Shown: one piece after another, positions 1 through 64,000 of the stretch
How the letters are laid out: each line of letters opens with the position of its first letter
Position numbering within the stretch: position 1 is the stretch's first letter
Assembly (NCBI RefSeq): GCF_038446525.1
Contig: NZ_CP151792.1
Location: forward strand, 2,604,001-2,668,000
Source of the DNA: Methanolobus sp. ZRKC5
GTDB taxonomy: Archaea > Halobacteriota > Methanosarcinia > Methanosarcinales > Methanosarcinaceae
Length of the DNA stretch: 64,000 nucleotides
Direction: 5' to 3'
Program-made: the position numbers and the translations under genes
Notes under the pieces: generated by a model
Databases searched by the model: none
What the model saw: only the letters and a program-made list of their open reading frames with translations
What the model was told of the DNA's origin: nothing

Positions 1-178
1 CAATTTCAAAACTTGAATTCGGAATGTTGAGTGAGAGATAATTCGCAGTTGGAGTCCATAACTCCATTGAATTTTCCTTGTCTCCATAAACAGAAAGCAC
101 ACCAATCCTGTAAGAGTTGGGTTCACAATTTATCACAGGAACAAGAATTGTATTGATAATAAGTAAAAGCAATATCAT
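1..178 (-). CDS. PhnD-like substrate-binding/sensor protein, N-terminal fragment
   Basis: The frame starts at the ATG at 176-178 and runs off the left edge, so only about 59 residues are visible. Residues 2-16 are a hydrophobic leader (ILLLLIINTILVPVI), then comes YRIGVLSVYGD and a stretch reading ELWTPTANYLS. This start is typical of periplasmic PhnD/SsuA/TtrS-like binding domains, which in methanogens often form the outer sensor part of histidine kinases. I infer an exported sensor or binding protein; whether a kinase follows cannot be seen. It is transcribed away from the window, head to tail with pyk (both minus), with a run of eight C at 217-224 upstream. Confidence 0.55.
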   Translation of the reverse strand, partial: MILLLLIINTILVPVINCEPNSYRIGVLSVYGDKENSMELWTPTANYLSLNIPNSSFEI

Positions 179-306
179 CCTGACAAATGAACCTGATAAT
201 TCCTTATTAATTAAGACCCCCCCCGGGAAGATTCAAAAGCGTCTATGGCCGCGAACATATTTATGGATATTGGAATGTTCTTTTGGTTTCAATAAAATAA
301 TGTCAA

Positions 307-1758
307 TTATTTTACCTCAATGAACTTCAAAAGATTTGTGCCACCTGGCTTTCCATGACCTGACACTTGTCCCTGGGTGAGAATTACCATATCTCCCGAA
401 TCCACAATACTTGCTTTATTCAGAGCATCCATGACTGTTTCCTCCCAATCATCAACTTTCTGACGGGTAAGCACCGGATATACCGCATATTGCATTGCAA
501 GTTGCTCACATGTCAGAGGATAGCGACTAAACCCAAGTATCCAGATATCAGGCCTGAATCTTGAGATATGCCGGGGAGTCTTTCCAGAAACCGTGGGAGT
601 AATAACATAACGTACAGGCAGACTGCGAAGTGCATCATTCACCTGTATTGATATCATATCCTCTACACTCGGATTCATCCTCTGGATGGCCTTTTTCATC
701 ATTTCAAGGCCTATTGTCGTATGATCTCTCCATTTTTCTGTGGATTTGGCAATCCTAGCCATCATCCTTACAGTTTCTACCGGATATTTTCCTACGGCAG
801 TCTCTGCAGAAAGCATGATTGCATCTGTCCCATCTATTATCGCATTTGCCACATCTGTGGCTTCAGCCCTTGTAGGTCGGATATTGCCTGTCATTGATTC
901 GAGCATCTGCGTCGCAGTTATTACAGGAGTGCTCATGAGGTTAGCCTTATGAATAATGTTCTTTTGCACGATAGGAACATCCTGTATTGGAATCTCAACG
1001 CCAAGGTCACCACGGGCTATCATTATGGCGTTGCTCTCTTTGATAATTGAGTCTATATTCTCTACAGCCCTTTCCCTTTCAATCTTTGAAACTATGAACA
1101 CGTCTTTGCCCTTGCTTTTCGCATAGTTTCGAACCTCAAGGACATCCTCTTTTGATTCTATGAAAGAAAGACAGAATATACTCAAGCCTTCCTCAAATCC
1201 AAAATCAACTATCTCCAGATCTCTTCCGGTTATCGGGTTGATAAATAACCGGGAACCTGGTAAATTGATGCCTTTTTTAGAGAAAAGAGGACCACCAATA
1301 ACAACATCACAATAGATATCCTCTCCTTCGATGCGTGTACAATCAAGCTGTATGAAGCCATCGTTCAAATAAATAGGACTGCCTGGGGTCACACTGTCTG
1401 TAATCTGTTTGTACTGAACAGGGATCAATGAATCCTTACCGAGAACTTCACGTGAAGTAAGAACAACCTGTTGTCCTTTTTCCAGCATCATTGGCTCATT
1501 CTGGATGACGCCTACCCTTATCTTTGGACCAGGAAGGTCTGCCATTATAGCCACTACTCTGTTGAGTTCTTTGGCAATGGCACGTATTCTTTTGATAATA
1601 GTACGATGGTTATCCATATCACCATGAGAAAAATTCAAGCGGGCTACATTCATTCCCTGAATGATAAGTTCCCGGAGTACTTCCTCAGAAGAAGAAGCCG
1701 GGCCAATAGTGCATACGATCTTTGTTTTATGATCAGGCAAATCCATACTTGTTCCCAC
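307..1758 (-). CDS. pyk: pyruvate kinase
   Basis: Catalyses phosphoenolpyruvate + ADP to pyruvate + ATP, the last step of glycolysis, in the cytoplasm. The 483-aa product has the usual family length and motifs: KIVCTIGPAS near residue 15, NFSHGD near 45, ADLPGPKIR near 75 (nucleotide and metal binding) and MIARGDLGVEIP near 250 (catalytic Lys/Glu/Asp region), followed by the C-terminal domain ending in a GKPGGTNLLK segment. The start at 1758 is preceded by GGTGGGAACAAGT. Its leader faces the oxidoreductase gene at 1908 (divergent). In methylotrophic methanogens the enzyme probably serves glycogen turnover and pyruvate supply. Confidence 0.95.
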   Translation of the reverse strand: MGTSMDLPDHKTKIVCTIGPASSSEEVLRELIIQGMNVARLNFSHGDMDNHRTIIKRIRAIAKELNRVVAIMADLPGPKIRVGVIQNEPMMLEKGQQVVLTSREVLGKDSLIPVQYKQITDSVTPGSPIYLNDGFIQLDCTRIEGEDIYCDVVIGGPLFSKKGINLPGSRLFINPITGRDLEIVDFGFEEGLSIFCLSFIESKEDVLEVRNYAKSKGKDVFIVSKIERERAVENIDSIIKESNAIMIARGDLGVEIPIQDVPIVQKNIIHKANLMSTPVITATQMLESMTGNIRPTRAEATDVANAIIDGTDAIMLSAETAVGKYPVETVRMMARIAKSTEKWRDHTTIGLEMMKKAIQRMNPSVEDMISIQVNDALRSLPVRYVITPTVSGKTPRHISRFRPDIWILGFSRYPLTCEQLAMQYAVYPVLTRQKVDDWEETVMDALNKASIVDSGDMVILTQGQVSGHGKPGGTNLLKFIEVK

Positions 1759-1907
1759 CTTTGAAGATTAGCAGCAATTTATTCTGTATTCCTTTATGGA
1801 ACTGATTGAATTAAGGCTTATTCAGAAGTATTCAAGTCACTATATATATGATACATCGTTAAAAAATGTTAAGAATAAGATAATCCAATGTATAAATGGG
1901 GTTTATT

Positions 1908-4900
1908 ATGACAAATTCGATGTATGAACTAACTGAGCAGCAAAAAAAAGAACTCACCGAGATATTTGGAAAAGGAGTCAATTTCAAAGATAAAGAAAGA
2001 CATTTTTACACACATGATGTGGGAGCATTACCATCACTTGTGAAAAGGATAGTAGGCAAAACAAAGCCTGCTGCAATTGTTAAGGTCAAGGATGAAAAAA
2101 AGGCTATTGAACTTGTTAATTTTGCACGAAAATACAAGATCCCGATCGTACCAAGAGCAGGAGCTTCATCAGGATATGGTGGCATCATTCCCACGAAGGG
2201 AGGAATTATTGCCGACGTAACCCCAATGAGGGAAATTATCGATATTGACAAAGAGAATCTCAAGGTGACCGTGGGTGCCGGAGCTGTATGGTACGACCTT
2301 GAGTCAAAACTCAATGAGGAAGGACTGGCCGTACGAGCAGTTCCATCAAGCGCACTTTCTGCAACTGTAGGTGGATGGCTTGCACAGAATGGTGTTGGTT
2401 ATGGAAGTTATGAATACGGCTGGTCACAGGATACCATGGAATCTGCCAGGGTTGTTCTGGCAAATGGTGAGGTAAAGGATTTCTCAGGAGATGAACTTGG
2501 AAAGATTATCGGTACAATGGGAACTACCGGGATAATCACGCAGGTTACTCTGAAATTGAGAAAATTCGAAAAGACCGCTGCAATCTCTGCAGGATTCCCC
2601 GATGCCTCCAGCATGAAGGAAGCGATCAAGAAAGTAGGAGAGAAGAAAATACCCATCTGGGCAATCTCGTTCTTAAATCCACAATGGGCCGATATGAAGA
2701 ACAAATCCCCATATAAAACACATTATGGAGAAACTGTTGAGGAACACAGACCGGAACTTCCGCATTCCTACATATGCAATTTTGCCTATCCTAAGTCCAG
2801 GGATGTCAGCGGCCTTGAAGATATAGTCAGAGAAGCTGGAGGAGAGATTCTGCCACAGGAAATTGCCGAGCATGAGACCCAGGAATGGTTCAGGTCCATG
2901 AAAGTGAAGAGACTTGGCCCTTCCTTTATTCCTGCTGAAGTTGTGGTACCAGTTGACAAAATAGACACCATGTTCAAGGAAATTGATAAAAAGATAGGGC
3001 TTCCTGTGCTGGTTGAGGGAATGGTAACCAAAGGAAAAGAAACCATAATGCTTTGTTTCATCCCTCACTCTGAAAGATCCTTCAAGTACAACCTTGCTTT
3101 CCCGCTTGCCCTTAGCATTGTGAAGATAGCTGAGGAGAACGGCGGAAGGATATATGCATCAGGCCTCTATTTTGCGCAACAGGCAGATAAGGTCTACAAA
3201 AAGCGCTTGCCTCTTATTCAGGAGCTAAAGGAGCAGACCGACCCTGATGACATAATGAACCCTGAGACATTGACAGGCAAAACCATGCTGAAGACAGGGC
3301 TTTCCTTTGCAAAAACCTTCGAACCTATGGCACGTGCCGTAGGCAATATGTCAGGTGTTGATAAACAGGAATTCAAGGATGAGAAGAAGATACCAGGCGA
3401 CATTATTTCCCATGCTTACACCTGTGCTCAGTGTGGATACTGTGTGAATGAGTGTGACCAATACTATGGACGTGGCTGGGAATCACAATCACCCCGTGGT
3501 AAATGGTTCTTCATTAAGGAGTATCTTGCCGGAAAGATGGAGCTTGATCAGGAACAGGTGGATACTTTCCTTGCCTGTACCACTTGCGAGATGTGTGATC
3601 ATAACTGTCAGCTTGACCTGCCAATTGAGCGTTCATGGATGACACTGAGAGAGAACTTTGTCCAGAAGAGAGGCATGATGACCATTCCTCCGTTCGAGAT
3701 CATGGCGCAGAGTCTTGATAAGGAGAGGAACATCTGGGCAAACTACAGAGTTGACAGGGACAAATGGCTGCCTGATGACATAAGGGCAAAAATTAAAGAC
3801 AAGGCGGATATAGCATACTTTGCAGGGTGTACCGCATCCTTTGTGGAAAAGGATGTAGCGATAGGTACTGTTCGTTTGCTTGATGAGGCAGGTATTGATT
3901 TCGCATACCTTGGTGATAAGGAATCGTGTTGTGGAATTCCGATGCTTGTTGCCGGAAAGTGGGATGTGTTCGAGCGAATACTGAAAATGAACATTGCCAA
4001 TATGCAGAAAATTGGTGCAAAGACAGTTGTTACGTCATGTCCTGCCTGTCTGCTTATGTGGAGAACCATCTACCCGCAGTGGGCTGAGAAACTTGGAATG
4101 GAGTTTGACATTGAAGCAAAGCACTATTCTGAAGTCCTCATGGATAAACTGGATGTGCTGAAGCCTAAGTTCAAGGTGCCTTTGAACAAGACAGTTGCAT
4201 GGCATGATTCATGCCATCTGGGAAGAGCTGGTGCAGGCGTTTACGAGCCACCAAGAGAATTGCTAAAAGCGATTCCGGGAGTGAAATTCAAGGAGATGGA
4301 GCACAACCGTGAGAAAGCACTCTGCTGCGGTTCTGTTGTAACACTCATCGATGAGCCGAAAGTGGCTAGCAAGATTGGAAATGTCCGCTTGCAGGAAGCT
4401 GTTGACCAGGATGCTGATATCATGGCTGCGCTCTGTCCGTGCTGTCTTGTTCAGTTCAGGGTCGCTGCAAGGGACAATAATGTCGATGTGAAGATAGAGG
4501 ACCTTGGAGCACTCGCGGCACGCAGTCTTGGATATGACCTGCCGGATACGAATAATGATGCTCTTGTTGCCTGGGCGACCTTCGAGAAGATGATAGAGCT
4601 GATGGAGCCGGAGAACATGACCGAAATGATGGTGGAACTTCTGCCTGACATGATCGGTGCCATGCCTTCATACATGCAAGCCATGATGAAGACGGTGAAA
4701 TACGTGCCGGGCATGGATGTGCTTATGAAGCCAACGATGCCGGTAATGATGCCAATGCTCATGCCGTCTTTGATGCCAAAGGTCATGCCAAAGATGCTCA
4801 AGGCGGTTGAAAAGAGAGTGCCGATGCCGGATTACATGCTGGAGCAGATGCCTGACCTCATGCCTGAGGCAATGGGTAATCTTCTGCCTAACATGCTTCC

Positions 4901-4955
4901 GCAGATAATACCTCTGCTGACACCGAAGATGATCCAGTACATCAAGGATAACTGA
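1908..4955 (+). CDS. FAD-linked oxidase / 4Fe-4S / CCG-domain fusion (D-lactate dehydrogenase-like)
   Basis: A 1015-aa fusion. Residues 1-470 form a GlcD/Dld-type FAD-binding PCMH domain (PRAGASSGYGG, then VTVGAGAVW). Near residue 505 begins a double ferredoxin-like part with CAQCGYCVNEC and, further on, CTTCEMCDHNC. Two cysteine-rich CCG modules of the HdrB/GlpC/LutA type follow (ESCCGIP ... SCPAC; DSCHLGR ... ALCCGS ... CPCC). Such proteins oxidise 2-hydroxy acids such as D-lactate and pass electrons through Fe-S centres; the true substrate is unknown. The last ~120 residues are an unusual Met/Pro-rich tail. I chose the ATG at 1908 because GGGG lies just upstream; an in-frame ATG at 1896 is the alternative. 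A TATA-like tatatatatg lies at 1841-1850. Confidence 0.85.
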   Translation: MTNSMYELTEQQKKELTEIFGKGVNFKDKERHFYTHDVGALPSLVKRIVGKTKPAAIVKVKDEKKAIELVNFARKYKIPIVPRAGASSGYGGIIPTKGGIIADVTPMREIIDIDKENLKVTVGAGAVWYDLESKLNEEGLAVRAVPSSALSATVGGWLAQNGVGYGSYEYGWSQDTMESARVVLANGEVKDFSGDELGKIIGTMGTTGIITQVTLKLRKFEKTAAISAGFPDASSMKEAIKKVGEKKIPIWAISFLNPQWADMKNKSPYKTHYGETVEEHRPELPHSYICNFAYPKSRDVSGLEDIVREAGGEILPQEIAEHETQEWFRSMKVKRLGPSFIPAEVVVPVDKIDTMFKEIDKKIGLPVLVEGMVTKGKETIMLCFIPHSERSFKYNLAFPLALSIVKIAEENGGRIYASGLYFAQQADKVYKKRLPLIQELKEQTDPDDIMNPETLTGKTMLKTGLSFAKTFEPMARAVGNMSGVDKQEFKDEKKIPGDIISHAYTCAQCGYCVNECDQYYGRGWESQSPRGKWFFIKEYLAGKMELDQEQVDTFLACTTCEMCDHNCQLDLPIERSWMTLRENFVQKRGMMTIPPFEIMAQSLDKERNIWANYRVDRDKWLPDDIRAKIKDKADIAYFAGCTASFVEKDVAIGTVRLLDEAGIDFAYLGDKESCCGIPMLVAGKWDVFERILKMNIANMQKIGAKTVVTSCPACLLMWRTIYPQWAEKLGMEFDIEAKHYSEVLMDKLDVLKPKFKVPLNKTVAWHDSCHLGRAGAGVYEPPRELLKAIPGVKFKEMEHNREKALCCGSVVTLIDEPKVASKIGNVRLQEAVDQDADIMAALCPCCLVQFRVAARDNNVDVKIEDLGALAARSLGYDLPDTNNDALVAWATFEKMIELMEPENMTEMMVELLPDMIGAMPSYMQAMMKTVKYVPGMDVLMKPTMPVMMPMLMPSLMPKVMPKMLKAVEKRVPMPDYMLEQMPDLMPEAMGNLLPNMLPQIIPLLTPKMIQYIKDN

Positions 4956-4972
4956 AGGAATAGGAAAGGAGA

Positions 4973-5013
4973 AATAAGAAGCATTTCCGGCTTCTTATTC
5001 TCTGTGCTTTTTT
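4973..5013 (+). terminator. terminator of the FAD oxidoreductase gene
   Basis: Perfect 10-bp inverted repeat AATAAGAAGC / GCTTCTTATT (4973-4982 and 4990-4999) with a 7-nt loop, followed by a T run at 5008-5013, starting 18 nt after the stop codon. Confidence 0.75.
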
Positions 5014-5408
5014 GCGTTATAGAAAATACCCGATGTCCTTGTTTTCCGATTTGTTCAAATTTCAAATTGGACGTGGAATGAACATAAACAACATCTTAAT
5101 CTCTCAGTTGAAATGCGACACTTACGTTGTTGCCAACTTCAATATCCTTTTTTTTTCTCACTTTTGAGGAAATAGCTCAACTTTCCCCTCAATTTCAAAG
5201 ATAGCCATAATAACAAATTATCGTTGAGATATTTAAGTTGAACAGAACTTCATTCTGTGGAAAACGTGCATAAACTGACCTAGAACAAATATCAAAATTA
5301 AATAACAGATATACCGCAATCGATTTTTATTTGTTTTTTTTTACTTTTCATATTGTTTTATGTTCTATTGTTTCATTTCGCTTTTCCAGTAAACGTAAAG
5401 TCTAAGTA
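5014..5408. other. 395-bp non-coding gap
   Basis: AT-rich stretch between the oxidoreductase terminator and the DUF134 gene. I see no plausible gene on either strand. It must hold the promoter of the downstream gene; a weak TATA-like tract (ttttatgtt) lies near 5357-5365. Confidence 0.5.
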
Positions 5409-5430
5409 GTTATGCATTATAATGCATAAC
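5409..5430. promoter_or_regulatory. perfect 22-bp palindrome directly before the DUF134 start codon
   Basis: The half-site GTTATGCATTA is followed without spacer by its exact reverse complement. The last base of the palindrome is adjacent to the ATG at 5431. The gene that follows carries a helix-turn-helix DUF134 domain, so an autoregulatory operator is the simplest reading (inference). No other copy was noticed in the window. Confidence 0.65.
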
Positions 5431-5961
5431 ATGGTACGTCCGAGAAAAAGGAGAATGGTAAACTTCGAGCATGATATCAGACACTTTAAGCCATCAGATT
5501 CCCGCATTGAAAGTATGGACGAGATTAACATAACTATTGATGAACTGGAATCATTACGATTAAGTTATCTTGAAAAAATGAAACAGGATGATGCGGCTCA
5601 GAAGATGGAAGTACATCAGTCAACTTTTCAAAGAACGCTACGCAGAACACTGGAGAAAATATCAGACGCTCTGGTTAATGGAAAATCAATACGAGTAGAA
5701 GGAGGAAATTATACAATGCCAGGAAAGGATGGAACAGGACCAAGAGGGCAAGGATCGGTCGGTGGACAAGGAAGAGGTCAAAGAGGACAGGGACAACAGC
5801 GCGGACAAAGAGGAAATCGCAACGGCAATGTACCAGTATCTGTCACACCAGCAGGACAATGCAAATGTCCTGGCTGTGGTTATGAACAAGCCCATCAGCC
5901 AGGAACCCCCTGTGCCCAGAACAATTGCCCTGAATGTGGAAAAGCCATGATCAGGAAATGA
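5431..5961 (+). CDS. DUF134 (UPF0251) HTH protein with Gly/Gln/Arg linker and zinc ribbon
   Basis: A 176-aa protein. Residues 1-95 match the UPF0251/DUF134 family: a basic start (MVRPRKRRMV) and a helix-turn-helix of sigma-70 region 4 type (ITIDELESLRLSYL ... QSTFQRTLRRTLEKI). Next comes a low-complexity linker of G, Q and R starting with MPGKDGTGPRGQG, and last a zinc ribbon with CKCPGC, a lone Cys and CPEC. DUF134 proteins are putative DNA-binding regulators of unknown target. The ATG at 5431 fits the family N-terminus better than the in-frame ATG at 5422, which lies inside the palindrome. No SD is present, so the mRNA may be nearly leaderless. The radical SAM gene starts 5 nt after its stop, so the two should be one operon. 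Confidence 0.8.
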   Translation: MVRPRKRRMVNFEHDIRHFKPSDSRIESMDEINITIDELESLRLSYLEKMKQDDAAQKMEVHQSTFQRTLRRTLEKISDALVNGKSIRVEGGNYTMPGKDGTGPRGQGSVGGQGRGQRGQGQQRGQRGNRNGNVPVSVTPAGQCKCPGCGYEQAHQPGTPCAQNNCPECGKAMIRK

Positions 5962-5966
5962 TCTAA

Positions 5967-6947
5967 ATGAAAACAAGGATCGTCTACGGACCAATTCTTT
6001 CAAGGCGACTTGGAAGGTCACTTGGAATAGATATTATCAGAAAAGGTGAGTTCAAGAAGAACTGTAATTTCGACTGTGCCTACTGTCAGCTTGGACATGT
6101 GGATCATAAAATATCAGACCCTTTGGAAGTTACAGGTCTTGTGAGAACTGAAGAAGTGATCGATGCCATAACTAATTATCACAAAAAAGTAGATGACCTT
6201 GATTACATTACATTTTCAGGGACATGCGAACCTACATTGAACCTAAAAATAGGTGATATGATCGAGGAGATAAGGAAGATCAGTGATGTTCCCATTTGCG
6301 TTATCACGAACTCATCACTTGTGACCAGAGAAGATGTCAGAAACAATCTGTCAAAAGCAGATATTGTGGTTGCTACACTGGTATCAGGAAATGAAGATAC
6401 TTTCCAGTCCATCAACAGACCTGCAAAGGGAATTGAAGTTAAGGATATCATCGAAGGGCTCAAAGAATTACAGAAAATGAAAGGTGCAAAACTCGCCATC
6501 GAAGTTATGCTCCTTAACTCAAATAATGGTTACCTTACAAATTCAAGCGATCAAGAGGTCAATAAGCTTATCGAAGTTCTCAAATCCATCGATCCGGATG
6601 AGATCGAACTACTGACCACAAGCCGACCTCCTGCTGAAGATTTTATCATTCCTGTAACGGAAAAAAGACTCAAGGAAATCGCACAGAAGTTTGATGAAGA
6701 ACTGGGCAGGGAAAGGATCAAGCTCGTACTTAAAGGCCTGAAAAGAAAAAGATCCAGCATCAAACATGAAAACCTTACAAATGAAGTCTATGACCTCATA
6801 CTCCGAAGACCATGTACATTTGATCAAACAATCCAATCTCTTGATATTGATAAAAATGACCTCCTGCCGATAATTAAAAATCTGCTCAATGAGAAGAAGA
6901 TAATAGAAATTGGCTCTGGAAAAGACTGTTATTATAGAGCAACATGA
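5967..6947 (+). CDS. radical SAM protein (COG0731 type)
   Basis: 326 aa. The N-terminus (IVYGPILSRRLGRSLGID) and the CNFDCAYCQLG motif, CxxxCxxC for the SAM-bound 4Fe-4S cluster, are typical of COG0731 Fe-S oxidoreductases; TFSGTCEPTLN is the conserved segment after it. The last ~75 residues (NLTNEVYDLILRRPCTFDQ...) look like a winged-helix domain. The substrate is not known; a tRNA or metabolite modification is possible. It lies 5 nt behind the DUF134 regulator and is probably controlled with it. Confidence 0.85.
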   Translation: MKTRIVYGPILSRRLGRSLGIDIIRKGEFKKNCNFDCAYCQLGHVDHKISDPLEVTGLVRTEEVIDAITNYHKKVDDLDYITFSGTCEPTLNLKIGDMIEEIRKISDVPICVITNSSLVTREDVRNNLSKADIVVATLVSGNEDTFQSINRPAKGIEVKDIIEGLKELQKMKGAKLAIEVMLLNSNNGYLTNSSDQEVNKLIEVLKSIDPDEIELLTTSRPPAEDFIIPVTEKRLKEIAQKFDEELGRERIKLVLKGLKRKRSSIKHENLTNEVYDLILRRPCTFDQTIQSLDIDKNDLLPIIKNLLNEKKIIEIGSGKDCYYRAT

Positions 6948-7045
6948 GTGTATTTTCTGGAAAAGTATGACACTGCTTTAAAGTAGTGTTATATCTATTT
7001 TCATCTCAACATATTCCCCCTAAAATGTGATAACAATATTTTTAA

Positions 7046-7351
7046 ATGTCTATTGCCTTGAAGCAAGACATGAATTTACAAAACTTCTTTAAACTGACAA
7101 GAGAAAAAACATACAGTTTTGCTATTTTACTAGTTGGTTTAAGTCTACCAAAAGTCGCTAATTTCTTTCTTACGATTTTTGTCGCAGGAACTTTTGGAAC
7201 AGAAAAATATGTCGAATATTTAACGTTTAGAACTACCAATGTCCCATTTATCCTAACTACGATTGTAGTTTATTGTGTATGGATTTATTTGCTGGTTGCC
7301 ATTATTGTAAATATTTGTGAAAAAAGTACTTGTGAGAATTCCACTAAATGA
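7046..7351 (+). CDS. small membrane protein, unknown
   Basis: 101 aa, not recognised. Two clear transmembrane segments (FAILLVGLSLPKVANFFLTIFVA and FILTTIVVYCVWIYLLVAIIV) and a short charged C-terminus with two Cys. No convincing SD; an AT-rich promoter-like tract sits directly upstream. ATG at 7070 is an alternative start. It stands alone between the radical SAM gene and another membrane protein. Confidence 0.55.
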   Translation: MSIALKQDMNLQNFFKLTREKTYSFAILLVGLSLPKVANFFLTIFVAGTFGTEKYVEYLTFRTTNVPFILTTIVVYCVWIYLLVAIIVNICEKSTCENSTK

Positions 7352-7520
7352 ATAGAGATTGTACAACTTTCATAAAAATGTTATTTTTGAATTTACTGAA
7401 TGTGTGATAACATAATAGTCAGTTTTTGCCTTTCAAAATTTCCGATTAGTCAGCATAATAGGAAAAAATCTTCCTTCACTTTGCAGGCTTGCAGTTAAAC
7501 CAAGATTACTTAAAAAGAAA

Positions 7521-7562
7521 ATGGCTTTTTTCAAAATACCATTGGAAGTTTTCCTTTATTTG
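7521..7562. repeat. decayed intergenic repeat, copy A
   Basis: Resembles 13674-13717: both contain a G-(A/C)-C/T-G-then-T-run, AAAAT, a TTGGAAG block and TTTCCTTTA. A further trace (TTTCCTTTACTTG) is at about 20232. Function unknown; similarity was judged by eye. Confidence 0.3.
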
Positions 7563-7608
7563 ACAGAAAAAGAAATGTTCATAAACATTTAAACTATAAT
7601 CTAAAGTT

Positions 7609-8364
7609 ATGGGAATAAGTGAAATTATTATTTCTTCATTGCTTTTGCCGATATCAGGTTTTCTAATTTACTGGTTTGGAATCATTAATTGTATGGATAC
7701 ACCCAATAGAACAGGTCAAAAATATCCATACGTCACTGGTATTTGCTTTTTAGCATTGTATGCATTTATTCCTCTGATTATTCATCTGCTAATAATTAAC
7801 ATAATGTCGTATTTTTCATTATCTATCTATCATTTAATGTCTACTTACAAAATCATCATATATTCATCTGCATACATATTTTCGTATTTATTAATAGGAG
7901 TTGCACCTATAGTCGGGTTATTTCTATACGACCCCGATAACGACCGTATCTTTGATGCGTCCTTTGTTGTCTTTTGTCTGTATATGGTCGCTTGTTACAT
8001 TATAATGTCTATTATTTATACAGAAGCAATGCAAACAATATCAAGCGAAACATTGTCAATATCATTTATGATGGTGCTGCTTTTTTCATTTATTTCATTA
8101 TCTTTAGTAGATATATCAAGGAACATGACTACAGATGTGGACAAAGTTATAATCACCACTAATAGCGACAAAACATTTAGCGGCCTTCTTCTTTCCCATA
8201 ATGATGAATATATCCAAATTTCATCCGATGACCATAAAAAGATACGCATCAACAATGATTGTGTTTGTTATATAGAATATATGCCTAAAAACGAGGCTCT
8301 AACAAATAGAATTTGCTTGCTCATAGACAAAATTGAGGATACTATTGAGCAGATGAAGACATAA
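7609..8364 (+). CDS. polytopic membrane protein with C-terminal beta-rich domain, unknown
   Basis: 251 aa, not recognised. About six hydrophobic segments fill residues 5-170 (for example IIISSLLLPISGFLIYW and ISFMMVLLFSFISLSLV). The last ~75 residues are soluble and read like a small beta barrel of Sm/PRC type (TTNSDKTFSGLLLSHNDEY, IRINNDCVCYIEY) with a short amphipathic C-terminal helix. No operon partner. Strand and start are supported by the membrane-protein composition and by the lack of an opposing gene. Confidence 0.6.
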   Translation: MGISEIIISSLLLPISGFLIYWFGIINCMDTPNRTGQKYPYVTGICFLALYAFIPLIIHLLIINIMSYFSLSIYHLMSTYKIIIYSSAYIFSYLLIGVAPIVGLFLYDPDNDRIFDASFVVFCLYMVACYIIMSIIYTEAMQTISSETLSISFMMVLLFSFISLSLVDISRNMTTDVDKVIITTNSDKTFSGLLLSHNDEYIQISSDDHKKIRINNDCVCYIEYMPKNEALTNRICLLIDKIEDTIEQMKT

Positions 8365-8463
8365 TTCTATTTTCAAAACATCATTTCCTTCATTATGGGA
8401 AACAGGAAGTCAAAAAACTCCACATACATCAATCGCACATTTTGCAACTCCTAATTATCCATC

Positions 8464-8519
8464 CAATAACAGAGTTCGAGATAAAGAAAAATATCAGAAC
8501 CATACAGAAAAAAATAGAG
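8464..8519 (+). pseudogene. fossil of a small KVKIIT-type gene (copy 1)
   Basis: The text caataacagagttcgagataaag resembles the start of the short frame at 20513, but the ATG is lost and the frame is broken. It lies just before the same hairpin that follows the second fossil copy at 12612. Confidence 0.3.
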
Positions 8520-8520
8520 G

Positions 8521-8544
8521 ATAAAAGGCTCATTTGCCTTTTAT
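8521..8544. terminator. bidirectional hairpin
   Basis: Perfect 9-bp inverted repeat ATAAAAGGC / GCCTTTTAT with a 6-nt loop. The same hairpin occurs at 12666-12689, in both cases just 3' of a minus-strand gene for the Cys-rich protein (here a fragment). Confidence 0.5.
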
Positions 8545-8551
8545 TTACACA

Positions 8552-8640
8552 TTACTTTTTAGGAATAGGCTTGTCAGGTGTGACACCGTAGTATTCTGTT
8601 CTTGCCTTGCCCCATGGAAAACCTTTTTCACCAAAGCCAG
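8552..8640 (-). pseudogene. 3' fragment of a Cys-rich small gene
   Basis: The minus strand reads GFGEKGFPWGKARTEYYGV ... PDKPIPKK and a TAA stop, closely similar to the C-terminal half of the 64-aa gene at 12697. The 5' half, which holds most cysteines, is absent; the fragment instead follows the end of the RelE-type toxin gene (after removing the IS66 copy). A dead remnant of a paralogue. Confidence 0.6.
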
Positions 8641-8674
8641 AATTACAAATAAAATCAACATCTATTGAATCTTT

Positions 8675-10296
8675 GTAACTATTCAGCCTAGCTCACTTCC
8701 ACCAAGCTGATTTCTTCATCCACGATTAATTCTGCAACTTTGGAACAAATGAATTGCCATAAAATATTGCACTAATTGCATCGATAACAGATTCAGAATT
8801 CTTATTAACAGTAGACACGTATCCTCTTATACGGCAGAAATTTTTTGCACCCTGTTTACTGCGGAAAGTACCTGATATCTTCTGCTGTACTTTCGTCATT
8901 CTGATATCTCTTTCAGCCTGATTGTTATCAAACGGAACGTTTTGGTCGTACATAAATCGCAAGATATCCTCTTTATGGCCAATAAACCTATCCAGCAAAT
9001 TCTTTACCGTGGTCTGCTTCTTACGTCCTCGTTTTTTAGACCGCACATTTGATTCCGGATCAGGAGGATTTTCATTCACTCCTAAACAAGTTATGTGATC
9101 ATAATCCTCACTGAACCTTTGAATTAGCTCAGTATCTAAAAGATCATTATCAACATGATGTTTAATGCATATCAAGAGATCACTCATTATCTTTGGCCAC
9201 TGTTGATCACTGTTTTCGGAAGCTCCAGTTAACTCTCGTAATAAATGTGCATTACATAATGAATGTTGACATTCATATTTGTTGTACGGTTTCCAAAAAT
9301 CATGTGTTGCAACACCAGTGTAACCTGGTAATATGCCCATAGCATCCATTGCTTCTGAGCCCCTTTTGCGATGTGCAAAATAATAGGTCAGTTTGTCTGT
9401 ACCTGCCACATGAAGCCAATTACGAACTGCATTTATTCTCATTCCTGTTTCATCCAGATTGATGACAGGAGATTCTTTCAGGAGATGTTTCACTGTATTT
9501 TCAAAAGCTCCAAGCTTCTCAAAACAACTACGTTCCGTGTTCACCAAAGTAGCAGGACTTATCTTGCATCCCAAAATATCAGAGAACAACTTGGTAACAC
9601 GCTGATAAGGAAGTAATTGGTAAGTGTGCAAATAAACTGCAAATGACTTAACTCGATGACCGTATTGAGTCGGCTGAGTTACACCATCTGGAAAAAGAGC
9701 TTTGTTTACATGAGAACATTTGGGACATGTTTTAATCTCGCAACGATGTTCAATGCAATTGATAGTTATAGGAGGAATGTCAAAGACCTGTCTTCTTTCA
9801 TAGTTAGAGGGAACAGAAGCTAACGATCTCCCACAATTGACGCATTGATTAACAGGATGAACAATAACTTCATCCGGATCATCATTTATTCTTAATGTAG
9901 TACCAGGATGACCGTTTTGACCACCTACATGCTTATTGGTCTTTTTTCTTTGACTTTTAACGGTTGGTTTATTCCGTGCATAAGAATCAGTAGAAGGTGG
10001 TTTGCTACTGTTGCGACTATTCTTTTCAAGCATTTCTTCCAAATGCCTGACACGCTCTTCAAGTTGTGCAATTTGGAGAGATTGATGTTCAATTATCCCA
10101 AGTAATCGAGTTACAAGTTCTACTACTGCTTCTGGACCAGCTTCATAAACTGCAAGTATTTCTTCGCGGTCTATACAAATCCCCTCAGATTGATAGACGT
10201 TTTTTATGATATTTTACTGAATATTTTTTAACACATAGAATGAAGCCATAGTATATTGTTTTTTGCATCATTAAAACAGTTAGGCTGAATAGTTAC
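8675..10296 (-). mobile_element. IS66-family element, copy 1 (ISBst12-like, single transposase)
   Basis: 1622 bp bounded by inverted repeats beginning GTAACTATTCAGCCTA. It is flanked by an exact 8-bp target duplication GAATCTTT (8667-8674 and 10297-10304), the size expected for IS66. It encodes only a TnpC-like transposase, as in the ISBst12 subgroup. It sits in the last codons of a RelE-type toxin gene. Further copies are at 14211-16983 and 38993-40615, and a short derivative with the same ends at 35092-35285. Confidence 0.92.
8726..10174 (-). CDS. IS66-family transposase (copy 1)
   Basis: DDE transposase with the IS66 hallmark KNSRNSSKPPSTDSY, a zinc-finger block (CVNCGRSL ... CEIKTCPKCSHVNKALFP), catalytic segments NLDETGMRI and VATHDFWKPYNKY, and NNQAERDIRM containing the last acidic residue. 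From the TTG at 10042 it would have 438 aa, but the frame stays open upstream for 44 residues with a coiled-coil start (DREEILAVYEAGPEA) that is normal for the family. A GAGGGG SD (10181-10186) sits 6 nt before an ATA codon at 10174, giving 482 aa; no ATG, GTG or TTG is near. This copy looks intact. Confidence 0.88.
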   Translation of the reverse strand: MDREEILAVYEAGPEAVVELVTRLLGIIEHQSLQIAQLEERVRHLEEMLEKNSRNSSKPPSTDSYARNKPTVKSQRKKTNKHVGGQNGHPGTTLRINDDPDEVIVHPVNQCVNCGRSLASVPSNYERRQVFDIPPITINCIEHRCEIKTCPKCSHVNKALFPDGVTQPTQYGHRVKSFAVYLHTYQLLPYQRVTKLFSDILGCKISPATLVNTERSCFEKLGAFENTVKHLLKESPVINLDETGMRINAVRNWLHVAGTDKLTYYFAHRKRGSEAMDAMGILPGYTGVATHDFWKPYNKYECQHSLCNAHLLRELTGASENSDQQWPKIMSDLLICIKHHVDNDLLDTELIQRFSEDYDHITCLGVNENPPDPESNVRSKKRGRKKQTTVKNLLDRFIGHKEDILRFMYDQNVPFDNNQAERDIRMTKVQQKISGTFRSKQGAKNFCRIRGYVSTVNKNSESVIDAISAIFYGNSFVPKLQN

Positions 10297-10575
10297 GAAT
10301 CTTTTACGTAACTTCTCATATATTGACCCTCTGTGGTCAATAGCCAGAAAAACAATAGTGTTTGTTTCCCTGAGATCAAATACAATTCTGTATTTTCCAA
10401 TTCTGTATCTGTAATATTTGAAGCATTCCAACTGTTTAGTATCAGCAGAAAAAGGATCATTCAAAAGGATAGTGTCAATAGACTCAAGTATAGTTTTTAC
10501 ATCTTTAGGGTGCTTTTTACTAATAGCTTTTAAATCTTTATCAAATGCATTAGTAAAAATACTATTAAATTTCAT
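10228..10575 (-). CDS. RelE/ParE-type toxin with IS-derived C-terminal tail
   Basis: The first 93 residues are a RelE-superfamily toxin (KFNSIFTNAFDKDLKAI, KQLECFKYYRYRIGKYRIVFDLRE, FLAIDHRGSIYEKL), which would act as a ribosome-dependent mRNA interferase or gyrase poison. IS66 copy 1 inserted after KRF. Before insertion the gene ended NRC-stop; now it reads 22 residues of IS end (VTIQPN ... LHSMC). Its ATG overlaps the antitoxin stop (ATGA). Only three native residues are lost, so the toxin could still be active; whether the new tail is tolerated is unknown. The flanking duplication GAATCTTT supports the reconstruction. Confidence 0.8.
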   Translation of the reverse strand: MKFNSIFTNAFDKDLKAISKKHPKDVKTILESIDTILLNDPFSADTKQLECFKYYRYRIGKYRIVFDLRETNTIVFLAIDHRGSIYEKLRKRFVTIQPNCFNDAKNNILWLHSMC

Positions 10576-10751
10576 TCTAATCCGTACTTAGTTTTAATCT
10601 CTTTCAGAGTCAAAACATTGCCTTCCAGAAGATCATTTTCAGCTTCTTCTATGCGCTTTATAGTACGTGAACTCAAAGGAGTGGAATCTACATCAACAAT
10701 AGAATGACTACACTTTTTAGTTGTTTTATGCGGATGTGTGTTTGGAGTCAT
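10572..10751 (-). CDS. antitoxin of the RelE-type pair
   Basis: A 59-aa frame starting MTPNTHPHKTTKKC and ending LTLKEIKTKYGLE. Its stop overlaps the toxin start by ATGA, the usual layout of type II toxin-antitoxin operons with the antitoxin first. The C-terminal half (RTIKRIEEAENDLLEGNVL) is a charged helix of the kind that wraps RelE toxins. I do not recognise a named DNA-binding fold in the N-terminus. The function rests on position and size. Confidence 0.65.
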   Translation of the reverse strand: MTPNTHPHKTTKKCSHSIVDVDSTPLSSRTIKRIEEAENDLLEGNVLTLKEIKTKYGLE

Positions 10752-10943
10752 TAATGAGAAATACTCAATTTATCCATAAAGATTTGTTGGTGATGTAGAA
10801 GAGAAAAATCAAAAACATCATTTACGGTTAGGAATGATTTTAAACGGTTTGTATTTGGACATGACCTGCTTTTTATGAGCAAGTCACCCCCTATATACGA
10901 CATTAGAGATTCTTCTTCATTGATTTCTTTTTAAGTTTCAAGG

Positions 10944-11696
10944 TCATTTATTTGTGTTTTTCTGAAAAACGTAGAATGCATAACCATATTCATCTGGGTA
11001 CTCTCTGAAGAGTTCTATCTCTTTTCTGTTAAACTCAAGTATCGTTTCTGCCTCAGTGTTTCCTTTATAGCTATCACTGATATCATCGACTCTTTTTTCC
11101 AGATGAGCGTAAAAATCATACCAGGTAGAAACTGGCAATTTAAAGTGATCAATGACATCATATCCGGCTGCCATGATAACTTTTTCAGTGTCAGGTATGT
11201 TCTTTATATCGGGATAGATATCCTGCCAGAATTTAAGCACCTCCGAAGAAGGTTCATCCGTGAACCATGTGTTCTCTGTCACTGCCATATAGCCCCCAAC
11301 TTTTAGGAACTGTTTCCAGTAGCTAATTCCTTTTTCAAGACCAAGGATAAAGATAGAGCCTTCTGCCCAGATGACGTCGAACTCTTCTGCTTCAAAAGGC
11401 AGTTCATCCATGGAAGCACAAACTGTGGTAATCCTGTCATCAAGTCCTTCTTTAACTGCATTTTCCATCAGTTTATCCAGAAAAGGCTGGTAAATGTCAG
11501 TTGCAGTGATGTGACAGTTGTTGCAAATTTTCGCAAGATGTATTGTCTGCATACCCACACCGCAACCAATGTCAAGGATCTTACTGCCTGCAGGAAGAGA
11601 AGAAAGCAAATTAAAGGCTTTTTCAGTACACTTGTTATTACCTGGACCCTGCCTAGGCAACCCATCAAATATCTCAAAAATCGGTGATTCTGCCAT
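10944..11696 (-). CDS. class I SAM-dependent methyltransferase
   Basis: 250 aa. Motif I is ILDIGCGVGMQTIHLA (SAM binding, near residues 38-55), motif II ITATDIYQPFLD, and post-motif FDVIWAEGSIFILG. The C-terminal half has a SWYDFYAHLEKRVDDI segment found in ubiquinone/arsenite-type methyltransferases of archaea, but the substrate is unknown. No SD; no operon partner. Its start codon is 162 nt from the divergent PLD-like gene. Confidence 0.85.
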   Translation of the reverse strand: MAESPIFEIFDGLPRQGPGNNKCTEKAFNLLSSLPAGSKILDIGCGVGMQTIHLAKICNNCHITATDIYQPFLDKLMENAVKEGLDDRITTVCASMDELPFEAEEFDVIWAEGSIFILGLEKGISYWKQFLKVGGYMAVTENTWFTDEPSSEVLKFWQDIYPDIKNIPDTEKVIMAAGYDVIDHFKLPVSTWYDFYAHLEKRVDDISDSYKGNTEAETILEFNRKEIELFREYPDEYGYAFYVFQKNTNK

Positions 11697-11857
11697 GAAA
11701 TTATTGAAGAGATGATTGCCTAAATATTTTATGGTATCACGATATTAATTGCATTTTTTAAAATGACTTTTATCGCAAAATTATGTTGGAACTAAATTAA
11801 GTTTCTAATATGGTAAATCACGTAACTTTTAAATAAGTATATTTATATTGTGTAAAT

Positions 11858-12595
11858 ATGGCAGATTTTTTAGATACAAGTGGCATTACATATCATTTAG
11901 AGAAGCTTATTAAAAATGCAGATGAAAAAGTAGTTCTCATTAGTCCATACTTGAAAATTAATGATAGAATTAAAGAACTAATTGAAGACAAAAATCGAAT
12001 GAAAATTCATATTGATGTTGTTTATGGGAAAAATGAATTACAACCTGATGAAAATAACTGGTTAAAGTCATTAGATTTTGTTAGAACTGGTTTTTGTAAA
12101 AATTTGCATGCTAAATGTTACTTGAGTGAAAAAGAAGCTTTAGTTACTTCTATGAATTTATATGAGTTTTCCCAACAGAATAACAATGAAATGGGGATAT
12201 ATGTCTCAAGAGAAGAAGATCCTAAATTATACGACGATATAAATAAGGAATCAATGAGACTATTCCGTATCAGTGAGGAATTAAAAGTAACTGTCGAAAA
12301 GATTGCTCGAAAAGAGAATACAACTAATAATAAATCTAAAGCTGTGCCTAAAAACACACCTAAAACTGCAGTAAATCAGGGTGGGTTTTGTATTCGATGC
12401 AATAAGGAAATTAAAATAGACCCAATGAGCCCATATTGCAAAAAATGTTTCACTTCATGGAACAAATATAAGAATGAAGAGTATGAAGAAAAATATTGCC
12501 ATATATGTGGTCAATTAACTAAATCATCAAAAATTAAACCAACATGCTATAATTGCTATAAGAAGAATAAAAATAAACTAGATTTTCCTCTTTGA
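11858..12595 (+). CDS. PLD-like phosphodiesterase/nuclease with C-terminal zinc ribbons
   Basis: 245 aa. Residues 1-135 form one phospholipase-D-like domain: KVVLISPYLKI, then the HKD-type motif NLHAKCYLSE (His84, Lys86), followed by SMNLYEFSQQNNNEMGIYV with the conserved Asn and Glu. A linker of about 35 residues leads to two zinc ribbons (CIRCNKEI ... CKKC; CHICGQ ... CYNC). Single-HKD proteins act as dimers and are often DNA or RNA nucleases; some belong to defence systems, but no partner gene is seen here. A TATA-like tatatttatatt lies about 25 nt upstream of the ATG, so the mRNA is probably leaderless. Confidence 0.75.
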   Translation: MADFLDTSGITYHLEKLIKNADEKVVLISPYLKINDRIKELIEDKNRMKIHIDVVYGKNELQPDENNWLKSLDFVRTGFCKNLHAKCYLSEKEALVTSMNLYEFSQQNNNEMGIYVSREEDPKLYDDINKESMRLFRISEELKVTVEKIARKENTTNNKSKAVPKNTPKTAVNQGGFCIRCNKEIKIDPMSPYCKKCFTSWNKYKNEEYEEKYCHICGQLTKSSKIKPTCYNCYKKNKNKLDFPL

Positions 12596-12611
12596 ACACA
12601 TTGTGACACTT

Positions 12612-12663
12612 CAAAGAAGAGAGTAAAAATCATAACTACAATTAGAAGCATGAGAAAAATAGA
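12612..12663 (+). pseudogene. fossil of a small KVKIIT-type gene (copy 2)
   Basis: The + strand still reads K(R)VKIITTIRSMRK before a broken frame, close to VKIITLIRSMQK in the short frame at 20513. No start codon is left. Confidence 0.35.
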
Positions 12664-12665
12664 GG

Positions 12666-12689
12666 ATAAAAGGCTCGTTTGCCTTTTAT
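12666..12689. terminator. hairpin 3' of the Cys-rich gene
   Basis: Perfect 9-bp inverted repeat ATAAAAGGC / GCCTTTTAT, 6-nt loop; same arms as the hairpin at 8521. Lies 8 nt from the stop of the minus-strand gene. Confidence 0.5.
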
Positions 12690-12696
12690 TTAAACA

Positions 12697-12891
12697 TTAT
12701 TCCGGAATCTGCTTGTCAGGCGTGACACCATAATATTCAGTTCTTGCTTTACCGAACGGACAACCTTTTGGACCTGTTATCTTAAGTTCTATGTTCTGCA
12801 ATGCTTTGCACAGGCTGTTACCTGCACGTGCACCTTTGCAGATGATGCAGTACTTCTCACAGAATGCTGGTGCTTTTTTCTTATCTGACAT
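12697..12891 (-). CDS. Cys-rich small protein, unknown
   Basis: 64 aa, not recognised as a named family. Five cysteines, four in the pattern FCEKYCIICKG ... LCKAL and one in KGCPFGKARTEYYGV, suggest a metal or Fe-S site. Start ATG with GGGAG upstream. It follows the flavodoxin gene by 45 nt on the same strand, so a redox partnership is plausible (inference). A truncated paralogue is at 8552-8640. Confidence 0.65.
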   Translation of the reverse strand: MSDKKKAPAFCEKYCIICKGARAGNSLCKALQNIELKITGPKGCPFGKARTEYYGVTPDKQIPE

Positions 12892-12936
12892 AAATCAATT
12901 CTCCCTAGAATACAATTTCAGGATAGAAGAAGTAAC

Positions 12937-13434
12937 TTACTGTACCTTTACCTGTACTTCCTTTGCAAACTCCTTAGCTTTCTGTACACGGGACTCATCA
13001 GGCTGTCCTTTTGTGGACGGACCCATCTCACCGAATGCTTTCATCTGAGGGTCGTCTGCCTTGAGTAACATGTCAATCACTGGCTGAGCAAGCTCACCCT
13101 GACATTCAAATGTACCAAGTATGTTTGCACCCTCTGCGACCTGGGCACAGGAACCTGTCCATGAGTGGATGGCTTCGAATCCTTCCGGCACAGCGTGGGT
13201 CATGAATATACCAAGGTTCTTGCCTGATGTTTTCTCTGATAAGAAGGTCTTTACTTTTGCTGGAATATCGAATTGCATTATAGGGAATCCTACGAATGCG
13301 AGGTCATATCCTTCAAGGTTTGCGACCTCACCTATTGGTTTGATCTCCTTTTCCCCTTCAAGTTCACCATAAATTGCTTCAGCTATTTTTTTTGTGTTTC
13401 CGGTCTGTGAAAAATATGTTACTAATGTTTTCAT
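12937..13434 (-). CDS. flavodoxin-family protein
   Basis: 165 aa. The FMN phosphate loop is at the very N-terminus (TYFSQTGNTKKIAEAI), followed by YDLAFVGFPIMQFDIP and GIFMTHAVPEG, as in flavodoxin/WrbA-like electron carriers. SD AGAGGTATCC precedes the ATG. It likely carries electrons for a reductase and is probably cotranscribed with the Cys-rich gene that follows. Confidence 0.85.
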   Translation of the reverse strand: MKTLVTYFSQTGNTKKIAEAIYGELEGEKEIKPIGEVANLEGYDLAFVGFPIMQFDIPAKVKTFLSEKTSGKNLGIFMTHAVPEGFEAIHSWTGSCAQVAEGANILGTFECQGELAQPVIDMLLKADDPQMKAFGEMGPSTKGQPDESRVQKAKEFAKEVQVKVQ

Positions 13435-13829
13435 ATGGATACCTCTGTTTTTTGATAATTTAGTGTATCCACTATAGATTTATATAGATAAGCGTCAGGA
13501 AACTGTAGTTGAGGAGGAGAGATACAAAAAAATGACCTTCTTGAGAGAAGTTTGATTGAATGGTGTTTCGGGTGGATAGCTTCTTCTAAATTTCCAATTA
13601 TGCAAACTAATAAGAAATTATTTTCCACAAATTGAATAGATAACAAAAAAACAGATGTAGTATATAATAAAAAAGACGTTTTTTAAAATGCTGTTGGAAG
13701 CATTTCCTTTACTTGGAGAATTGGGATAAATAAGATATCTGAATACTTTCACCTAATCTACAACAAAAATATAAACGGGTAACACAATTTTCATTTAGAA
13801 GTGATTAAGACAATAAAGGAAGGGGTTAA
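13435..13829. other. 395-bp intergenic stretch
   Basis: Contains the leader of the flavodoxin gene (AT-rich, near 13460-13490) and, at 13674-13717, copy B of the decayed intergenic repeat described at 7521. It also has ATACTTTCACC at 13743, again seen near 20456. No convincing gene on either strand. Confidence 0.4.
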
Positions 13830-14290
13830 TTGGATCACCGTAAATTTGTATTTAACAAGGAACCATACTGTATTTGGGATTTGGATTTAGCACAAAAAAA
13901 CCTTGATTTCATTGAATCAATGAGGCCTGAATATTTCAATTATGTAGCATATAACAACTTTAAACAGCTTGAGGGGAAGGAAAAGAATCTTGCAGCTCTT
14001 TCGATTCGATTGGCTTACTTTCATGGGATGGAAACATTCTTCGCACTTATTTGTGCAACTTTGCAAGCTCCAGAATGTGTTGTAGGATGGCTACAAAAAT
14101 ATCAAATTAGCAGTTTGAGGGAAATGGTTGACGATATCGACAATGGACTGAACATAAAGAGAAAAAAAGAGCCGTATCATTTCTCTTGGGAGTATTTATC
14201 TAAAACATTTGTAACTATTCAGCCTGACTGTTTTAATGATGCAAAAAACAATATACTATGGCTTCATTCTATGTGTTAAAAAATATTCAG

Positions 14291-15437
14291 AGGATTTCGA
14301 TAAACTACCATCAATACCCATACAATTTAATAAAATTTAAATAATAGCAAAGCAAATTTACTATTATGGATTCTTTTACTGATTTTGCCTTAAATGAAGA
14401 ATATAAGCGTCTCCAATCTGTCGGAGATAAGCTTGCTGAAATTGAATATTTAGTAGATTGGAAGCCTTTTCGCCCTATTCTGGAGTCAATGTACATAAAC
14501 AGAACAGCTTCAGGCGGACGGCCTGAAGCTGATGTTATTGTAATGTTCAAGATGCTTGTTCTGCAACAATGGCATGGTCTTTCTGATGCTGAGCTTGAAA
14601 AGCAGTGTATTGACAGGATATCCTTTAGGAAATTCCTGGGATTTCCTGAATATGTACCAGACAGTACAACTGTCTGGTCATTCAGGAAGAGAATTATCGA
14701 CAATGGTAAAGAAAAAGCGGTGTGGGATGAAATGCAGAATCAGCTTGATGCTCTTGGTTTGAAGATTAAAAAAGGAATGATCCAGGATGCAACTTTTATT
14801 CACTCAGATCCAGGACATGCAAAAGCAGATGTACTCAGAGGAAAAGATGCGAAAACAAGAAGAAGCAAAGATGGAACCTGGACTAAGAAAAATGGTAAAT
14901 CTCACTTTGGATACAAACTTCATACAATTATTGATAAGGATTATGAACTAATCAGAAGATTTGAGACAACAACTGCATCACTTCACGATTCACAGGTTGA
15001 TCTGTCTGAAAAGGGTGAAGTGGTGTATAGAGATAAAGGATATTTTGGAGCAATAGCAAAAGGTTTTGCAGCAACAATGCAACGAGCTGTAAGAGGACAT
15101 CCTTTAGGAATAATGGATATCCTCAGAAATGAAAGAATAAGTGTGAAAAGAGTCCCTTGCGAAAGAGTGTATGCAGTGACAAAAGAAATATTTAAAACCA
15201 GAAAGGTTCTTGTTACAACTGTAGAAAGAGTGAATGCAAAAATGTTGATGACAGCTTTTTGTTTTAATCTGCATCAATTGAGGACACTAAAAACCAAAGG
15301 AGTAATTTAGGATAGCGGGAGCTATACTAAAAATAAGGATTAATGAAGAGAAATTAAACAAAATGATAAAAAATGAGAGGATATAATTGAGTTTGAATAC
15401 TTTAATGATCTAAAATGAGGGAATATCGAAATCCTCT
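14291..15437 (+). mobile_element. IS5-family element nested in IS66 copy 2
   Basis: Terminal inverted repeats AGGATTTCGATA at 14291 and TATCGAAATCCT ending at 15435 (right end probably extends to 15437). A 4-bp TCAG occurs on both sides (14287-14290 and 15438-15441), matching the 4-bp duplication typical of the IS5 subgroup. The exact outer base is uncertain by two positions. Confidence 0.8.
14366..15310 (+). CDS. IS5-family transposase
   Basis: 314 aa, the normal length. DDE residues lie in GMIQDATFIHSD, VYRDKGYFG and CERVYAVTKEIF; the N-terminal LVLQQWHGLSDAELEKQCIDR block and the SHFGYKLH segment are typical of IS5. The frame is intact, so the element may be active. Confidence 0.92.
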   Translation: MDSFTDFALNEEYKRLQSVGDKLAEIEYLVDWKPFRPILESMYINRTASGGRPEADVIVMFKMLVLQQWHGLSDAELEKQCIDRISFRKFLGFPEYVPDSTTVWSFRKRIIDNGKEKAVWDEMQNQLDALGLKIKKGMIQDATFIHSDPGHAKADVLRGKDAKTRRSKDGTWTKKNGKSHFGYKLHTIIDKDYELIRRFETTTASLHDSQVDLSEKGEVVYRDKGYFGAIAKGFAATMQRAVRGHPLGIMDILRNERISVKRVPCERVYAVTKEIFKTRKVLVTTVERVNAKMLMTAFCFNLHQLRTLKTKGVI

Positions 15438-15483
15438 TCAGTAAAATATCATAAAAAACGTCTATCAATCTGAGGGGATTTGT

Positions 15484-16932
15484 ATAGACCGCGAAGAAAT
15501 ACTTGCAGTTTATGAAGCTGGTCCAGAAGCAGTAGTAGAACTTGTAACTCGATTACTTGGGATAATTGAACATCAATCTCTCCAAATTGCACAACTTGAA
15601 GAGCGTGTCAGGCATTTGGAAGAAATGCTTGAAAAGAATAGTCGCAACAGTAGCAAACCACCTTCTACTGATTCTTATGCACGGAATAAACCAACCGTTA
15701 AAAGTCAAAGAAAAAAGACCAATAAGCATGTAGGTGGTCAAAACGGTCATCCTGGTACTACATTAAGAATAAATGATGATCCGGATGAAGTTATTGTTCA
15801 TCCTGTTAATCAATGCGTCAATTGTGGGAGATCGTTAGCTTCTGTTCCCTCTAACTATGAAAGAAGACAGGTCTTTGACATTCCTCCTATAACTATCAAT
15901 TGCATTGAACATCGTTGCGAGATTAAAACATGTCCCAAATGTTCTCATGTAAACAAAGCTCTTTTTCCAGATGGTGTAACTCAGCCGACTCAATACGGTC
16001 ATCGAGTTAAGTCATTTGCAGTTTATTTGCACACTTACCAATTACTTCCTTATCAGCGTGTTACCAAGTTGTTCTCTGATATTTTGGGATGCAAGATAAG
16101 TCCTGCTACTTTGGTGAACACGGAACGTAGTTGTTTTGAGAAGCTTGGAGCTTTTGAAAATACAGTGAAACATCTCCTGAAAGAATCTCCTGTCATCAAT
16201 CTGGATGAAACAGGAATGAGAATAAATGCAGTTCGTAATTGGCTTCATGTGGCAGGTACAGACAAACTGACCTATTATTTTGCACATCGCAAAAGGGGCT
16301 CAGAAGCAATGGATGCTATGGGCATATTACCAGGTTACACTGGTGTTGCAACACATGATTTTTGGAAACCGTACAACAAATATGAATGTCAACATTCATT
16401 ATGTAATGCACATTTATTACGAGAGTTAACTGGAGCTTCCGAAAACAGGGATCAACAGTGGCCAAAGATAATGAGTGATCTCTTGATATGCATTAAACAT
16501 CATGTTGATAATGATCTTTTAGATACTGAGCTAATTCAAAGGTTCAGTGAGGATTATGATCACATAACTTGTTTAGGAGTGAATGAAAATCCTCCTGATC
16601 CGGAATCAAATGTGCGGTCTAAAAAACGAGGACGTAAGAAGCAGACCACGGTAAAGAATTTGCTGGATAGGTTTATTGGCCATAAAGAGGATATCTTGCG
16701 ATTTATGTACGACCAAAACGTTCCGTTTGATAACAATCAGGCTGAAAGAGAGATCAGAATGACGAAAGTACAGCAGAAGATATCAGGTACTTTCCGCAGT
16801 GAACAGGGTGCAAAAAATTTCTGCCGTATAAGAGGATACGTGTCTACTGTTAATAAGAATTCTGAATCTGTTATCGATGCAATTAGTGCAATATTTTATG
16901 GCAATTCATTTGTTCCAAAGTTGCAGAATTGA
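15484..16932 (+). CDS. IS66-family transposase (copy 2)
   Basis: 482 aa from the ATA codon at 15484 (SD GAGGGG at 15472-15477, 6-nt spacing) or 438 aa from TTG at 15616. Nearly identical to copy 1 with a few changes (for example Asp to Glu in NNQAERE). The reading frame is intact; the nested IS5 lies upstream of it and separates it from the left inverted repeat. Confidence 0.85.
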   Translation: MDREEILAVYEAGPEAVVELVTRLLGIIEHQSLQIAQLEERVRHLEEMLEKNSRNSSKPPSTDSYARNKPTVKSQRKKTNKHVGGQNGHPGTTLRINDDPDEVIVHPVNQCVNCGRSLASVPSNYERRQVFDIPPITINCIEHRCEIKTCPKCSHVNKALFPDGVTQPTQYGHRVKSFAVYLHTYQLLPYQRVTKLFSDILGCKISPATLVNTERSCFEKLGAFENTVKHLLKESPVINLDETGMRINAVRNWLHVAGTDKLTYYFAHRKRGSEAMDAMGILPGYTGVATHDFWKPYNKYECQHSLCNAHLLRELTGASENRDQQWPKIMSDLLICIKHHVDNDLLDTELIQRFSEDYDHITCLGVNENPPDPESNVRSKKRGRKKQTTVKNLLDRFIGHKEDILRFMYDQNVPFDNNQAEREIRMTKVQQKISGTFRSEQGAKNFCRIRGYVSTVNKNSESVIDAISAIFYGNSFVPKLQN

Positions 16933-17789
16933 TCGTGGATGAAGAAATCAGCTTGGTGGAAGTGAGCTAGGCTGAATAGTTACAAACATTTAATTGTTTT
17001 CAACTTGAAGATAAGGAAAAAGAACAGGAAATTAAGGTTGGATATGGCAAATTCTGGAAAAGTTTAGCTACAGAATTCCTAAATGAAAAACGGCGTTCCG
17101 AATATAACAACTTAAAGCACGGATTAAGAATCGAACCAGTGGGATTCGAAATGTTCATAGCAGAAGAAAAAGAATGTGTGATGTCACCACCTTTTAATGA
17201 AGCTATTTCGATGGGTGGAAGCGAATTTGGTTCTTCGTTTTTGATACGAAATCAAATTTGTGAAAAAGAAAAAAAGAATGGAAAATGCCATTTTCAGGTT
17301 GAACAACATAATGTTAACTGGGAACCCATCACCATCACAACCCGACTTATATTATTAAGTCACTCAATTAAAAATATTCTCTCGTATCTGAAAATAGAAA
17401 ACGGAGTCAAACAAGAAACTGTAACATTCTCTTTGCCATCAGATTTAAGTGTATTTAATAAGGCGTGCAAACCACTAGATGGGGTTTTGAGTATGAACTC
17501 TGATTCAATTATTAACCAAGAGGATATTGAGATATTTACTAAAGAGGAAATACTAGCAGTATACAATCAAACGGAAGAGAATGAAGTACATGAAGGTTAA
17601 CATCAACTGTTTGAAAAAACCCAGCCCATCTTCCTGTAAAACAAGAGAAGTGAGTAAGCATGTTAATCTTCCTTTACTATGGAATTTAGGAAACATGCAC
17701 CCATGAAAAAAATAAACCGACAATCGTAATATGAGATGTCGGATAGTTTCTCAAAAAAGAATTAGACTCAAGTCGCAAAAAGGGGTTTT

Positions 17790-17806
17790 GTGTCCAGACC
17801 GGACAC
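17790..17806 (-). terminator. hairpin 3' of the cohesin-like gene
   Basis: GTGTCC / GGACAC arms with a 5-nt loop, followed on the minus strand by AAAACCCCTTTTT; it starts about 35 nt after the stop of the minus-strand gene. Confidence 0.45.
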
Positions 17807-17840
17807 TATTCAATTTCATCTTAATTCAACGGCATATTGC

Positions 17841-18788
17841 TTATGTTGCTACTACCCTGACCATATCAACAAATGCATCTTCCCGTGAATTGGACATCTT
17901 TCCTCGGAATCGAAGCTTGAGGTTGTTTATGTCATTCAATTCAACGCTCGCGTAGTGCCATCGATTTTCCGTATCCATATATCCTCTTAAAGTTGCTTTT
18001 TCAGTCCAGGTAGCTCCTCCATCTGTGGATACATCAAATGCAAGGTATTCTCCTCTGTCAAGACCACTTTCAATGTACCAGGAGAAGGTAATTGTAGCGC
18101 TGGTTTTGCCATCCAGATCTATATCTTTAGAGGTTAATGGTGCATCTATAGCCCAGCCATCAATTTCAGCAGAATATCTGCCGTCTATTGCCCGCTGAAC
18201 TGAATTGGTCCAGTAGCTTTGTCTGCCTTCAGTCCATAGCTCATTCCAGTCCCCCTGCTCAAAGCTATCATAGAATACCTCCTGGGGTCCACTGGATGCT
18301 TCTTTAATAGTCAGGGTCGTACTTTTAATCAAGGTGTCTATGGAATTTCCTGATGGGTCACTTATGATCACGTTTTTCAGAGAAATTGTTGATGTGCTTG
18401 TAGCCTGCTCTTTTACACTCATTGTGATCCTTGCAAATGACTCAGGTTCTAAGATGCTTGAAGGACCCAATACCACACCATAAATATCAGAAAGTATCCC
18501 TGCATTGTTGTCTATGTTTCCGTAGTTGACGAATGTCGCAGCACCTTTCGAACCTAAGAATTTGCCTTTAGATACATCATCTACCTGTATCTTTGAACTG
18601 TCAAACTCGAGATCGAACTGTAATCCGGCAATTGCAATATCCGGCGTTACAAAAACATCTACTGTGAAATCTTCACCGGGTGTGACGATTTGAGTTGATG
18701 GTTTAAGTGTTACTTCTGCTGCAGTTGAATTAAAACAACCGAAAACAAGAATAAGTAAAAATATAGTAATTATCGTAATGTTTTTGAT
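17841..18788 (-). CDS. secreted cohesin-like protein with C-terminal jelly-roll domain
   Basis: About 316 aa. A signal peptide (IKNITIITIFLLILVFGCFNSTAA) begins the frame. Residues ~25-165 look like a cohesin fold (TPGEDFTVDVFVTPD, GLQFDLEFDSSKIQVDDV, ITMSVKEQATSTSTISLKNV). The rest (VFYDSFEQGDWNELW ... FRGKMSNSREDAFVDMVRVVAT) resembles MAM/jelly-roll domains that bind sugars or proteins. It should be exported to the cell surface. The start is odd: an AAGGAGGG SD is followed at normal spacing by CTC ATC, and no ATG, GTG or TTG lies in frame before the signal peptide; the first one is at 18476, deep in the cohesin domain. Either ATC/CTC is used or the start codon has mutated. Confidence 0.7.
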   Translation of the reverse strand: MKNITIITIFLLILVFGCFNSTAAEVTLKPSTQIVTPGEDFTVDVFVTPDIAIAGLQFDLEFDSSKIQVDDVSKGKFLGSKGAATFVNYGNIDNNAGILSDIYGVVLGPSSILEPESFARITMSVKEQATSTSTISLKNVIISDPSGNSIDTLIKSTTLTIKEASSGPQEVFYDSFEQGDWNELWTEGRQSYWTNSVQRAIDGRYSAEIDGWAIDAPLTSKDIDLDGKTSATITFSWYIESGLDRGEYLAFDVSTDGGATWTEKATLRGYMDTENRWHYASVELNDINNLKLRFRGKMSNSREDAFVDMVRVVAT

Positions 18789-18830
18789 GAGGTATACCCT
18801 CCTTATTTTAGGGTTTGTAGATTTATAGCC

Positions 18831-18839
18831 ATATATAAT
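18831..18839 (-). promoter_or_regulatory. TATA-like box of the cohesin-like gene
   Basis: The sequence attatatat on the minus strand lies about 43 nt before the presumed start, placing transcription start about 20 nt before it, just enough leader for the AAGGAGGG SD. Confidence 0.4.
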
Positions 18840-18874
18840 TATTTGATTTTTTTGATAATAATATATTATTTGTG

Positions 18875-19006
18875 TTAAACAATACTATTTTGGTACATCT
18901 CAAATAGAGAGTTCATAAGAAAGTTGAAAGAATCTACTTTCGGTTCTGTAGAAAAACTATCAGTGTAAGCTTTCAGTTTGTACCCGAGTTTAGTAAGAAA
19001 ATTCAT
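18875..19006 (-). CDS. possible 43-aa small protein
   Basis: An ATG frame (MNFLTKLGYKLKAYTDSFST ... MYQNSIV) preceded by AAAAGGAAGTG. Upstream the same frame continues for about 35 protein-like codons before a TAG at 19025-19027, so this may instead be the tail of a decayed gene. Not recognised. Confidence 0.3.
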   Translation of the reverse strand: MNFLTKLGYKLKAYTDSFSTEPKVDSFNFLMNSLFEMYQNSIV

Positions 19007-19327
19007 AGTTTCACACTTCCTTTTCTATGGGTAATATTCCCCACCAGTTCTACTTTTACACCTCTGCTTCCATAAGTACAGAGCTACCAAATTGAGCCGG
19101 GATTTTCGCCACTTTTTAAAACTCTTGTATTCCTTTTACCACACCATATCCCATAAATGTCGACTTTTTGACCATATCCTTCCTTTCCTATGAGAATTCA
19201 GCCACCATCACACCACAAACACCGGATTTGTTCTTTTTTGCCAACAAGAAATAATTATTACTTTCACCCGACTTACCATGAGTTTTTATTGCACAGGTCA
19301 CATAAAATAATGTGAAGTTAAAAGTGG
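19007..19327. other. decayed intergenic stretch
   Basis: About 320 bp between the small frame and the GyrI-like gene. On the minus strand short protein-like pieces appear in different frames (for example ...KKWRKSRLNLVALYLW... and VKKSTFMGYGVVKG) separated by stops, which suggests an old degraded gene. The last ~50 bp hold the leader of the next gene. Confidence 0.35.
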
Positions 19328-19336
19328 GTGATAAGT

Positions 19337-19825
19337 TTGGAAATTATAAACGAAGCAAAGATAACAGAATTAGAAGAAAGAACCGTAGCATACGTTTCAT
19401 TTGTTGGCAACTACATGGGAAATGTCGAGGTATTTGAAAAATTATTCACTAAACTTTGTGGCTGGGCTGGACCGAAGCAATTGATGGGACCGGAGACTCT
19501 TTTTTTGTCAGCATATTATGATGATCCTGGAGTTACACCCCCAGAGGAACTTAAACTGGATGTGTGCATGACCATTAGCGATGATGTTGAAGTTGAGGGA
19601 GAGGTAAAAAAGCAAAAACTTCCCGGGGGAAAGTACGTAGTTATGCGTGCAGAACTGGCAGGAACTGAAGAATACGGCCCTGCATGGGAAAAGATCGTTG
19701 ATTGGCTGATACAAAATAACCTTGAAATTGACATATCCCGGGCAAGTTACGAGATATATTTGAATTCACCTGAAGAGCATCCGGAAAATCATCATATTCT
19801 TGATATATGCATGTCAGTCAAGTAA
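19337..19825 (+). CDS. GyrI-like / AraC effector-binding domain protein
   Basis: About 162 aa. The sequence TVAYVSFVGNYMGNVEVFEKLFTKLCGWAG, followed by PPEELKLDVCMTI and KLPGGKYVVMRAELAGTEEY..AWEKIVDWL, is the GyrI-like small-molecule-binding fold (SHS2 pair) found in AraC-type regulators and as stand-alone proteins. No DNA-binding domain is attached. I prefer the TTG at 19337 because GGTGAT lies 4 nt before it, like the amt and glnK starts; GTG at 19328 overlaps that SD. Confidence 0.8.
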   Translation: MEIINEAKITELEERTVAYVSFVGNYMGNVEVFEKLFTKLCGWAGPKQLMGPETLFLSAYYDDPGVTPPEELKLDVCMTISDDVEVEGEVKKQKLPGGKYVVMRAELAGTEEYGPAWEKIVDWLIQNNLEIDISRASYEIYLNSPEEHPENHHILDICMSVK

Positions 19826-19930
19826 ATCTGATCCAAGGAGTGTTTTGAAAGATTAAAGTATCTCTGTTTTGGCTTGAGCTGTGCTTGGGTTAAATTCAGT
19901 TTATTGTGAATTGGGTGTTATTTATTTCCT

Positions 19931-20175
19931 TTATTTTAAGGAAACCCGGAAATCCCAATTTAATTTATTTTTATTTACAGGTAAGAAACCACATCTGACC
20001 ATCGCTTCTTTAAACTGCTTATTTGTGATAAAGAAACCATCTGGTGATTCTTCAAAAAGAAGTTTAAGCGCATAACTGGTATAAGGTTTATTTGGTTTTT
20101 TTTGCGGAGTATGTTCAAAGTTATCCAATTATCCATGGCTTTTTTTTGAATTTCAGGTAATTCGTAATCACTCAT
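19931..20175 (-). pseudogene. 78-aa small protein gene broken by an 8-bp duplication
   Basis: The ATG frame MSDYELPEIQKKAMDN runs out of register at 20120-20136, where the period-8 repeat TTATCCA-n-TTATCCA occurs (20121-20127 and 20129-20135). Deleting 8 nt restores one frame of exactly 78 codons ending NWDFRVSLK, including SYALKLLFEESPDGFFITN. Small proteins with this SPxGFYITN-like segment occur in methanogens but the function is unknown. Confidence 0.7.
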
Positions 20176-20512
20176 TTTATTCACTCCGGTTTTTCGTAAT
20201 TTATCAGTAAGGTACCACTAAGCTGTATCTTGATTTCCTTTACTTGAGGGTTCAGGTTATTAATATAAATCGCGATAACTTATATTGTTCCATTTATTTA
20301 AGCAACGATGCACAAAAAGAAGGGGCTGTTCAGGTTGTTCTACTAATATATGTACTATTATTCTTTATTTGCACTTATTTTGCTGTGAAGTATGTACTAA
20401 ATGGATAAGTCACTTATTTTATTATGGGAAAACTAAACCAAAAATACACCCTTAAATACTTTCACCCCACTCACATCAGCCATATATAATCAAACTTCCA
20501 ATTAACAATCCA
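20176..20512. other. 337-bp intergenic stretch
   Basis: AT-rich, no supported gene. Carries traces shared with 13674-13770 (TTTCCTTTACTTG near 20232; AAATACTTTCACCC near 20454). Confidence 0.35.
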
Positions 20513-20617
20513 ATGACAGAGTTTGAGAGAAAAGTAAAGATCATAACCCTGATCCGCAGCATGCAAAAAAGGGATTCATCACGCCGGAATGAAGCAAAAC
20601 GGCAAACTGTTTTTTAA
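20513..20617 (+). pseudogene. 34-codon frame, best preserved copy of a fossil small gene
   Basis: ATG frame MTEFERKVKIITLIRSMQKR followed by 14 low-information residues and a stop. Similar broken pieces are at 8464 and 12612. The N-terminal 20 residues look genuine; the tail looks like a frameshifted remainder, so I treat it as a remnant. It sits just upstream of uvrA. Confidence 0.35.
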
Positions 20618-20672
20618 GCTTGCTCAGTTCACCGTAAACTATACCTATTAATCACTTCATGAGAATAATATA

Positions 20673-23501
20673 ATGTCTTTAAGCAGCATCAGGATAAAAG
20701 GTGCTAAAGAGCACAACCTCAAGAATATTGACCTTACCCTGCCACGTGATAAACTTATCGTCATCACCGGGCTCAGTGGTTCAGGTAAATCATCACTTGC
20801 TTTTGATACTATTTACGCCGAAGGACAGCGCAGGTATGTGGAATCACTCTCAGCGTATGCCAGGCAGTTCCTCGGACTTATGGAAAAACCGGATGTCGAG
20901 TACATCGAAGGGCTGTCCCCTGCCATATCCATCGAGCAGAAGACCACAAGCAAGAATCCCCGCTCAACAGTTGGTACTGTTACTGAGATCTATGATTACC
21001 TCAGGCTGCTCTTTGCCCGCATTGGCATAAGGCACTGTCCTGACTGTGGGCGCATAATTGAAACCCAGAGCGTTGACCAGATAGTTGACAGCATAATGAA
21101 CCTGCGGGAAGGGACGAAGATCCATGTGCTGGCCCCACTTGTCAGGGAAAGGAAGGGAGAGTACAAGAAACTCCTTATCGACCTGCGCACCGAGGGTTTT
21201 ACACGTGTGCGTGTGGACGGAGAAGTTCACTTACTGGAAGACGCCGAGAATATAGAACTTGGTCGTTATTTTAAACATAATATTGACATCGTTGTGGACA
21301 GGCTCGTGATCAAGAAAGGAATCGATGAAAGACTGTCCGACTCCGTGGAAACAGCACTTGAAAAAAGTGGAGGAACGCTTACAGTCCAGGTCATCGATGG
21401 CGAAGAACTGACATTCAGCGAGAAACTTGCATGTACCGAATGTGGCATCGGTTTTGAGGAAATGGAACCTGCAGCTTTCTCATTCAATAGCCCGCAGGGT
21501 GCATGCCCGCAGTGTCACGGACTTGGAACTTCAATGGAGTTCAACCCTGACCTGATAGTTCCTGATAAGACACTGACACTCAACGAAGGTGCAATAGAAC
21601 CCTGGTACAGCAAGAAAGTTGACGGATATTACATGCAGTCACTTCAGTCACTGGCAAACCACAAGGGATTTTCAATGGATGTTCCCTTTGAAGAACTAAA
21701 ACCTGAAGTAAAGGATATTATCTTCAACGGCAGTGAGGAACTGATTCCCTTTGTGCATGTAGGAAAGAATGGTGGAATGTGGAAGCATAAAGGACGCTTC
21801 AAGGGAGTTATCGCAAACCTTTCCAAAATATATGAAGGCACGGAATCCGAAAACAGTAAGGACAGGATGAGCAGATACATAAGCACAAAACCATGTTTGA
21901 CCTGCCATGGTAAGAGGCTCAAACCAGTTACCATTGCAGTTACGATCGATGGGAAGAACATCATCGATACAACAGAAATGGCCGTTGAAGAAGCACTGGA
22001 CTTCTTCAAGGAACTGGAAACAAAGCTCAACGACAGGGAATATACCATCGCCCGCCTCATACTCAAAGAGATCAAGGCAAGGCTAGGGTTCCTTGTTGAT
22101 GTGGGTCTAGACTACCTTACATTGAGCAGGTCTGCCGCCACACTTTCAGGAGGAGAAGCACAGCGAATAAGGCTTGCAACACAGATCGGGTCCAGCCTTA
22201 TGGGTGTGCTCTACATACTTGATGAGCCAAGTATTGGCCTTCATCAAAGGGACAATCTCAGGCTTATTACAACATTGAAACATCTTAGAGATATAGGGAA
22301 TACCGTACTTGTGGTCGAGCACGATGAGGAAACCATAACCAGTGCAGACTATGTTGTTGACATGGGACCGGGAGCAGGCATACACGGCGGAGAGATAGTT
22401 GCCGAAGGCACTCCCAAAGAGATAATGAAGAACAAGAGCTCCACAACCGGAAAATACCTGAGTGGAAAAGTGAAAATAGAGGTCCCGGAAGATAGAAGAG
22501 AGCCCACCGGAACCCTAGTCCTTCGGGGTGCAAGCCAGAACAATCTCAAATCCATCGATGTGGAATTCCCTCTGGGAATTCTTGTCTGTGTCACCGGTGT
22601 TTCCGGATCAGGAAAGAGTACGCTTATCAATGAAACACTTAACAAAGTGCTTGCAAAGAATCTCAACAGGGCAAGAGACATACCGGGCAAATACAATTCC
22701 ATAGATGGACTTGAAAATGTGGACAAGGTCATAACCATAGACCAGTCACCCATCGGACGCACACCCAGATCCAACCCTGCGACTTACACTAATCTTTTCA
22801 CCCCAATTCGGGAACTCTTTGCCCAGACAAAGATGGCACGTGCCAGGGGTTACAAACCAGGACGTTTTAGTTTCAATGTCCGTGGTGGCAGGTGTGAAGC
22901 ATGTTCCGGTGACGGGATAATAACGATTGAGATGCACTTTTTACCTGATGTGTATGTTCCATGCGAAGTATGCCATGGCAAACGTTACAATAGAGAAACA
23001 CTGGAAGTAACTTACAAGGACAGGAACATTGCCGAAGTTCTTGACATGACAGTTGAGGAAGCCTTTGAGTTCTTTGAGAATGTGCCAAAGATCAGTAAAA
23101 AACTCCAGACGCTCAACGATGTAGGTCTGGGGTACATTAAACTGGGACAATCGTCTACCACACTTTCAGGAGGAGAAGCACAGAGAGTTAAACTCGCAAC
23201 CGAACTGAGCAAACGCTCCACCGGTAAAACAGTTCATATACTGGATGAACCTACAACCGGCCTTCATTTTGACGATGTTAAAAAGCTCCTTGAAGTCCTG
23301 CAAAGACTTGTGGATGCCGGAAATACCGTGATAGTCATCGAACACAACCTCGACGTGATAAAAACTGCAGACTGGTTAATAGATCTTGGACCAGAGGGTG
23401 GAGACCGTGGCGGAGAAATCATTGCCCAGGGAACTCCGGAAGAAGTAGCTAAAAGCGATATTTCCTATACAGGGATGTTTTTGAAGAAAATGTTGGATTA
23501 A
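20673..23501 (+). CDS. uvrA: excinuclease ABC subunit A
   Basis: 942 aa, the normal UvrA length. DNA-damage recognition ATPase of nucleotide excision repair; works with UvrB, UvrC and UvrD, none of which is in the window. Two ABC modules: Walker [10 protein letters not shown] near residue 33 and GVSGSGKST near 645, two LSGGEAQR signatures, [12 protein letters not shown] and [12 protein letters not shown]. Zinc-binding cysteines are in [29 protein letters not shown] and the C-terminal CEACSGDG ... CEVCHG. A bacterial-type gene widespread in Methanosarcinales. Start ATG at 20673 without strong SD. Confidence 0.97.
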
Positions 23502-23689
23502 GAAATAATCTAATACAACTTATTTATATTTTATATATGGTCCCTGTAATTTTCATATAGCTAGTATAATTTTTGTGCATAAAGTATTAAGCAGATAATA
23601 TTCATTTGATAAAAGTTCCGGCAACATATATTTATTTACAGATATTGTAGTAATATAAAAAAACGAGTCGTATACTAAATCAATAAGTA

Positions 23690-25528
23690 TTGACAGACAA
23701 AAACGTAAACATGTATCTCAATTATTTTGCACTGCCACTATTTGCACTGGTGTTTATTCTGTGTGCACTGATATTCTATATTCAAAAGCATAGAGATAAA
23801 GACGGTACTACCTATTTCTCATTACTTTTATGTTCCATTATTGTTTATACATTTTTTTATGTATTCGAAATATCTTCAGCAACATTGAATTCTACTTTAA
23901 CCTATTACAAACTTGAATATATTGGAATTCCTTTTATTCCAGCTTTATTGCTGATCTTTACAATAAAATACACAGGGAAAAAACAATGGTCAACCACAGC
24001 GACAACTTTTGCAATCGTTGCCATTCCATTAGTAACTATGCTCCTTGTGTTCACTACTGAGAAACATACTCTATATCACAAGGAAATATTCCTTAGTCCT
24101 GAAGCAATCTTTCCTATACTGGCATTTGAACCTGGTACATGGTATTGGATTCAGCAATTTTATACCATCCTCTGTATTAGTTTCAGCATTGTCCTTCTGC
24201 TAAACATGCGAACAGAGGTCATGCCAGCTTTTCGAAAACAGGTATCTGTAGTAATGCTTGGAACATTAATACCCTTTTTAGTATTCTTACTCTATATTGC
24301 TGGAATATTTCCGCCTGGCCTTGATCCAATTCCTTTTTCTCTTGCATTTTGTGGTATAATAATTTATTTTGGCCTGACACATTACAAATTATTAGATCTA
24401 GCTCCTCTTGCACGTAGTCTGCTTTTTGAAAAAATGCCTGACGGGGTAATTGTTCTTGATGAAATGCAAAGAATAGTTGATTGTAACCATTCTGCGACAA
24501 AATACCTGGAACTTACATCGGATTATATTGGAAAAATAGTATCTGAAACACTGGTTTCCTGGCCAGAACTTATTACTAACAGACAGAATGCAGTTGAAAG
24601 AAATAGCCTTGAAGTGAAAAAGAGCGTTGGTGGAGAAAACATCTGGCTTAATGTTGATTTTTTGCCACTTTCCAGTGAAAATAAAAATGCACTGGGACAA
24701 ATGATAATACTTCGAAATATTACAGAAAGTAAAAAAGCGCAGGAAACATTGCTTGAAACTAATCGGAATCTTGAAAAAGCCACGATCCGTGCAAAACACA
24801 TGACTGAACAGGCAGAAATGGCAAACCGTGCAAAAAGTGAATTCATTGCCAACATGAGCCATGAAATTCGGACGCCTCTTAATGGAGTGATGGGTTTTTC
24901 TGATCTGCTGATGCAAACAGAACTTACAGAATCACAATTATATTACATTCAAACAGTGCATACATCAGCAAATACATTGCTTGATCTGGTCAATGATGTA
25001 TTAGATTTTTCAAAAATAGAAGCTGGAAAACTGGAACTTAATCCAGAAAGAACACAACTCATGGAGTTGCTTAAGCAAATTACAGATATTGTTAATTATA
25101 AAGTCCATGAGAAAGAGCTTGAAATTAAACTGAACATAGAATCAAACATACCAGAATATATCATTGTTGATGATCTGAGATTGAGGCAGATATTAATTAA
25201 TCTCTTAAGTAATGCTATAAAGTTCACTGAAACAGGTGAAATTGAACTGAAAGTGGAACCCTCTATTCTTCATTACAAAACGCATGAAATCGGACTAACA
25301 TTTTCAGTGAAAGATACAGGAATTGGAATCGCAAAAGAGAACAGAAGCAGGATATTTGATTCTTTTTCGCAGGGAGATGGTTCCATAAGTCGCAGGTACG
25401 GAGGAACAGGTCTTGGACTGACGATATCAAACAGGCTTCTTGATATGATGGGATCTAAACTTGAACTTGAAAGTGAAGTTGGAAAAGGAAGCACTTTTTA
25501 TTTTACTGTCGTTTTGCCTGTCGATTAA
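23690..25528 (+). CDS. sensor histidine kinase with N-terminal 7TM and PAS domain
   Basis: 612 aa. Seven hydrophobic segments in residues ~5-225 match the 7TM histidine-kinase N-terminal domain. A PAS domain follows ([19 protein letters not shown]), then a coiled linker, HisKA with H-box [15 protein letters not shown] near residue 390, and HATPase with [24 protein letters not shown] and [10 protein letters not shown]. It should autophosphorylate in response to a membrane or cytoplasmic signal; no response regulator is nearby. TTG at 23690 or ATG at 23711 may be the start. Confidence 0.9.
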
Positions 25529-25726
25529 GGACAAATAGTTATCGCAAACATCTCCACTAATAGCTTTCACGAGTGGATTTAATGACAATGAAAACTAAGA
25601 CAACGTTGTTATTTAATTGGTCTGTTTAGACAGAGAACAATTCGTTATGAAATTGTTCCCGATGTCCCGGAAAAAGTAAAATATAAAATAGAATTATCAA
25701 AATAGAATTGCGAAAAAAAGAGGAAA

Positions 25727-27064
25727 TTAGTTCCTCTTCAGTTTTGCAACTACCATTTCAACCTGCTCTACAGCAGTACCAATGTACTTATCCGGATCGA
25801 CCAGATTGCTTATGTCCTCTTCACTCAGGTAATTTGCAACGTTAGGGTTTGCCAGCAGGACGTCCTTGAAATACTTGCCGGATTCATGAGCTTCCATTGC
25901 ACTGGAGCGGACAAGCTCGTGAGCTTCCTGGCGACCTACACCACGCATTGCAAGTTCTATCATTACAGCCTCACCCATATTCAGTCCCTTAAGAAGGTCA
26001 AGGTTGCGGCGGATGTTCTCCGGATAGAACCTTAAGTTTTCGATCACGCCGATTGCGAGCTTTATGATATGATCGGTAAGGACACATGCCTCGGGGAAAA
26101 CGATCCTTTCGCATGAGGAATTAGTCAGGTCCCTTTCATCCCATAGTGTGTTGTTCTGAAGTTCAGGTTCGATCATGGCACGAACGATCCTTGCAAGACC
26201 GCATATCTGTTCGGACTTGATGGGGTTACGCTTGTGTGGCATTGTAGAAGAACCGACCTGTTTTTTCCTGAAGCTTTCCTCAACCTCAGCTATCTCACTT
26301 CTCTGGAGGGTACGTATTTCCACAGCCACCTTGTCAAGAGTAGTGACGGTGTTTGCCATCCACATGACAAATTCAGCATGGCGGTCTCTCTGGATGATCT
26401 GGTTTGAAACATCAACTGAGCCAATCTCAAGATACTGCATTACCTTTTTTTGAATCTCAATTCCATCCTTTCCAAATGCAGCCTGAGTACCTACTGCACC
26501 AGTCATCTGACCAACTATAAGTCGTGGCTTGAGTTGTTCAAGGCGCTCTATGTGTCTTGCAACCTCGGATGCCCATATGGCAAACCTCAATCCATAGGTT
26601 GTTGGAACACCGATCTGTCCGTGTGTTCTTCCTGCACATACCAGGTTCTTGTGTGTATCTGCCTGAAGGAGAAGTACATCAAGAAGAGTGTGGATCTTAT
26701 CTTCAAGGATCTTCACAGCATCCTTTAACTGAAGACCTGTTGCAGTATCAAGCATATCATTTGATGTGGCACCGAAGTGCACCCATTTATCTGCATCTTC
26801 CGCACACTTTTCAGACATGGCGATAACCACTGCCATCATATCGTGGTGAATCTCGTCTTCAATCTCTTTTACCCTTTCAAGTTCCACAGAACCAATACTG
26901 GCCTCTATAATATCTGCAGCTTCTTTTGGGATAAGTCCAATATCTGCTTCAGCTCTTGCAAGTGCAGCTTCAGCTTTCATGACCTTCTCAAGACGGTTTA
27001 CCTCGCTCCAGACAAATTTCATTTCATCTGTTCCGTAACGGTATTCTATAGGGTGGATTGCCAT
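25727..27064 (-). CDS. purB: adenylosuccinate lyase
   Basis: 445 aa. Cleaves SAICAR and adenylosuccinate, releasing fumarate, in purine synthesis. Signature loop GSSTMPHKRNPIKSEQ (catalytic Ser) near residue 265; HFGATSNDMLDTA and CAGRTHGQ (catalytic His region) earlier. GGAG lies 9 nt before the ATG. Single gene, minus strand. Confidence 0.96.
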   Translation of the reverse strand: MAIHPIEYRYGTDEMKFVWSEVNRLEKVMKAEAALARAEADIGLIPKEAADIIEASIGSVELERVKEIEDEIHHDMMAVVIAMSEKCAEDADKWVHFGATSNDMLDTATGLQLKDAVKILEDKIHTLLDVLLLQADTHKNLVCAGRTHGQIGVPTTYGLRFAIWASEVARHIERLEQLKPRLIVGQMTGAVGTQAAFGKDGIEIQKKVMQYLEIGSVDVSNQIIQRDRHAEFVMWMANTVTTLDKVAVEIRTLQRSEIAEVEESFRKKQVGSSTMPHKRNPIKSEQICGLARIVRAMIEPELQNNTLWDERDLTNSSCERIVFPEACVLTDHIIKLAIGVIENLRFYPENIRRNLDLLKGLNMGEAVMIELAMRGVGRQEAHELVRSSAMEAHESGKYFKDVLLANPNVANYLSEEDISNLVDPDKYIGTAVEQVEMVVAKLKRN

Positions 27065-27252
27065 TTATTAAATCTCCATGATATTGATATATATCTTTCA
27101 ATTAACGATATGATTCTGGTATAGTAAATCTACCAATAAATAGGCTTTGTATGGTTAAAAGAAGAAAAATGATAGCAATGCCGTAACATGCAATAGACTT
27201 ACTCTTTTATGAAATCAGCCGTTTTTGAAGAAATGAATAAAAACGAAAATAC

Positions 27253-27456
27253 TCAATTCTTTTCATCCTTGAAACCAATTTCAATGTGAGAGCCATCACA
27301 AAATGGCTTGTTCTTTGATGAACCACATCTGCAAAGTGCCATAGCAGGTTGTGTATCCAAATTCTCTCCTTTTGAGTTAACGAATGTGTTCACATTTTTG
27401 ACGATATACGGCCCATCTTTGCTGACTTCAATAGATGTTTCTTCTTTTGTACTCAT
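27253..27456 (-). CDS. CDGSH iron-sulfur domain protein
   Basis: 67 aa from the ATG at 27456 (the frame opens 27 residues earlier, but that part is not conserved-looking). The CDGSH motif CRCGSSKNKPFCDGSH gives Cys42, Cys44, Cys53 and His57, the ligands of a 2Fe-2S cluster; the preceding GPYIVKNVNTFVN strand is typical. Likely a small electron-transfer or cluster-transfer protein. Divergent from amt. Confidence 0.88.
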   Translation of the reverse strand: MSTKEETSIEVSKDGPYIVKNVNTFVNSKGENLDTQPAMALCRCGSSKNKPFCDGSHIEIGFKDEKN

Positions 27457-27667
27457 ATTTAAACCCCAGTAAACATCGTATTTTCTGGATAAATACTTAC
27501 CTAATAGATGAAAAAAGAATATTGTCCATAAGGTCAAAACAAAATATTTAAATAATATTACATAGGAAAAGGGAAGAATATTGCAGACATCCGTATTACG
27601 ATATATAAATATAGGTGGAACTATGGAACAAACAATTGATCATAATTCAAAAAATCAGGTGATGTAA

Positions 27668-28864
27668 TTGGTACTCGACACTGGAGATACAGCCTTTATT
27701 ATCATCTGTACCGCCATGGTCATGCTTATGACCCCGGGAGTAGGACTCTTTTACGGCGGAATGGTGCGTAGTAAGAACATTATTTCTATGATAGCCATGT
27801 CTTTCGTGGCCTTTGCCATTGTAAGTATACAATGGGTTACAATCGGTTACACCCTTTCCTTTGGATCTGATATATCAGGATTCATAGGCGGCCTAGACCA
27901 TTTATTCCTAGCAGGCGTTGGAATGGACGGCGACGGAATCCCTGATATGCTATTTATGGTATTTCAGCTGGTTTTCGCAGGAATCACATTGGCAATCCTT
28001 ACATCAGGAGTTGCAGAACGTATCAAACTGAGCTCTTTTATTGTTCTCGGATTACTCTGGACAACCCTGGTCTATGACCCGCTTGCTCACTGGGCATGGG
28101 GAGGCGGCTGGGCCGGAGAGCTAGGTGCACTTGACTTTGCAGGTGGTACCGTAGTACACATAAGTTCAGGATTCGGTGCTCTGGCACTTGCACTTGTTAT
28201 TGGTAACCGTGCAGGATTTGGCAAATACAGCATGGAGGCAGAGAATATTACAACAACCCTCCTTGGTGGATCACTCCTGTGGTTCGGTTGGTTTGCATTC
28301 AATGCAGGAAGTGCACTTGCAGCAGACGGACTTGCAGTCAATGCTCTTGTCGTAACCAACATCTCTGCAGCAGCCGGGGCACTTACCTGGATGGCAGCAT
28401 CCTGGATAAAGGGCAAGCCAAGTTCACTGGGTCTTATCAGTGGAGGCGTTGCAGGTCTTGTAGCTATCACACCAGCTTCCGGTTTTGTCGGACCTATGGC
28501 TGCTATCATTATCGGTGGATTTGCCGGACTTCTCTGTTACGGAGCACTACTATTCCGTGTGCACAAGGGACTTGATGAAAGTCTTGATGCGTGGGCAATT
28601 CATGGAATGGGAGGACTCTGGGGAGCACTTGCAACCGGAATATTTGCAAGCGCAGCCATTGGCGGAGTTGACGGACTTATATATGGAAATACACATCAAT
28701 TCTTTATACAGCTACTTGATGCTTCCGCTGCCATTATATACGCATTTGTAATGACCTATATACTTGCCAAGCTTGTGGACAAGGTAATGGGATTGCGTGT
28801 GACAGAAGAAGAAGAATATGTTGGACTTGATATATCCCAACATGGGGAATCTACTACAGCCTGA
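27668..28864 (+). CDS. amt: ammonium transporter
   Basis: 398 aa, eleven transmembrane helices, no signal peptide. Carries the twin pore histidines His164 ([10 protein letters not shown]) and His312 ([10 protein letters not shown]) and the [10 protein letters not shown] segment of Amt/MEP/Rh channels. The start is TTG at 27668, chosen because GGTGAT lies 4 nt upstream. Its partner glnK starts 10 nt after the stop, so PII gating of the channel is expected. Transcription is probably induced by nitrogen limitation, as in related methanogens (known for the family, not visible here). Confidence 0.95.
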
Positions 28865-28874
28865 GGTGATGCGA

Positions 28875-29210
28875 ATGAAAAGAGTAAAAGCAATTATCCG
28901 CCCGGAGATGCTGGAAGATGTAAAGGCCGCATTGGAAGAGAAAGGTTACTTTGCCATGACAGTTTATCAGGTTAAAGGACGTGGCGCACAGAAAGGTATT
29001 TGCCTCCAGTACAGAGGAAAACAGATCAAAGTGGACATGATACCTAAGACCGAGATAGAGATGGTCGTGGGCGATGAAGATGTCAGACCTATCATCGAGA
29101 TCATAAGAGCAAGTGCAAGAACCGGTAAATTCGGTGATGGAAAGATTTTTGTATCCCCGATTGAGCTGGTAGCTGCAATTAGAAATGATGACGAGATAGT
29201 ATCCGAATAA
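28875..29210 (+). CDS. glnK: PII signal protein of the amt operon
   Basis: 111 aa. PII fold: MKRVKAIIRPEMLEDVKAAL, T-loop region GRGAQKGICLQYRGKQIKVDMIPK, and the B/C-loop ARTGKFGDGKIFV that binds ATP/ADP and 2-oxoglutarate. ATG at 28875 follows GGTGAT by 4 nt; ATG at 28869 overlaps the SD. At the place of the uridylylated Tyr51 in bacterial GlnK (RGxEY) this protein has RGKQI, so no Tyr modification is expected there. It should block Amt when nitrogen is plentiful. Confidence 0.93.
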   Translation: MKRVKAIIRPEMLEDVKAALEEKGYFAMTVYQVKGRGAQKGICLQYRGKQIKVDMIPKTEIEMVVGDEDVRPIIEIIRASARTGKFGDGKIFVSPIELVAAIRNDDEIVSE

Positions 29211-29243
29211 TATGAGGGTAATTCCTCATATCTTCTTTTTTTC
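29210..29243 (+). terminator. terminator of amt-glnK
   Basis: Perfect 8-bp arms ATATGAGG / CCTCATAT (29210-29217 and 29224-29231) and a pyrimidine/T-rich tail, overlapping the last base of the glnK stop codon. Confidence 0.75.
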
Positions 29244-29332
29244 GCATTCTTTTTTTGTACAATATATTGAAGAATAATACTATATATTACATTGATGAAC
29301 TGAACTCTTTATGAGAAAACTGGTATAGGGCT

Positions 29333-29803
29333 CTATTTGACATACCATTCCAACGGGACAACTATTTCGTCATCTTTTTTCTTTGCACCAAAAAGAGGAA
29401 TCTCAAACTTTGTATCTTCAAGAAGAATGACTGAAAGACCACAGCCTCTACCTCTTGGAATGCATTGAATTACTTTTGCGCGAAAAGTGAGTTCTTCGCC
29501 CTCATTACCCCAAGAAGGAACTTTGATAGTAATAATATTGCCAATATTAGCAGGTAAACTATCTTCAAATTGAGAGATTTTCCTGTAGTCCAGTTCAAAG
29601 CCGGTCCCTTTAAGGTTGTTCTCAACATCCCGGCGGTTCAGGTCAAGTGCATCTGAAATATCCTCCAGAGAATATCCAGATTCATAGAGGAATTTAGTAG
29701 AACCTTTTTTCAAATAATCGAGGTCCGAGTATTTTAATGGACGAGTCTTGCACAATTGTCGCATAGATTCTAATTTATTCTTACCATTGCCCTCTTTGTC
29801 CAG
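29333..29803 (-). CDS. unknown protein with helix-turn-helix-like N-terminus
   Basis: 143 aa from ATG 29764, or 156 aa if translation starts at the CTG at 29803. The latter has a full AAGGAGG SD (29811-29817) at 7-nt spacing and stays in frame (DKEGNGKNKLES before MRQLCK). Residues after that contain YSLEDISDALDLNRRDVENNLK, which resembles an HTH, then a beta-rich region with VPSWGNEGEELTFRAKVIQCIPRGRGCG. Not recognised; a regulator is possible. Confidence 0.6.
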   Translation of the reverse strand: MDKEGNGKNKLESMRQLCKTRPLKYSDLDYLKKGSTKFLYESGYSLEDISDALDLNRRDVENNLKGTGFELDYRKISQFEDSLPANIGNIITIKVPSWGNEGEELTFRAKVIQCIPRGRGCGLSVILLEDTKFEIPLFGAKKKDDEIVVPLEWYVK

Positions 29804-29854
29804 AAAAAAACCTCCTTAAATGAACTTATTCTGACGATAGATATAAAAGTACTT

Positions 29855-30565
29855 TTAGTTTGCTTTACTCCCTATATTACTTTCAAACCAGTCAAGTATT
29901 GCAAACATCAGATCAGAAGATGACTTTATCAGATCATCCCTCCCACGTATCTCATGCTCTGATTGTATATACTTACCTTCCACGAAGTCAGAACTACAGT
30001 TTTCTATCAGGCTGTCTACACACTCTTCATTAACCTCTGGATGGAACTGCACTGCAAGCACATTGTCTCCGTAAATGAACCCTTGCTCCGGGCATGCTTC
30101 ACTTTCAAACAGACGTTTTGCACCCTTTGGAAGACTGAAGGTATCACCATGCCACTGGAAAACAATAATTCCCTCAGAAATATGAAACAGAATATCATCT
30201 GCCTGAAATGCTTCAAGTGAACGAACTTTATGCCAGCCAATTTCCTTAAGTGGACTTTGTGACACTTTACCCTCCAATAATTCTGCTATCATCTGGGCTC
30301 CAAAACATATGCCATAAACGGCTTTGCCTGATTTGAGAACAGTTTTAACAAATTTCTTTTCCTCCTTTAACCATGGATATTCTTCTTCCTGATAGACACT
30401 CATCAAACCACCCATTATTATGAGCAGATCGAATTCATGTAACTGTGGGAAAACAGAATTTACGTATGGAGCAGTCACGGATATAGAATGACCTTTATTA
30501 AAGGCCCATTCTTTGATGTTACCAAGGGATTCGAATTCCAGATGTATCAGGCAACTAATTTTCAT
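29855..30565 (-). CDS. class I glutamine amidotransferase-like protein
   Basis: 236 aa. The triad is visible as Cys in YGICFGAQMIAE and His/Glu in AVQFHPEVNEE; LLIIMGGLMSVYQEEEYPWL is the GuaA-like oxyanion strand. Stand-alone proteins of this kind are annotated as GMP synthase-like glutaminases; the acceptor substrate is unknown. Single gene. Confidence 0.85.
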   Translation of the reverse strand: MKISCLIHLEFESLGNIKEWAFNKGHSISVTAPYVNSVFPQLHEFDLLIIMGGLMSVYQEEEYPWLKEEKKFVKTVLKSGKAVYGICFGAQMIAELLEGKVSQSPLKEIGWHKVRSLEAFQADDILFHISEGIIVFQWHGDTFSLPKGAKRLFESEACPEQGFIYGDNVLAVQFHPEVNEECVDSLIENCSSDFVEGKYIQSEHEIRGRDDLIKSSSDLMFAILDWFESNIGSKAN

Positions 30566-30778
30566 AATTATTCTATCTCAAATGGATTTTTTAAATTCTG
30601 TTGGTGTGTAGTGTAAATAATATGTGAATTTATGAATAAACAAGAACAGATTAGTACTTTACTGTTAAAAAATTAATATGGTGCGTAAATGAACAGAAAA
30701 TATATAGAATTATTTATATAATATAGATAATAGATTGACGTATATTATATTAATTTTTTATCATTGTGGAAGGATAAC

Positions 30779-32824
30779 ATGAGATACAGAGACATCCCAA
30801 TTGGACGTAAATTACTAATATTCACACTAATAGCTGCTATAGTACCCGTTCTTCTTGTAGGCACATATGCCTATGAACAAGCAGGCAACAGTATTTCACA
30901 TGAGATACAAAATAAACTTGAAGAGCAGGTGCAAATAGAGAATGATTACATTGGCTCAACATTATCTCTTGCACAGGACAAAGTAAATAGTGATTTAGGA
31001 GTTGCAAGAGCCGCTTTTTATTCAAAGGGCACTCCAAAGATAGTTGACGAACAAATGGTACTTGGAGAAGACTATGTTATTAATAACAACTTTGAAATCG
31101 TTGATAACGTCAAAAATATGGTTGGTGGAACAGCTACCGTATTCCAGGTGCAAAATGAAGAGGCTGTAAGGATATCCACTAATGTAATAACTAACGAAGG
31201 GACAAGAGCAGTTGGTACTACTGTATCCCAACCAGTATATGATGCAGTTATCAATAAAGGAGAAACCTTCTATGGAAGAGCATGGGTTGTCAATGCATGG
31301 TACATGACAGCATATGAACCTATTGAAGATAATTCAGGAAATATAATAGGTATCCTTTATGTTGGTGTTTTGGAAGAGCCCTTCATCAATCATATAAAAG
31401 AGCATATAGGAGAACTTGTTGTCGGGAAAACAGGTTATCTATACATAATGGATACAGAAGGCAATCTGATACTGCATCCAAATAAAGAGGGCGAGAGCAT
31501 CTATGAATATGATTTTGCGAAAGAAATGGTCGAAACCAAAGAAGGCTACCTCTCATACCAATGGGAAGGAAGAGAAAAGGTTGTAGCATATTCATATTAC
31601 GAACCAAGAGAATGGATAGTAGCCTCAGGAAGCTACCTTGATGAATTCACAGAAGGAGTTCAATCCATAAGGAACACAATGATCGCAGCGATATTTATAC
31701 TCATCATTGTAGGATTCTTTGCCGCCAGAAAATTCTCAAAATCAATTACAGATTCACTTGAAAAAATGATCACTGCCACCAATTCTATTGCAGAAGGAGA
31801 CCTGACGGTTAACATCGAAAGTGATTCAGAGGACGAGATGGGACAATTATCATCTGCAATCGATCAGATGGCAAAAAACCTTAAAGATCTGGTTATAGAA
31901 ATAGAACATAGTGCTAATAAAGTAACTGGAACTTCAAATATTATGTACACATCATCAATTGAAATGGAATCTGTAAGCAACCACATATCCCAGACAATTG
32001 GTGAAATAGCCAGTGGTGCTCAAGGACAATCCGTGAAAACAGAAAAAACATCACATGCAATGGCAGACATGACATATAATGTCCAGGAAATTGCTTCAAG
32101 TGCCCAGGTTGCTGCAGAAACTGCAACAAAGGCAAGTGAACTCATACAAGAAGTTGGAATCCAATCAGAGACACTTCTTAACCAGATGGATGAAATACAA
32201 AATTCTGCCGGACAATCTGCAAATGTGATAAGGGAACTGGATGTTAAGTCCAGAGAAATTGGTGAAATAGTCGAACTCATCACAAATGTTGCAGACCAGA
32301 CCAACCTGCTAGCACTCAATGCTGCAATAGAAGCAGCCAGGGCAGGAGAACATGGCAGAGGATTCGCAGTTGTTGCCGATGAAGTAAGGAAACTTGCTGA
32401 GAACTCGGGAAACGCCGCACAACAGATATCAAAGCTAATCCTTGAGATTCAACAAAGGACAGAAGAAGCTGTCATAACCGTAGAGAAAGGAACTGGAACC
32501 ATTGCAGGTGGTGCAAAAGCACTTCAGGATACCGTCGATGCTGTTAAGAAAATTGTAGAAGGTGGTGGGAAGGTTGCAGGTATGGCACAGGATATTGCAG
32601 CTGCTGCACAAGAGCAATCTGCATCGATTCAGGAAGTTACTGCATCCATGGAAGAAATGTCATCAATATCAGAGGCATCAGCTGCCGGAACAGAGGAAGT
32701 TTCTGCTGCTATTGAAGAACAAACATCATCCATGACAGAATTCACAGAATCTTCAAGGGAACTGTCTGAACTTGCAGATGGACTGAAAGCAAAGCTGGAT
32801 AAATTCAAATTTGAAAGTGAATAA
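30779..32824 (+). CDS. methyl-accepting chemotaxis protein
   Basis: 681 aa from the ATG at 30779 (GGAAGGA upstream). TM1 at about residues 11-33, an extracellular Cache-type sensor domain (GTATVFQVQNEEAVRIST; IGELVVGKTGYLYIMDTEGNLILHP), TM2 near 298-318 (AAIFILIIVGFFAARKF), HAMP, and a long cytoplasmic coiled coil with the signalling hairpin VADQTNLLALNAAIEAARAGE. It should signal to CheA/CheW, which are not encoded nearby. TATA-rich sequence precedes it. Confidence 0.93.
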   Translation: MRYRDIPIGRKLLIFTLIAAIVPVLLVGTYAYEQAGNSISHEIQNKLEEQVQIENDYIGSTLSLAQDKVNSDLGVARAAFYSKGTPKIVDEQMVLGEDYVINNNFEIVDNVKNMVGGTATVFQVQNEEAVRISTNVITNEGTRAVGTTVSQPVYDAVINKGETFYGRAWVVNAWYMTAYEPIEDNSGNIIGILYVGVLEEPFINHIKEHIGELVVGKTGYLYIMDTEGNLILHPNKEGESIYEYDFAKEMVETKEGYLSYQWEGREKVVAYSYYEPREWIVASGSYLDEFTEGVQSIRNTMIAAIFILIIVGFFAARKFSKSITDSLEKMITATNSIAEGDLTVNIESDSEDEMGQLSSAIDQMAKNLKDLVIEIEHSANKVTGTSNIMYTSSIEMESVSNHISQTIGEIASGAQGQSVKTEKTSHAMADMTYNVQEIASSAQVAAETATKASELIQEVGIQSETLLNQMDEIQNSAGQSANVIRELDVKSREIGEIVELITNVADQTNLLALNAAIEAARAGEHGRGFAVVADEVRKLAENSGNAAQQISKLILEIQQRTEEAVITVEKGTGTIAGGAKALQDTVDAVKKIVEGGGKVAGMAQDIAAAAQEQSASIQEVTASMEEMSSISEASAAGTEEVSAAIEEQTSSMTEFTESSRELSELADGLKAKLDKFKFESE

Positions 32825-32860
32825 GAGCGTTCAATGAGCCTTCACTTTCCTCTTCTTTTT

Positions 32861-33298
32861 TTATTCTTTTTCATAATCAAGTGTGCACTTGAATTCTTTT
32901 TCAGAGCTTGTTATCAGATAATATGTTGCTGCAAGTGCAAGAATAAGCACACCCATACCTGCAAGGAACAGGGGTTCTGTACTTTTAATATCAATTATCA
33001 TCACTTTTCTTACGATTGCAGTGACCCCTACAAGGATGATAACATCCACATTCATTAAAGATTCCGTGATTATCATTTTTACAGTTTCCAGTAACTCTAT
33101 ACCAATTATAACAAGGAAGAACAGACCAAATACATCCAGTATCTGATCCACACCGATTAAGAAAACAGGAGGGGTAATCAAATCCTTAAACACTATCCAT
33201 CCAATTTCCAATGTAGCACTAAGGATAACAAGTGCCATCATCACGATAACTGTCTTTATGATCAATTTCTGAAACCTGTTAATATAATTGATTATCAC
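32861..33298 (-). CDS. PsiE-like membrane protein
   Basis: About 145 aa from the GTG at 33298, which follows GGTG by 6 nt. Four hydrophobic segments (VIVMMALVILSATLEIGWIV, ILDVFGLFFLVIIGIELLETV, VIILVGVTAIVRKVMII, LFLAGMGVLILALAATYYLI) with the conserved GIELLETV and VRKVMIID match the phosphate-starvation-inducible PsiE family. Function unknown. Convergent with the chemoreceptor gene. Confidence 0.75.
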   Translation of the reverse strand: MIINYINRFQKLIIKTVIVMMALVILSATLEIGWIVFKDLITPPVFLIGVDQILDVFGLFFLVIIGIELLETVKMIITESLMNVDVIILVGVTAIVRKVMIIDIKSTEPLFLAGMGVLILALAATYYLITSSEKEFKCTLDYEKE

Positions 33299-33511
33299 AT
33301 TATTCACCGATAAAAGCACTTAATTCATGATTAAGCGCTTGCATATAATCTATGGGATTATTGGTAATTTAGTAACAGCTTAATAAAGTACTTTTTCTTT
33401 TATTTTGAATACTTTTTGTATACACATACAGAAAAACATATATTTCGCAGCAAACATATGTGTAAATGGCAGGCAAATCTGACCAGTCTATATATGTGGG
33501 GGGAACAAAGA

Positions 33512-33964
33512 TTGGTAGTTAGCATAAAATTATATGTATTCATTATTTTTATTCTTGTTCTGACATTATTATTTCCAAATATTATACCACAAGAACAGAC
33601 ATTTCATGAAGCTTTTGAAAATATAACAAGTATAAATAATGAAGCTATAGAACCTACTCCTGAACAGGAACCTCTTATGTCAATAATAGATGACACATCT
33701 ACTGATGATGAAGAATCCGGTTGGTGGAAACATGACGGACACAGTATTGTAAGTTATGCATCGTCAGAAGGTGTGCAAAATATAATTAATGTAAATGAGT
33801 CTAACGAAAGATCAGACAACGATGAAGACTCGAACGAGGTATCTGAAGATGAAGAAGAGACAGATGAGGATAATGGGGATACAAATCAGGAAATACCAAA
33901 ATTCCCAACCATATTGCTTCCATTCATGATTGCACTTTGCATAGCAATGTTCTTCAGGAAATAG
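33512..33964 (+). CDS. acidic surface protein with PEF-CTERM-like C-terminus
   Basis: About 150 aa. Hydrophobic N-terminal signal (SIKLYVFIIFILVLTLLFP), an acidic low-complexity middle rich in Asp, Glu and Ser, and a C-terminal IPKFPTILLPFMIAL..AMFFRK. The last part resembles the archaeal PEF-CTERM tripartite sorting signal (motif, helix, basic end) cut by archaeosortases, although Lys replaces the Glu. I prefer TTG 33512; the frame is open from 33416 and ATG 33494 is another choice. Likely exported and anchored. Confidence 0.65.
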   Translation: MVVSIKLYVFIIFILVLTLLFPNIIPQEQTFHEAFENITSINNEAIEPTPEQEPLMSIIDDTSTDDEESGWWKHDGHSIVSYASSEGVQNIINVNESNERSDNDEDSNEVSEDEEETDEDNGDTNQEIPKFPTILLPFMIALCIAMFFRK

Positions 33965-33967
33965 ATA

Positions 33968-34951
33968 TTATTTCCTTAGTAGCCGTGAAGAATATATTGC
34001 AGGGATTTTTAATAATTTATTTCTGCCAATGATAGATATATAGGTCTTTGAACCTGCCACATGTGCAAGATTAAGATTTCCCGGCTCAAAAAGAAGGATG
34101 AATGCACCCAGGATTATAAGGAAGCACCCCTGAAGAGTATGCATAAATATAGGTTCGTGAAGGAACAGGAACCCGAAAAGAATACCACTTACAGGTTCAA
34201 GTAATGCAAGCACACTTACTGTTTGTGCCCGAATTTTTGCAACACTGTTGAGATAGAGCACCGAAGCAAAAGCTGTTGTTACCACCCCGAATAGAATAAG
34301 AGTTCGCAGATTCATAAAAAGTACGTCTGCCGGTACTTTGCTACCAAAAGGTAACAGAATCAGCAAGCTGATAAAAGTTGACCAGAACAACTGAGTGATA
34401 CCTGAATATTCATCTTTGAGATAACTAACAGTCATGATCGTTCCACTGTAAGAAATACCAGACAGGACACCAAAAATTATACCCAGCAAAATATGAGCAT
34501 CATATCCGGATGCTTTGCTTCCTGGTAGTATAACGATTAGAATCCCGGTTATTGAGATCAATAGGGAAAACATGCCACGTTTTGTAATCTTCTCTTTTAA
34601 AAAGAGAGGAGACAATAATGTAACGTACACTGGTGCTGTGTAAAGCAACAGGACGGCAATCGAAATACCTGCATACTTTATAGAACTGAAGTAAGTATAA
34701 AGGGTAAGAACATTAAAAATTGCAATTAAAAGGATATAAAGTTTCTTTTTGTCCAAATAAAGGATATTACACTTTTTAGTCAGTATACAGTAAGCTAATA
34801 GCATTATGAATCCAAAAATAAGCCTGTAAAAGATAATAGAACTTGTTTGCATACCACTAACATGTTTTATAAAGATTCCACTAGCTCCGAATATAGTACA
34901 TGAGATTATAAGCTCTAAATAAGAGTATTTACTGCTTTTAATAGATATCAT
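33968..34951 (-). CDS. EamA-family (DMT) transporter
   Basis: 327 aa with ten transmembrane helices in two EamA repeats (SCTIFGASGIFIKHVSG at the start; IIFGVLSGISYSGTIMTVSYL at the second). Members export amino acids or nucleotide derivatives; the substrate cannot be told. Convergent with the surface protein gene, 3-nt gap. Confidence 0.88.
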   Translation of the reverse strand: MISIKSSKYSYLELIISCTIFGASGIFIKHVSGMQTSSIIFYRLIFGFIMLLAYCILTKKCNILYLDKKKLYILLIAIFNVLTLYTYFSSIKYAGISIAVLLLYTAPVYVTLLSPLFLKEKITKRGMFSLLISITGILIVILPGSKASGYDAHILLGIIFGVLSGISYSGTIMTVSYLKDEYSGITQLFWSTFISLLILLPFGSKVPADVLFMNLRTLILFGVVTTAFASVLYLNSVAKIRAQTVSVLALLEPVSGILFGFLFLHEPIFMHTLQGCFLIILGAFILLFEPGNLNLAHVAGSKTYISIIGRNKLLKIPAIYSSRLLRK

Positions 34952-35091
34952 AAGGGCTATGCTGAAACAGCCCTATAATATATAAGCAAATCTGAAATAA
35001 AAAATCATTAACAAATCATATTGTAAAATATATTATAAGGATTTGGATAATACACAATTATTGAAAAAAGTAAGTAATTGAAAAAAAAAAC

Positions 35092-35285
35092 GTAACTATT
35101 CAGCCTGGCACGATTTGCCTATTGGTACTGATTTCATCGAAATAGAGATGTCTGCTCACTAACAATCTAACAATCAAAAAAGCAATCAATAGCAACAATC
35201 AAAATAAATGATCCTAATGAAATTTACGTTTCAACTTTTTGTCAAGATTGTTATTGATAGCGTTTTTATCAGGCTGAATAGTTAC
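35092..35285. mobile_element. 194-bp MITE with IS66 ends
   Basis: Starts GTAACTATTCAGCCTG and ends with the inverted copy CAGGCTGAATAGTTAC, the same termini as the three IS66 elements here. It is flanked by the 8-bp duplication AAAAAAAC (35084-35091 and 35286-35293). The 160-bp interior is AT-rich, has no frame and shows no visible match to the IS66 interior, so it is a non-autonomous element probably moved by the IS66 transposase. Confidence 0.85.
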
Positions 35286-35299
35286 AAAAAAACAATGAA

Positions 35300-36154
35300 T
35301 CATCCTAATTCAAAACTGGTTACACCGAAAATATTGTTAATTGGAAGCATAGGAACATTTTTTGTATACATCCTTCCAGTTTCAAAAACTCTGGACATGC
35401 CATGGGATTGTACGATAGCCAGAGCATGAGTGTTAGGTTCAGGAACATCGAAGAACACAGGTGTTTCGCCAACTGTGGCCAGAAGACTGTTGAATATATT
35501 TCCTGCAATCTTAGGAGTTGAGGCAAATAACGGACCTATTTTCGATCCAGTGAAACATGGCCTTATAACACCGTATCCCATAATTGCACCAGAATCATCA
35601 AGTTTTGCAAATGCACTGCACCCTTTCTGGGAAATCCATGAACGCAGGAAATTCTCACGACGCGATGGAAAATGAAGGCTATCATAATCCACCAGAGCAT
35701 CAAATGAGACGTGTGAAACCGGAATCATCCCCTCGGGTTCTGTACCTCCTCCAATGCCTTCGAACCTTATGTTACGATAGGCAAAAGTGAAACCAGACCT
35801 CTGCTGATATTTTTCCTGCATTTCTACTACCCCGTCACCACCAATGTTCCTATTGCCTGCATAGGACATTGCTTCATTAAAAAGTCTGCTTCCATAACCG
35901 TGGTTTCTGTATTCCGGTATCACAATATAAAAACCTGCAAATGCAAATCTGTCATCATAAACAACATTTGACATACAGCAGATTGGTTCTCCATCAAGTT
36001 CCCCTATAAAGAAACCGGAAGGATCAGTGGCATAAAAACACTCTGCATCATTCAACCCAGGATTCCAGCCTTCTTCTTCTGCCCATCTGATAGCCATATC
36101 AATATCCGAACGCCTCATTGTGCGGATCTGAAAATCCTCTGTTTTATCCACCAT
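35300..36154 (-). CDS. GNAT-family N-acetyltransferase
   Basis: 284 aa from the ATG at 36154 (GGTG 4 nt upstream). An N-terminal GNAT domain with GFYIVIPEYRNHGYGSRLFNEAM (acetyl-CoA pyrophosphate loop, residues ~90-112) and a second GNAT-like C-terminal half (GYGVIRPCFTGSKIGPLFA, SHGMSRVFETGRMY), the YitH-like arrangement. Acceptor unknown. The MITE ends 14 nt from its stop codon, so its 3' end is newly defined. Confidence 0.87.
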   Translation of the reverse strand: MVDKTEDFQIRTMRRSDIDMAIRWAEEEGWNPGLNDAECFYATDPSGFFIGELDGEPICCMSNVVYDDRFAFAGFYIVIPEYRNHGYGSRLFNEAMSYAGNRNIGGDGVVEMQEKYQQRSGFTFAYRNIRFEGIGGGTEPEGMIPVSHVSFDALVDYDSLHFPSRRENFLRSWISQKGCSAFAKLDDSGAIMGYGVIRPCFTGSKIGPLFASTPKIAGNIFNSLLATVGETPVFFDVPEPNTHALAIVQSHGMSRVFETGRMYTKNVPMLPINNIFGVTSFELG

Positions 36155-36841
36155 ATAACACCTAATAATCATTATAAAAATATAATCATAGATAAAACTT
36201 AGCAGGAATTTTGTACATATTGATGAACTTCGAACTATGGTCCTTAAAAAAACTACTAAAAAAGAATCATATTCATGATTTGAATAGGCACTTGGATGCC
36301 GAAGAGCTCTATAGAATAAAATATATCGAAATTAAAAAAGTGACGATGCAGTATAATTATAAACTGAAATAGTTTTCCTGCAAAAGCAGGAAAACATATT
36401 ATTGACAATAACCCCATTGGCAATAATGTTGACAATAACCCCGAGCCCTTCCGAGAATTTCGGAACGACTTACCCTAATCCGCTCATACTCCACTTCCCA
36501 CTAAAGTCCCACTTTAAACTCGCTCATACTCCTTTGCTTCATCCTTCCAATTTTTGGAAAGGTGGGTATTTTTCGTTTTTCAGATACCGAGAGGGAAGGT
36601 ATCGTACCCACAATTCCATGCAATCCAATTCCGTTTTTCCAGAGGAAATTTGGATGAAATCCATATCGTACCACCGTATGGGGCATTTCATTTGAGGCAT
36701 TTTCTGTCTGGCAGATCTTGCCACAATTAATACTACATTATACTACTATATTAATATATCTACACTTGGATATATAATGATTATGATAATGATGAGGTGA
36801 TTATTAAATAAAAAATCAAAAGCAACAAGCAGAATAAATAA
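36155..36841. other. 687-bp gap with hairpins and short direct repeats
   Basis: No convincing gene. It contains a perfect 10-bp hairpin GTTTTCCTGC-AAAA-GCAGGAAAAC (36372-36395), a 14-bp direct repeat TTGACAATAACCCC (36402-36415, 36429-36442), hairpin TTCCGA/TCGGAA (36449-36465), a 12-bp direct repeat CGCTCATACTCC (36481, 36521), TTCCAA/TTGGAA near 36546, and GATACC/GGTATC (36583-36603). Base composition is richer in C than the surroundings. Could be a structured RNA or a decayed element. Confidence 0.5.
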
Positions 36842-37093
36842 TTATTCCAGGCAAAAGTACTCACCTTTTAGAGCAAATTTGTGATATATATAGCACTCAG
36901 AACACATACACCCTTTTTTCTGCGTGCCAGGATATACACCTTTAGAACAAAACATGAAGACACCATATCCAGGATATGATGGACATCTTGGACAATTACA
37001 ACCTTTGGAATGATGATAGGAGGTACATATACCGAAATATTTACCATGACTTTTTGATGAACATGAGTCTTCCCCTGTCGTAATAACACCCCA
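36842..37093 (-). CDS. Cys-rich DUF2769-like protein without a standard start codon
   Basis: One minus frame reads EDSCSSKSHGKYFGICTSY, GCNCPRCPSYPGYGVFMFCSKG, GCMCSECYIYHKFALKG and EYFCLE-stop. The spacing of CxCxxC, FC, CxCxxC and YFC pairs is that of the DUF2769 proteins of methanogens (by memory of the family). The frame is open from a TAG at 37094-37096, but no ATG, GTG or TTG occurs before the cysteine region. GGTG at 37087-37090 is followed by ATT and ACG codons. It is either started at a near-cognate codon or truncated; the Cys pattern shows this is the real frame, not the overlapping one. Confidence 0.55.
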   Translation of the reverse strand, partial: WGVITTGEDSCSSKSHGKYFGICTSYHHSKGCNCPRCPSYPGYGVFMFCSKGVYPGTQKKGCMCSECYIYHKFALKGEYFCLE

Positions 37094-37143
37094 CTAATAG
37101 ATGAAAATTAAAAATCAATATAAGGAAACTAAAGAAGAAAAGC

Positions 37144-38487
37144 TCAGATGAGCTTTTCCTGAAGATACTTCTTAAAACCGGAATAATCCGTACTAAGATA
37201 ATCCATATACTCCTCCTTCCCTTCTACCTCTTTCAGGCTTTGTGGAAGTTCGGGCTCAACTCCCGTTTCGTTCTTTACATGTTCAGGGAACTTAGCAGGA
37301 TCTGCTGTTTCCAGAGTGACTGCAAGCGTATTATCACCTGTTTGGGATCTGAATTCGAGCAGGCCTTTTACACCGACTGCACCATGAGGCTCGATAAGTA
37401 TGCCATATTGTTCATATATTTCTTTTATTGTAGCTTTGGTCTCGCTGTCCGTGACAGAACCAGAGTAGATATCATTCCTAAGACTTTCCATGTCAGGCTC
37501 TTTGCTGATATTCCCAATCTCATCCATCTCACCACCATAGATAGCGATAAGTCTCGCAAGATTACTGGGATGACCTACATTCATTGCATTAGATAGACAG
37601 TTCTTTGATGGAACTATCTTCTCGTAGTCACCAGTTCTCAGGAAGTGTGGCACTTCATCGTTTTCATTCACAGAAGCAATTATCTTCTTTACAGGTATGC
37701 CCATTGTCCTTGCCAGAATACAGCCCATCATATTACCAAAGTTACCTGATGGAATGGAAAATATGATTTCTTCCGGGTAGTCCCTGAGCTTTGCATAGGC
37801 ATAGATATAGTAGATTGATTGAGGAACCAGACGACCAATGTTTATGGAGTTGGCTGATGAAAGGTTGAGATGTTTGAGATCCACGTCTGCAAATGCCTGC
37901 TTTACCATTGCCTGACAGTCATCGAACTTACCGTCAATCGAGATGGCAGTAATGTTTCCATTAAGAGTGGTCATCTGCTTGCGCTGACGATCTGAGACCT
38001 CATCTGTGGGGAAGAGCACGATGACCTTTATATTGTCAAGACCATAGAATGCGTGTGCAACAGCGCTTCCGGTATCACCGGAAGTTGCTGTAAGGATTGT
38101 CAGACTTTTATTATCTTTGCTAAGATAATACTGCATGAGCCTTGCCATCATGCGAGCTGCGAAGTCCTTGAAGGATGCAGTTGGTCCCCTGTCAAGCCTC
38201 ATGATGTATGTCTGCTCGTCAACTTCCTCAAGAGGAACTTCATAGTTGTAAGCATCATAGATGATGGCTTTCAGTGATTTGTCATCTACCTCACCTTCAA
38301 GAACCTTGTTCAGTACCCTGTATGCAATTTCAGGATACGACACATCCTTGAAGGAGTCAATCTCTTCTTTTGAGAAGGTCGGAAGGCTTTTTGGCATGTA
38401 AAGCCCTCTGTCCGGTGCAAGCCCGGTTATAAGGGCCTCCTGAAAGCTTACTTCCGGTGCCTTAAGATTTGTGCTATAGAGTTTCAT
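37144..38487 (-). CDS. thrC: threonine synthase
   Basis: 447 aa. Converts O-phosphohomoserine to threonine with PLP. Schiff-base lysine in GPTASFKDFAARMM near residue 110; TATSGDTGSAVAHAF binds phosphate; SIPSGNFGNMMGCILARTMG follows. Matches the class with the N-terminal YSTNLKAPEVSFQEALITGLAPDRGLY. Single gene on the minus strand. Confidence 0.96.
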   Translation of the reverse strand: MKLYSTNLKAPEVSFQEALITGLAPDRGLYMPKSLPTFSKEEIDSFKDVSYPEIAYRVLNKVLEGEVDDKSLKAIIYDAYNYEVPLEEVDEQTYIMRLDRGPTASFKDFAARMMARLMQYYLSKDNKSLTILTATSGDTGSAVAHAFYGLDNIKVIVLFPTDEVSDRQRKQMTTLNGNITAISIDGKFDDCQAMVKQAFADVDLKHLNLSSANSINIGRLVPQSIYYIYAYAKLRDYPEEIIFSIPSGNFGNMMGCILARTMGIPVKKIIASVNENDEVPHFLRTGDYEKIVPSKNCLSNAMNVGHPSNLARLIAIYGGEMDEIGNISKEPDMESLRNDIYSGSVTDSETKATIKEIYEQYGILIEPHGAVGVKGLLEFRSQTGDNTLAVTLETADPAKFPEHVKNETGVEPELPQSLKEVEGKEEYMDYLSTDYSGFKKYLQEKLI

Positions 38488-38611
38488 TGTAATCAGGAAT
38501 TCAGTTGATGTGTATTAGTATTAGTATAAAGTAAATGATGACCTTTAAAGGATAAATAAGTATGAATAACTTGCCATCCATCCGCGATCAGATATTCAAA
38601 CCAGATTATTT

Positions 38612-38845
38612 TTAATGAGAGAGTCTGCCCATTGGTTCAAAAGGTGCAGCCTCATTATGCTCAGCAAATAATAGTTCCTGATCCACGGACTTGAGACGCA
38701 ACATGATACCATCTCCGTGGACACCTGCAAACATATTACCTTTAACGAAGTGGACAGTGGTTCTAAACATTTTTCTAAATTCCACATCAAAGTCTGCAAG
38801 TACATCTGCAAGCAAGATTGTCAGCTCTTCAGACGGTTTTTCCAT
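38612..38845 (-). pseudogene. TfoX N-terminal-domain protein, truncated
   Basis: About 77 aa. FRKMFRTTVHFVKGNMFAGVHGDGIMLRL and PFEPMG are the TfoX/Sxy N-terminal fold, but the family normally continues 15-25 residues after FEPM, whereas this frame stops at GRLSH. GGTG (38861-38864) is followed after 6 nt by ATT rather than a standard start; ATG 38845 and TTG 38866 are other options. Probably a degenerate gene. Confidence 0.6.
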
Positions 38846-38992
38846 GTCATAAATTTTCGTCACCAATCAATTCAAAATGTTGTTTAAGGACTAATTAGCC
38901 CCATTTTCAATCGATATTAATTGTATTTAATGCTAATGTCAGGGCAATGTCAAACATATAAGAAAATCCCATACTCTATCCATACATGAATC

Positions 38993-40615
38993 GTAACTAT
39001 TCAGCCTAGCCCACTTCCACCAAGCTGATTTCTTCATCCACGATCAATTCTGCAACTTTGGAACAAATGAATTGCCATAAAATATTGCACTAATTGCATC
39101 GATAACAGATTCAGAATTCTTATTAACAGTAGACACGTATCCTCTTATACGGCAGAAATTTTTTGCACCCTGTTCACTGCGGAAAGTACCTGATATCTTC
39201 TGCTGTACTTTCGTCATTCTGATATCTCTTTCAGCCTGATTGTTATCAAACGGAACGTTTTGGTCGTACATAAATCGTAAGATATCCTCTTTATGGCCAA
39301 TAAACCTATCCAGCAAATTCTTTACCGTGGTCTGCTTCTTACGTCCTCGTTTTTTAGACCGCACATTTGATTCCGGATCAGGAGGATTTTCATTCACTCC
39401 TAAACAAGTTATGTGATCATAATCCTCACTGAACCTTTGAATTAGCTCAGTATCTAAAAGATCATTATCAACATGATGTTTAATGCATATCAAGAGATCA
39501 CTCATTATCTTTGGCCACTGTTGATCCCTGTTTTCGGAAGCTCCAGTTAACTCTCGTAATAAATGTGCATTACATAATGAATGTTGACATTCATATTTGT
39601 TGTACGGTTTCCAAAAATCATGTGTTGCAACACCAGTGTAACCTGGTAATATGCCCATAGCATCCATTGCTTCTGAGCCCCCTTTTGCGATGTGCAAAAT
39701 AATAGGTCAGTTTGTCTGTACCTGCCACATGAAGCCAATTACGAACTGCATTTATTCTCATTCCTGTTTCATCCAGATTGATGACAGGAGATTCTTTCAG
39801 GAGATGTTTCACTGTATTTTCAAAAGCTCCAAGCTTCTCAAAACAACTACGTTCCGTGTTCACCAAAGTAGCAGGACTTATCTTGCATCCCAAAATATCA
39901 GAGAACAACTTGGTAACACGCTGATAAGGAAGTAATTGGTAAGTGTGCAAATAAACTGCAAATGACTTAACTCGATGACCGTATTGAGTCGGCTGAGTTA
40001 CACCATCTGGAAAAAGAGCTTTGTTTACATGAGAACATTTGGGACATGTTTTAATCTCGCAACGATGTTCAATGCAATTGATAGTTATAGGAGGAATGTC
40101 AAAGACCTGTCTTCTTTCATAGTCAGAGGGAACAGAAGCTAACGATCTCCCACAATTGACGCATTGATTAACAGGATGAACAATAACTTCATCCGGATCA
40201 TCATTTATTCTTAATGTAGTACCAGGATGACCGTTTTGACCACCTACATGCTTATTGGTCTTTTTTCTTTGACTTTTAAGGGTTGGTTTATTCCGTGCAT
40301 AAGAATCAGTAGAAGGTGGTTTGCTACTGTTGCGACTATTCTTTTCAAGCATTTCTTCCAAATGCCTGACACGCTCTTCAAGTTGTGCAATTTGGAGAGA
40401 TTGATGTTCAATTATCCCAAGTAATCGAGTTACAAGTTCTACTACTGCTTCTGGACCAGCTTCATAAACTGCAAGTATTTCTTCGCGGTCTATACAAATC
40501 CCCTCAGATTGATAGACGTTTTTTATGATATTTTACTGAATATTTTTTAACACATAGAATGAAGCCATAGTATATTGTTTTTTGCATCATTAAAACAGTC
40601 AGGCTGAATAGTTAC
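38993..40615 (-). mobile_element. IS66-family element, copy 3
   Basis: 1623 bp with the same inverted ends (GTAACTATTCAGCC) and the 8-bp duplication CATGAATC (38985-38992 and 40616-40623). One base longer than copy 1 because of an extra C in the transposase. Inserted in intergenic DNA between the TfoX-like gene and the metallophosphatase gene. Confidence 0.92.
39044..40493 (-). pseudogene. IS66-family transposase, frameshifted (copy 3)
   Basis: Same protein as copies 1 and 2, but a run of five C at 39678-39682 (four in the other copies) shifts the frame in the HRKRGSEAMDAMG segment. The N-terminal piece ends about residue 291 of 482, before the last catalytic Glu region, so this copy is inactive unless frameshifting occurs. 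The start again is an ATA behind GAGGGG. Confidence 0.88.
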
Positions 40616-40788
40616 CATGAATCAAAACATAATTAAAACAAGTAACAATGTTTCGAAATAATGTTCCCAATGTTATTTGCGTTATTATACACTAATATTA
40701 TAATTAGTAGCATTATTGCAATTAATTACCAGAATTTTAATAAATGAAATCAAGTTGCTTAGTAAGGAAATCAAAAGGCGGGGGTTTA

Positions 40789-41604
40789 ATGTCAATCGTA
40801 GTCGTTTCAGATGTACATCTTGGTATGAAAGAAGCTAATACAGATAAATTTGTAGAGTTCCTGAATTTTTTAAAAACCAAAAATGTTGAGCATTTGGTTC
40901 TTCTGGGAGATATAATAGACATATGGAGAAGGGACTTCACAAAGGCAGTCATTGAGTGTTCGGAATCATTGACACTTTTAAATGATATGAAAGGTAAAAC
41001 CGAAGTTCATTACATTGTTGGCAATCATGACTATTATTTGCTACGTCTTAGCGAACTTTTAGGTGAAAACTTCCCATTCGAAATTAAAAAATCGACTGTA
41101 ATTAAAAGTAAAGATCAAGACTTCTTCTTTTTTCATGGATATCAGCTGGAAGTACTGTGCAATCCATACTATAAATCGATGAAAACATACGAAACCTTTA
41201 GCGAACACATGTGTCTGGCAGGAGATGATGCAGGCAATGCTGCCGATAAACTATGGAAAAGCATACAGACACATAGCTCTCTGTGGGATAGTTTGAAGAA
41301 ATTCCCCGAGAATCCCCATGCTGCTCTTAAATCAATGATGGAGCCACCCGAAACAAGAATCAGAAACTTCCATAAACATAATGTTATTAAGCCAATCGAA
41401 GAACTTGCGGAAGCAAAAACCAGGCATTTTCTGTTAAGTATACGTCCTGAACAGTATTTGATATACGGCCATACTCACCATCCATATGTTGAAGAGGAAA
41501 ATAAAGTGGCGAATACAGGAAGTTGGGGGTTTGGTGAGAAAAAGAAGTTAGATTATATCGAGATTACCGATGATGTGGTGATTTTAAAGGAATTTACCGG
41601 GTAA
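40789..41604 (+). CDS. calcineurin-like metallophosphoesterase
   Basis: 271 aa from ATG 40789, preceded by GGGGG. All metal motifs are present: VVSDVHLG, LLGDIIDIW, IVGNHDYYLL, FFFHGYQLE and YGHTHHPYVEE. The order resembles UDP-2,3-diacylglucosamine hydrolase-like phosphoesterases, but archaea lack lipid A, so the substrate is unknown. Single gene. TATA-like sequence near 40690-40700. Confidence 0.88.
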   Translation: MSIVVVSDVHLGMKEANTDKFVEFLNFLKTKNVEHLVLLGDIIDIWRRDFTKAVIECSESLTLLNDMKGKTEVHYIVGNHDYYLLRLSELLGENFPFEIKKSTVIKSKDQDFFFFHGYQLEVLCNPYYKSMKTYETFSEHMCLAGDDAGNAADKLWKSIQTHSSLWDSLKKFPENPHAALKSMMEPPETRIRNFHKHNVIKPIEELAEAKTRHFLLSIRPEQYLIYGHTHHPYVEEENKVANTGSWGFGEKKKLDYIEITDDVVILKEFTG

Positions 41605-41879
41605 GATCTCTAATTTTTTACTAACTAACCACTGTTCCTTATTTTTCTTTTTTCCCGGCTTAATAAGCAAATTCCCCATTATTCTGAATAGAACTTTTTC
41701 AGTAACCATGCAATGTTTAAAGCAAAATTTTGCCTTTGCAGTAAAAAAATCAGATTTTCTCATCTAAAAAATGATATAGTATAAATAGATTCACACCTAT
41801 ACATTCTTCAGACCCATACTATGCAAATATTTAGCTTTTTTATGAGATGCGCAGAACATGAAAAAAACGTTGGCATTGT
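41605..41879. other. 275-bp intergenic stretch next to IS1
   Basis: AT-rich; no gene seen. It does not encode the missing C-terminal half of the flavin oxidoreductase truncated on the other side of the IS1 element. Confidence 0.45.
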
Positions 41880-42561
41880 TAATTAAACATAGCTAGTTCT
41901 TTATTCCTATATTTCATCAAGAGCAAAACGGAGATTTTTAGCATTTCAAGACTTTTAGTATAACACTTTGACTTTCTCCTTAGTCTTGCCAGGAAATGCC
42001 TAAATATGCTGTTGTATCCTTCAACAGTATATGTTTCTGCTTTTGATCGAGTATGGATGTTTCTGGGGACTAACTTGGCATATGCCCTCCAATAATCCGT
42101 CATTACTTCCCCAACCTCTTTTGTCTTTAACTTTTTCCAGAGTTTTTGTCCTGTTTTTGTTCCTCTGCTGCCAAAAGAGCAATCGATGAATTTCTTCCCA
42201 TATCTATCAACAGCAATCCATATCCAGCAGTAGTTTTTTTATTCCCAATATAAGTATGCATCTCGTCCAATTCCACAACAGAAATCTCATTTTCACTTTT
42301 TAGATCCTCTAATTCACTACCAAATTTTCGAATCCATTTTTGAACAGAAACATGACTAACGCCCAAAAAACGTCCAATTGAACGAAATCCCAACCCCTCC
42401 AGATAGAGTTGTAAAGCCTGTCGCTTAACAGATACGGGGCTAGCGGTGGATTTTATATCTACTGAATAGTTGTATCCACAATCATGGCATTTGTAGCGTT
42501 GTCGACCATCAATCCTACCGTTCTTCTTATGACTGGAACTCTTACACTTTGGACAATTCAT
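41879..42561 (-). CDS. IS1-family transposase, two frames (programmed -1 shift or broken)
   Basis: Frame A (42561 to about 42235) encodes the zinc finger MNCPKCKSSSHKKNG..CHDCGYNYSVD, an HTH (ALQLYLEGLGFRSIGRFLGVSHVSVQKWI) and ELDEMHTYIGNKK. Frame B then continues NYCWIWIAVDRYGKKFIDCSFGS ... MTDYWRAYAKLVP ... YNSIFRHFLARLRRKSKCYTKS. The switch is at seven A followed by C (42240-42233 on the minus strand), like the A6C slippery site that E. coli IS1 uses for its -1 frameshift. If used, one ~225-aa DDE transposase results; otherwise it is a pseudogene. Confidence 0.78.
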
Positions 42562-42603
42562 ATATAAAAAGAGGCCATCATATTATATAACGATGTTTAA
42601 TTA
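41880..42603 (-). mobile_element. IS1-family element
   Basis: About 724 bp between inverted TAATTAAACAT (41880-41890) and ATGTTTAATTA (42593-42603), the usual IS1 size. I found no target duplication, and the two flanks do not belong to one gene, so a deletion next to the element is likely. Confidence 0.75.
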
Positions 42604-43316
42604 CCAAAGCCCTTTTTTTCTATTTTTATAAGTTTCTGACTTGTAATGATTCTGATTCCTGCTTTTTCTGATGCTTTTATCAGCATGTTCACAAGGTCAG
42701 TGTCAAATGTCTTGAGGATATTCTCTCCTCTGTGGATTATCGTAACGTCTGCACCTGCTCTTGCAGCTATGTGTGCAAATTCAAATGAAATATAGCCGGC
42801 ACCTACAAAGATCATCTTCTTAGGGAATTCTTTCATATCAAGGAACTCATCACTGGTTGTGATAAGTTCTGCTCCGGGTATATCAATGGGCTTTGATCTT
42901 GCTCCGACAGTTACAAGGATGTACTTCGAAGATATGAGTTTGTCTCCGATAGCCAGTGTGTTCCTGTCATGAAAACTCACTTTACCGTGATAGGTATCTA
43001 TCCCTGCATCACTGAATGCTTTTTCTTTAGGACTTGTTAAGGAGTGAACCAGTTCATCCTTAAAATCTATCAACTCAGGCCATTGAAGATAATTATTACA
43101 CTTTATACCTTTATTTTCCATCCTCTTACCGGAAGCCACTATATCGGCAGCACCACTAAGTATCTTCTTTGGAATGCATCCATGAAATGCACAGATTCCT
43201 CCGTACTTATCCTTGTCTGCAATGGCAACTTTCATTCCTGCATTGTTGAGTTTGTATGCAAGTGAAGAACCTGCAACTCCGGTACCTATTACAAAAGCAT
43301 CATATTCTATATCCAT
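42597..43316 (-). pseudogene. class I pyridine nucleotide-disulfide oxidoreductase, truncated by IS1
   Basis: 239 aa, about half the family length (~450). FAD-binding DAFVIGTGVAGSSLAYKL, redox-active disulfide GGICAFHGCIPKK (family: GGTCxxxGCIPSK), ATxGARSKP-like VTVGARSKP, and the NAD-binding MIFVGAGYISFEFAHIA. The frame ends GFGN-stop inside the IS1 end, so the NAD and dimer domains are lost. A mercuric reductase/dihydrolipoamide dehydrogenase relative; nonfunctional now. GGGG precedes the ATG. Confidence 0.85.
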
Positions 43317-43469
43317 TGATATATTCCCCAGTAGCTGGTTTTTTCGTTATTGAATTGCATCATATTATAAATATTATAGAAGTATAGTCTGCTCATCTTT
43401 GAACATCTGATGAAAATATCGTAAATTTGCAACTAAGGTTGCAGCTTGAAAAAGTGGGTCAATAATACT

Positions 43470-43667
43470 TCAGACATCATCGGGATTTTGGTCCGGCTGG
43501 ACAGTAATTATCTTGCTAATGGAAATGTGTGAATAGCGTCGGTCTGTTATCTCAAGAGTAAGGACTCCATCGTTGCAAGCTTTTACATTCCCTCTGAATG
43601 TAAGTATTCCCCCACAATAGACGGAAACATCTTTTCCCATAAAATTCTCAAGAATAAATGATTGCAT
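43470..43667 (-). CDS. MM0924-type small protein
   Basis: 65 aa from the ATG at 43667 (AGTGAT 4 nt upstream; ATG 43673 also possible). MQSFILENFMGKDVSVYCGGILTF..NVKACNDGVLTLEI..RYSHISISKIITV is an Sm/PRC-like small beta-barrel known from Methanosarcina (MM0924 family). Function unknown. Single gene. Confidence 0.7.
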   Translation of the reverse strand: MQSFILENFMGKDVSVYCGGILTFRGNVKACNDGVLTLEITDRRYSHISISKIITVQPDQNPDDV

Positions 43668-43833
43668 TTCCATCACTATCAACTATTGATAATATATTGA
43701 TTATTTTTCATATAAGTATTGATTGATATTGTTGTCTAATCCTGATTTTAAATTCCGTTTCCCAAAAGGATGAAATAGTTGCCAAAAGATAAATAGTGCC
43801 AATCCCATCTAGCTACCAAAGCGGTGATTACCA

Positions 43834-44373
43834 ATGGCTGACAAAAGAAGAAAACGAGGTTTTTTTGATGATATCTTTGATGAAGGTAACTTTGGTGATA
43901 TAGAGGATATCATAGAACACATGATGGACAAGTTCGGTATCAACCTCGATGATTTTGAAACACAACCCTTCTTCTACGGATTTTCTGTGTCCAGACATCC
44001 CGGTGAAGAACCAGAGATCAGGGAATTTGGGAACGTCTTTCCCGATGGTGATGAAAATGATGAATTGGAGTCTGTAAAACAACAGTTCAGGGTAAATGAA
44101 AGAAAGCCTTTGATAGATGTTTTTGAAATAGATGGGAAAATCCATGTTATGGCAGAGCTTCCTGACGTGGAAAAGGAAGACATTAATCTGGATGTTACTG
44201 AAACATTGCTTAAACTGGATGCGCAGACTGAATTAATATCTTATTCAGAAAGTATCGAACTTCCTTCAAGTGTGGATCCTGATACTGCAAAGGCAACATA
44301 TCTTAATGGTGTCCTCGAAGTTGTTATGGATATGAAAGAGTTAGGATTAGCTCGCTCAGTTCACATTGATTAA
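43834..44373 (+). CDS. Hsp20/alpha-crystallin family protein
   Basis: 179 aa. The alpha-crystallin domain starts near residue 95 (PLIDVFEIDGKIHVMAELPDVEKEDINLDV) and includes the A-x-x-x-NGVLEV motif (ATYLNGVLEVVM). The N-terminal part is acidic and Phe-rich (GFFDDIFDEGNFGDIEDIIEHM), as in archaeal DUF-type Hsp20 proteins. A small heat-shock chaperone that holds unfolded proteins. GGTGAT lies 5 nt before the ATG. Confidence 0.87.
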   Translation: MADKRRKRGFFDDIFDEGNFGDIEDIIEHMMDKFGINLDDFETQPFFYGFSVSRHPGEEPEIREFGNVFPDGDENDELESVKQQFRVNERKPLIDVFEIDGKIHVMAELPDVEKEDINLDVTETLLKLDAQTELISYSESIELPSSVDPDTAKATYLNGVLEVVMDMKELGLARSVHID

Positions 44374-44494
44374 TTACTCTTCTTCTACTTTTTTAATCAT
44401 TTATATTTACTTATTTGTTTTATACCAACATGTATATATGTATTACATATAACTATTATTTAGTTTTGCAGAGTATGTAGTTGTGGGGGTAAAA

Positions 44495-46864
44495 ATGTCT
44501 GCTAATTCAAGGGAGATGGATAGCAATAACTTTGTTCTACCAGAAATGTTGCAGTATGTTCATTCAGATGTATTTTCTAAGCTTGATATAGGAATTCTTT
44601 GTCTGGATAAAAATGACAAGGTTCTTTATTCTAATGAAGTCTTTCAGTTCCTTACAGGAACTAACGATGCAGATGTCATAGGAAATAATCTGAACCATCT
44701 GTCTTCAACAATTATGAAAAATTACTCATCTTTGTTCGATTGTATACTTTCGGCAAAAAAGCTGGAAGATTTCAATAAAAAAGATCCTGTAAAAATAGTA
44801 ACCCATGATGGTTGCCTGAAGTATTTTACCTGTGATATCATTCCATCTTTTGAGAATGAGGGTCGTTTTAATGGCATGATGTGTCTTCTCAAAGATGAAA
44901 CGGTTAAAACAGTTTGTTCAAATAAATCTTTTTTTGGACGTGATGGACTGGATGTCTCACATCTTCCGTTCGTATCATTTCTATGGAAAGGAGATGATTC
45001 ATGGTCTGTAGAATATGTATCGGATAATGTAGTTCAATTTGGTTATGGCCCTGATGATTTCAAATCCGGAAAACTCTCGTATGTAGACATTGTACATCCA
45101 GATTATCTGGGAAGTGTCAGAAGTGCAATTGATCAATGTGCCGGGAATAATTTTTCTAAAGAGTACATGCTTTTAACCGCAAACGGAGAATCTCGGTGGG
45201 TTCTTGAAAAGTCATATGCTATTCGTGATAAATATAAGAACATAACTCATTTCCACGGTATTATTCTTGATATTGATGAAAGGAAAAGATTTGAACAGGA
45301 ACTTAAGAGTACTAACCTTCAACAAAGTTCTCTCTCAGAACTTGGGGAAAAAGCTCTTTCCTGCAGTGATATAAATGATCTGATGAACTATACTGTGGAG
45401 CTTATAGCAAATACTCTCGATGTGAAGTATGGAACTATAATGGAAAAGCTTTCAGACGGACGTTTTCTCCTGAGGTATGGATACGGGTGGAGTGATTGGG
45501 GTATTGGTTCTGTTGTCGTAGACAAAAACGAAGGTTCACAGGCAGGTTACACAGTATTTACCGGCAAACCAGTTATCATTGACGATTTGAGTAGTGAAAT
45601 ACGCTTTAAAGTACCACGTTTTCTCCATGAACAAGAGGTTGTTAGTGGAGCCAGTGTTATAATCGGAAGCAAGAACGAACCTTTCGGAATATTATGTGTC
45701 CATACAGATATAAAGAAAAAATTTTCAGAACATGAAATTAATTTCCTTCAGTCTGTTTCATCCATACTCGCCGATACTATTAGATTGCGGGAGTCATTCA
45801 GCTCTTTGGAATTATATAAGAAACTGATGAACCAGTCTACTGATTATATCATGGTTCTTGATGCGGTATCCAAGAAGTTTATCTATCTAAGTGACCGAAT
45901 ATTTCAGAGTCTTGGTTACTCTGAATCTGAAATAATGGCTCAGAATATCTTTGAGCCGGATTGTTTCATAAAAGGACTCAATATGCATGATGTTACCAGT
46001 AAAGTAGTTGATAAAGGTTCATTATTGCTAGAGTCTGAGTTTATGCGAAAAAATGGAACATCCTTTCCTGTGGATATAAGTTTTGCATTTGTGGAGAATG
46101 AAGATAGTACATATATGGTGTTGATAGGGCGAGATATAAGTGAAAGGCGAGCATTTGAAAAAGCCATTAAGGAGCACTCAAATCAATTGGAATACTCCAA
46201 TGAGCTCAAAGACATGTTTGCTGATGTTACAAGCCACGATCTTACAAGTTCAGTTTCCATAATAGAAGGATTTGTTGAATATCTGTCTGAAATTGAAGAT
46301 GATGATGGAAAAAAGCATCTTCTTGGTAATATTAATAAAGCTACTGAAAAATTAAAGAAGACAATAGAATATGCTTCCGTTTTCGCAAAAATGAATTGTT
46401 CAACAGATATGGTTACCCAGAAGTTGGATCTTCGGTGGTTTTTTAGTAATTCTATGGCAAGACTTCACGATAAAGTTATGGCTAGTAATATTGAAGTTGT
46501 ACTGAACTCTCCTGAGTCCTGTCCTGCCCGTGTAAATCCAATTTTGGATGAGGTATTTTTCAATCTGATGTCAAATGCCATAAAATACTCACCAGAGGGT
46601 AGTGAGGTAATTGTGGATATAACTGAGGCAGGTAACAAATGGAAGGTCAGTGTATCTGATGTTGGTCAGGGTATCTCTGATGAAGATAAACTAAGTATAT
46701 TTGGCAGATTCAAAAGGGCAGGATCTTCCTCTATTCAAGGAAAAGGTCTTGGACTTTCAATCGCTAAAATGGCATTGAAGTGTCATGGGGAAGAACTTCA
46801 TGTTATTGATAATAAGGTAGGTAAAGGCAGTACTTTTTGGTTTACTGTAAAGGTGTATGATTAG
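44495..46864 (+). CDS. soluble sensor histidine kinase with PAS-PAS-GAF-PAS
   Basis: 789 aa from ATG 44495 (GGGGG 5 nt before). Order: PAS (LDIGILCLDKNDKVLYSNEVF), PAS with PAC (WSVEYVSDNVVQFGYGPDDF ... HFHGIILDIDERKRFE), GAF (DINDLMNYTVELIANTLDVKYG), PAS (DYIMVLDAVSKKFIYLSDRIFQSLGY), an H-box of the form TSHDLTSSVSIIEGF, and HATPase (FFNLMSNAIKYSPEG, DVGQGIS, GKGLGLSIAK). No membrane segment; senses a cytoplasmic signal. No receiver or regulator nearby. Confidence 0.92.
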   Translation: MSANSREMDSNNFVLPEMLQYVHSDVFSKLDIGILCLDKNDKVLYSNEVFQFLTGTNDADVIGNNLNHLSSTIMKNYSSLFDCILSAKKLEDFNKKDPVKIVTHDGCLKYFTCDIIPSFENEGRFNGMMCLLKDETVKTVCSNKSFFGRDGLDVSHLPFVSFLWKGDDSWSVEYVSDNVVQFGYGPDDFKSGKLSYVDIVHPDYLGSVRSAIDQCAGNNFSKEYMLLTANGESRWVLEKSYAIRDKYKNITHFHGIILDIDERKRFEQELKSTNLQQSSLSELGEKALSCSDINDLMNYTVELIANTLDVKYGTIMEKLSDGRFLLRYGYGWSDWGIGSVVVDKNEGSQAGYTVFTGKPVIIDDLSSEIRFKVPRFLHEQEVVSGASVIIGSKNEPFGILCVHTDIKKKFSEHEINFLQSVSSILADTIRLRESFSSLELYKKLMNQSTDYIMVLDAVSKKFIYLSDRIFQSLGYSESEIMAQNIFEPDCFIKGLNMHDVTSKVVDKGSLLLESEFMRKNGTSFPVDISFAFVENEDSTYMVLIGRDISERRAFEKAIKEHSNQLEYSNELKDMFADVTSHDLTSSVSIIEGFVEYLSEIEDDDGKKHLLGNINKATEKLKKTIEYASVFAKMNCSTDMVTQKLDLRWFFSNSMARLHDKVMASNIEVVLNSPESCPARVNPILDEVFFNLMSNAIKYSPEGSEVIVDITEAGNKWKVSVSDVGQGISDEDKLSIFGRFKRAGSSSIQGKGLGLSIAKMALKCHGEELHVIDNKVGKGSTFWFTVKVYD

Positions 46865-47034
46865 TTTGAAAAAGTAGCATGATAAATTTAGAATGACAAC
46901 TTTTATTAAGAACTGCAATTATATTCAATGTCTGTTATTTCTGTGTATTCCTGAATATGTTCTTTCAAAGTCAAATTACCACAAGTAATATATAGTTGCC
47001 AAAAAATTACTTTCTGGTATTAGAGGTATATCGA

Positions 47035-48537
47035 ATGGTCAAAAAAACAATTCATGAAATCAACGGTAGGATAAGAGATGGAAGTGTCAATGTAGTCACT
47101 GCCGAAGAAATGGTTCACATCGTGGATGAACTTGGGGCAGAAGGTGCTGCAAAGGAAGTTGACGTTGTAACTACCGGTACGTTCGGTGCTATGTGTTCAT
47201 CAGGTGTTTGGTTGAATTTTGGTCATTCGGAACCTCCTATAAAGATGCAAAAGGTATTTTTGAACGATGTGGAAGCTTACACGGGTGTTGCTGCTGTGGA
47301 TGCTTTTATCGGGGCGACGCAGGTATCCGAGTCACTGGGTATGGAATACGGTGGAGCTCATGTGATGGAGGATCTGATAAGAGGGAAGTCTGTCCACCTT
47401 CATGCGACCTCACATGGAACTGATTGTTATCCTCGGAAAGTGCTTGATACAACTTTGTCTCTTGAAGACATGAATCAAGCCATAATGATGAATCCTCGTA
47501 ATGCATATCAGAAATACAATGCTGCAACAAATGGTACAAAGGGCACGATACACACTTATATGGGCTCATTGCTCCCTTCATTTGGAAATGTCACCTATTC
47601 CGGTGCAGGAGTCCTCTCACCTCTATCCAACGATCCTGATTACATGACCATAGGTTCCGGAACCAGAATATTCCTGGGAGGTACCCAGGGGTATATAGTA
47701 GGCCAGGGAACTCAGCATTCTTCAGGAGGCGGTTTTGGAACTCTTATGGTTCAGGGAGACCTTAAGCATATGAATCCTGATTACATAAGAGCTGCAAATT
47801 TCACCGGATATGGTACTTCCCTTTATGTTGGAATGGGTATTCCAATCCCTGTCTTAAATGAACAGATCGCACAGGCTACAGCTGTAACTGATGCTGGTGT
47901 CACTACAAAGATTTTAGATTATGGTATTCCCAGCAGGGACAGGTCTGCAGTGCGCGATGTAACTTATGAAGAACTGCGCAGTGGACATGTTGAGATAAAC
48001 GGACGTGATGTTCCTACATCTTCTCTGTCAAGTTTCAAGAAATCAAGAATAATTGCATCTGAACTCAAGGAATGGATCTCCAAAGGTGACTTCTTTGTGT
48101 CAATGCCTGTTGAAAGGCTTCCAAAGGATATATCTGCAAAACCGATGAAACAAACTGAAGGTATAGCACTTGTTTCTGATATCATGGCAGTTAGTGTTGT
48201 AACAATTACTAAGGGTGCAAGTGTTTACGATGCGGCAAAGATCATAATGGATACTGATTTTAACCATCTTCCTGTTGTCAGTGCTGATGGTACCCTTGCC
48301 GGTGTCGTCACTGCCTGGGATATTTCAAAAGCCGTTTCCCAGAACAAGTTCGATCTTGTGGAAGATATAATGACTCGTAAGGTCATAGTGGCAAGTGCTG
48401 ATGAAAGGGTCGCGGTTGTTGCAAGGAGGATGGATCAGGATTCAGTTTCCGCAATGCCAGTGATAAATAAGGACAAACACATCGTTGGTATGATAACAAG
48501 TGATGATATCAGCAAATTGTATGCCAGGAGGTCATAA
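47035..48537 (+). CDS. homocysteine biosynthesis protein (DUF39/COG1900, MA1821 type) with CBS pair
   Basis: 500 aa from ATG 47035 (GAGGT upstream). The N-terminal ~370 residues are the DUF39 domain with Cys54 (GAMCSSG) and Cys131 (GTDCYPRK), the positions I recall for persulfide chemistry in the Methanosarcina acetivorans homologue; this also supports the start. A CBS pair forms the C-terminus (SDIMAVSVVTITKGASVYDAA ... EDIMTRKVIVASADERV). Together with the ferredoxin-like protein it makes homocysteine from aspartate semialdehyde and sulfide. First gene of a three-gene cluster. Confidence 0.92.
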   Translation: MVKKTIHEINGRIRDGSVNVVTAEEMVHIVDELGAEGAAKEVDVVTTGTFGAMCSSGVWLNFGHSEPPIKMQKVFLNDVEAYTGVAAVDAFIGATQVSESLGMEYGGAHVMEDLIRGKSVHLHATSHGTDCYPRKVLDTTLSLEDMNQAIMMNPRNAYQKYNAATNGTKGTIHTYMGSLLPSFGNVTYSGAGVLSPLSNDPDYMTIGSGTRIFLGGTQGYIVGQGTQHSSGGGFGTLMVQGDLKHMNPDYIRAANFTGYGTSLYVGMGIPIPVLNEQIAQATAVTDAGVTTKILDYGIPSRDRSAVRDVTYEELRSGHVEINGRDVPTSSLSSFKKSRIIASELKEWISKGDFFVSMPVERLPKDISAKPMKQTEGIALVSDIMAVSVVTITKGASVYDAAKIIMDTDFNHLPVVSADGTLAGVVTAWDISKAVSQNKFDLVEDIMTRKVIVASADERVAVVARRMDQDSVSAMPVINKDKHIVGMITSDDISKLYARRS

Positions 48538-48539
48538 AT

Positions 48540-48932
48540 GTGAAGATCAAGATCAATATTTCAAGTGATATAATCACAAAGCCCATTATGGCAGAGTCGA
48601 TACTTGAGACAGGAGTCCTGCTGAACATCTCCCAGGCACATTTTGACCGTTCTTGCGGTGAGGTCGTCGCTGATGTGGATGAAGACAAATTTGACCAAAT
48701 GTGCAAATCATTGACCAGCAAAGGGGCTAAGGTCACAAAATTGAATGTTCCTATCAAGTGGGACGAAAATGAATGTGTGGAATGCGGTGCATGCATGTCC
48801 GTATGCCCGACCAAAGTATTCTCAATGGATGATGCGTTCAGTTTACTTGTGGACGAATCAAAATGTATCCAGTGCGGAACCTGTGTTGATATGTGTCCTC
48901 ACAATGCACTGTCACTTGGAAACAACAGGTGA
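48540..48932 (+). CDS. NIL-domain ferredoxin (MA1822 type)
   Basis: 130 aa, GTG start decided by GGAGGT 7 nt before. An N-terminal NIL domain (VLLNISQAHFDRSCGEVVADVDEDKFDQMC) and two 4Fe-4S motifs CVECGACMSVCP and CIQCGTCVDMCP. It partners the COG1900 protein in homocysteine synthesis, probably supplying electrons. The gene begins 2 nt after the upstream stop. Confidence 0.92.
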   Translation: MKIKINISSDIITKPIMAESILETGVLLNISQAHFDRSCGEVVADVDEDKFDQMCKSLTSKGAKVTKLNVPIKWDENECVECGACMSVCPTKVFSMDDAFSLLVDESKCIQCGTCVDMCPHNALSLGNNR

Positions 48933-48963
48933 TACATCTTTTTTCTTTTTTTAATATTTTACC

Positions 48964-49677
48964 ATGAAAGAATATTTCAGGTTGAAAGAAACCATTGTAA
49001 CGATTCAGGCCGACACTTCCTCTCACATAGAGGTAGCTCGTGAAGCCATAAGGGTGCATCGCAGGGAGTTGGAATCGTATATTTCTTCAGACCAGTTCTT
49101 CCAGAGTACTCTGGAAGCATATGACCTGGATGATGATTTTCCCGAAGTTGTGAGGAGAATGGTTGAAGCCGGAAACGCAATGGGTATAGGTCCCATGAGT
49201 GCCGTTGCCGGTACTATCTCTGCCCTTGCAGTTGAAGCTATGGTAAATGCAGGTGCAAGTTTTGCAATGGTGGATAATGGCGGGGATATAGCTATCACCA
49301 ATGACCGTCCGGTGCTAATGGGTATTTATGCCGGTAATTCTCCTTTGAAAGACCTCGGTTTTGTAATCGAGCCCCGGGATTCCATAACAGGTGTGTGCAC
49401 TTCTTCAGGTAGTGTCGGTCCTTCTATAAGTTTTGGGATGGCTGATGCAGCCGTTGTTTTCTCCGATAATGTCTCGTTGGCAGATTCGGCAGCCACAGCT
49501 CTTGGAAATAACACAGAGGTTGGAAAAGAAGCTGTTGAGCTTTCATTTGATGCGGTGAAAAATGTTACAGGAATAAAAGGTGCTATTGTTATTCAGGGGG
49601 AGTATATGGGATTCTGGGGTGATGTGCCTGAGATTCAAAGAGCTGATGTCAGATATGAGTGTATCACAAAAGGCTAA
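48964..49677 (+). CDS. UPF0280/COG2122 protein (ApbE-like), homocysteine synthesis
   Basis: 237 aa. [33 protein letters not shown] at the N-terminus, [23 protein letters not shown] and [12 protein letters not shown] are hallmarks of COG2122, distantly related to ApbE flavin transferases. The M. acetivorans relative (MA1715) was linked genetically to homocysteine synthesis; here it sits 31 nt behind the ferredoxin gene, which supports the same role. Confidence 0.88.
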
Positions 49678-49693
49678 AAAATAAAAAGAATGA

Positions 49694-50389
49694 TTATGCC
49701 ACCGGAGCGACATAAGGTACTTCTTCATATGGCTGTATCACAACAAAACCTTCTCCCTTAAATGCCATTTGTACACTTTCACCGCTTGACCTGCCCACAA
49801 AGGTCTTCAGGGAAATATCTGTTTTAATATCTGGTATCAGGTTTCCAGACCATGCAACAGTTGCGTTTGGATCAGTGAATACTGGTTGGTCATTTGTTAC
49901 CATGAGGGTCAGAGGATCATAGTGGGTTGTAATAGCCACCATTCCGGTACCTTCCAGTTTAACGTTGAAAAGTCCGCCTGCCATCATGCCCCCTATCTTT
50001 TTCATCATTTTGATATCCCAGTTGATGCTCTCTTCAAAAGCAAGTAGGTCATTACCATTTACGTATATTGACTCGTTGTTCAGGTTCAGTATGGATATCT
50101 TCTTTCCACTATCTGCCAGGTATACCTTTCCGTTGCCTTCTGCTTTTGTAAGGGAAACTCCTTCTCCGGTCACGGCTTTTTTCATGAATTTTCCAAGGCC
50201 GTGTTCAAGCACTCCTTCCCTTGTGAATTTCACATCCCCACGGTATGCAACCATTGCTCCTCTTTTCATCCATATTCTTCCGCTCAGGTTTACTTCCAGC
50301 ATCCTGTCACGTTCAAGCTCGAATTTACCCTGTCCAAGGTCTTTTTGACCTGTGCTTCTTACAAATTCATCAATAGAATATCTTGAAAT
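49694..50389 (-). CDS. AIM24-family protein with AUU-like start
   Basis: AIM24/TIGR00266 beta-sandwich protein ([42 protein letters not shown], GSxLAVEE-like [34 protein letters not shown]). The first ATG (50302) would drop ~29 residues that are conserved in the family ([21 protein letters not shown]). The frame is open back to an ATT at 50389 that follows AAGGAGGA by 6 nt, giving 231 aa. No ATG, GTG or TTG is in frame between the SD and 50302. Function of the family is unclear. Confidence 0.8.
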
Positions 50390-50559
50390 ATCAATTCCTC
50401 CTTCATTATAAATATTGTTTATTAGTCATATACTTTTTCAAAAGCACATTCGCTTATATAAACCTGGTTAACAGTGTAAATTAACTTTTTACAGTCATTA
50501 ATTTGATATACTCTACTAACTAATAGAATAATGACCAATAAAAAGGAGTGTGGAATAAT

Positions 50560-50808
50560 ATGGTAAAGGTTACTTTAGTTCATTCTGAATGGTGTCATTT
50601 TTGTCCGACTGCAAAGAAAATGTGGCGTGACTTGAAAGAACAGTGTGATTTTGAGTACGAGGAAGTAGAATTGGACACTCCTGAAGGAAAGGAGCTTGCA
50701 AAAAAGTTCAATATCCGTTCAATACCTACAACGATCATTGATGACAAGGTTGCCTTTGTGGGAGTTCCTGACAAAGAAAAGACCAGCAATGTTTGTGATG
50801 ATAGTTGA
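50560..50808 (+). CDS. glutaredoxin/thioredoxin-like protein
   Basis: 82 aa from ATG 50560. Redox motif WCHFC (Cys12, Cys15) and the cis-proline segment SIPTTIIDDKVAFVG. A small disulfide carrier; the thioredoxin reductase gene begins 5 nt after its stop, so the two likely form a reductase-carrier pair. Confidence 0.88.
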   Translation: MVKVTLVHSEWCHFCPTAKKMWRDLKEQCDFEYEEVELDTPEGKELAKKFNIRSIPTTIIDDKVAFVGVPDKEKTSNVCDDS

Positions 50809-50813
50809 TCAGC

Positions 50814-51731
50814 ATGCACGATCTTATTATCATAGGAGGGGGTCCTGCAGGACTAACTGCAGCTATATATGCTGTCCGGTATGGTCTTGATACAATTGTA
50901 CTTGAAAAGAACGTAGTTCCAGGCCAGATATCCACAGCTGACAGGGTAGAGAACTATCCGGGTTTTTCCTCGATATCAGGGATGGAACTGATGCAGAAAT
51001 TCAAGGAACATGCAGAAAACACAGGAGTGAATGTAGAGGTCACTGGTGTGAAGACAGTCAGGGATGAAGTTGACCGGAAAGTTGTCGTAACAGATGATGG
51101 CGAACTTGAAGCTCTTGCAGTGATAGTTGCAACCGGTGCAAATCCAAGACATCTTGGAGTTCCCGGTGAGGACGAATTTCTGACAAAAGGAGTTTCATAT
51201 TGTGCTACATGCGATGGTCCATTCTACGGAGGTCTGGAAGTGATTGTAGTCGGTGGCGGTGAATCTGCTGTTACAGATGCTCTCATTCTTTCGGATATTG
51301 CAAGTAAAGTTTATGTGGTCCACAGGCGCGATGAGCTAAGGGCATGTTCCATACTTCAGAAAAGGGTATTTGACAAAGAGAATATAACTTTCATATGGGA
51401 CACTGTAGTAGAGGAAATAAAAGGCAAGGAACTCGTTGAAAAGGTTATCCTGAAAAATGTAAAGACGGATGAAACGACTGAAATGAACATTGATGGTATT
51501 TTCATTTATGTGGGTATCGATCCCAATACATCAATGGTGGATGTTAAGAAGATAGATGCAGGTTTTATTGAGACTGATGAGCGGATGGAGAGTTCTGTTA
51601 GTGGGATATTTGCTGCAGGTGATTGCCGGCGAACTTCAATGTGGCAGGTTGTCACAGCTGTTTCAGATGGTGCTGTAGCAGCCATATCTGCTCACGAATA
51701 TATTACATCTGCAAAATTTGATAGATCATAA
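50814..51731 (+). CDS. trxB: thioredoxin reductase
   Basis: 305 aa. FAD motif IIGGGPAGLTAAIYA at the N-terminus, the redox disulfide Cys130-Ala-Thr-Cys133 (SYCATCDGPFYGG), NAD(P)-binding VIVVGGGESAVTDAL, and the C-terminal GIFAAGDCR..WQVVTAVSDGAVAA. Reduces the neighbouring redoxin using NAD(P)H or possibly F420H2 (not decidable here). Confidence 0.94.
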   Translation: MHDLIIIGGGPAGLTAAIYAVRYGLDTIVLEKNVVPGQISTADRVENYPGFSSISGMELMQKFKEHAENTGVNVEVTGVKTVRDEVDRKVVVTDDGELEALAVIVATGANPRHLGVPGEDEFLTKGVSYCATCDGPFYGGLEVIVVGGGESAVTDALILSDIASKVYVVHRRDELRACSILQKRVFDKENITFIWDTVVEEIKGKELVEKVILKNVKTDETTEMNIDGIFIYVGIDPNTSMVDVKKIDAGFIETDERMESSVSGIFAAGDCRRTSMWQVVTAVSDGAVAAISAHEYITSAKFDRS

Positions 51732-51767
51732 TATTATCAATTCAATTAACGAGGTGAGCTTAAAATT

Positions 51768-52184
51768 ATGTGCGATGAAGAATCTAACAGTGTCATTTGC
51801 CTGAAAATATGCCCTGATTCCACGGCTGACGACCTGGAACCGATAGCAATTGCAGTGCATACTCTTCTAGGGATTCCAATAACTATTCGCAGTCTCAATT
51901 TCAGGGGAATTCGAATGGAGCGGGGCTTGATAATTGACCGGGAATACACAGGTCCGATTCTGGAAGAGGTTATCCGGACGAACAGCATGATCAGGACTGT
52001 GCCCAAAGACGGTGTATACAGGGGAAAGTCAGTTGTAGTTACTCCTATAAGGACTATTCAGGGAGAAGCCATTGGCGCAATAGGTGTTGTGGACCTTGTA
52101 GCAGCTCTTGACATACTTTCTATGTTCAGAGAATACCCTGGGATAGTTGATGAAGTGGAAGAATCAAGAAGAAAAATGAAGTGA
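51768..52184 (+). CDS. DUF2111 protein
   Basis: 138 aa. Sequence around TADDLEPIAIAVHTLLGIPITIRS and GVYRGKSVVVTPIRTIQGEAIGAIGVVDLVAALDIL matches the methanogen DUF2111 family, which resembles a PAS-like ligand domain. Function unknown. Follows trxB by 36 nt, with GAGGTGA upstream, and may be cotranscribed. Confidence 0.8.
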   Translation: MCDEESNSVICLKICPDSTADDLEPIAIAVHTLLGIPITIRSLNFRGIRMERGLIIDREYTGPILEEVIRTNSMIRTVPKDGVYRGKSVVVTPIRTIQGEAIGAIGVVDLVAALDILSMFREYPGIVDEVEESRRKMK

Positions 52185-52196
52185 TTTGCTCATTTC

Positions 52197-52430
52197 TTAA
52201 AATTCTTTCATTTTCTGTATCTTGATTGCTTTAGTTACTATAAAGGCTACAATTGATATTGCTACTGCAAGAAGTATTACCATCAGCACGTTTCCGTTTT
52301 CCGCTGCCTTCATAAGGCTGTAGAAAAGAAAAGCACTCAAAACCATGCCTATTACCAGCAATACTGCTGTTGGCATGCTGTATATTTTCCCAAGTGGTCC
52401 TTCCATAGAATTCAACAACACCTGATTCAT
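52197..52430 (-). CDS. small two-helix membrane protein, unknown
   Basis: 77 aa; helices PTAVLLVIGMVLSAFLFYSL and VLMVILLAVAISIVAFIVT and a basic C-terminus. Not recognised. Convergent with the DUF2111 gene. Confidence 0.55.
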   Translation of the reverse strand: MNQVLLNSMEGPLGKIYSMPTAVLLVIGMVLSAFLFYSLMKAAENGNVLMVILLAVAISIVAFIVTKAIKIQKMKEF

Positions 52431-52527
52431 ATTATAGTTTTCTATTCATTCTCTGTTCTATTCAGAGGTCATAGATTTTTCCTTAATATTTAATATTTAT
52501 GATAGTTGGAAGGTGGGCCATAAAGTA

Positions 52528-52573
52528 TTTATATAAAACTCTACTCTAATACACAAATGACTATTCAGTCAAT
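52528..52573 (+). promoter_or_regulatory. tetR promoter: TATA box and palindromic operator
   Basis: TATA-like tttatataaaact at 52528-52540; about 25 nt downstream is TGACT-ATTC-AGTCA (52558-52571) at the expected transcription start, 15 nt before the regulator's ATG. The same half-site occurs at 53231-53250 before the aldo/keto reductase gene. Indicates autorepression. Confidence 0.65.
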
Positions 52574-52587
52574 GATAGAGATAATTC

Positions 52588-53163
52588 ATGAAAGAAAAGA
52601 TTGAAGACAAAAAAACAGCACTTCTGCAAGCGGCCCTGAGACTCTTTACTGAAAGAGGTTTCCAAGGTACATCCACTGCCCTGATTTCAAAAGAAGCAGG
52701 CGTAGCCACTGGCACGTTATTCAATTACTTCCCTACTAAAGAGGATCTCATCAATGGTTTGTATTTTGATGTGAAGGGTAAATTAAGCCGCAGTATGGGG
52801 GAAGAACTCCAGACACAGAGTACCTTTCATGATAAATTCAAGAAGATCTGGTATAATATGATCGAATGGGGAATCAACAATCAGGATGATTTTCTTTTTG
52901 TAGGCCAGTTCTGTTCATCTCCTTACATAACAAACTACACGCGTGAAGTAGTCATGAAAGAATATGTCTTCCTTCACGATCTTGTGAAAGAAGGAATAGC
53001 AAATGGTGATATCAGGGATTATTCTGCAGAACTGGTCATTGCAATGTTCTATCAGTCCAGCAGGACGGTAGTGAACTTTATCCTTGATTCTGAAGTTCAA
53101 GACAAAGAGAAGGTTATAGAAAATGGATTCCAAATCGTCTGGGATGGGCTGGCCAAAAAATAA
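52588..53163 (+). CDS. TetR/AcrR-family regulator
   Basis: 191 aa. N-terminal TetR HTH: KTALLQAALRLFTERGFQGTSTALISKEAGVATGTLFNYFPTKEDL (residues 8-53). The C-terminal ligand domain is not specific. It should repress its own gene and the following aldo/keto reductase, because matching palindromes lie at both promoters. The inducing ligand is unknown; an aldehyde or xenobiotic is plausible given the target. Confidence 0.92.
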   Translation: MKEKIEDKKTALLQAALRLFTERGFQGTSTALISKEAGVATGTLFNYFPTKEDLINGLYFDVKGKLSRSMGEELQTQSTFHDKFKKIWYNMIEWGINNQDDFLFVGQFCSSPYITNYTREVVMKEYVFLHDLVKEGIANGDIRDYSAELVIAMFYQSSRTVVNFILDSEVQDKEKVIENGFQIVWDGLAKK

Positions 53164-53182
53164 TATTTTTTCGCCACATAAG

Positions 53183-53250
53183 TGATTGATTAGTCAATCA
53201 AAGCAATTATATACTAACAAGCATATCTATAAATGACTACTCAGTCATTT
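53183..53250 (+). promoter_or_regulatory. aldo/keto reductase promoter with two palindromes
   Basis: Palindrome 1, TGATTGA-TTAG-TCAATCA (53183-53200), lies just upstream of the TATA-like attatatacta (53206-53216). Palindrome 2, AAATGACT-ACTC-AGTCATTT (53231-53250, perfect 8-bp arms), lies at the expected transcription start. Palindrome 2 shares TGACT(n4)AGTCA with the tetR operator. Confidence 0.68.
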
Positions 53251-53292
53251 GCAAGGTCACCTTTAACAATTCAATAATTCAGGAGAACTAAA

Positions 53293-54492
53293 ATGTTATA
53301 CAGACAAATGCCAAAGAACGGAGACGAGCTTTCAATACTTGGATTCGGATGCATGCGCCTCGCCTCAAAGGAAGACGGTAGTATTGATGAAGAAAGAGCC
53401 ACCAGACAAGTACGCGATGCAATAGACCAGGGAGTTAACTATGTTGATACTGCATGGCCCTATCACATGGGAGCAAGCGAGTCTTTCGTAGGTCGAGCCC
53501 TTGCCGACGGATACCGTGAAAAAGTAAAAATTGCAACAAAACTTCCTTCATGGCTTATAGAGAAGCGTGAGGATATGGATAAGTTTCTGAATGCCCAGCT
53601 GGAAAAACTGAACACTGATCATATCGACTATTATCTTGTACATGCTCTTGTTGGAGACCTGTGGGATAGTGTTGAGAAACTGGGTGTGCTTGATTTCCTT
53701 GATAAGGCCAAAGCTGACGGCCGTATTATCAATGCTGGTTTCTCCTTCCACGGAGCAAGCGAGGATTTCAACTGCATAGTAGACGCTTACGACTGGGACT
53801 TCTGTCAGATCCAGTACAACTATCTGGACGAAAAGAATCAGGCAGGCAAAGCCGGACTAGAATATGCAGCTTCAAAAGGTCTTGGTGTTATCATAATGGA
53901 ACCTCTGCGTGGAGGAAACCTTACCAAGAACGTGCCTTCGGCTGTAAATGATATCTGGAACGAGGCTCCGACAAAGAGAACTCCTGCTGAATGGGCTCTC
54001 CGCTGGATATGGAACCATCCGGAGGCCACAGTGATCCTTTCCGGCATGAGCGAGGAAGAACACATCGAAGAGAACCTCAGGATTGCAGAAGATGCATTCC
54101 AGGATTCGCTTACAGAAGGTGAACTGAAACTGGTTAAAAGAGTAGAAAGCAAGTATCGTGAACTGATGAAAGTGGGCTGTACCAGCTGCCAGTACTGCAT
54201 GCCATGCCCGGCAGGCGTGAATATTCCGCTCTGTTTTGAGCATTATAACAATCTGGCCCTGGTTGACAATCTTGAAGGGGAACGGTTTATGTATGCTGCA
54301 AGGTTGGGCGGGGCTGTTGGTCTAGGTAAACCTGAGTTTGCATCTCTGTGTATCCAGTGTGGTGAGTGTCTTGAGAAATGTCCTCAGCACATTGATATAC
54401 CAACTGTCCTTGGTTCCGTTGTCGAAGAACTGGAAGGGTCTGACATAGAACAGAGAGCTGCCATGGCAAGGAAGATGTTCAAGCAGGTATAA
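53293..54492 (+). CDS. aldo/keto reductase with C-terminal 4Fe-4S domain
   Basis: 399 aa. The AKR barrel starts at GFGCMRLASKEDGSIDEERA and includes VNYVDTAWPYHMG (catalytic Asp/Tyr) and HIDYYLVHAL. After residue ~290 come CTSCQYCMPCPAGVNIP and CIQCGECLEKCPQHIDIP, a ferredoxin-like extension seen in anaerobe AKRs. Probably an NAD(P)H- or ferredoxin-linked carbonyl reductase. AGGAG lies 7 nt before the ATG. Under the TetR-type operators described upstream. Confidence 0.92.
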   Translation: MLYRQMPKNGDELSILGFGCMRLASKEDGSIDEERATRQVRDAIDQGVNYVDTAWPYHMGASESFVGRALADGYREKVKIATKLPSWLIEKREDMDKFLNAQLEKLNTDHIDYYLVHALVGDLWDSVEKLGVLDFLDKAKADGRIINAGFSFHGASEDFNCIVDAYDWDFCQIQYNYLDEKNQAGKAGLEYAASKGLGVIIMEPLRGGNLTKNVPSAVNDIWNEAPTKRTPAEWALRWIWNHPEATVILSGMSEEEHIEENLRIAEDAFQDSLTEGELKLVKRVESKYRELMKVGCTSCQYCMPCPAGVNIPLCFEHYNNLALVDNLEGERFMYAARLGGAVGLGKPEFASLCIQCGECLEKCPQHIDIPTVLGSVVEELEGSDIEQRAAMARKMFKQV

Positions 54493-54530
54493 CTGCTGGA
54501 ACAATTCAAAGTGCTAAAACGGCAAAATAA

Positions 54531-54574
54531 AGATATTGTTTGGTTTGACCATATTGAATGATCAAACAATATCT
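54531..54574 (+). terminator. inverted repeat after the aldo/keto reductase
   Basis: Perfect 12-bp arms AGATATTGTTTG / CAAACAATATCT (54531-54542, 54563-54574) with a 20-nt loop, 39 nt after the stop and before the TATA-like element (gttatatatta) of larB. Probably a terminator; no strong T run, so a protein site is also possible. Confidence 0.5.
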
Positions 54575-54629
54575 CTGCTATTCTCAAATTCAGTTATATA
54601 TTAATAATCCAAAGTAGAAGGGAGTATAA

Positions 54630-55415
54630 ATGGATATCAAAAGCGTACTATACAAGCTGAAAAATAATGAGCTGGATCTCGAAACTGCAGAATCCGACAT
54701 CCGTTCTATGGGTTACGTTCCTGTCACAGATATCGCCAAGATCGATATCTTCCGTAAACATCGTACAGGTATAATGGAAGCTATACTTGCAGAGGGTAAG
54801 GACCCTCATGATGTTGTGGAAATAGCAAAGGCGCAGGTTGGTGCAACAGGAAGAGTGCTTATTACAAGGCTCAGTGATAGTCACAGGGAAGTGCTTAGAT
54901 CCAGTTTCAAGCCTGAAGAACTTGAATGGAACTTGCATTCAACTGCTGCAGTGGTCCACAATGGTACACCTGCACCAAGAACAGGTGGCGTTGTTGCGAT
55001 AATCACCGCCGGCACTGCTGATATCGATGCTGCGGAGGAAGCCAGAATGGTGGCATCTGAGATGGGGTGTGACACCATTGCTATTTATGATGTCGGAGTT
55101 GCGGGATTCCACCGGCTCATCGGTGAAATGCAGACATTGCAGGAAAATAAACCGGATTCCATTGTTGTGGCTGCAGGAAGGGAAGGCACTCTGCCAACAG
55201 TTGTATCGGGTCTTGTTGATGTTCCTGTTATAGGGCTGCCTGTATCCACCGGATATGGTGCTGGTGCAAAGGGTGAGGCTGCCCTGCTCTCTATGCTACA
55301 ATCATGTTCCGTACTCTCTGTTGTGAACATCGATGCAGGATTTGTTGCCGGTGCTTTTGCCGCAAGGATAGCTAACAGGGTTGCTGAAGCAAGAAACAGC
55401 ACCGTTGAAAAATAA
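54630..55415 (+). CDS. larB: nickel-pincer cofactor biosynthesis protein LarB
   Basis: 261 aa. LarB carboxylates and hydrolyses nicotinic acid adenine dinucleotide to start nickel-pincer nucleotide synthesis. The PurE-like core is seen in GGVVAIITAGTADIDAAEEA, DVGVAGFHRLIGEM, VVAAGREGTLPTVVSGLVDVPVIGLPVSTGYGAG. The N-terminal helical region (LYKLKNNELDLETAESDIRSMGY) is typical. GGGAG precedes the ATG. larC follows by 57 nt. larE and larA are not in the window. Confidence 0.93.
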   Translation: MDIKSVLYKLKNNELDLETAESDIRSMGYVPVTDIAKIDIFRKHRTGIMEAILAEGKDPHDVVEIAKAQVGATGRVLITRLSDSHREVLRSSFKPEELEWNLHSTAAVVHNGTPAPRTGGVVAIITAGTADIDAAEEARMVASEMGCDTIAIYDVGVAGFHRLIGEMQTLQENKPDSIVVAAGREGTLPTVVSGLVDVPVIGLPVSTGYGAGAKGEAALLSMLQSCSVLSVVNIDAGFVAGAFAARIANRVAEARNSTVEK

Positions 55416-55472
55416 AAGTCAATTTTAAGTTCATGTCTGAAATGATGAACATTCAGTTAGGATAAGATAAAA

Positions 55473-56657
55473 ATGAGGTCCCTTATATTCGATCCTTTCT
55501 CAGGCGCTGCCGGAGATATGATACTTGGAAGTCTTATCAGTCTTGGTGCTGACAGGGCAAATATTTGCGAGATAATTGAATCTGCTGTTGATGTATCAGT
55601 CTCCGTGGACCGGGCCAATAAGAAGGGTATAGATGCAGTTAATGTGCACATAAATGTGCCACATGAGGAGCACTCCCGGCATTATCATGAGCTAGTGGAT
55701 ATCATCAAGGCTGCCGGACTTTCCCCACCGGTTGAAAAGAGCGCACTTGATGTATTTGCCATCATGGCCGAGGCAGAGTCAAAAGTACACGGCGAGTCTA
55801 TGGAAGAACTCCATTTCCATGAAGTGGGGCAGAATGATGCTCTTGCCGACGTGATAGGTTCATGTGCTGCTATCTATGAGATTGGTGCAGACTCCATATT
55901 TTGTACCCCTGTCAATGTAGGTGGTGGAAGGGTCAAAGCTGCACATGGTTCTATGGCTGTGCCTGCACCGGCAACCCTGGAGATTCTAAGGGCAGGCAAT
56001 CTTTTGTCATACGGCTCTGGAAACCGTGAACTACTCACACCTACAGGCGCTGCGTTGTTGTCCTATTTTGCAAAGCCGATCGATAACCTTCCCAAAGGCA
56101 AGGTCCTTTCAGTAGGCTACGGAGCCGGGGATGCAGACACAGAAGACCCCAACGTGCTGCGCAGCATGCTCGTGGAAGTCGCTGACGTGCTGACAAAGGA
56201 CCAGATAGAGGTACTGGAAACCAATGTGGACGATGTAACCGGTGAGGTTCTGGGGAACCTGTTTGACAAACTACTTGCCGCAGGTGCAAGGGATGTTGCC
56301 ATCACACCCACAATAATGAAAAAGGGCAGGTCTGGACATATCATCAAGGTCATAACAAAATCACAGAACAGTGAACGGGTTGCAAGGGAAATCATGAAAG
56401 AGACCGGCACTTTAGGTATTCGTGTGATTCCTACAGTCCATCGTTTTGTTGCTGACCGCAGGATGGATAAGGTAAGCATTCAGCTTAAAAGTGAGGATTT
56501 TACGGTTGCTGTGAAGATCGCGCAGGACAAGACAGGTGAAATATTGCATATCTCTGCTGAGTATGAGGACTGCCGTAAGGTTGCTGATAAGATTGGTCTG
56601 CCACTGAAAGAAGTTATCAGACGGGTTGAGGAAGAAGCCTGGGGGAAGTTTGAGTAG
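55473..56657 (+). CDS. larC: nickel-pincer cofactor biosynthesis protein LarC
   Basis: 394 aa, single frame (in Lactiplantibacillus larC is split and needs frameshifting). LarC inserts nickel into the pincer nucleotide using CTP. Conserved parts: FDPFSGAAGDMILGSLISLGA at the start, HYHELVDIIKAAGLSPPV, LHFHEVGQNDALADVIG, ELLTPTGAALL and ETNVDDVTGEVLG with metal-binding acidic residues. Confidence 0.93.
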   Translation: MRSLIFDPFSGAAGDMILGSLISLGADRANICEIIESAVDVSVSVDRANKKGIDAVNVHINVPHEEHSRHYHELVDIIKAAGLSPPVEKSALDVFAIMAEAESKVHGESMEELHFHEVGQNDALADVIGSCAAIYEIGADSIFCTPVNVGGGRVKAAHGSMAVPAPATLEILRAGNLLSYGSGNRELLTPTGAALLSYFAKPIDNLPKGKVLSVGYGAGDADTEDPNVLRSMLVEVADVLTKDQIEVLETNVDDVTGEVLGNLFDKLLAAGARDVAITPTIMKKGRSGHIIKVITKSQNSERVAREIMKETGTLGIRVIPTVHRFVADRRMDKVSIQLKSEDFTVAVKIAQDKTGEILHISAEYEDCRKVADKIGLPLKEVIRRVEEEAWGKFE

Positions 56658-56754
56658 GATTCCTTCAATTTTTCTTTTTTAGTTTTTCCTTTATGTCATT
56701 TTAAACTTCAGTCTACCACAAACAATCTAAAGCATCCCGGCAAATACAGAGCAA

Positions 56755-57651
56755 ATGATAGACGATGTTGTGAAGTTATTCAAGAAAATGGATAGCAAGG
56801 ATCTGCGCATACTCACCGGTATTGAGATAGGCATGAGGGACTTTGAATGGGTGCCGGTGGAGGAGTTAATGAAGTTCACTCGCTTGCCGTATTCTTCTCT
56901 TGTGTATAAGATGAAAGCTCTTATAAGGAACAATATGGTTATCGGGACCAACCAGCCATATGAAGGTTATCAGATATACTTCGATGGTTATGATACACTT
57001 GCTCTTAATGCTCTTGTGAAGAGGGGAACCATTAGTGCCATTGGTGATGAGATAGGTGTTGGTAAGGAATCTGTGGTTCATGAAGCTGTGAAGGAACCTG
57101 AGCTTGGTCTGGGAGAGCCTCGGGGTGTTATCCTGAAATTCCACAGGGAAGGACGGACCAGTTTTAAGAATGTCAAAAGATTACGTTCTCATCTTGAGGG
57201 CAAGGAACATTTCTCATGGATATATGCTGCAAGACTTGCTGCAAAAAGAGAGGCAGAGATTATCAGGAAACTATATCCTGATGTTTCAGTTCCAGAGTTA
57301 ATTGACAATAATCGCCATGCTCTTGTCATGGATGTTGCAAAAGGGACTCTTCTGTACAGGACAAAACTTGCAGAACCGCAATGGTTCCTTGACGAGATCA
57401 TCAGGCAGGTAGGCATAGTTTATGAAAAAGGTTACATTCATTCTGACCTTAGCGAGTACAACATCTTCGTTATCGAGGGTGGAGTGCAATTCATCGACTG
57501 GCCTCAGTGCGTGGAAATAAGCCATCTTCATGCGGATGAGTTGCTTGAAAGGGATGTATCCAACGTGCTCAAACACTTCAAGCGCAAATACAACATCAAA
57601 ATGGATTTGAGCGAGGTTATATCGCATATAAAAGATGGTCAGGAGTCATAA
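56755..57651 (+). CDS. rio2: RIO2-type atypical protein kinase
   Basis: 298 aa. N-terminal winged helix (residues 1-85, ILTGIEIGMRDFEWVPVEELMKFTRLPYSSLVYK) and RIO kinase domain: GVILKFHREGRTSFKNV (Lys for ATP), YIHSDLSEYNIFV (catalytic Asp) and FIDWPQCVEISH (metal Asp). Acts in maturation of the small ribosomal subunit. Start ATG at 56755; DUF460 gene follows by 32 nt. Confidence 0.95.
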   Translation: MIDDVVKLFKKMDSKDLRILTGIEIGMRDFEWVPVEELMKFTRLPYSSLVYKMKALIRNNMVIGTNQPYEGYQIYFDGYDTLALNALVKRGTISAIGDEIGVGKESVVHEAVKEPELGLGEPRGVILKFHREGRTSFKNVKRLRSHLEGKEHFSWIYAARLAAKREAEIIRKLYPDVSVPELIDNNRHALVMDVAKGTLLYRTKLAEPQWFLDEIIRQVGIVYEKGYIHSDLSEYNIFVIEGGVQFIDWPQCVEISHLHADELLERDVSNVLKHFKRKYNIKMDLSEVISHIKDGQES

Positions 57652-57683
57652 ATATATCATAGTAATGACATAAAATAAACTGT

Positions 57684-59663
57684 ATGCAAAACGGTGTCAT
57701 ATACGGCATTGACATAGCAAAGGGCTCTTCCAGGGCACAGGAGGTTCCCAGATATGCCGTTGCCGTTCTTCGGGATGGCGAGATAAACCATTACACAATG
57801 GTCCGGTTACACAGGATACTCCGTATGCTGAACAAGGACCGGCCTGATTATATTGCAGTTGATAATATTTTTGAGCTCGCAGCAAATAAACGGGAGCTAA
57901 TACGTTTTCTTGAAAAACTCCCAGGTAATACAAAACTGGTGCAGGTCACCGGAGGTATTCATCAGAAATCTCTGCTTCGTCTGGCAAAGGAGCATGGTCT
58001 CTCTTTCAACCAATTGGATCCTAATCAGGAAGCTGAAGCCTGTGCAATTCTTGCAAGTCTTGGAGTAGGTGCTGAGGTCTCTCTTTTTGAAGATATCACC
58101 CGCATAAAAGTAAGTCGTGCCCGTTCACTTGGCAGAGGTGGCTGGAGCCAGAACCGCTATCGAAGAAAAGTCCATGGGGCTGTCAGGGAAAAGAGCAGGG
58201 AGGTCGAGAGCACCCTGCGTAAGTTCTCCAGAGAAACGGGTTTTACTTATTCCGAACATATTACTGAGGGCTTTGGTGGATATGTCCGGGCTGAATTTAC
58301 TGTAAATGCAAGACGTGAGCTTGTGCCGGTCAAACCCTCTGCTAATGCTGATGCCCAGGTTACTGTCAAAAATGTTGAAAGGGACAAGATACAGTATATA
58401 CCTATCAAAAAAACAGGACGCAAATACACGATTGTCGGAATAGACCCCGGCACAACCGTAGGAATTGCTATTATTTCTCTTGACGGAGAATTGCTTCTTT
58501 CTGATAGCACACGCGGTATCTCACATGATGAGGTTGTTAGGTTGGTAGCTGAATATGGTAAACCAATACTTGTAGCCACGGATGTCTATCCTGTTCCATC
58601 AGCAGTTGAAAAGATACGCCGCAGTTTCAATGCAGTTATCTGGACTCCGGGTGGTGAGATACGGGCAGAGGAAAAGATAGCAATTGCCAGACAATTCGGA
58701 TATTCCAATGACCATGAGCGTGATTCACTCACTGCAGCATTATCCGCGTACAAAGCGTACAAAAATGTATTTTCGAAGGTTGGGAAGAGAGCTCCTAAAT
58801 ATCTTGATATCGACAGTATAAAGTTCCATGTGATAAACGGTGAGTCCATAGATGAGGCCATCGAAAAGGTTGCATCCGAGTCAAGGATAAAGATCAGAAT
58901 GAAGCCGGAGGCAGAAACGCAAAAAGAAGAACCTGCCGATGTGGATGAACAAATAAAGAAACTGCGTGAGGAGCTCAGGCATAGGAATTCCCAGATAAAG
59001 CAGCTCAAAGATTATGTTTCTGAACTCAAATACGAGGCTGGACAAAAGGAAAGATTTGTTGAGCAACTGGAAATGCGCATCAAAAAGGTCAAAACGTCAA
59101 TTTACCGACAGGTGAGGCGGGAAAAAGAGATTCATATAAGGGACAATGAAATAGAGCGTCTCAACAAAGAGCTTGGCAAAATGAAAAAATCCCTGCGTAA
59201 CCAGCGCAAACAAAACAAACGCCTCAAGCAGATACGCAAAAAAGAAGTAAGGGGAGAGGGACTTCCGGTAAAGGTCATCTCATCGTTCACGCGGGAAGCG
59301 ATACAGCACACTATTGAGCTTTACGGCATCAGGGAAAATGATGTAATTTACCTGAGAGATCCAAGTGGTGGAGGTCCTGTAACGGCTTCATTGCTGGTTG
59401 AAGCAAAGATCAAGGCAGTTATCATACGTGAAGACATGCCACACGGGGCACTTGAATATTTTTATGAAGGCAATGTTCCTGTGTTAAAAGATGTACAGAT
59501 TCATCTCATTGGTGACCTCGCTTCTGTAGAACCCGGAATCCTTGAGGGTGCGATAGAAGAATGGCAAAAAGGAGCCGATGAGCGGCGCAAGGAAAAAGAA
59601 CATAAACAAGTCCAGTCCATTCTGGAAGAGTATAAGAGTGAACGCAGGAGAGGGCTTGCATAG
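57684..59663 (+). CDS. DUF460 protein (RNase H-like fold, coiled coil)
   Basis: 659 aa. An N-terminal nuclease-like part (YGIDIAKGSSR, YIAVDNIFELAAN), a second RuvC/RNase H-like module with IVGIDPGTTVGIAIISLDGELL near residue 252 and HERDSLTAALSAYKAY later, a long coiled coil (about residues 410-545, rich in K, E, R, Q) and a C-terminal domain. Conserved in archaea next to RIO or tRNA genes; presumed nucleic-acid enzyme, activity not established. Probably in one transcript with rio2. Confidence 0.85.
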   Translation: MQNGVIYGIDIAKGSSRAQEVPRYAVAVLRDGEINHYTMVRLHRILRMLNKDRPDYIAVDNIFELAANKRELIRFLEKLPGNTKLVQVTGGIHQKSLLRLAKEHGLSFNQLDPNQEAEACAILASLGVGAEVSLFEDITRIKVSRARSLGRGGWSQNRYRRKVHGAVREKSREVESTLRKFSRETGFTYSEHITEGFGGYVRAEFTVNARRELVPVKPSANADAQVTVKNVERDKIQYIPIKKTGRKYTIVGIDPGTTVGIAIISLDGELLLSDSTRGISHDEVVRLVAEYGKPILVATDVYPVPSAVEKIRRSFNAVIWTPGGEIRAEEKIAIARQFGYSNDHERDSLTAALSAYKAYKNVFSKVGKRAPKYLDIDSIKFHVINGESIDEAIEKVASESRIKIRMKPEAETQKEEPADVDEQIKKLREELRHRNSQIKQLKDYVSELKYEAGQKERFVEQLEMRIKKVKTSIYRQVRREKEIHIRDNEIERLNKELGKMKKSLRNQRKQNKRLKQIRKKEVRGEGLPVKVISSFTREAIQHTIELYGIRENDVIYLRDPSGGGPVTASLLVEAKIKAVIIREDMPHGALEYFYEGNVPVLKDVQIHLIGDLASVEPGILEGAIEEWQKGADERRKEKEHKQVQSILEEYKSERRRGLA

Positions 59664-59703
59664 ATGAAGTTGTCTGAATCTGGAAAATAAGAGGTTAATG
59701 ATT

Positions 59704-60345
59704 ATGAAAAGGTCATCACTACTGCTGGCAGGTGGTTTAGGAGCCCGTCTTAATGGCAGGGAAAAAGCGTTGATGATGTATCAGGACAACACATTGCTGG
59801 AACGCACACTTGCTGTTTTGGATGAAGTTTCTGATGAGGTTATCGTGTCTCTGAGGGATAGTGAGCAGGTGCGGCAATTCTCTGAATATCTCGTAGACAG
59901 AAAAGTTGTAACAGATAAGATAAAAAATGCAGGTCCACTTGCAGGAATGCTTGCAGGTTTTGAGGAAGCCTGTGGTGACTATGTTTTTACGGTAGCATGT
60001 GACATGCCGTTTCTTAATGGGCAGTTAATTGATATGATGTTTAATATGGTGGAAGAACACGATGCATTGATACCCATTAGTGAGTATGGGACAAAGGAGC
60101 CACTGCATTCTGTGTATCACAAGGATAAGATGCTGGTGGCAATTGAACATACTATGGGGGAAGGACACAGGAGCATACTTGCTCCGGTATCTTCTCTGGA
60201 CGATGTTCTGTACCTGGATGCCGATGTGATGAAAAAAATAGACAAAGGCCTTAAGAGTTTTGTCAACATAAATATCCCCTCAGATATGACAAAACTGGAT
60301 AATGTTAATCATGAAAACCTTGATGATAATGATAGTTCCGCTTGA
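59704..60345 (+). CDS. mobA: molybdenum cofactor guanylyltransferase (MobA-like)
   Basis: 213 aa from ATG 59704 (GAGG 9 nt before; ATG 59698 also possible). Nucleotidyltransferase motif LLAGGLGARLNGREKALM, then GPLAGMLAGFEEACGDYVFTVACDMPFL (metal Asp), and HRSILAP. Attaches GMP to molybdopterin or tungstopterin, needed for formylmethanofuran dehydrogenase. Other GTP-transferases share this fold, so the substrate is inferred. Confidence 0.85.
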   Translation: MKRSSLLLAGGLGARLNGREKALMMYQDNTLLERTLAVLDEVSDEVIVSLRDSEQVRQFSEYLVDRKVVTDKIKNAGPLAGMLAGFEEACGDYVFTVACDMPFLNGQLIDMMFNMVEEHDALIPISEYGTKEPLHSVYHKDKMLVAIEHTMGEGHRSILAPVSSLDDVLYLDADVMKKIDKGLKSFVNINIPSDMTKLDNVNHENLDDNDSSA

Positions 60346-60359
60346 AGGGATGTGTTAAA

Positions 60360-60902
60360 ATGATAGACAATGATATCGTTATAAAAAAAGCTATCATAAG
60401 AATTGCTAATGAGTATGATCTTGACACCGAGGTCGTGGAAAGTGCAATAAAGGGTTCTGAAGACCCATTGGACCTTGACGTAATGGTCAGTGAAGGTATC
60501 TTCTGCTTCCGTGGGCCGAATGACGATGTTAAACATGACAATGCTTCTATTTGCCTTTCACATAAGATACTGGCAAATATCGGTGTGGCAAAAATTTTGA
60601 TTCCTCTTATGTGTGAAAGAATTCGGAAATGGGATCATGAAGATATAAATGTCCTGTTGTCACTGCTAAAGAAAGTGGTTACAATAATGGAACTTAATCC
60701 TGATGAATATCCGGGTCTTCAGGCATGCAGTATTAACCCTGCCGAACTACCATCTGAGAAAATACCTGAAGATATAGGTGACAGACATTACGTTTGGGCA
60801 ATGGACAAGAAAGGCATGTGTCTGGTAGGTGTCGATGCTAACAGGCTTATTCACATAGATGATCTACGCAAGGGTCAGGAAGATGTAAAATTGGTTTGTT
60901 GA
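60360..60902 (+). CDS. unknown protein behind mobA
   Basis: 180 aa, not recognised. Starts IDNDIVIKKAIIRIANEYDLDTEVVESAIKGSEDPLDLDV and ends GDRHYVWAMDKKGMCLVGVDANRLIHIDDL; no membrane segments. Fourteen nt behind mobA with GGATGTG upstream, so likely cotranscribed. Confidence 0.7.
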   Translation: MIDNDIVIKKAIIRIANEYDLDTEVVESAIKGSEDPLDLDVMVSEGIFCFRGPNDDVKHDNASICLSHKILANIGVAKILIPLMCERIRKWDHEDINVLLSLLKKVVTIMELNPDEYPGLQACSINPAELPSEKIPEDIGDRHYVWAMDKKGMCLVGVDANRLIHIDDLRKGQEDVKLVC

Positions 60903-61097
60903 TTGTTTTCAGTAAATCACAAAATTCATTTTCATATCCTTTTTTCTTTAATTGTTGGCATTTTTACCTTTATTATCCGAATAATTTCGATAGCTTAATT
61001 AATATGTTATGTACATTGAGAAAAAATAAAAGTTATAATGCACTGCTTTATGGCGGTATATAGAATCATGTTATTTGTTTTGGAGTTGGTTAACTGA

Positions 61098-61739
61098 ATG
61101 GATCCTGATATGCCGGAAGAATGGTTCAAATTAGCATTTGATGCCGAAGATCCGGAAGAGAAGTTTGAATATTTTTCGCTCATATTGGAGTGTGAGCATC
61201 TGGATCCTGAACTATGGAGTAATGAGGCTATAGCACTCGTTTGGAACAACAAGGGTATAGCACTTTCTTTTCTTGGTAGGGATGAAGAGGCGTTGGAATG
61301 CTTCAGAAACTCTGTTTTTCTCAACAAAAATGATGTTGATGCTTTATGCAATATGGGTGTGGTTCTCTTCAATATGGGTGAATATGAAGAGTCCATCAAA
61401 TGTTATAACCGGATACTTGCCTTTGATCCTGGCAATGAGAATGCATGGGTAAACAAAGGCGATATACTTGAAGTAATGGGTGATCATAACGAAGCCATCA
61501 ACTGCTATAGCAAGGTTCACAAAGAAATTGAGCTTGATAATAAGTTTGCTGTTGTATGGAATAAAAAAGGACTTGCTTACTTTGGTCTTGGACAATATGA
61601 AAACGCAGCAGAATGTTTTTCCAGGGTTCTCCTGATCGATCCTGAACATAGCGAGGCAATAGAAAATCTTAAGCTTGCAATGATAAATACTAAAAAGATG
61701 AACGATGATATGAAATATCAAAGTTCTTCTTGTTTGTGA
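61098..61739 (+). CDS. tetratricopeptide-repeat protein
   Basis: 213 aa with about four TPR units: WNNKGIALSFLGRDEEALECF, LCNMGVVLFNMGEYEESIKCY, WVNKGDILEVMGDHNEAINCY, WNKKGLAYFGLGQYENAAECF. Protein-protein scaffold of unknown partner. Convergent with the beta-CASP nuclease gene. Confidence 0.87.
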   Translation: MDPDMPEEWFKLAFDAEDPEEKFEYFSLILECEHLDPELWSNEAIALVWNNKGIALSFLGRDEEALECFRNSVFLNKNDVDALCNMGVVLFNMGEYEESIKCYNRILAFDPGNENAWVNKGDILEVMGDHNEAINCYSKVHKEIELDNKFAVVWNKKGLAYFGLGQYENAAECFSRVLLIDPEHSEAIENLKLAMINTKKMNDDMKYQSSSCL

Positions 61740-61754
61740 ATTGATATTTTTGGT

Positions 61755-62993
61755 TTATAGTGTAAAGCGCTCGCCTATTTCCGGTGCGAATGCCTCAACG
61801 CCTATTTCTTCTTTAACCCAGTCTGCAAATCCTTCACAGTCGTCTCCATGCATAGTGAAGACATGTTCAGTCCCTCTGTCACAGAACTCCTTTACCATTT
61901 CTTTAAGCTCTTTGTCTCCGGAGTGGGCGGAAAAATCATATTGCTCTACTTTTGGTTTAAGGTGCTGGACAATTCCATCATTATCTATGTTTCCGGTGTC
62001 CAATGCCATTCTGCCGTTAGTACCTTCCACCTGGTATCCTGTAAGTATTATCTTCGATTTTGGGTCCTTGTATAGCTTATTGATGTAATAGAGCACAGGT
62101 CCGCCGTTGAGCATTCCGGCTGTAGTAACAACTACGGAAGATTCAAGGGCAATTCTGTTTCTTTTACGACCAGTCACCATGGTGGCATTGGAAAATGCTT
62201 TTTTAAGATGGGTGGGGTTGCGTATGTATTCAGGATGTTTTGACATGATCTTGTATGCCTGTACTCCCATTCCATCAACATAGGCTCTGATTCCATAGGA
62301 ATCCAGAAGCATCAATATTTCCTGCGTTCTTCCGATTGCAAAGGCTGGAATTATAACACTGCCTCCAATGTTGAGAGTGTCCTGTACGGAATCGATGAAT
62401 TCCTTCTCAATTTCTTTTCGTGGGGAATGGTCATCTCCAAAATATGTGCTTTCAGTTATGAGTATGTCTGAATCAGGGAAGTCAATTGCACCGAGAACCA
62501 GTCGGGTGTCGTCAGTATTGATATCTCCTGTATAGAACAGGCTTTTACCCTCTTTATCCCGGACATGGATCGCTGATGCACCGGGAATATGCCCTGCATT
62601 CAGGAACTCAACATCGTATCCATGTGTGTGAAATTCAACTCCCGTATCCACTTGTTTTGTTTTATGGACAAACTTTGAGAGGTCAATAGAATCATATGCT
62701 GGTATTTCTCCTTTCCTTTCCGCAATTCTCAATGTATCATTTGCCAGCATATGTGTGAGGTCAAAAGTAGGTGGTGTCATGTAGATATCAGGTTCAAGGT
62801 CCATTAGGTTTGGAACCGCACCAGAGTGGTCTATGTGTGCATGGGATACAAGCACAGCCTCAGGACGTGACCCATTCACTGGGTACTTTATATGCTCTCC
62901 CGGAGACACTCCGTAATCCATCATAAGTTTATCATCAACGAGGACTGCCGATCTTCCAACTTCCCTGCATGCACCTTTGAATTCCAGTTCCAT
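61755..62993 (-). CDS. beta-CASP metallo-beta-lactamase nuclease (aCPSF2 type)
   Basis: 412 aa without KH domains, the size of archaeal aCPSF2. Motifs: SHAHIDHSGAVP (2), GHIPGASAIHV (3), FYTGDIN (4), the beta-CASP part with SVIIPAFAIGRTQEILM, TTAGMLNGGP, ILTGYQVEGTNGR and SAHSGDKEL. A zinc 5'-3' exoribonuclease/endonuclease of RNA decay and 3' processing. GAGGTATAC precedes the ATG; lies upstream of topA's 3' end on the other side of a 16-nt gap, same strand, probably one transcript. Confidence 0.93.
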   Translation of the reverse strand: MELEFKGACREVGRSAVLVDDKLMMDYGVSPGEHIKYPVNGSRPEAVLVSHAHIDHSGAVPNLMDLEPDIYMTPPTFDLTHMLANDTLRIAERKGEIPAYDSIDLSKFVHKTKQVDTGVEFHTHGYDVEFLNAGHIPGASAIHVRDKEGKSLFYTGDINTDDTRLVLGAIDFPDSDILITESTYFGDDHSPRKEIEKEFIDSVQDTLNIGGSVIIPAFAIGRTQEILMLLDSYGIRAYVDGMGVQAYKIMSKHPEYIRNPTHLKKAFSNATMVTGRKRNRIALESSVVVTTAGMLNGGPVLYYINKLYKDPKSKIILTGYQVEGTNGRMALDTGNIDNDGIVQHLKPKVEQYDFSAHSGDKELKEMVKEFCDRGTEHVFTMHGDDCEGFADWVKEEIGVEAFAPEIGERFTL

Positions 62994-63009
62994 GTATACC
63001 TCACTCCTT

Positions 63010-64000
63010 TCAATCTATTTCAGACTGCCATTTCTTTAATTTCTTAACAGGTATACTTGTAACTTTTGCAAGTTCTATAGCATCAGCAGTGCACAGATCA
63101 TCCACGCTACAAATTCCAGCATCAGTAAGTTTTTCCGCGGTAACCTTCCCAATTCCGGATATATCGTTAATTGTCTTTGGGCGTTCCTTGTCCTTGTCAG
63201 TGCCTTGCTTTTGTTTTTCTTCTTCCTGTGTTTTTTGCCATTCAAGGAAGTTACAATGTGGACATCCAAGGTTCCATGGCCTTTTACCGGAGTTGATTAT
63301 GCGTATGTGGTACAGACCATGTTCCTCGCATAATTTATCTGTAACCACAATTTGTCCTGATCGTGGAAGGGGAAGTGCAAAATTACAGTCGGGGTACCCG
63401 TCACATCCTATAAAACGGGATCCTCTCTTTGATCTCATTATCATGAGGTTGGACTTACACTTAGAACAAACACCAATGATCTTATCCTCTCGAAGACCAG
63501 CACGCAATGATTCAGTGATATCTTCCTTGTTTCCTTCAAGGTCATTGAACATCAGCTCCAGCATTTCCCTGGATTCATTCAGTACATCATCTTCAGGTAT
63601 CTCACCTTCTGCTATCCTGTCCATATCAGCTTCAAGTTTGCTGGTCATATCTGGTTTAGAAATGGTGGGTGCGAACTTCTCAAGAGCATCAACAACAGCA
63701 ATTGCGGTCTTGGTAGGCTGTAAAGGATTTCCATGCACGTAGGCTCTTGAATAAAGTTTACTGATGATCTCGTGACGGGTTGCTTTGGTACCAAGTCCCA
63801 TCTCTTCCATGATTCTTATAAGTCTGCCCTGACCGTATCTTCCAGGAGGTTGTGTTTCTTTTGCCTCGACTTCTACTTCGTTCACATTGAGCTTATCGCC
63901 TTCACTAAGCTCTGGTAAAAGTCTGTCTTCAGGCGCATTGTAATGATAATACCATCTCCATCCGGAAACAACAAGTCTTGCACCGTTCGCCTTGAATTCC
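63010..64000 (-). CDS. topA: DNA topoisomerase I (type IA), C-terminal part
   Basis: The frame is open through the right edge, so the N-terminal TOPRIM and catalytic Tyr are outside. Visible: GARLVVSGWRWYYHYNAPED near the edge, ETQPPGRYGQGRLIRIMEEMGLGTKATRHEII (domain I/IV closing region), zinc fingers CSKCKSNLMIMRSKRGSRFIGC and CEEHGLYH ... CPHCNF, and a helix-hairpin-helix end (TINDISGIGKVTAEKLTDAGI). Relaxes negative supercoils. Gene order topA then aCPSF2 gene on the minus strand. Confidence 0.93.
   Translation of the reverse strand, partial: EFKANGARLVVSGWRWYYHYNAPEDRLLPELSEGDKLNVNEVEVEAKETQPPGRYGQGRLIRIMEEMGLGTKATRHEIISKLYSRAYVHGNPLQPTKTAIAVVDALEKFAPTISKPDMTSKLEADMDRIAEGEIPEDDVLNESREMLELMFNDLEGNKEDITESLRAGLREDKIIGVCSKCKSNLMIMRSKRGSRFIGCDGYPDCNFALPLPRSGQIVVTDKLCEEHGLYHIRIINSGKRPWNLGCPHCNFLEWQKTQEEEKQKQGTDKDKERPKTINDISGIGKVTAEKLTDAGICSVDDLCTADAIELAKVTSIPVKKLKKWQSEID

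Follow-up and report, generated by a model that had tools for sequence, protein, structure and literature searches.

A perfect 22-bp palindrome, GTTATGCATTATAATGCATAAC, stands directly before the ATG (position 5431) of a gene for a helix-turn-helix (HTH) protein in the window, the 64,000-nucleotide stretch of the Methanolobus sp. ZRKC5 genome analysed here, and its place raises the question of whether it works as DNA, as RNA or not at all. The first-pass annotation had described a palindrome ending on the base before the start codon, as the letters of the window bear out, and had read it either as a tight autoregulatory operator of the protein encoded behind it or as a translational switch.

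The palindrome and the probable operon behind it

The palindrome is the longest perfect one in the window; when this stretch was simulated 200 times with a Markov model, two of the simulations contained a palindrome of at least 22 bp. The runner-up is a 20-bp perfect palindrome, CTTCCAGAGTACTCTGGAAG, at 49098-49117, apparently within a coding frame. In the whole 3.05-Mb genome the motif TTATGCATN4ATGCATAA has a single exact copy, which is this site, followed by three matches with two mismatches and 28 with three. A broad regulon in this genome was considered and rejected, there being one exact site and three two-mismatch matches that, when these three were inspected, looked unconvincing.

The mechanically called open reading frame begins at an in-frame ATG at 5422, within the palindrome; the start at 5431 (Table 1) is supported because orthologues begin with (M-x-)RPRK or RPKK. 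No Shine-Dalgarno sequence was seen by eye upstream of ATG 5431, in agreement with the first-pass annotation. The radical SAM gene starts 5 nt after the regulator gene and probably belongs to the same operon. In 36 of 54 loci a relative of this gene accompanies the regulator, whereas 14 of the 54, several with short flanks, show neither such a relative nor nifB2. Downstream of the operon, two open reading frames (8726-10042 and 14366-15310) resemble insertion-sequence transposases by eye.

Table 1 Features of the proposed autoregulated operon in the window.
Feature	Position	Strand	Basis or remarks
TATA-box position of close relatives, degenerate here	5401..5408	+	tctaagta; weak or putative TATA box
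Proposed operator, GTTATGCATTATAATGCATAAC	5409..5430	.	conserved 20-bp core TTATGCAT-TATA-ATGCATAA at 5410-5429
DUF134 HTH protein, proposed autoregulator	5431..5961	+	Pfam PF02001; alignment; AlphaFold model; Foldseek
Radical SAM protein, probable second gene of operon	5967..6947	+	Pfam PF04055; neighbourhood survey

The regulator protein

The regulator gene encodes a 176-aa protein, residues 2-95 of which match DUF134 with 75 bits against a cut-off of 27 (E 7.3e-21). Beyond this domain lie a G/Q/R-rich linker with an MPGKDGTGP motif and a C-terminal ribbon whose six cysteines and one histidine are invariant in 31 aligned sequences. An HQST segment, also invariant in the 31 sequences, sits where a long third helix begins; this helix is taken for the recognition helix, and the invariance of HQST is in line with a near-invariant operator site. 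Apart from DUF134, Pfam gave a sub-threshold match to sigma-70 region 4 only, and an Lrp/AsnC domain was absent. The NCBIfam equivalog NF003257 (PRK04217) scored 56.7 bits against a cut-off of 115, so that the regulator is not filed under it.

The AlphaFold model of the monomer had a mean pLDDT of 69 and a pTM of 0.39. The HTH (residues 31-90, block means of 83-93 pLDDT) and the ribbon (84-88) were predicted with confidence, the N-terminus and linker were not. In Foldseek the HTH resembled the DNA-binding domains of sigma region 4, DeoR and NarL, weakly (best E 0.027, none at 0.001), and an alignment-based sequence search of solved structures returned no useful relative (best E 0.045).

Matches to the regulator at E 0.001 were found in 97 of the 111 family genomes. 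The zinc-ribbon type, taken at E 1e-20 or better, was confined to 54 of 237 class genomes, every one inside Methanosarcinaceae; the seven named records among the orthologue loci are from Methanosarcina (four), Methanococcoides (two) and a Methanosarcinaceae archaeon (one). The regulator frame is broken in two of the 54 (G001 and G036).

Conservation of the site at orthologue promoters

Promoters could be read in 53 of the 54 orthologue genomes, the contig of the remaining one (G053) ending inside the regulator gene. They gave 56 sequences, three of which are second tandem copies, two of those decayed; a paralogue locus (L001) and two duplicates (L003 and L072) were left out. The first-pass annotation had proposed looking for the same palindrome before DUF134 genes of relatives and had counted a lack of such conservation among the findings that would refute its reading. 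The reading survived this check: TTATGCAT-N4-ATGCATAA was present beside the start codon in all 56, with 13-16 of its 16 fixed bases (16, 15, 14 and 13 bases in 21, 28, 6 and 1 promoters, respectively) and in 23 distinct versions. The arm columns held 1.82 bits on average and the region 13-40 nt upstream 0.20 bits; the flanks are not conserved. The gap from site to start codon was -1, +1 and +2 nt in 14, 15 and 25 of the 54 promoters with an in-frame start, a set that omits one decayed copy (L058_434) and one promoter lacking such a start (L069). In four genomes of one genus (g13; L055, L058, L059 and L120), one of two tandem regulator copies has decayed and a strict operator still precedes it.

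Position of the site relative to the promoter

Of 55 promoters (the decayed copy L058_434 being omitted again), 38 have an A/T run of at least 6 nt in the 20 nt preceding the site, and 17 have only shorter runs. The end of the run in those 38 is separated by 0-8 nt from the site and by 20-27 nt (median 24) from the start codon. For Methanolobus psychrophilus, the available portion of PMC5378194 places promoter elements about 19-22 nt from the start in 81.6% of primary transcripts and describes about 16% of its transcripts as leaderless. At a TATA-like run 20-27 nt before the start codon, transcription is expected to begin at or near the ATG, so that the mRNA would be leaderless and the palindrome would lie between TATA box and start, outside the predicted mRNA, as befits a DNA operator and not an RNA hairpin. 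The promoter in the window has no A/T run longer than 4 nt in the 20 nt preceding the core; at the position equivalent to 5401..5408, close relatives carry cctatata or tctatatg. The degenerate box is a point against a strong promoter in this genome.

Co-occurrence of the site with the regulator

The strict pattern, TTNTGCATNNNNATGCATWA, was scanned in the 111 family genomes and in 126 other genomes of the class. It occurred in 46 family genomes, namely 44 of the 54 with an orthologue and two of the 57 without one (G009 and G067), an association with a Fisher p of 2e-18 if shared ancestry is ignored. In 43 of the 44 the strict site is at the regulator gene; the other (G030) has it at another gene only, its regulator promoter carrying a 14/16 variant. 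Of the 10 genomes that have the orthologue but no strict match, nine hold a variant differing by one to three bases at the corresponding position, and the tenth is that with the truncated gene (G053). As for the two exceptions, G009, an assembly 94% complete, has two strict sites and G067 one, with no orthologue detected in either. In the genus of the window the site was found in none of the 21 genomes lacking the orthologue. Outside the family it was found in one of 126 genomes (G149), with no DUF134 reading frame directly behind it, and a control pattern, read backwards, gave single matches in five family genomes.

The site was also absent from all 21 loci examined of a DUF134 paralogue without the ribbon (best matches 9-12 of 16), which in the window's genome adjoins Mrp-like and NifX-like genes. 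A single GTGCATAA half-site occurs shortly before the ATG of this paralogue in some genera (L162, L163, L165, L166, L174, L001, L167, L168 and L169), and is perhaps a related but different operator.

Sites before nifB2 and other genes

Of the 62 strict sites of the family, 49 belong to the regulator gene (a count that takes in decayed tandem copies and a single copy at a contig end), eight precede a nifB2-type gene and five lie elsewhere. Two nifB matches (E 1e-40) were present in 11 genomes, the duplicate loci L185 and L187 being omitted from the nifB counts. In seven of these the operator precedes one copy, and in the other four (G045, G052, G054 and G059, all of the window's genus) one nifB follows the regulator gene at a distance of about 70-250 nt; only one nifB is present in the window's genome. 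The eighth operator-bearing nifB2 is the sole nifB found in G004 (83% complete), and groups with the other seven. Among the nifB1 copies, about 108 in number, none of the 18 examined had the site within 300 nt upstream (282 nt in one case; best matches 9-11 of 16).

Before nifB2, 109-161 nt separate the start of the site from the first aligned NifB residue, and the site borders a TATA box in seven of eight cases, G004 having none there. Since adjacency to the TATA box is kept over this range of distances, the site appears to be placed relative to the promoter and not to the start codon. In a nifB tree of 52 rows (49 different), the operator-bearing nifB2 and the nifB2 behind the regulator gene formed separate groups, and forcing the two together was rejected (p-AU 0.0145, a nominal value because the grouping was chosen on inspection of the tree). 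The link between the regulator and an extra nifB therefore probably arose twice.

A similar leader was noticed between operator and nifB2 in six loci (L111:3001-3120, also L103, L105, L107, L113 and L114), containing an inverted repeat rich in GC (gggcgcatccgaacccttgcgcc in L111) as well as a ggagg that resembles a Shine-Dalgarno sequence; the leader could be a second layer of control. A search of Rfam with three nifB2 loci (L111, L112 and L102) gave two matches, both far under the family cut-offs.

As to the remaining sites, those that precede a DUF5320-like gene (G029 and G030) lie between divergent genes, which makes their target ambiguous, and in L108:3001 and L109:3001 the operator stands between a DUF5320-like gene and a divergent isopropylmalate-dehydratase-like gene. 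In L108, genes that by eye look DtxR-like and FeoA-like come next, a hint of a link to iron. For the third-type sites of G006 and G009 no clear target gene was found. In genus g5 a further strict operator (L104:3001 and L106:2633), with no clear promoter geometry, lies near two genes named by eye, one for a small protein (132 aa) that is HTH-like and one that is cytochrome-biogenesis-like.

Role of the palindrome

The conservation of the site, its position, its co-occurrence with the gene and its copies at further genes, all read from sequence, together with the TATA geometry, strongly favour the first of the two readings originally proposed. The palindrome is thus very likely an operator in the promoter of the DUF134-zinc-ribbon gene, bound by the product of that gene and serving negative autoregulation of a leaderless operon, and the same operator would control the duplicated nifB of relatives. 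A dimer, assumed from the dyad of the site, would occupy both half-sites, TTATGCAT and ATGCATAA, within the roughly 22 bp between TATA box and transcription start, and once bound would block recruitment of RNA polymerase, so holding down both the regulator and the radical SAM enzyme. In relatives the duplicated nifB would come under the same operator. The six-cysteine C-terminal domain is probably a sensor, responding to metal, Fe-S or redox state, and its signal would release the protein; only the six cysteines and the nifB and radical SAM neighbours point to a signal of this nature.

Several findings were counted against the operator: the degenerate TATA box of the window, the 17 of 55 promoters with no 6-nt A/T run, the sites without an orthologue in G009 and G067, the third-type sites of G006 and G009, the broken frames of G001 and G036 before which a variant site remains, the weak Foldseek matches, the mean pLDDT of 69 in a model of the monomer, and the nifB2 of G004.

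That the protein acts at this site as an activator or a dual regulator, and not as a simple repressor, is unlikely. The sequence is silent on the sign of regulation and archaeal Lrp proteins are capable of both, but LrpA of Pyrococcus furiosus, binding between TATA box and start, excludes RNA polymerase from its own gene (both points from the available portion of PMC2995911).

It is decidedly unlikely that the site serves some other regulator as operator, with the DUF134 protein as just one of its targets. The link between protein and DNA comes from inference, and the two genomes with sites and no detected orthologue would fit such an arrangement. Against this, the sites track the DUF134-zinc-ribbon gene and 49 of 62 stand at its promoter, the gene encodes an HTH protein with an invariant HQST where the site is nearly invariant too, and the site is absent from all 18 nifB1 copies examined.

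The second original reading, a translational switch in which the transcribed palindrome folds into a hairpin hiding the start codon, has become very improbable. The RNA of the window can indeed form a 9-bp hairpin adjoining the AUG (-13.9 kcal/mol for 5409-5460), no Shine-Dalgarno sequence is seen by eye, and in one orthologue (L014) both arms have changed in a way that preserves pairing. However, 38 of 55 promoters have a TATA-like run that stops 0-8 nt short of the palindrome, which predicts a transcript that begins at about the ATG, and all 10 positions can form Watson-Crick pairs in only 13 of the 56 sites, 20 having a T-T mismatch at position 3. Across the 56 sites the change in L014 is the single compensatory one, against frequent unpaired positions 2, 3 and 9. 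The gap to the start codon varies where the arms hardly do, and before nifB2 the site lies 109-161 nt from the first aligned residue, mostly adjoining a TATA box.

A chance palindrome or conserved N-terminal coding sequence, for which the 2 of 200 simulated windows and the in-frame ATG within the palindrome might speak, is already refuted by conservation, the site being present in 56 of 56 readable promoters between flanks that are not conserved and the strict pattern in one of 126 background genomes, while three start-codon gaps 1-3 nt apart do not keep the frame, so that the site is not accounted for by conservation of a reading frame.

With the operator taken as the preferred reading, a wider and more tentative proposal is that DUF134-zinc-ribbon proteins are repressors responding to Fe-S or metal status, each with a tiny one-operator regulon, and that the duplicated nifB was captured twice, once behind the regulator and once by an operator of its own. 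This is possible, with the balance somewhat against it. If true, it would give methanogens a switch reserved for a second cofactor pathway of the NifB type. The link of the regulator to the duplicated nifB was unexpected, and we know of no role for the duplicated NifB-type copies in these methanogens. DUF134, a domain of unknown function, would thereby gain a candidate operator and a small regulon and be tied to NifB-type radical SAM enzymes.

Comparison with known systems

In the available portions of the literature retrieved for DUF134, UPF0251, COG1342 and PF02001, no function or operator was found; nor was the operator recognised, among the matches listed, in that retrieved for Methanosarcina nifB, DUF5320/MTH1175 and the letters of the half-sites, and for Methanosarcina autoregulation there was no match. 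The protein shares the domain at residues 2-95 with the rest of the DUF134 / UPF0251 / COG1342 family (PF02001), and differs from other DUF134 proteins in that its subfamily has the G/Q/R-rich linker and the six-cysteine C-terminal domain.

The HTH domains of the NarL/LuxR and DeoR types have a similar fold in Foldseek, with weak E values of about 0.2-0.6. Proteins of these types bind inverted repeats, the half-sites of which differ from TTATGCAT and ATGCATAA, and unlike them the regulator has neither a receiver nor a sugar-binding domain in Pfam.

An archaeal autoregulatory operator is in itself of a kind already known, here proposed for a protein family with no function found in the portions of the literature searched. 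The closest precedent is LrpA of P. furiosus, which, together with TBP and TFB, occupies the DNA bordering its own TATA box on the downstream side and denies RNA polymerase access (available portion of PMC2995911). The DUF134 regulator differs from LrpA in its family, its cysteine ribbon and its lack of an Lrp match in Pfam, in having nifB-type genes as additional targets, and in being known here from sequence. Like LrpA it is an archaeal HTH regulator that would bind its own promoter downstream of the TATA box, preventing recruitment of RNA polymerase, and by analogy we propose the same mode of action for it.
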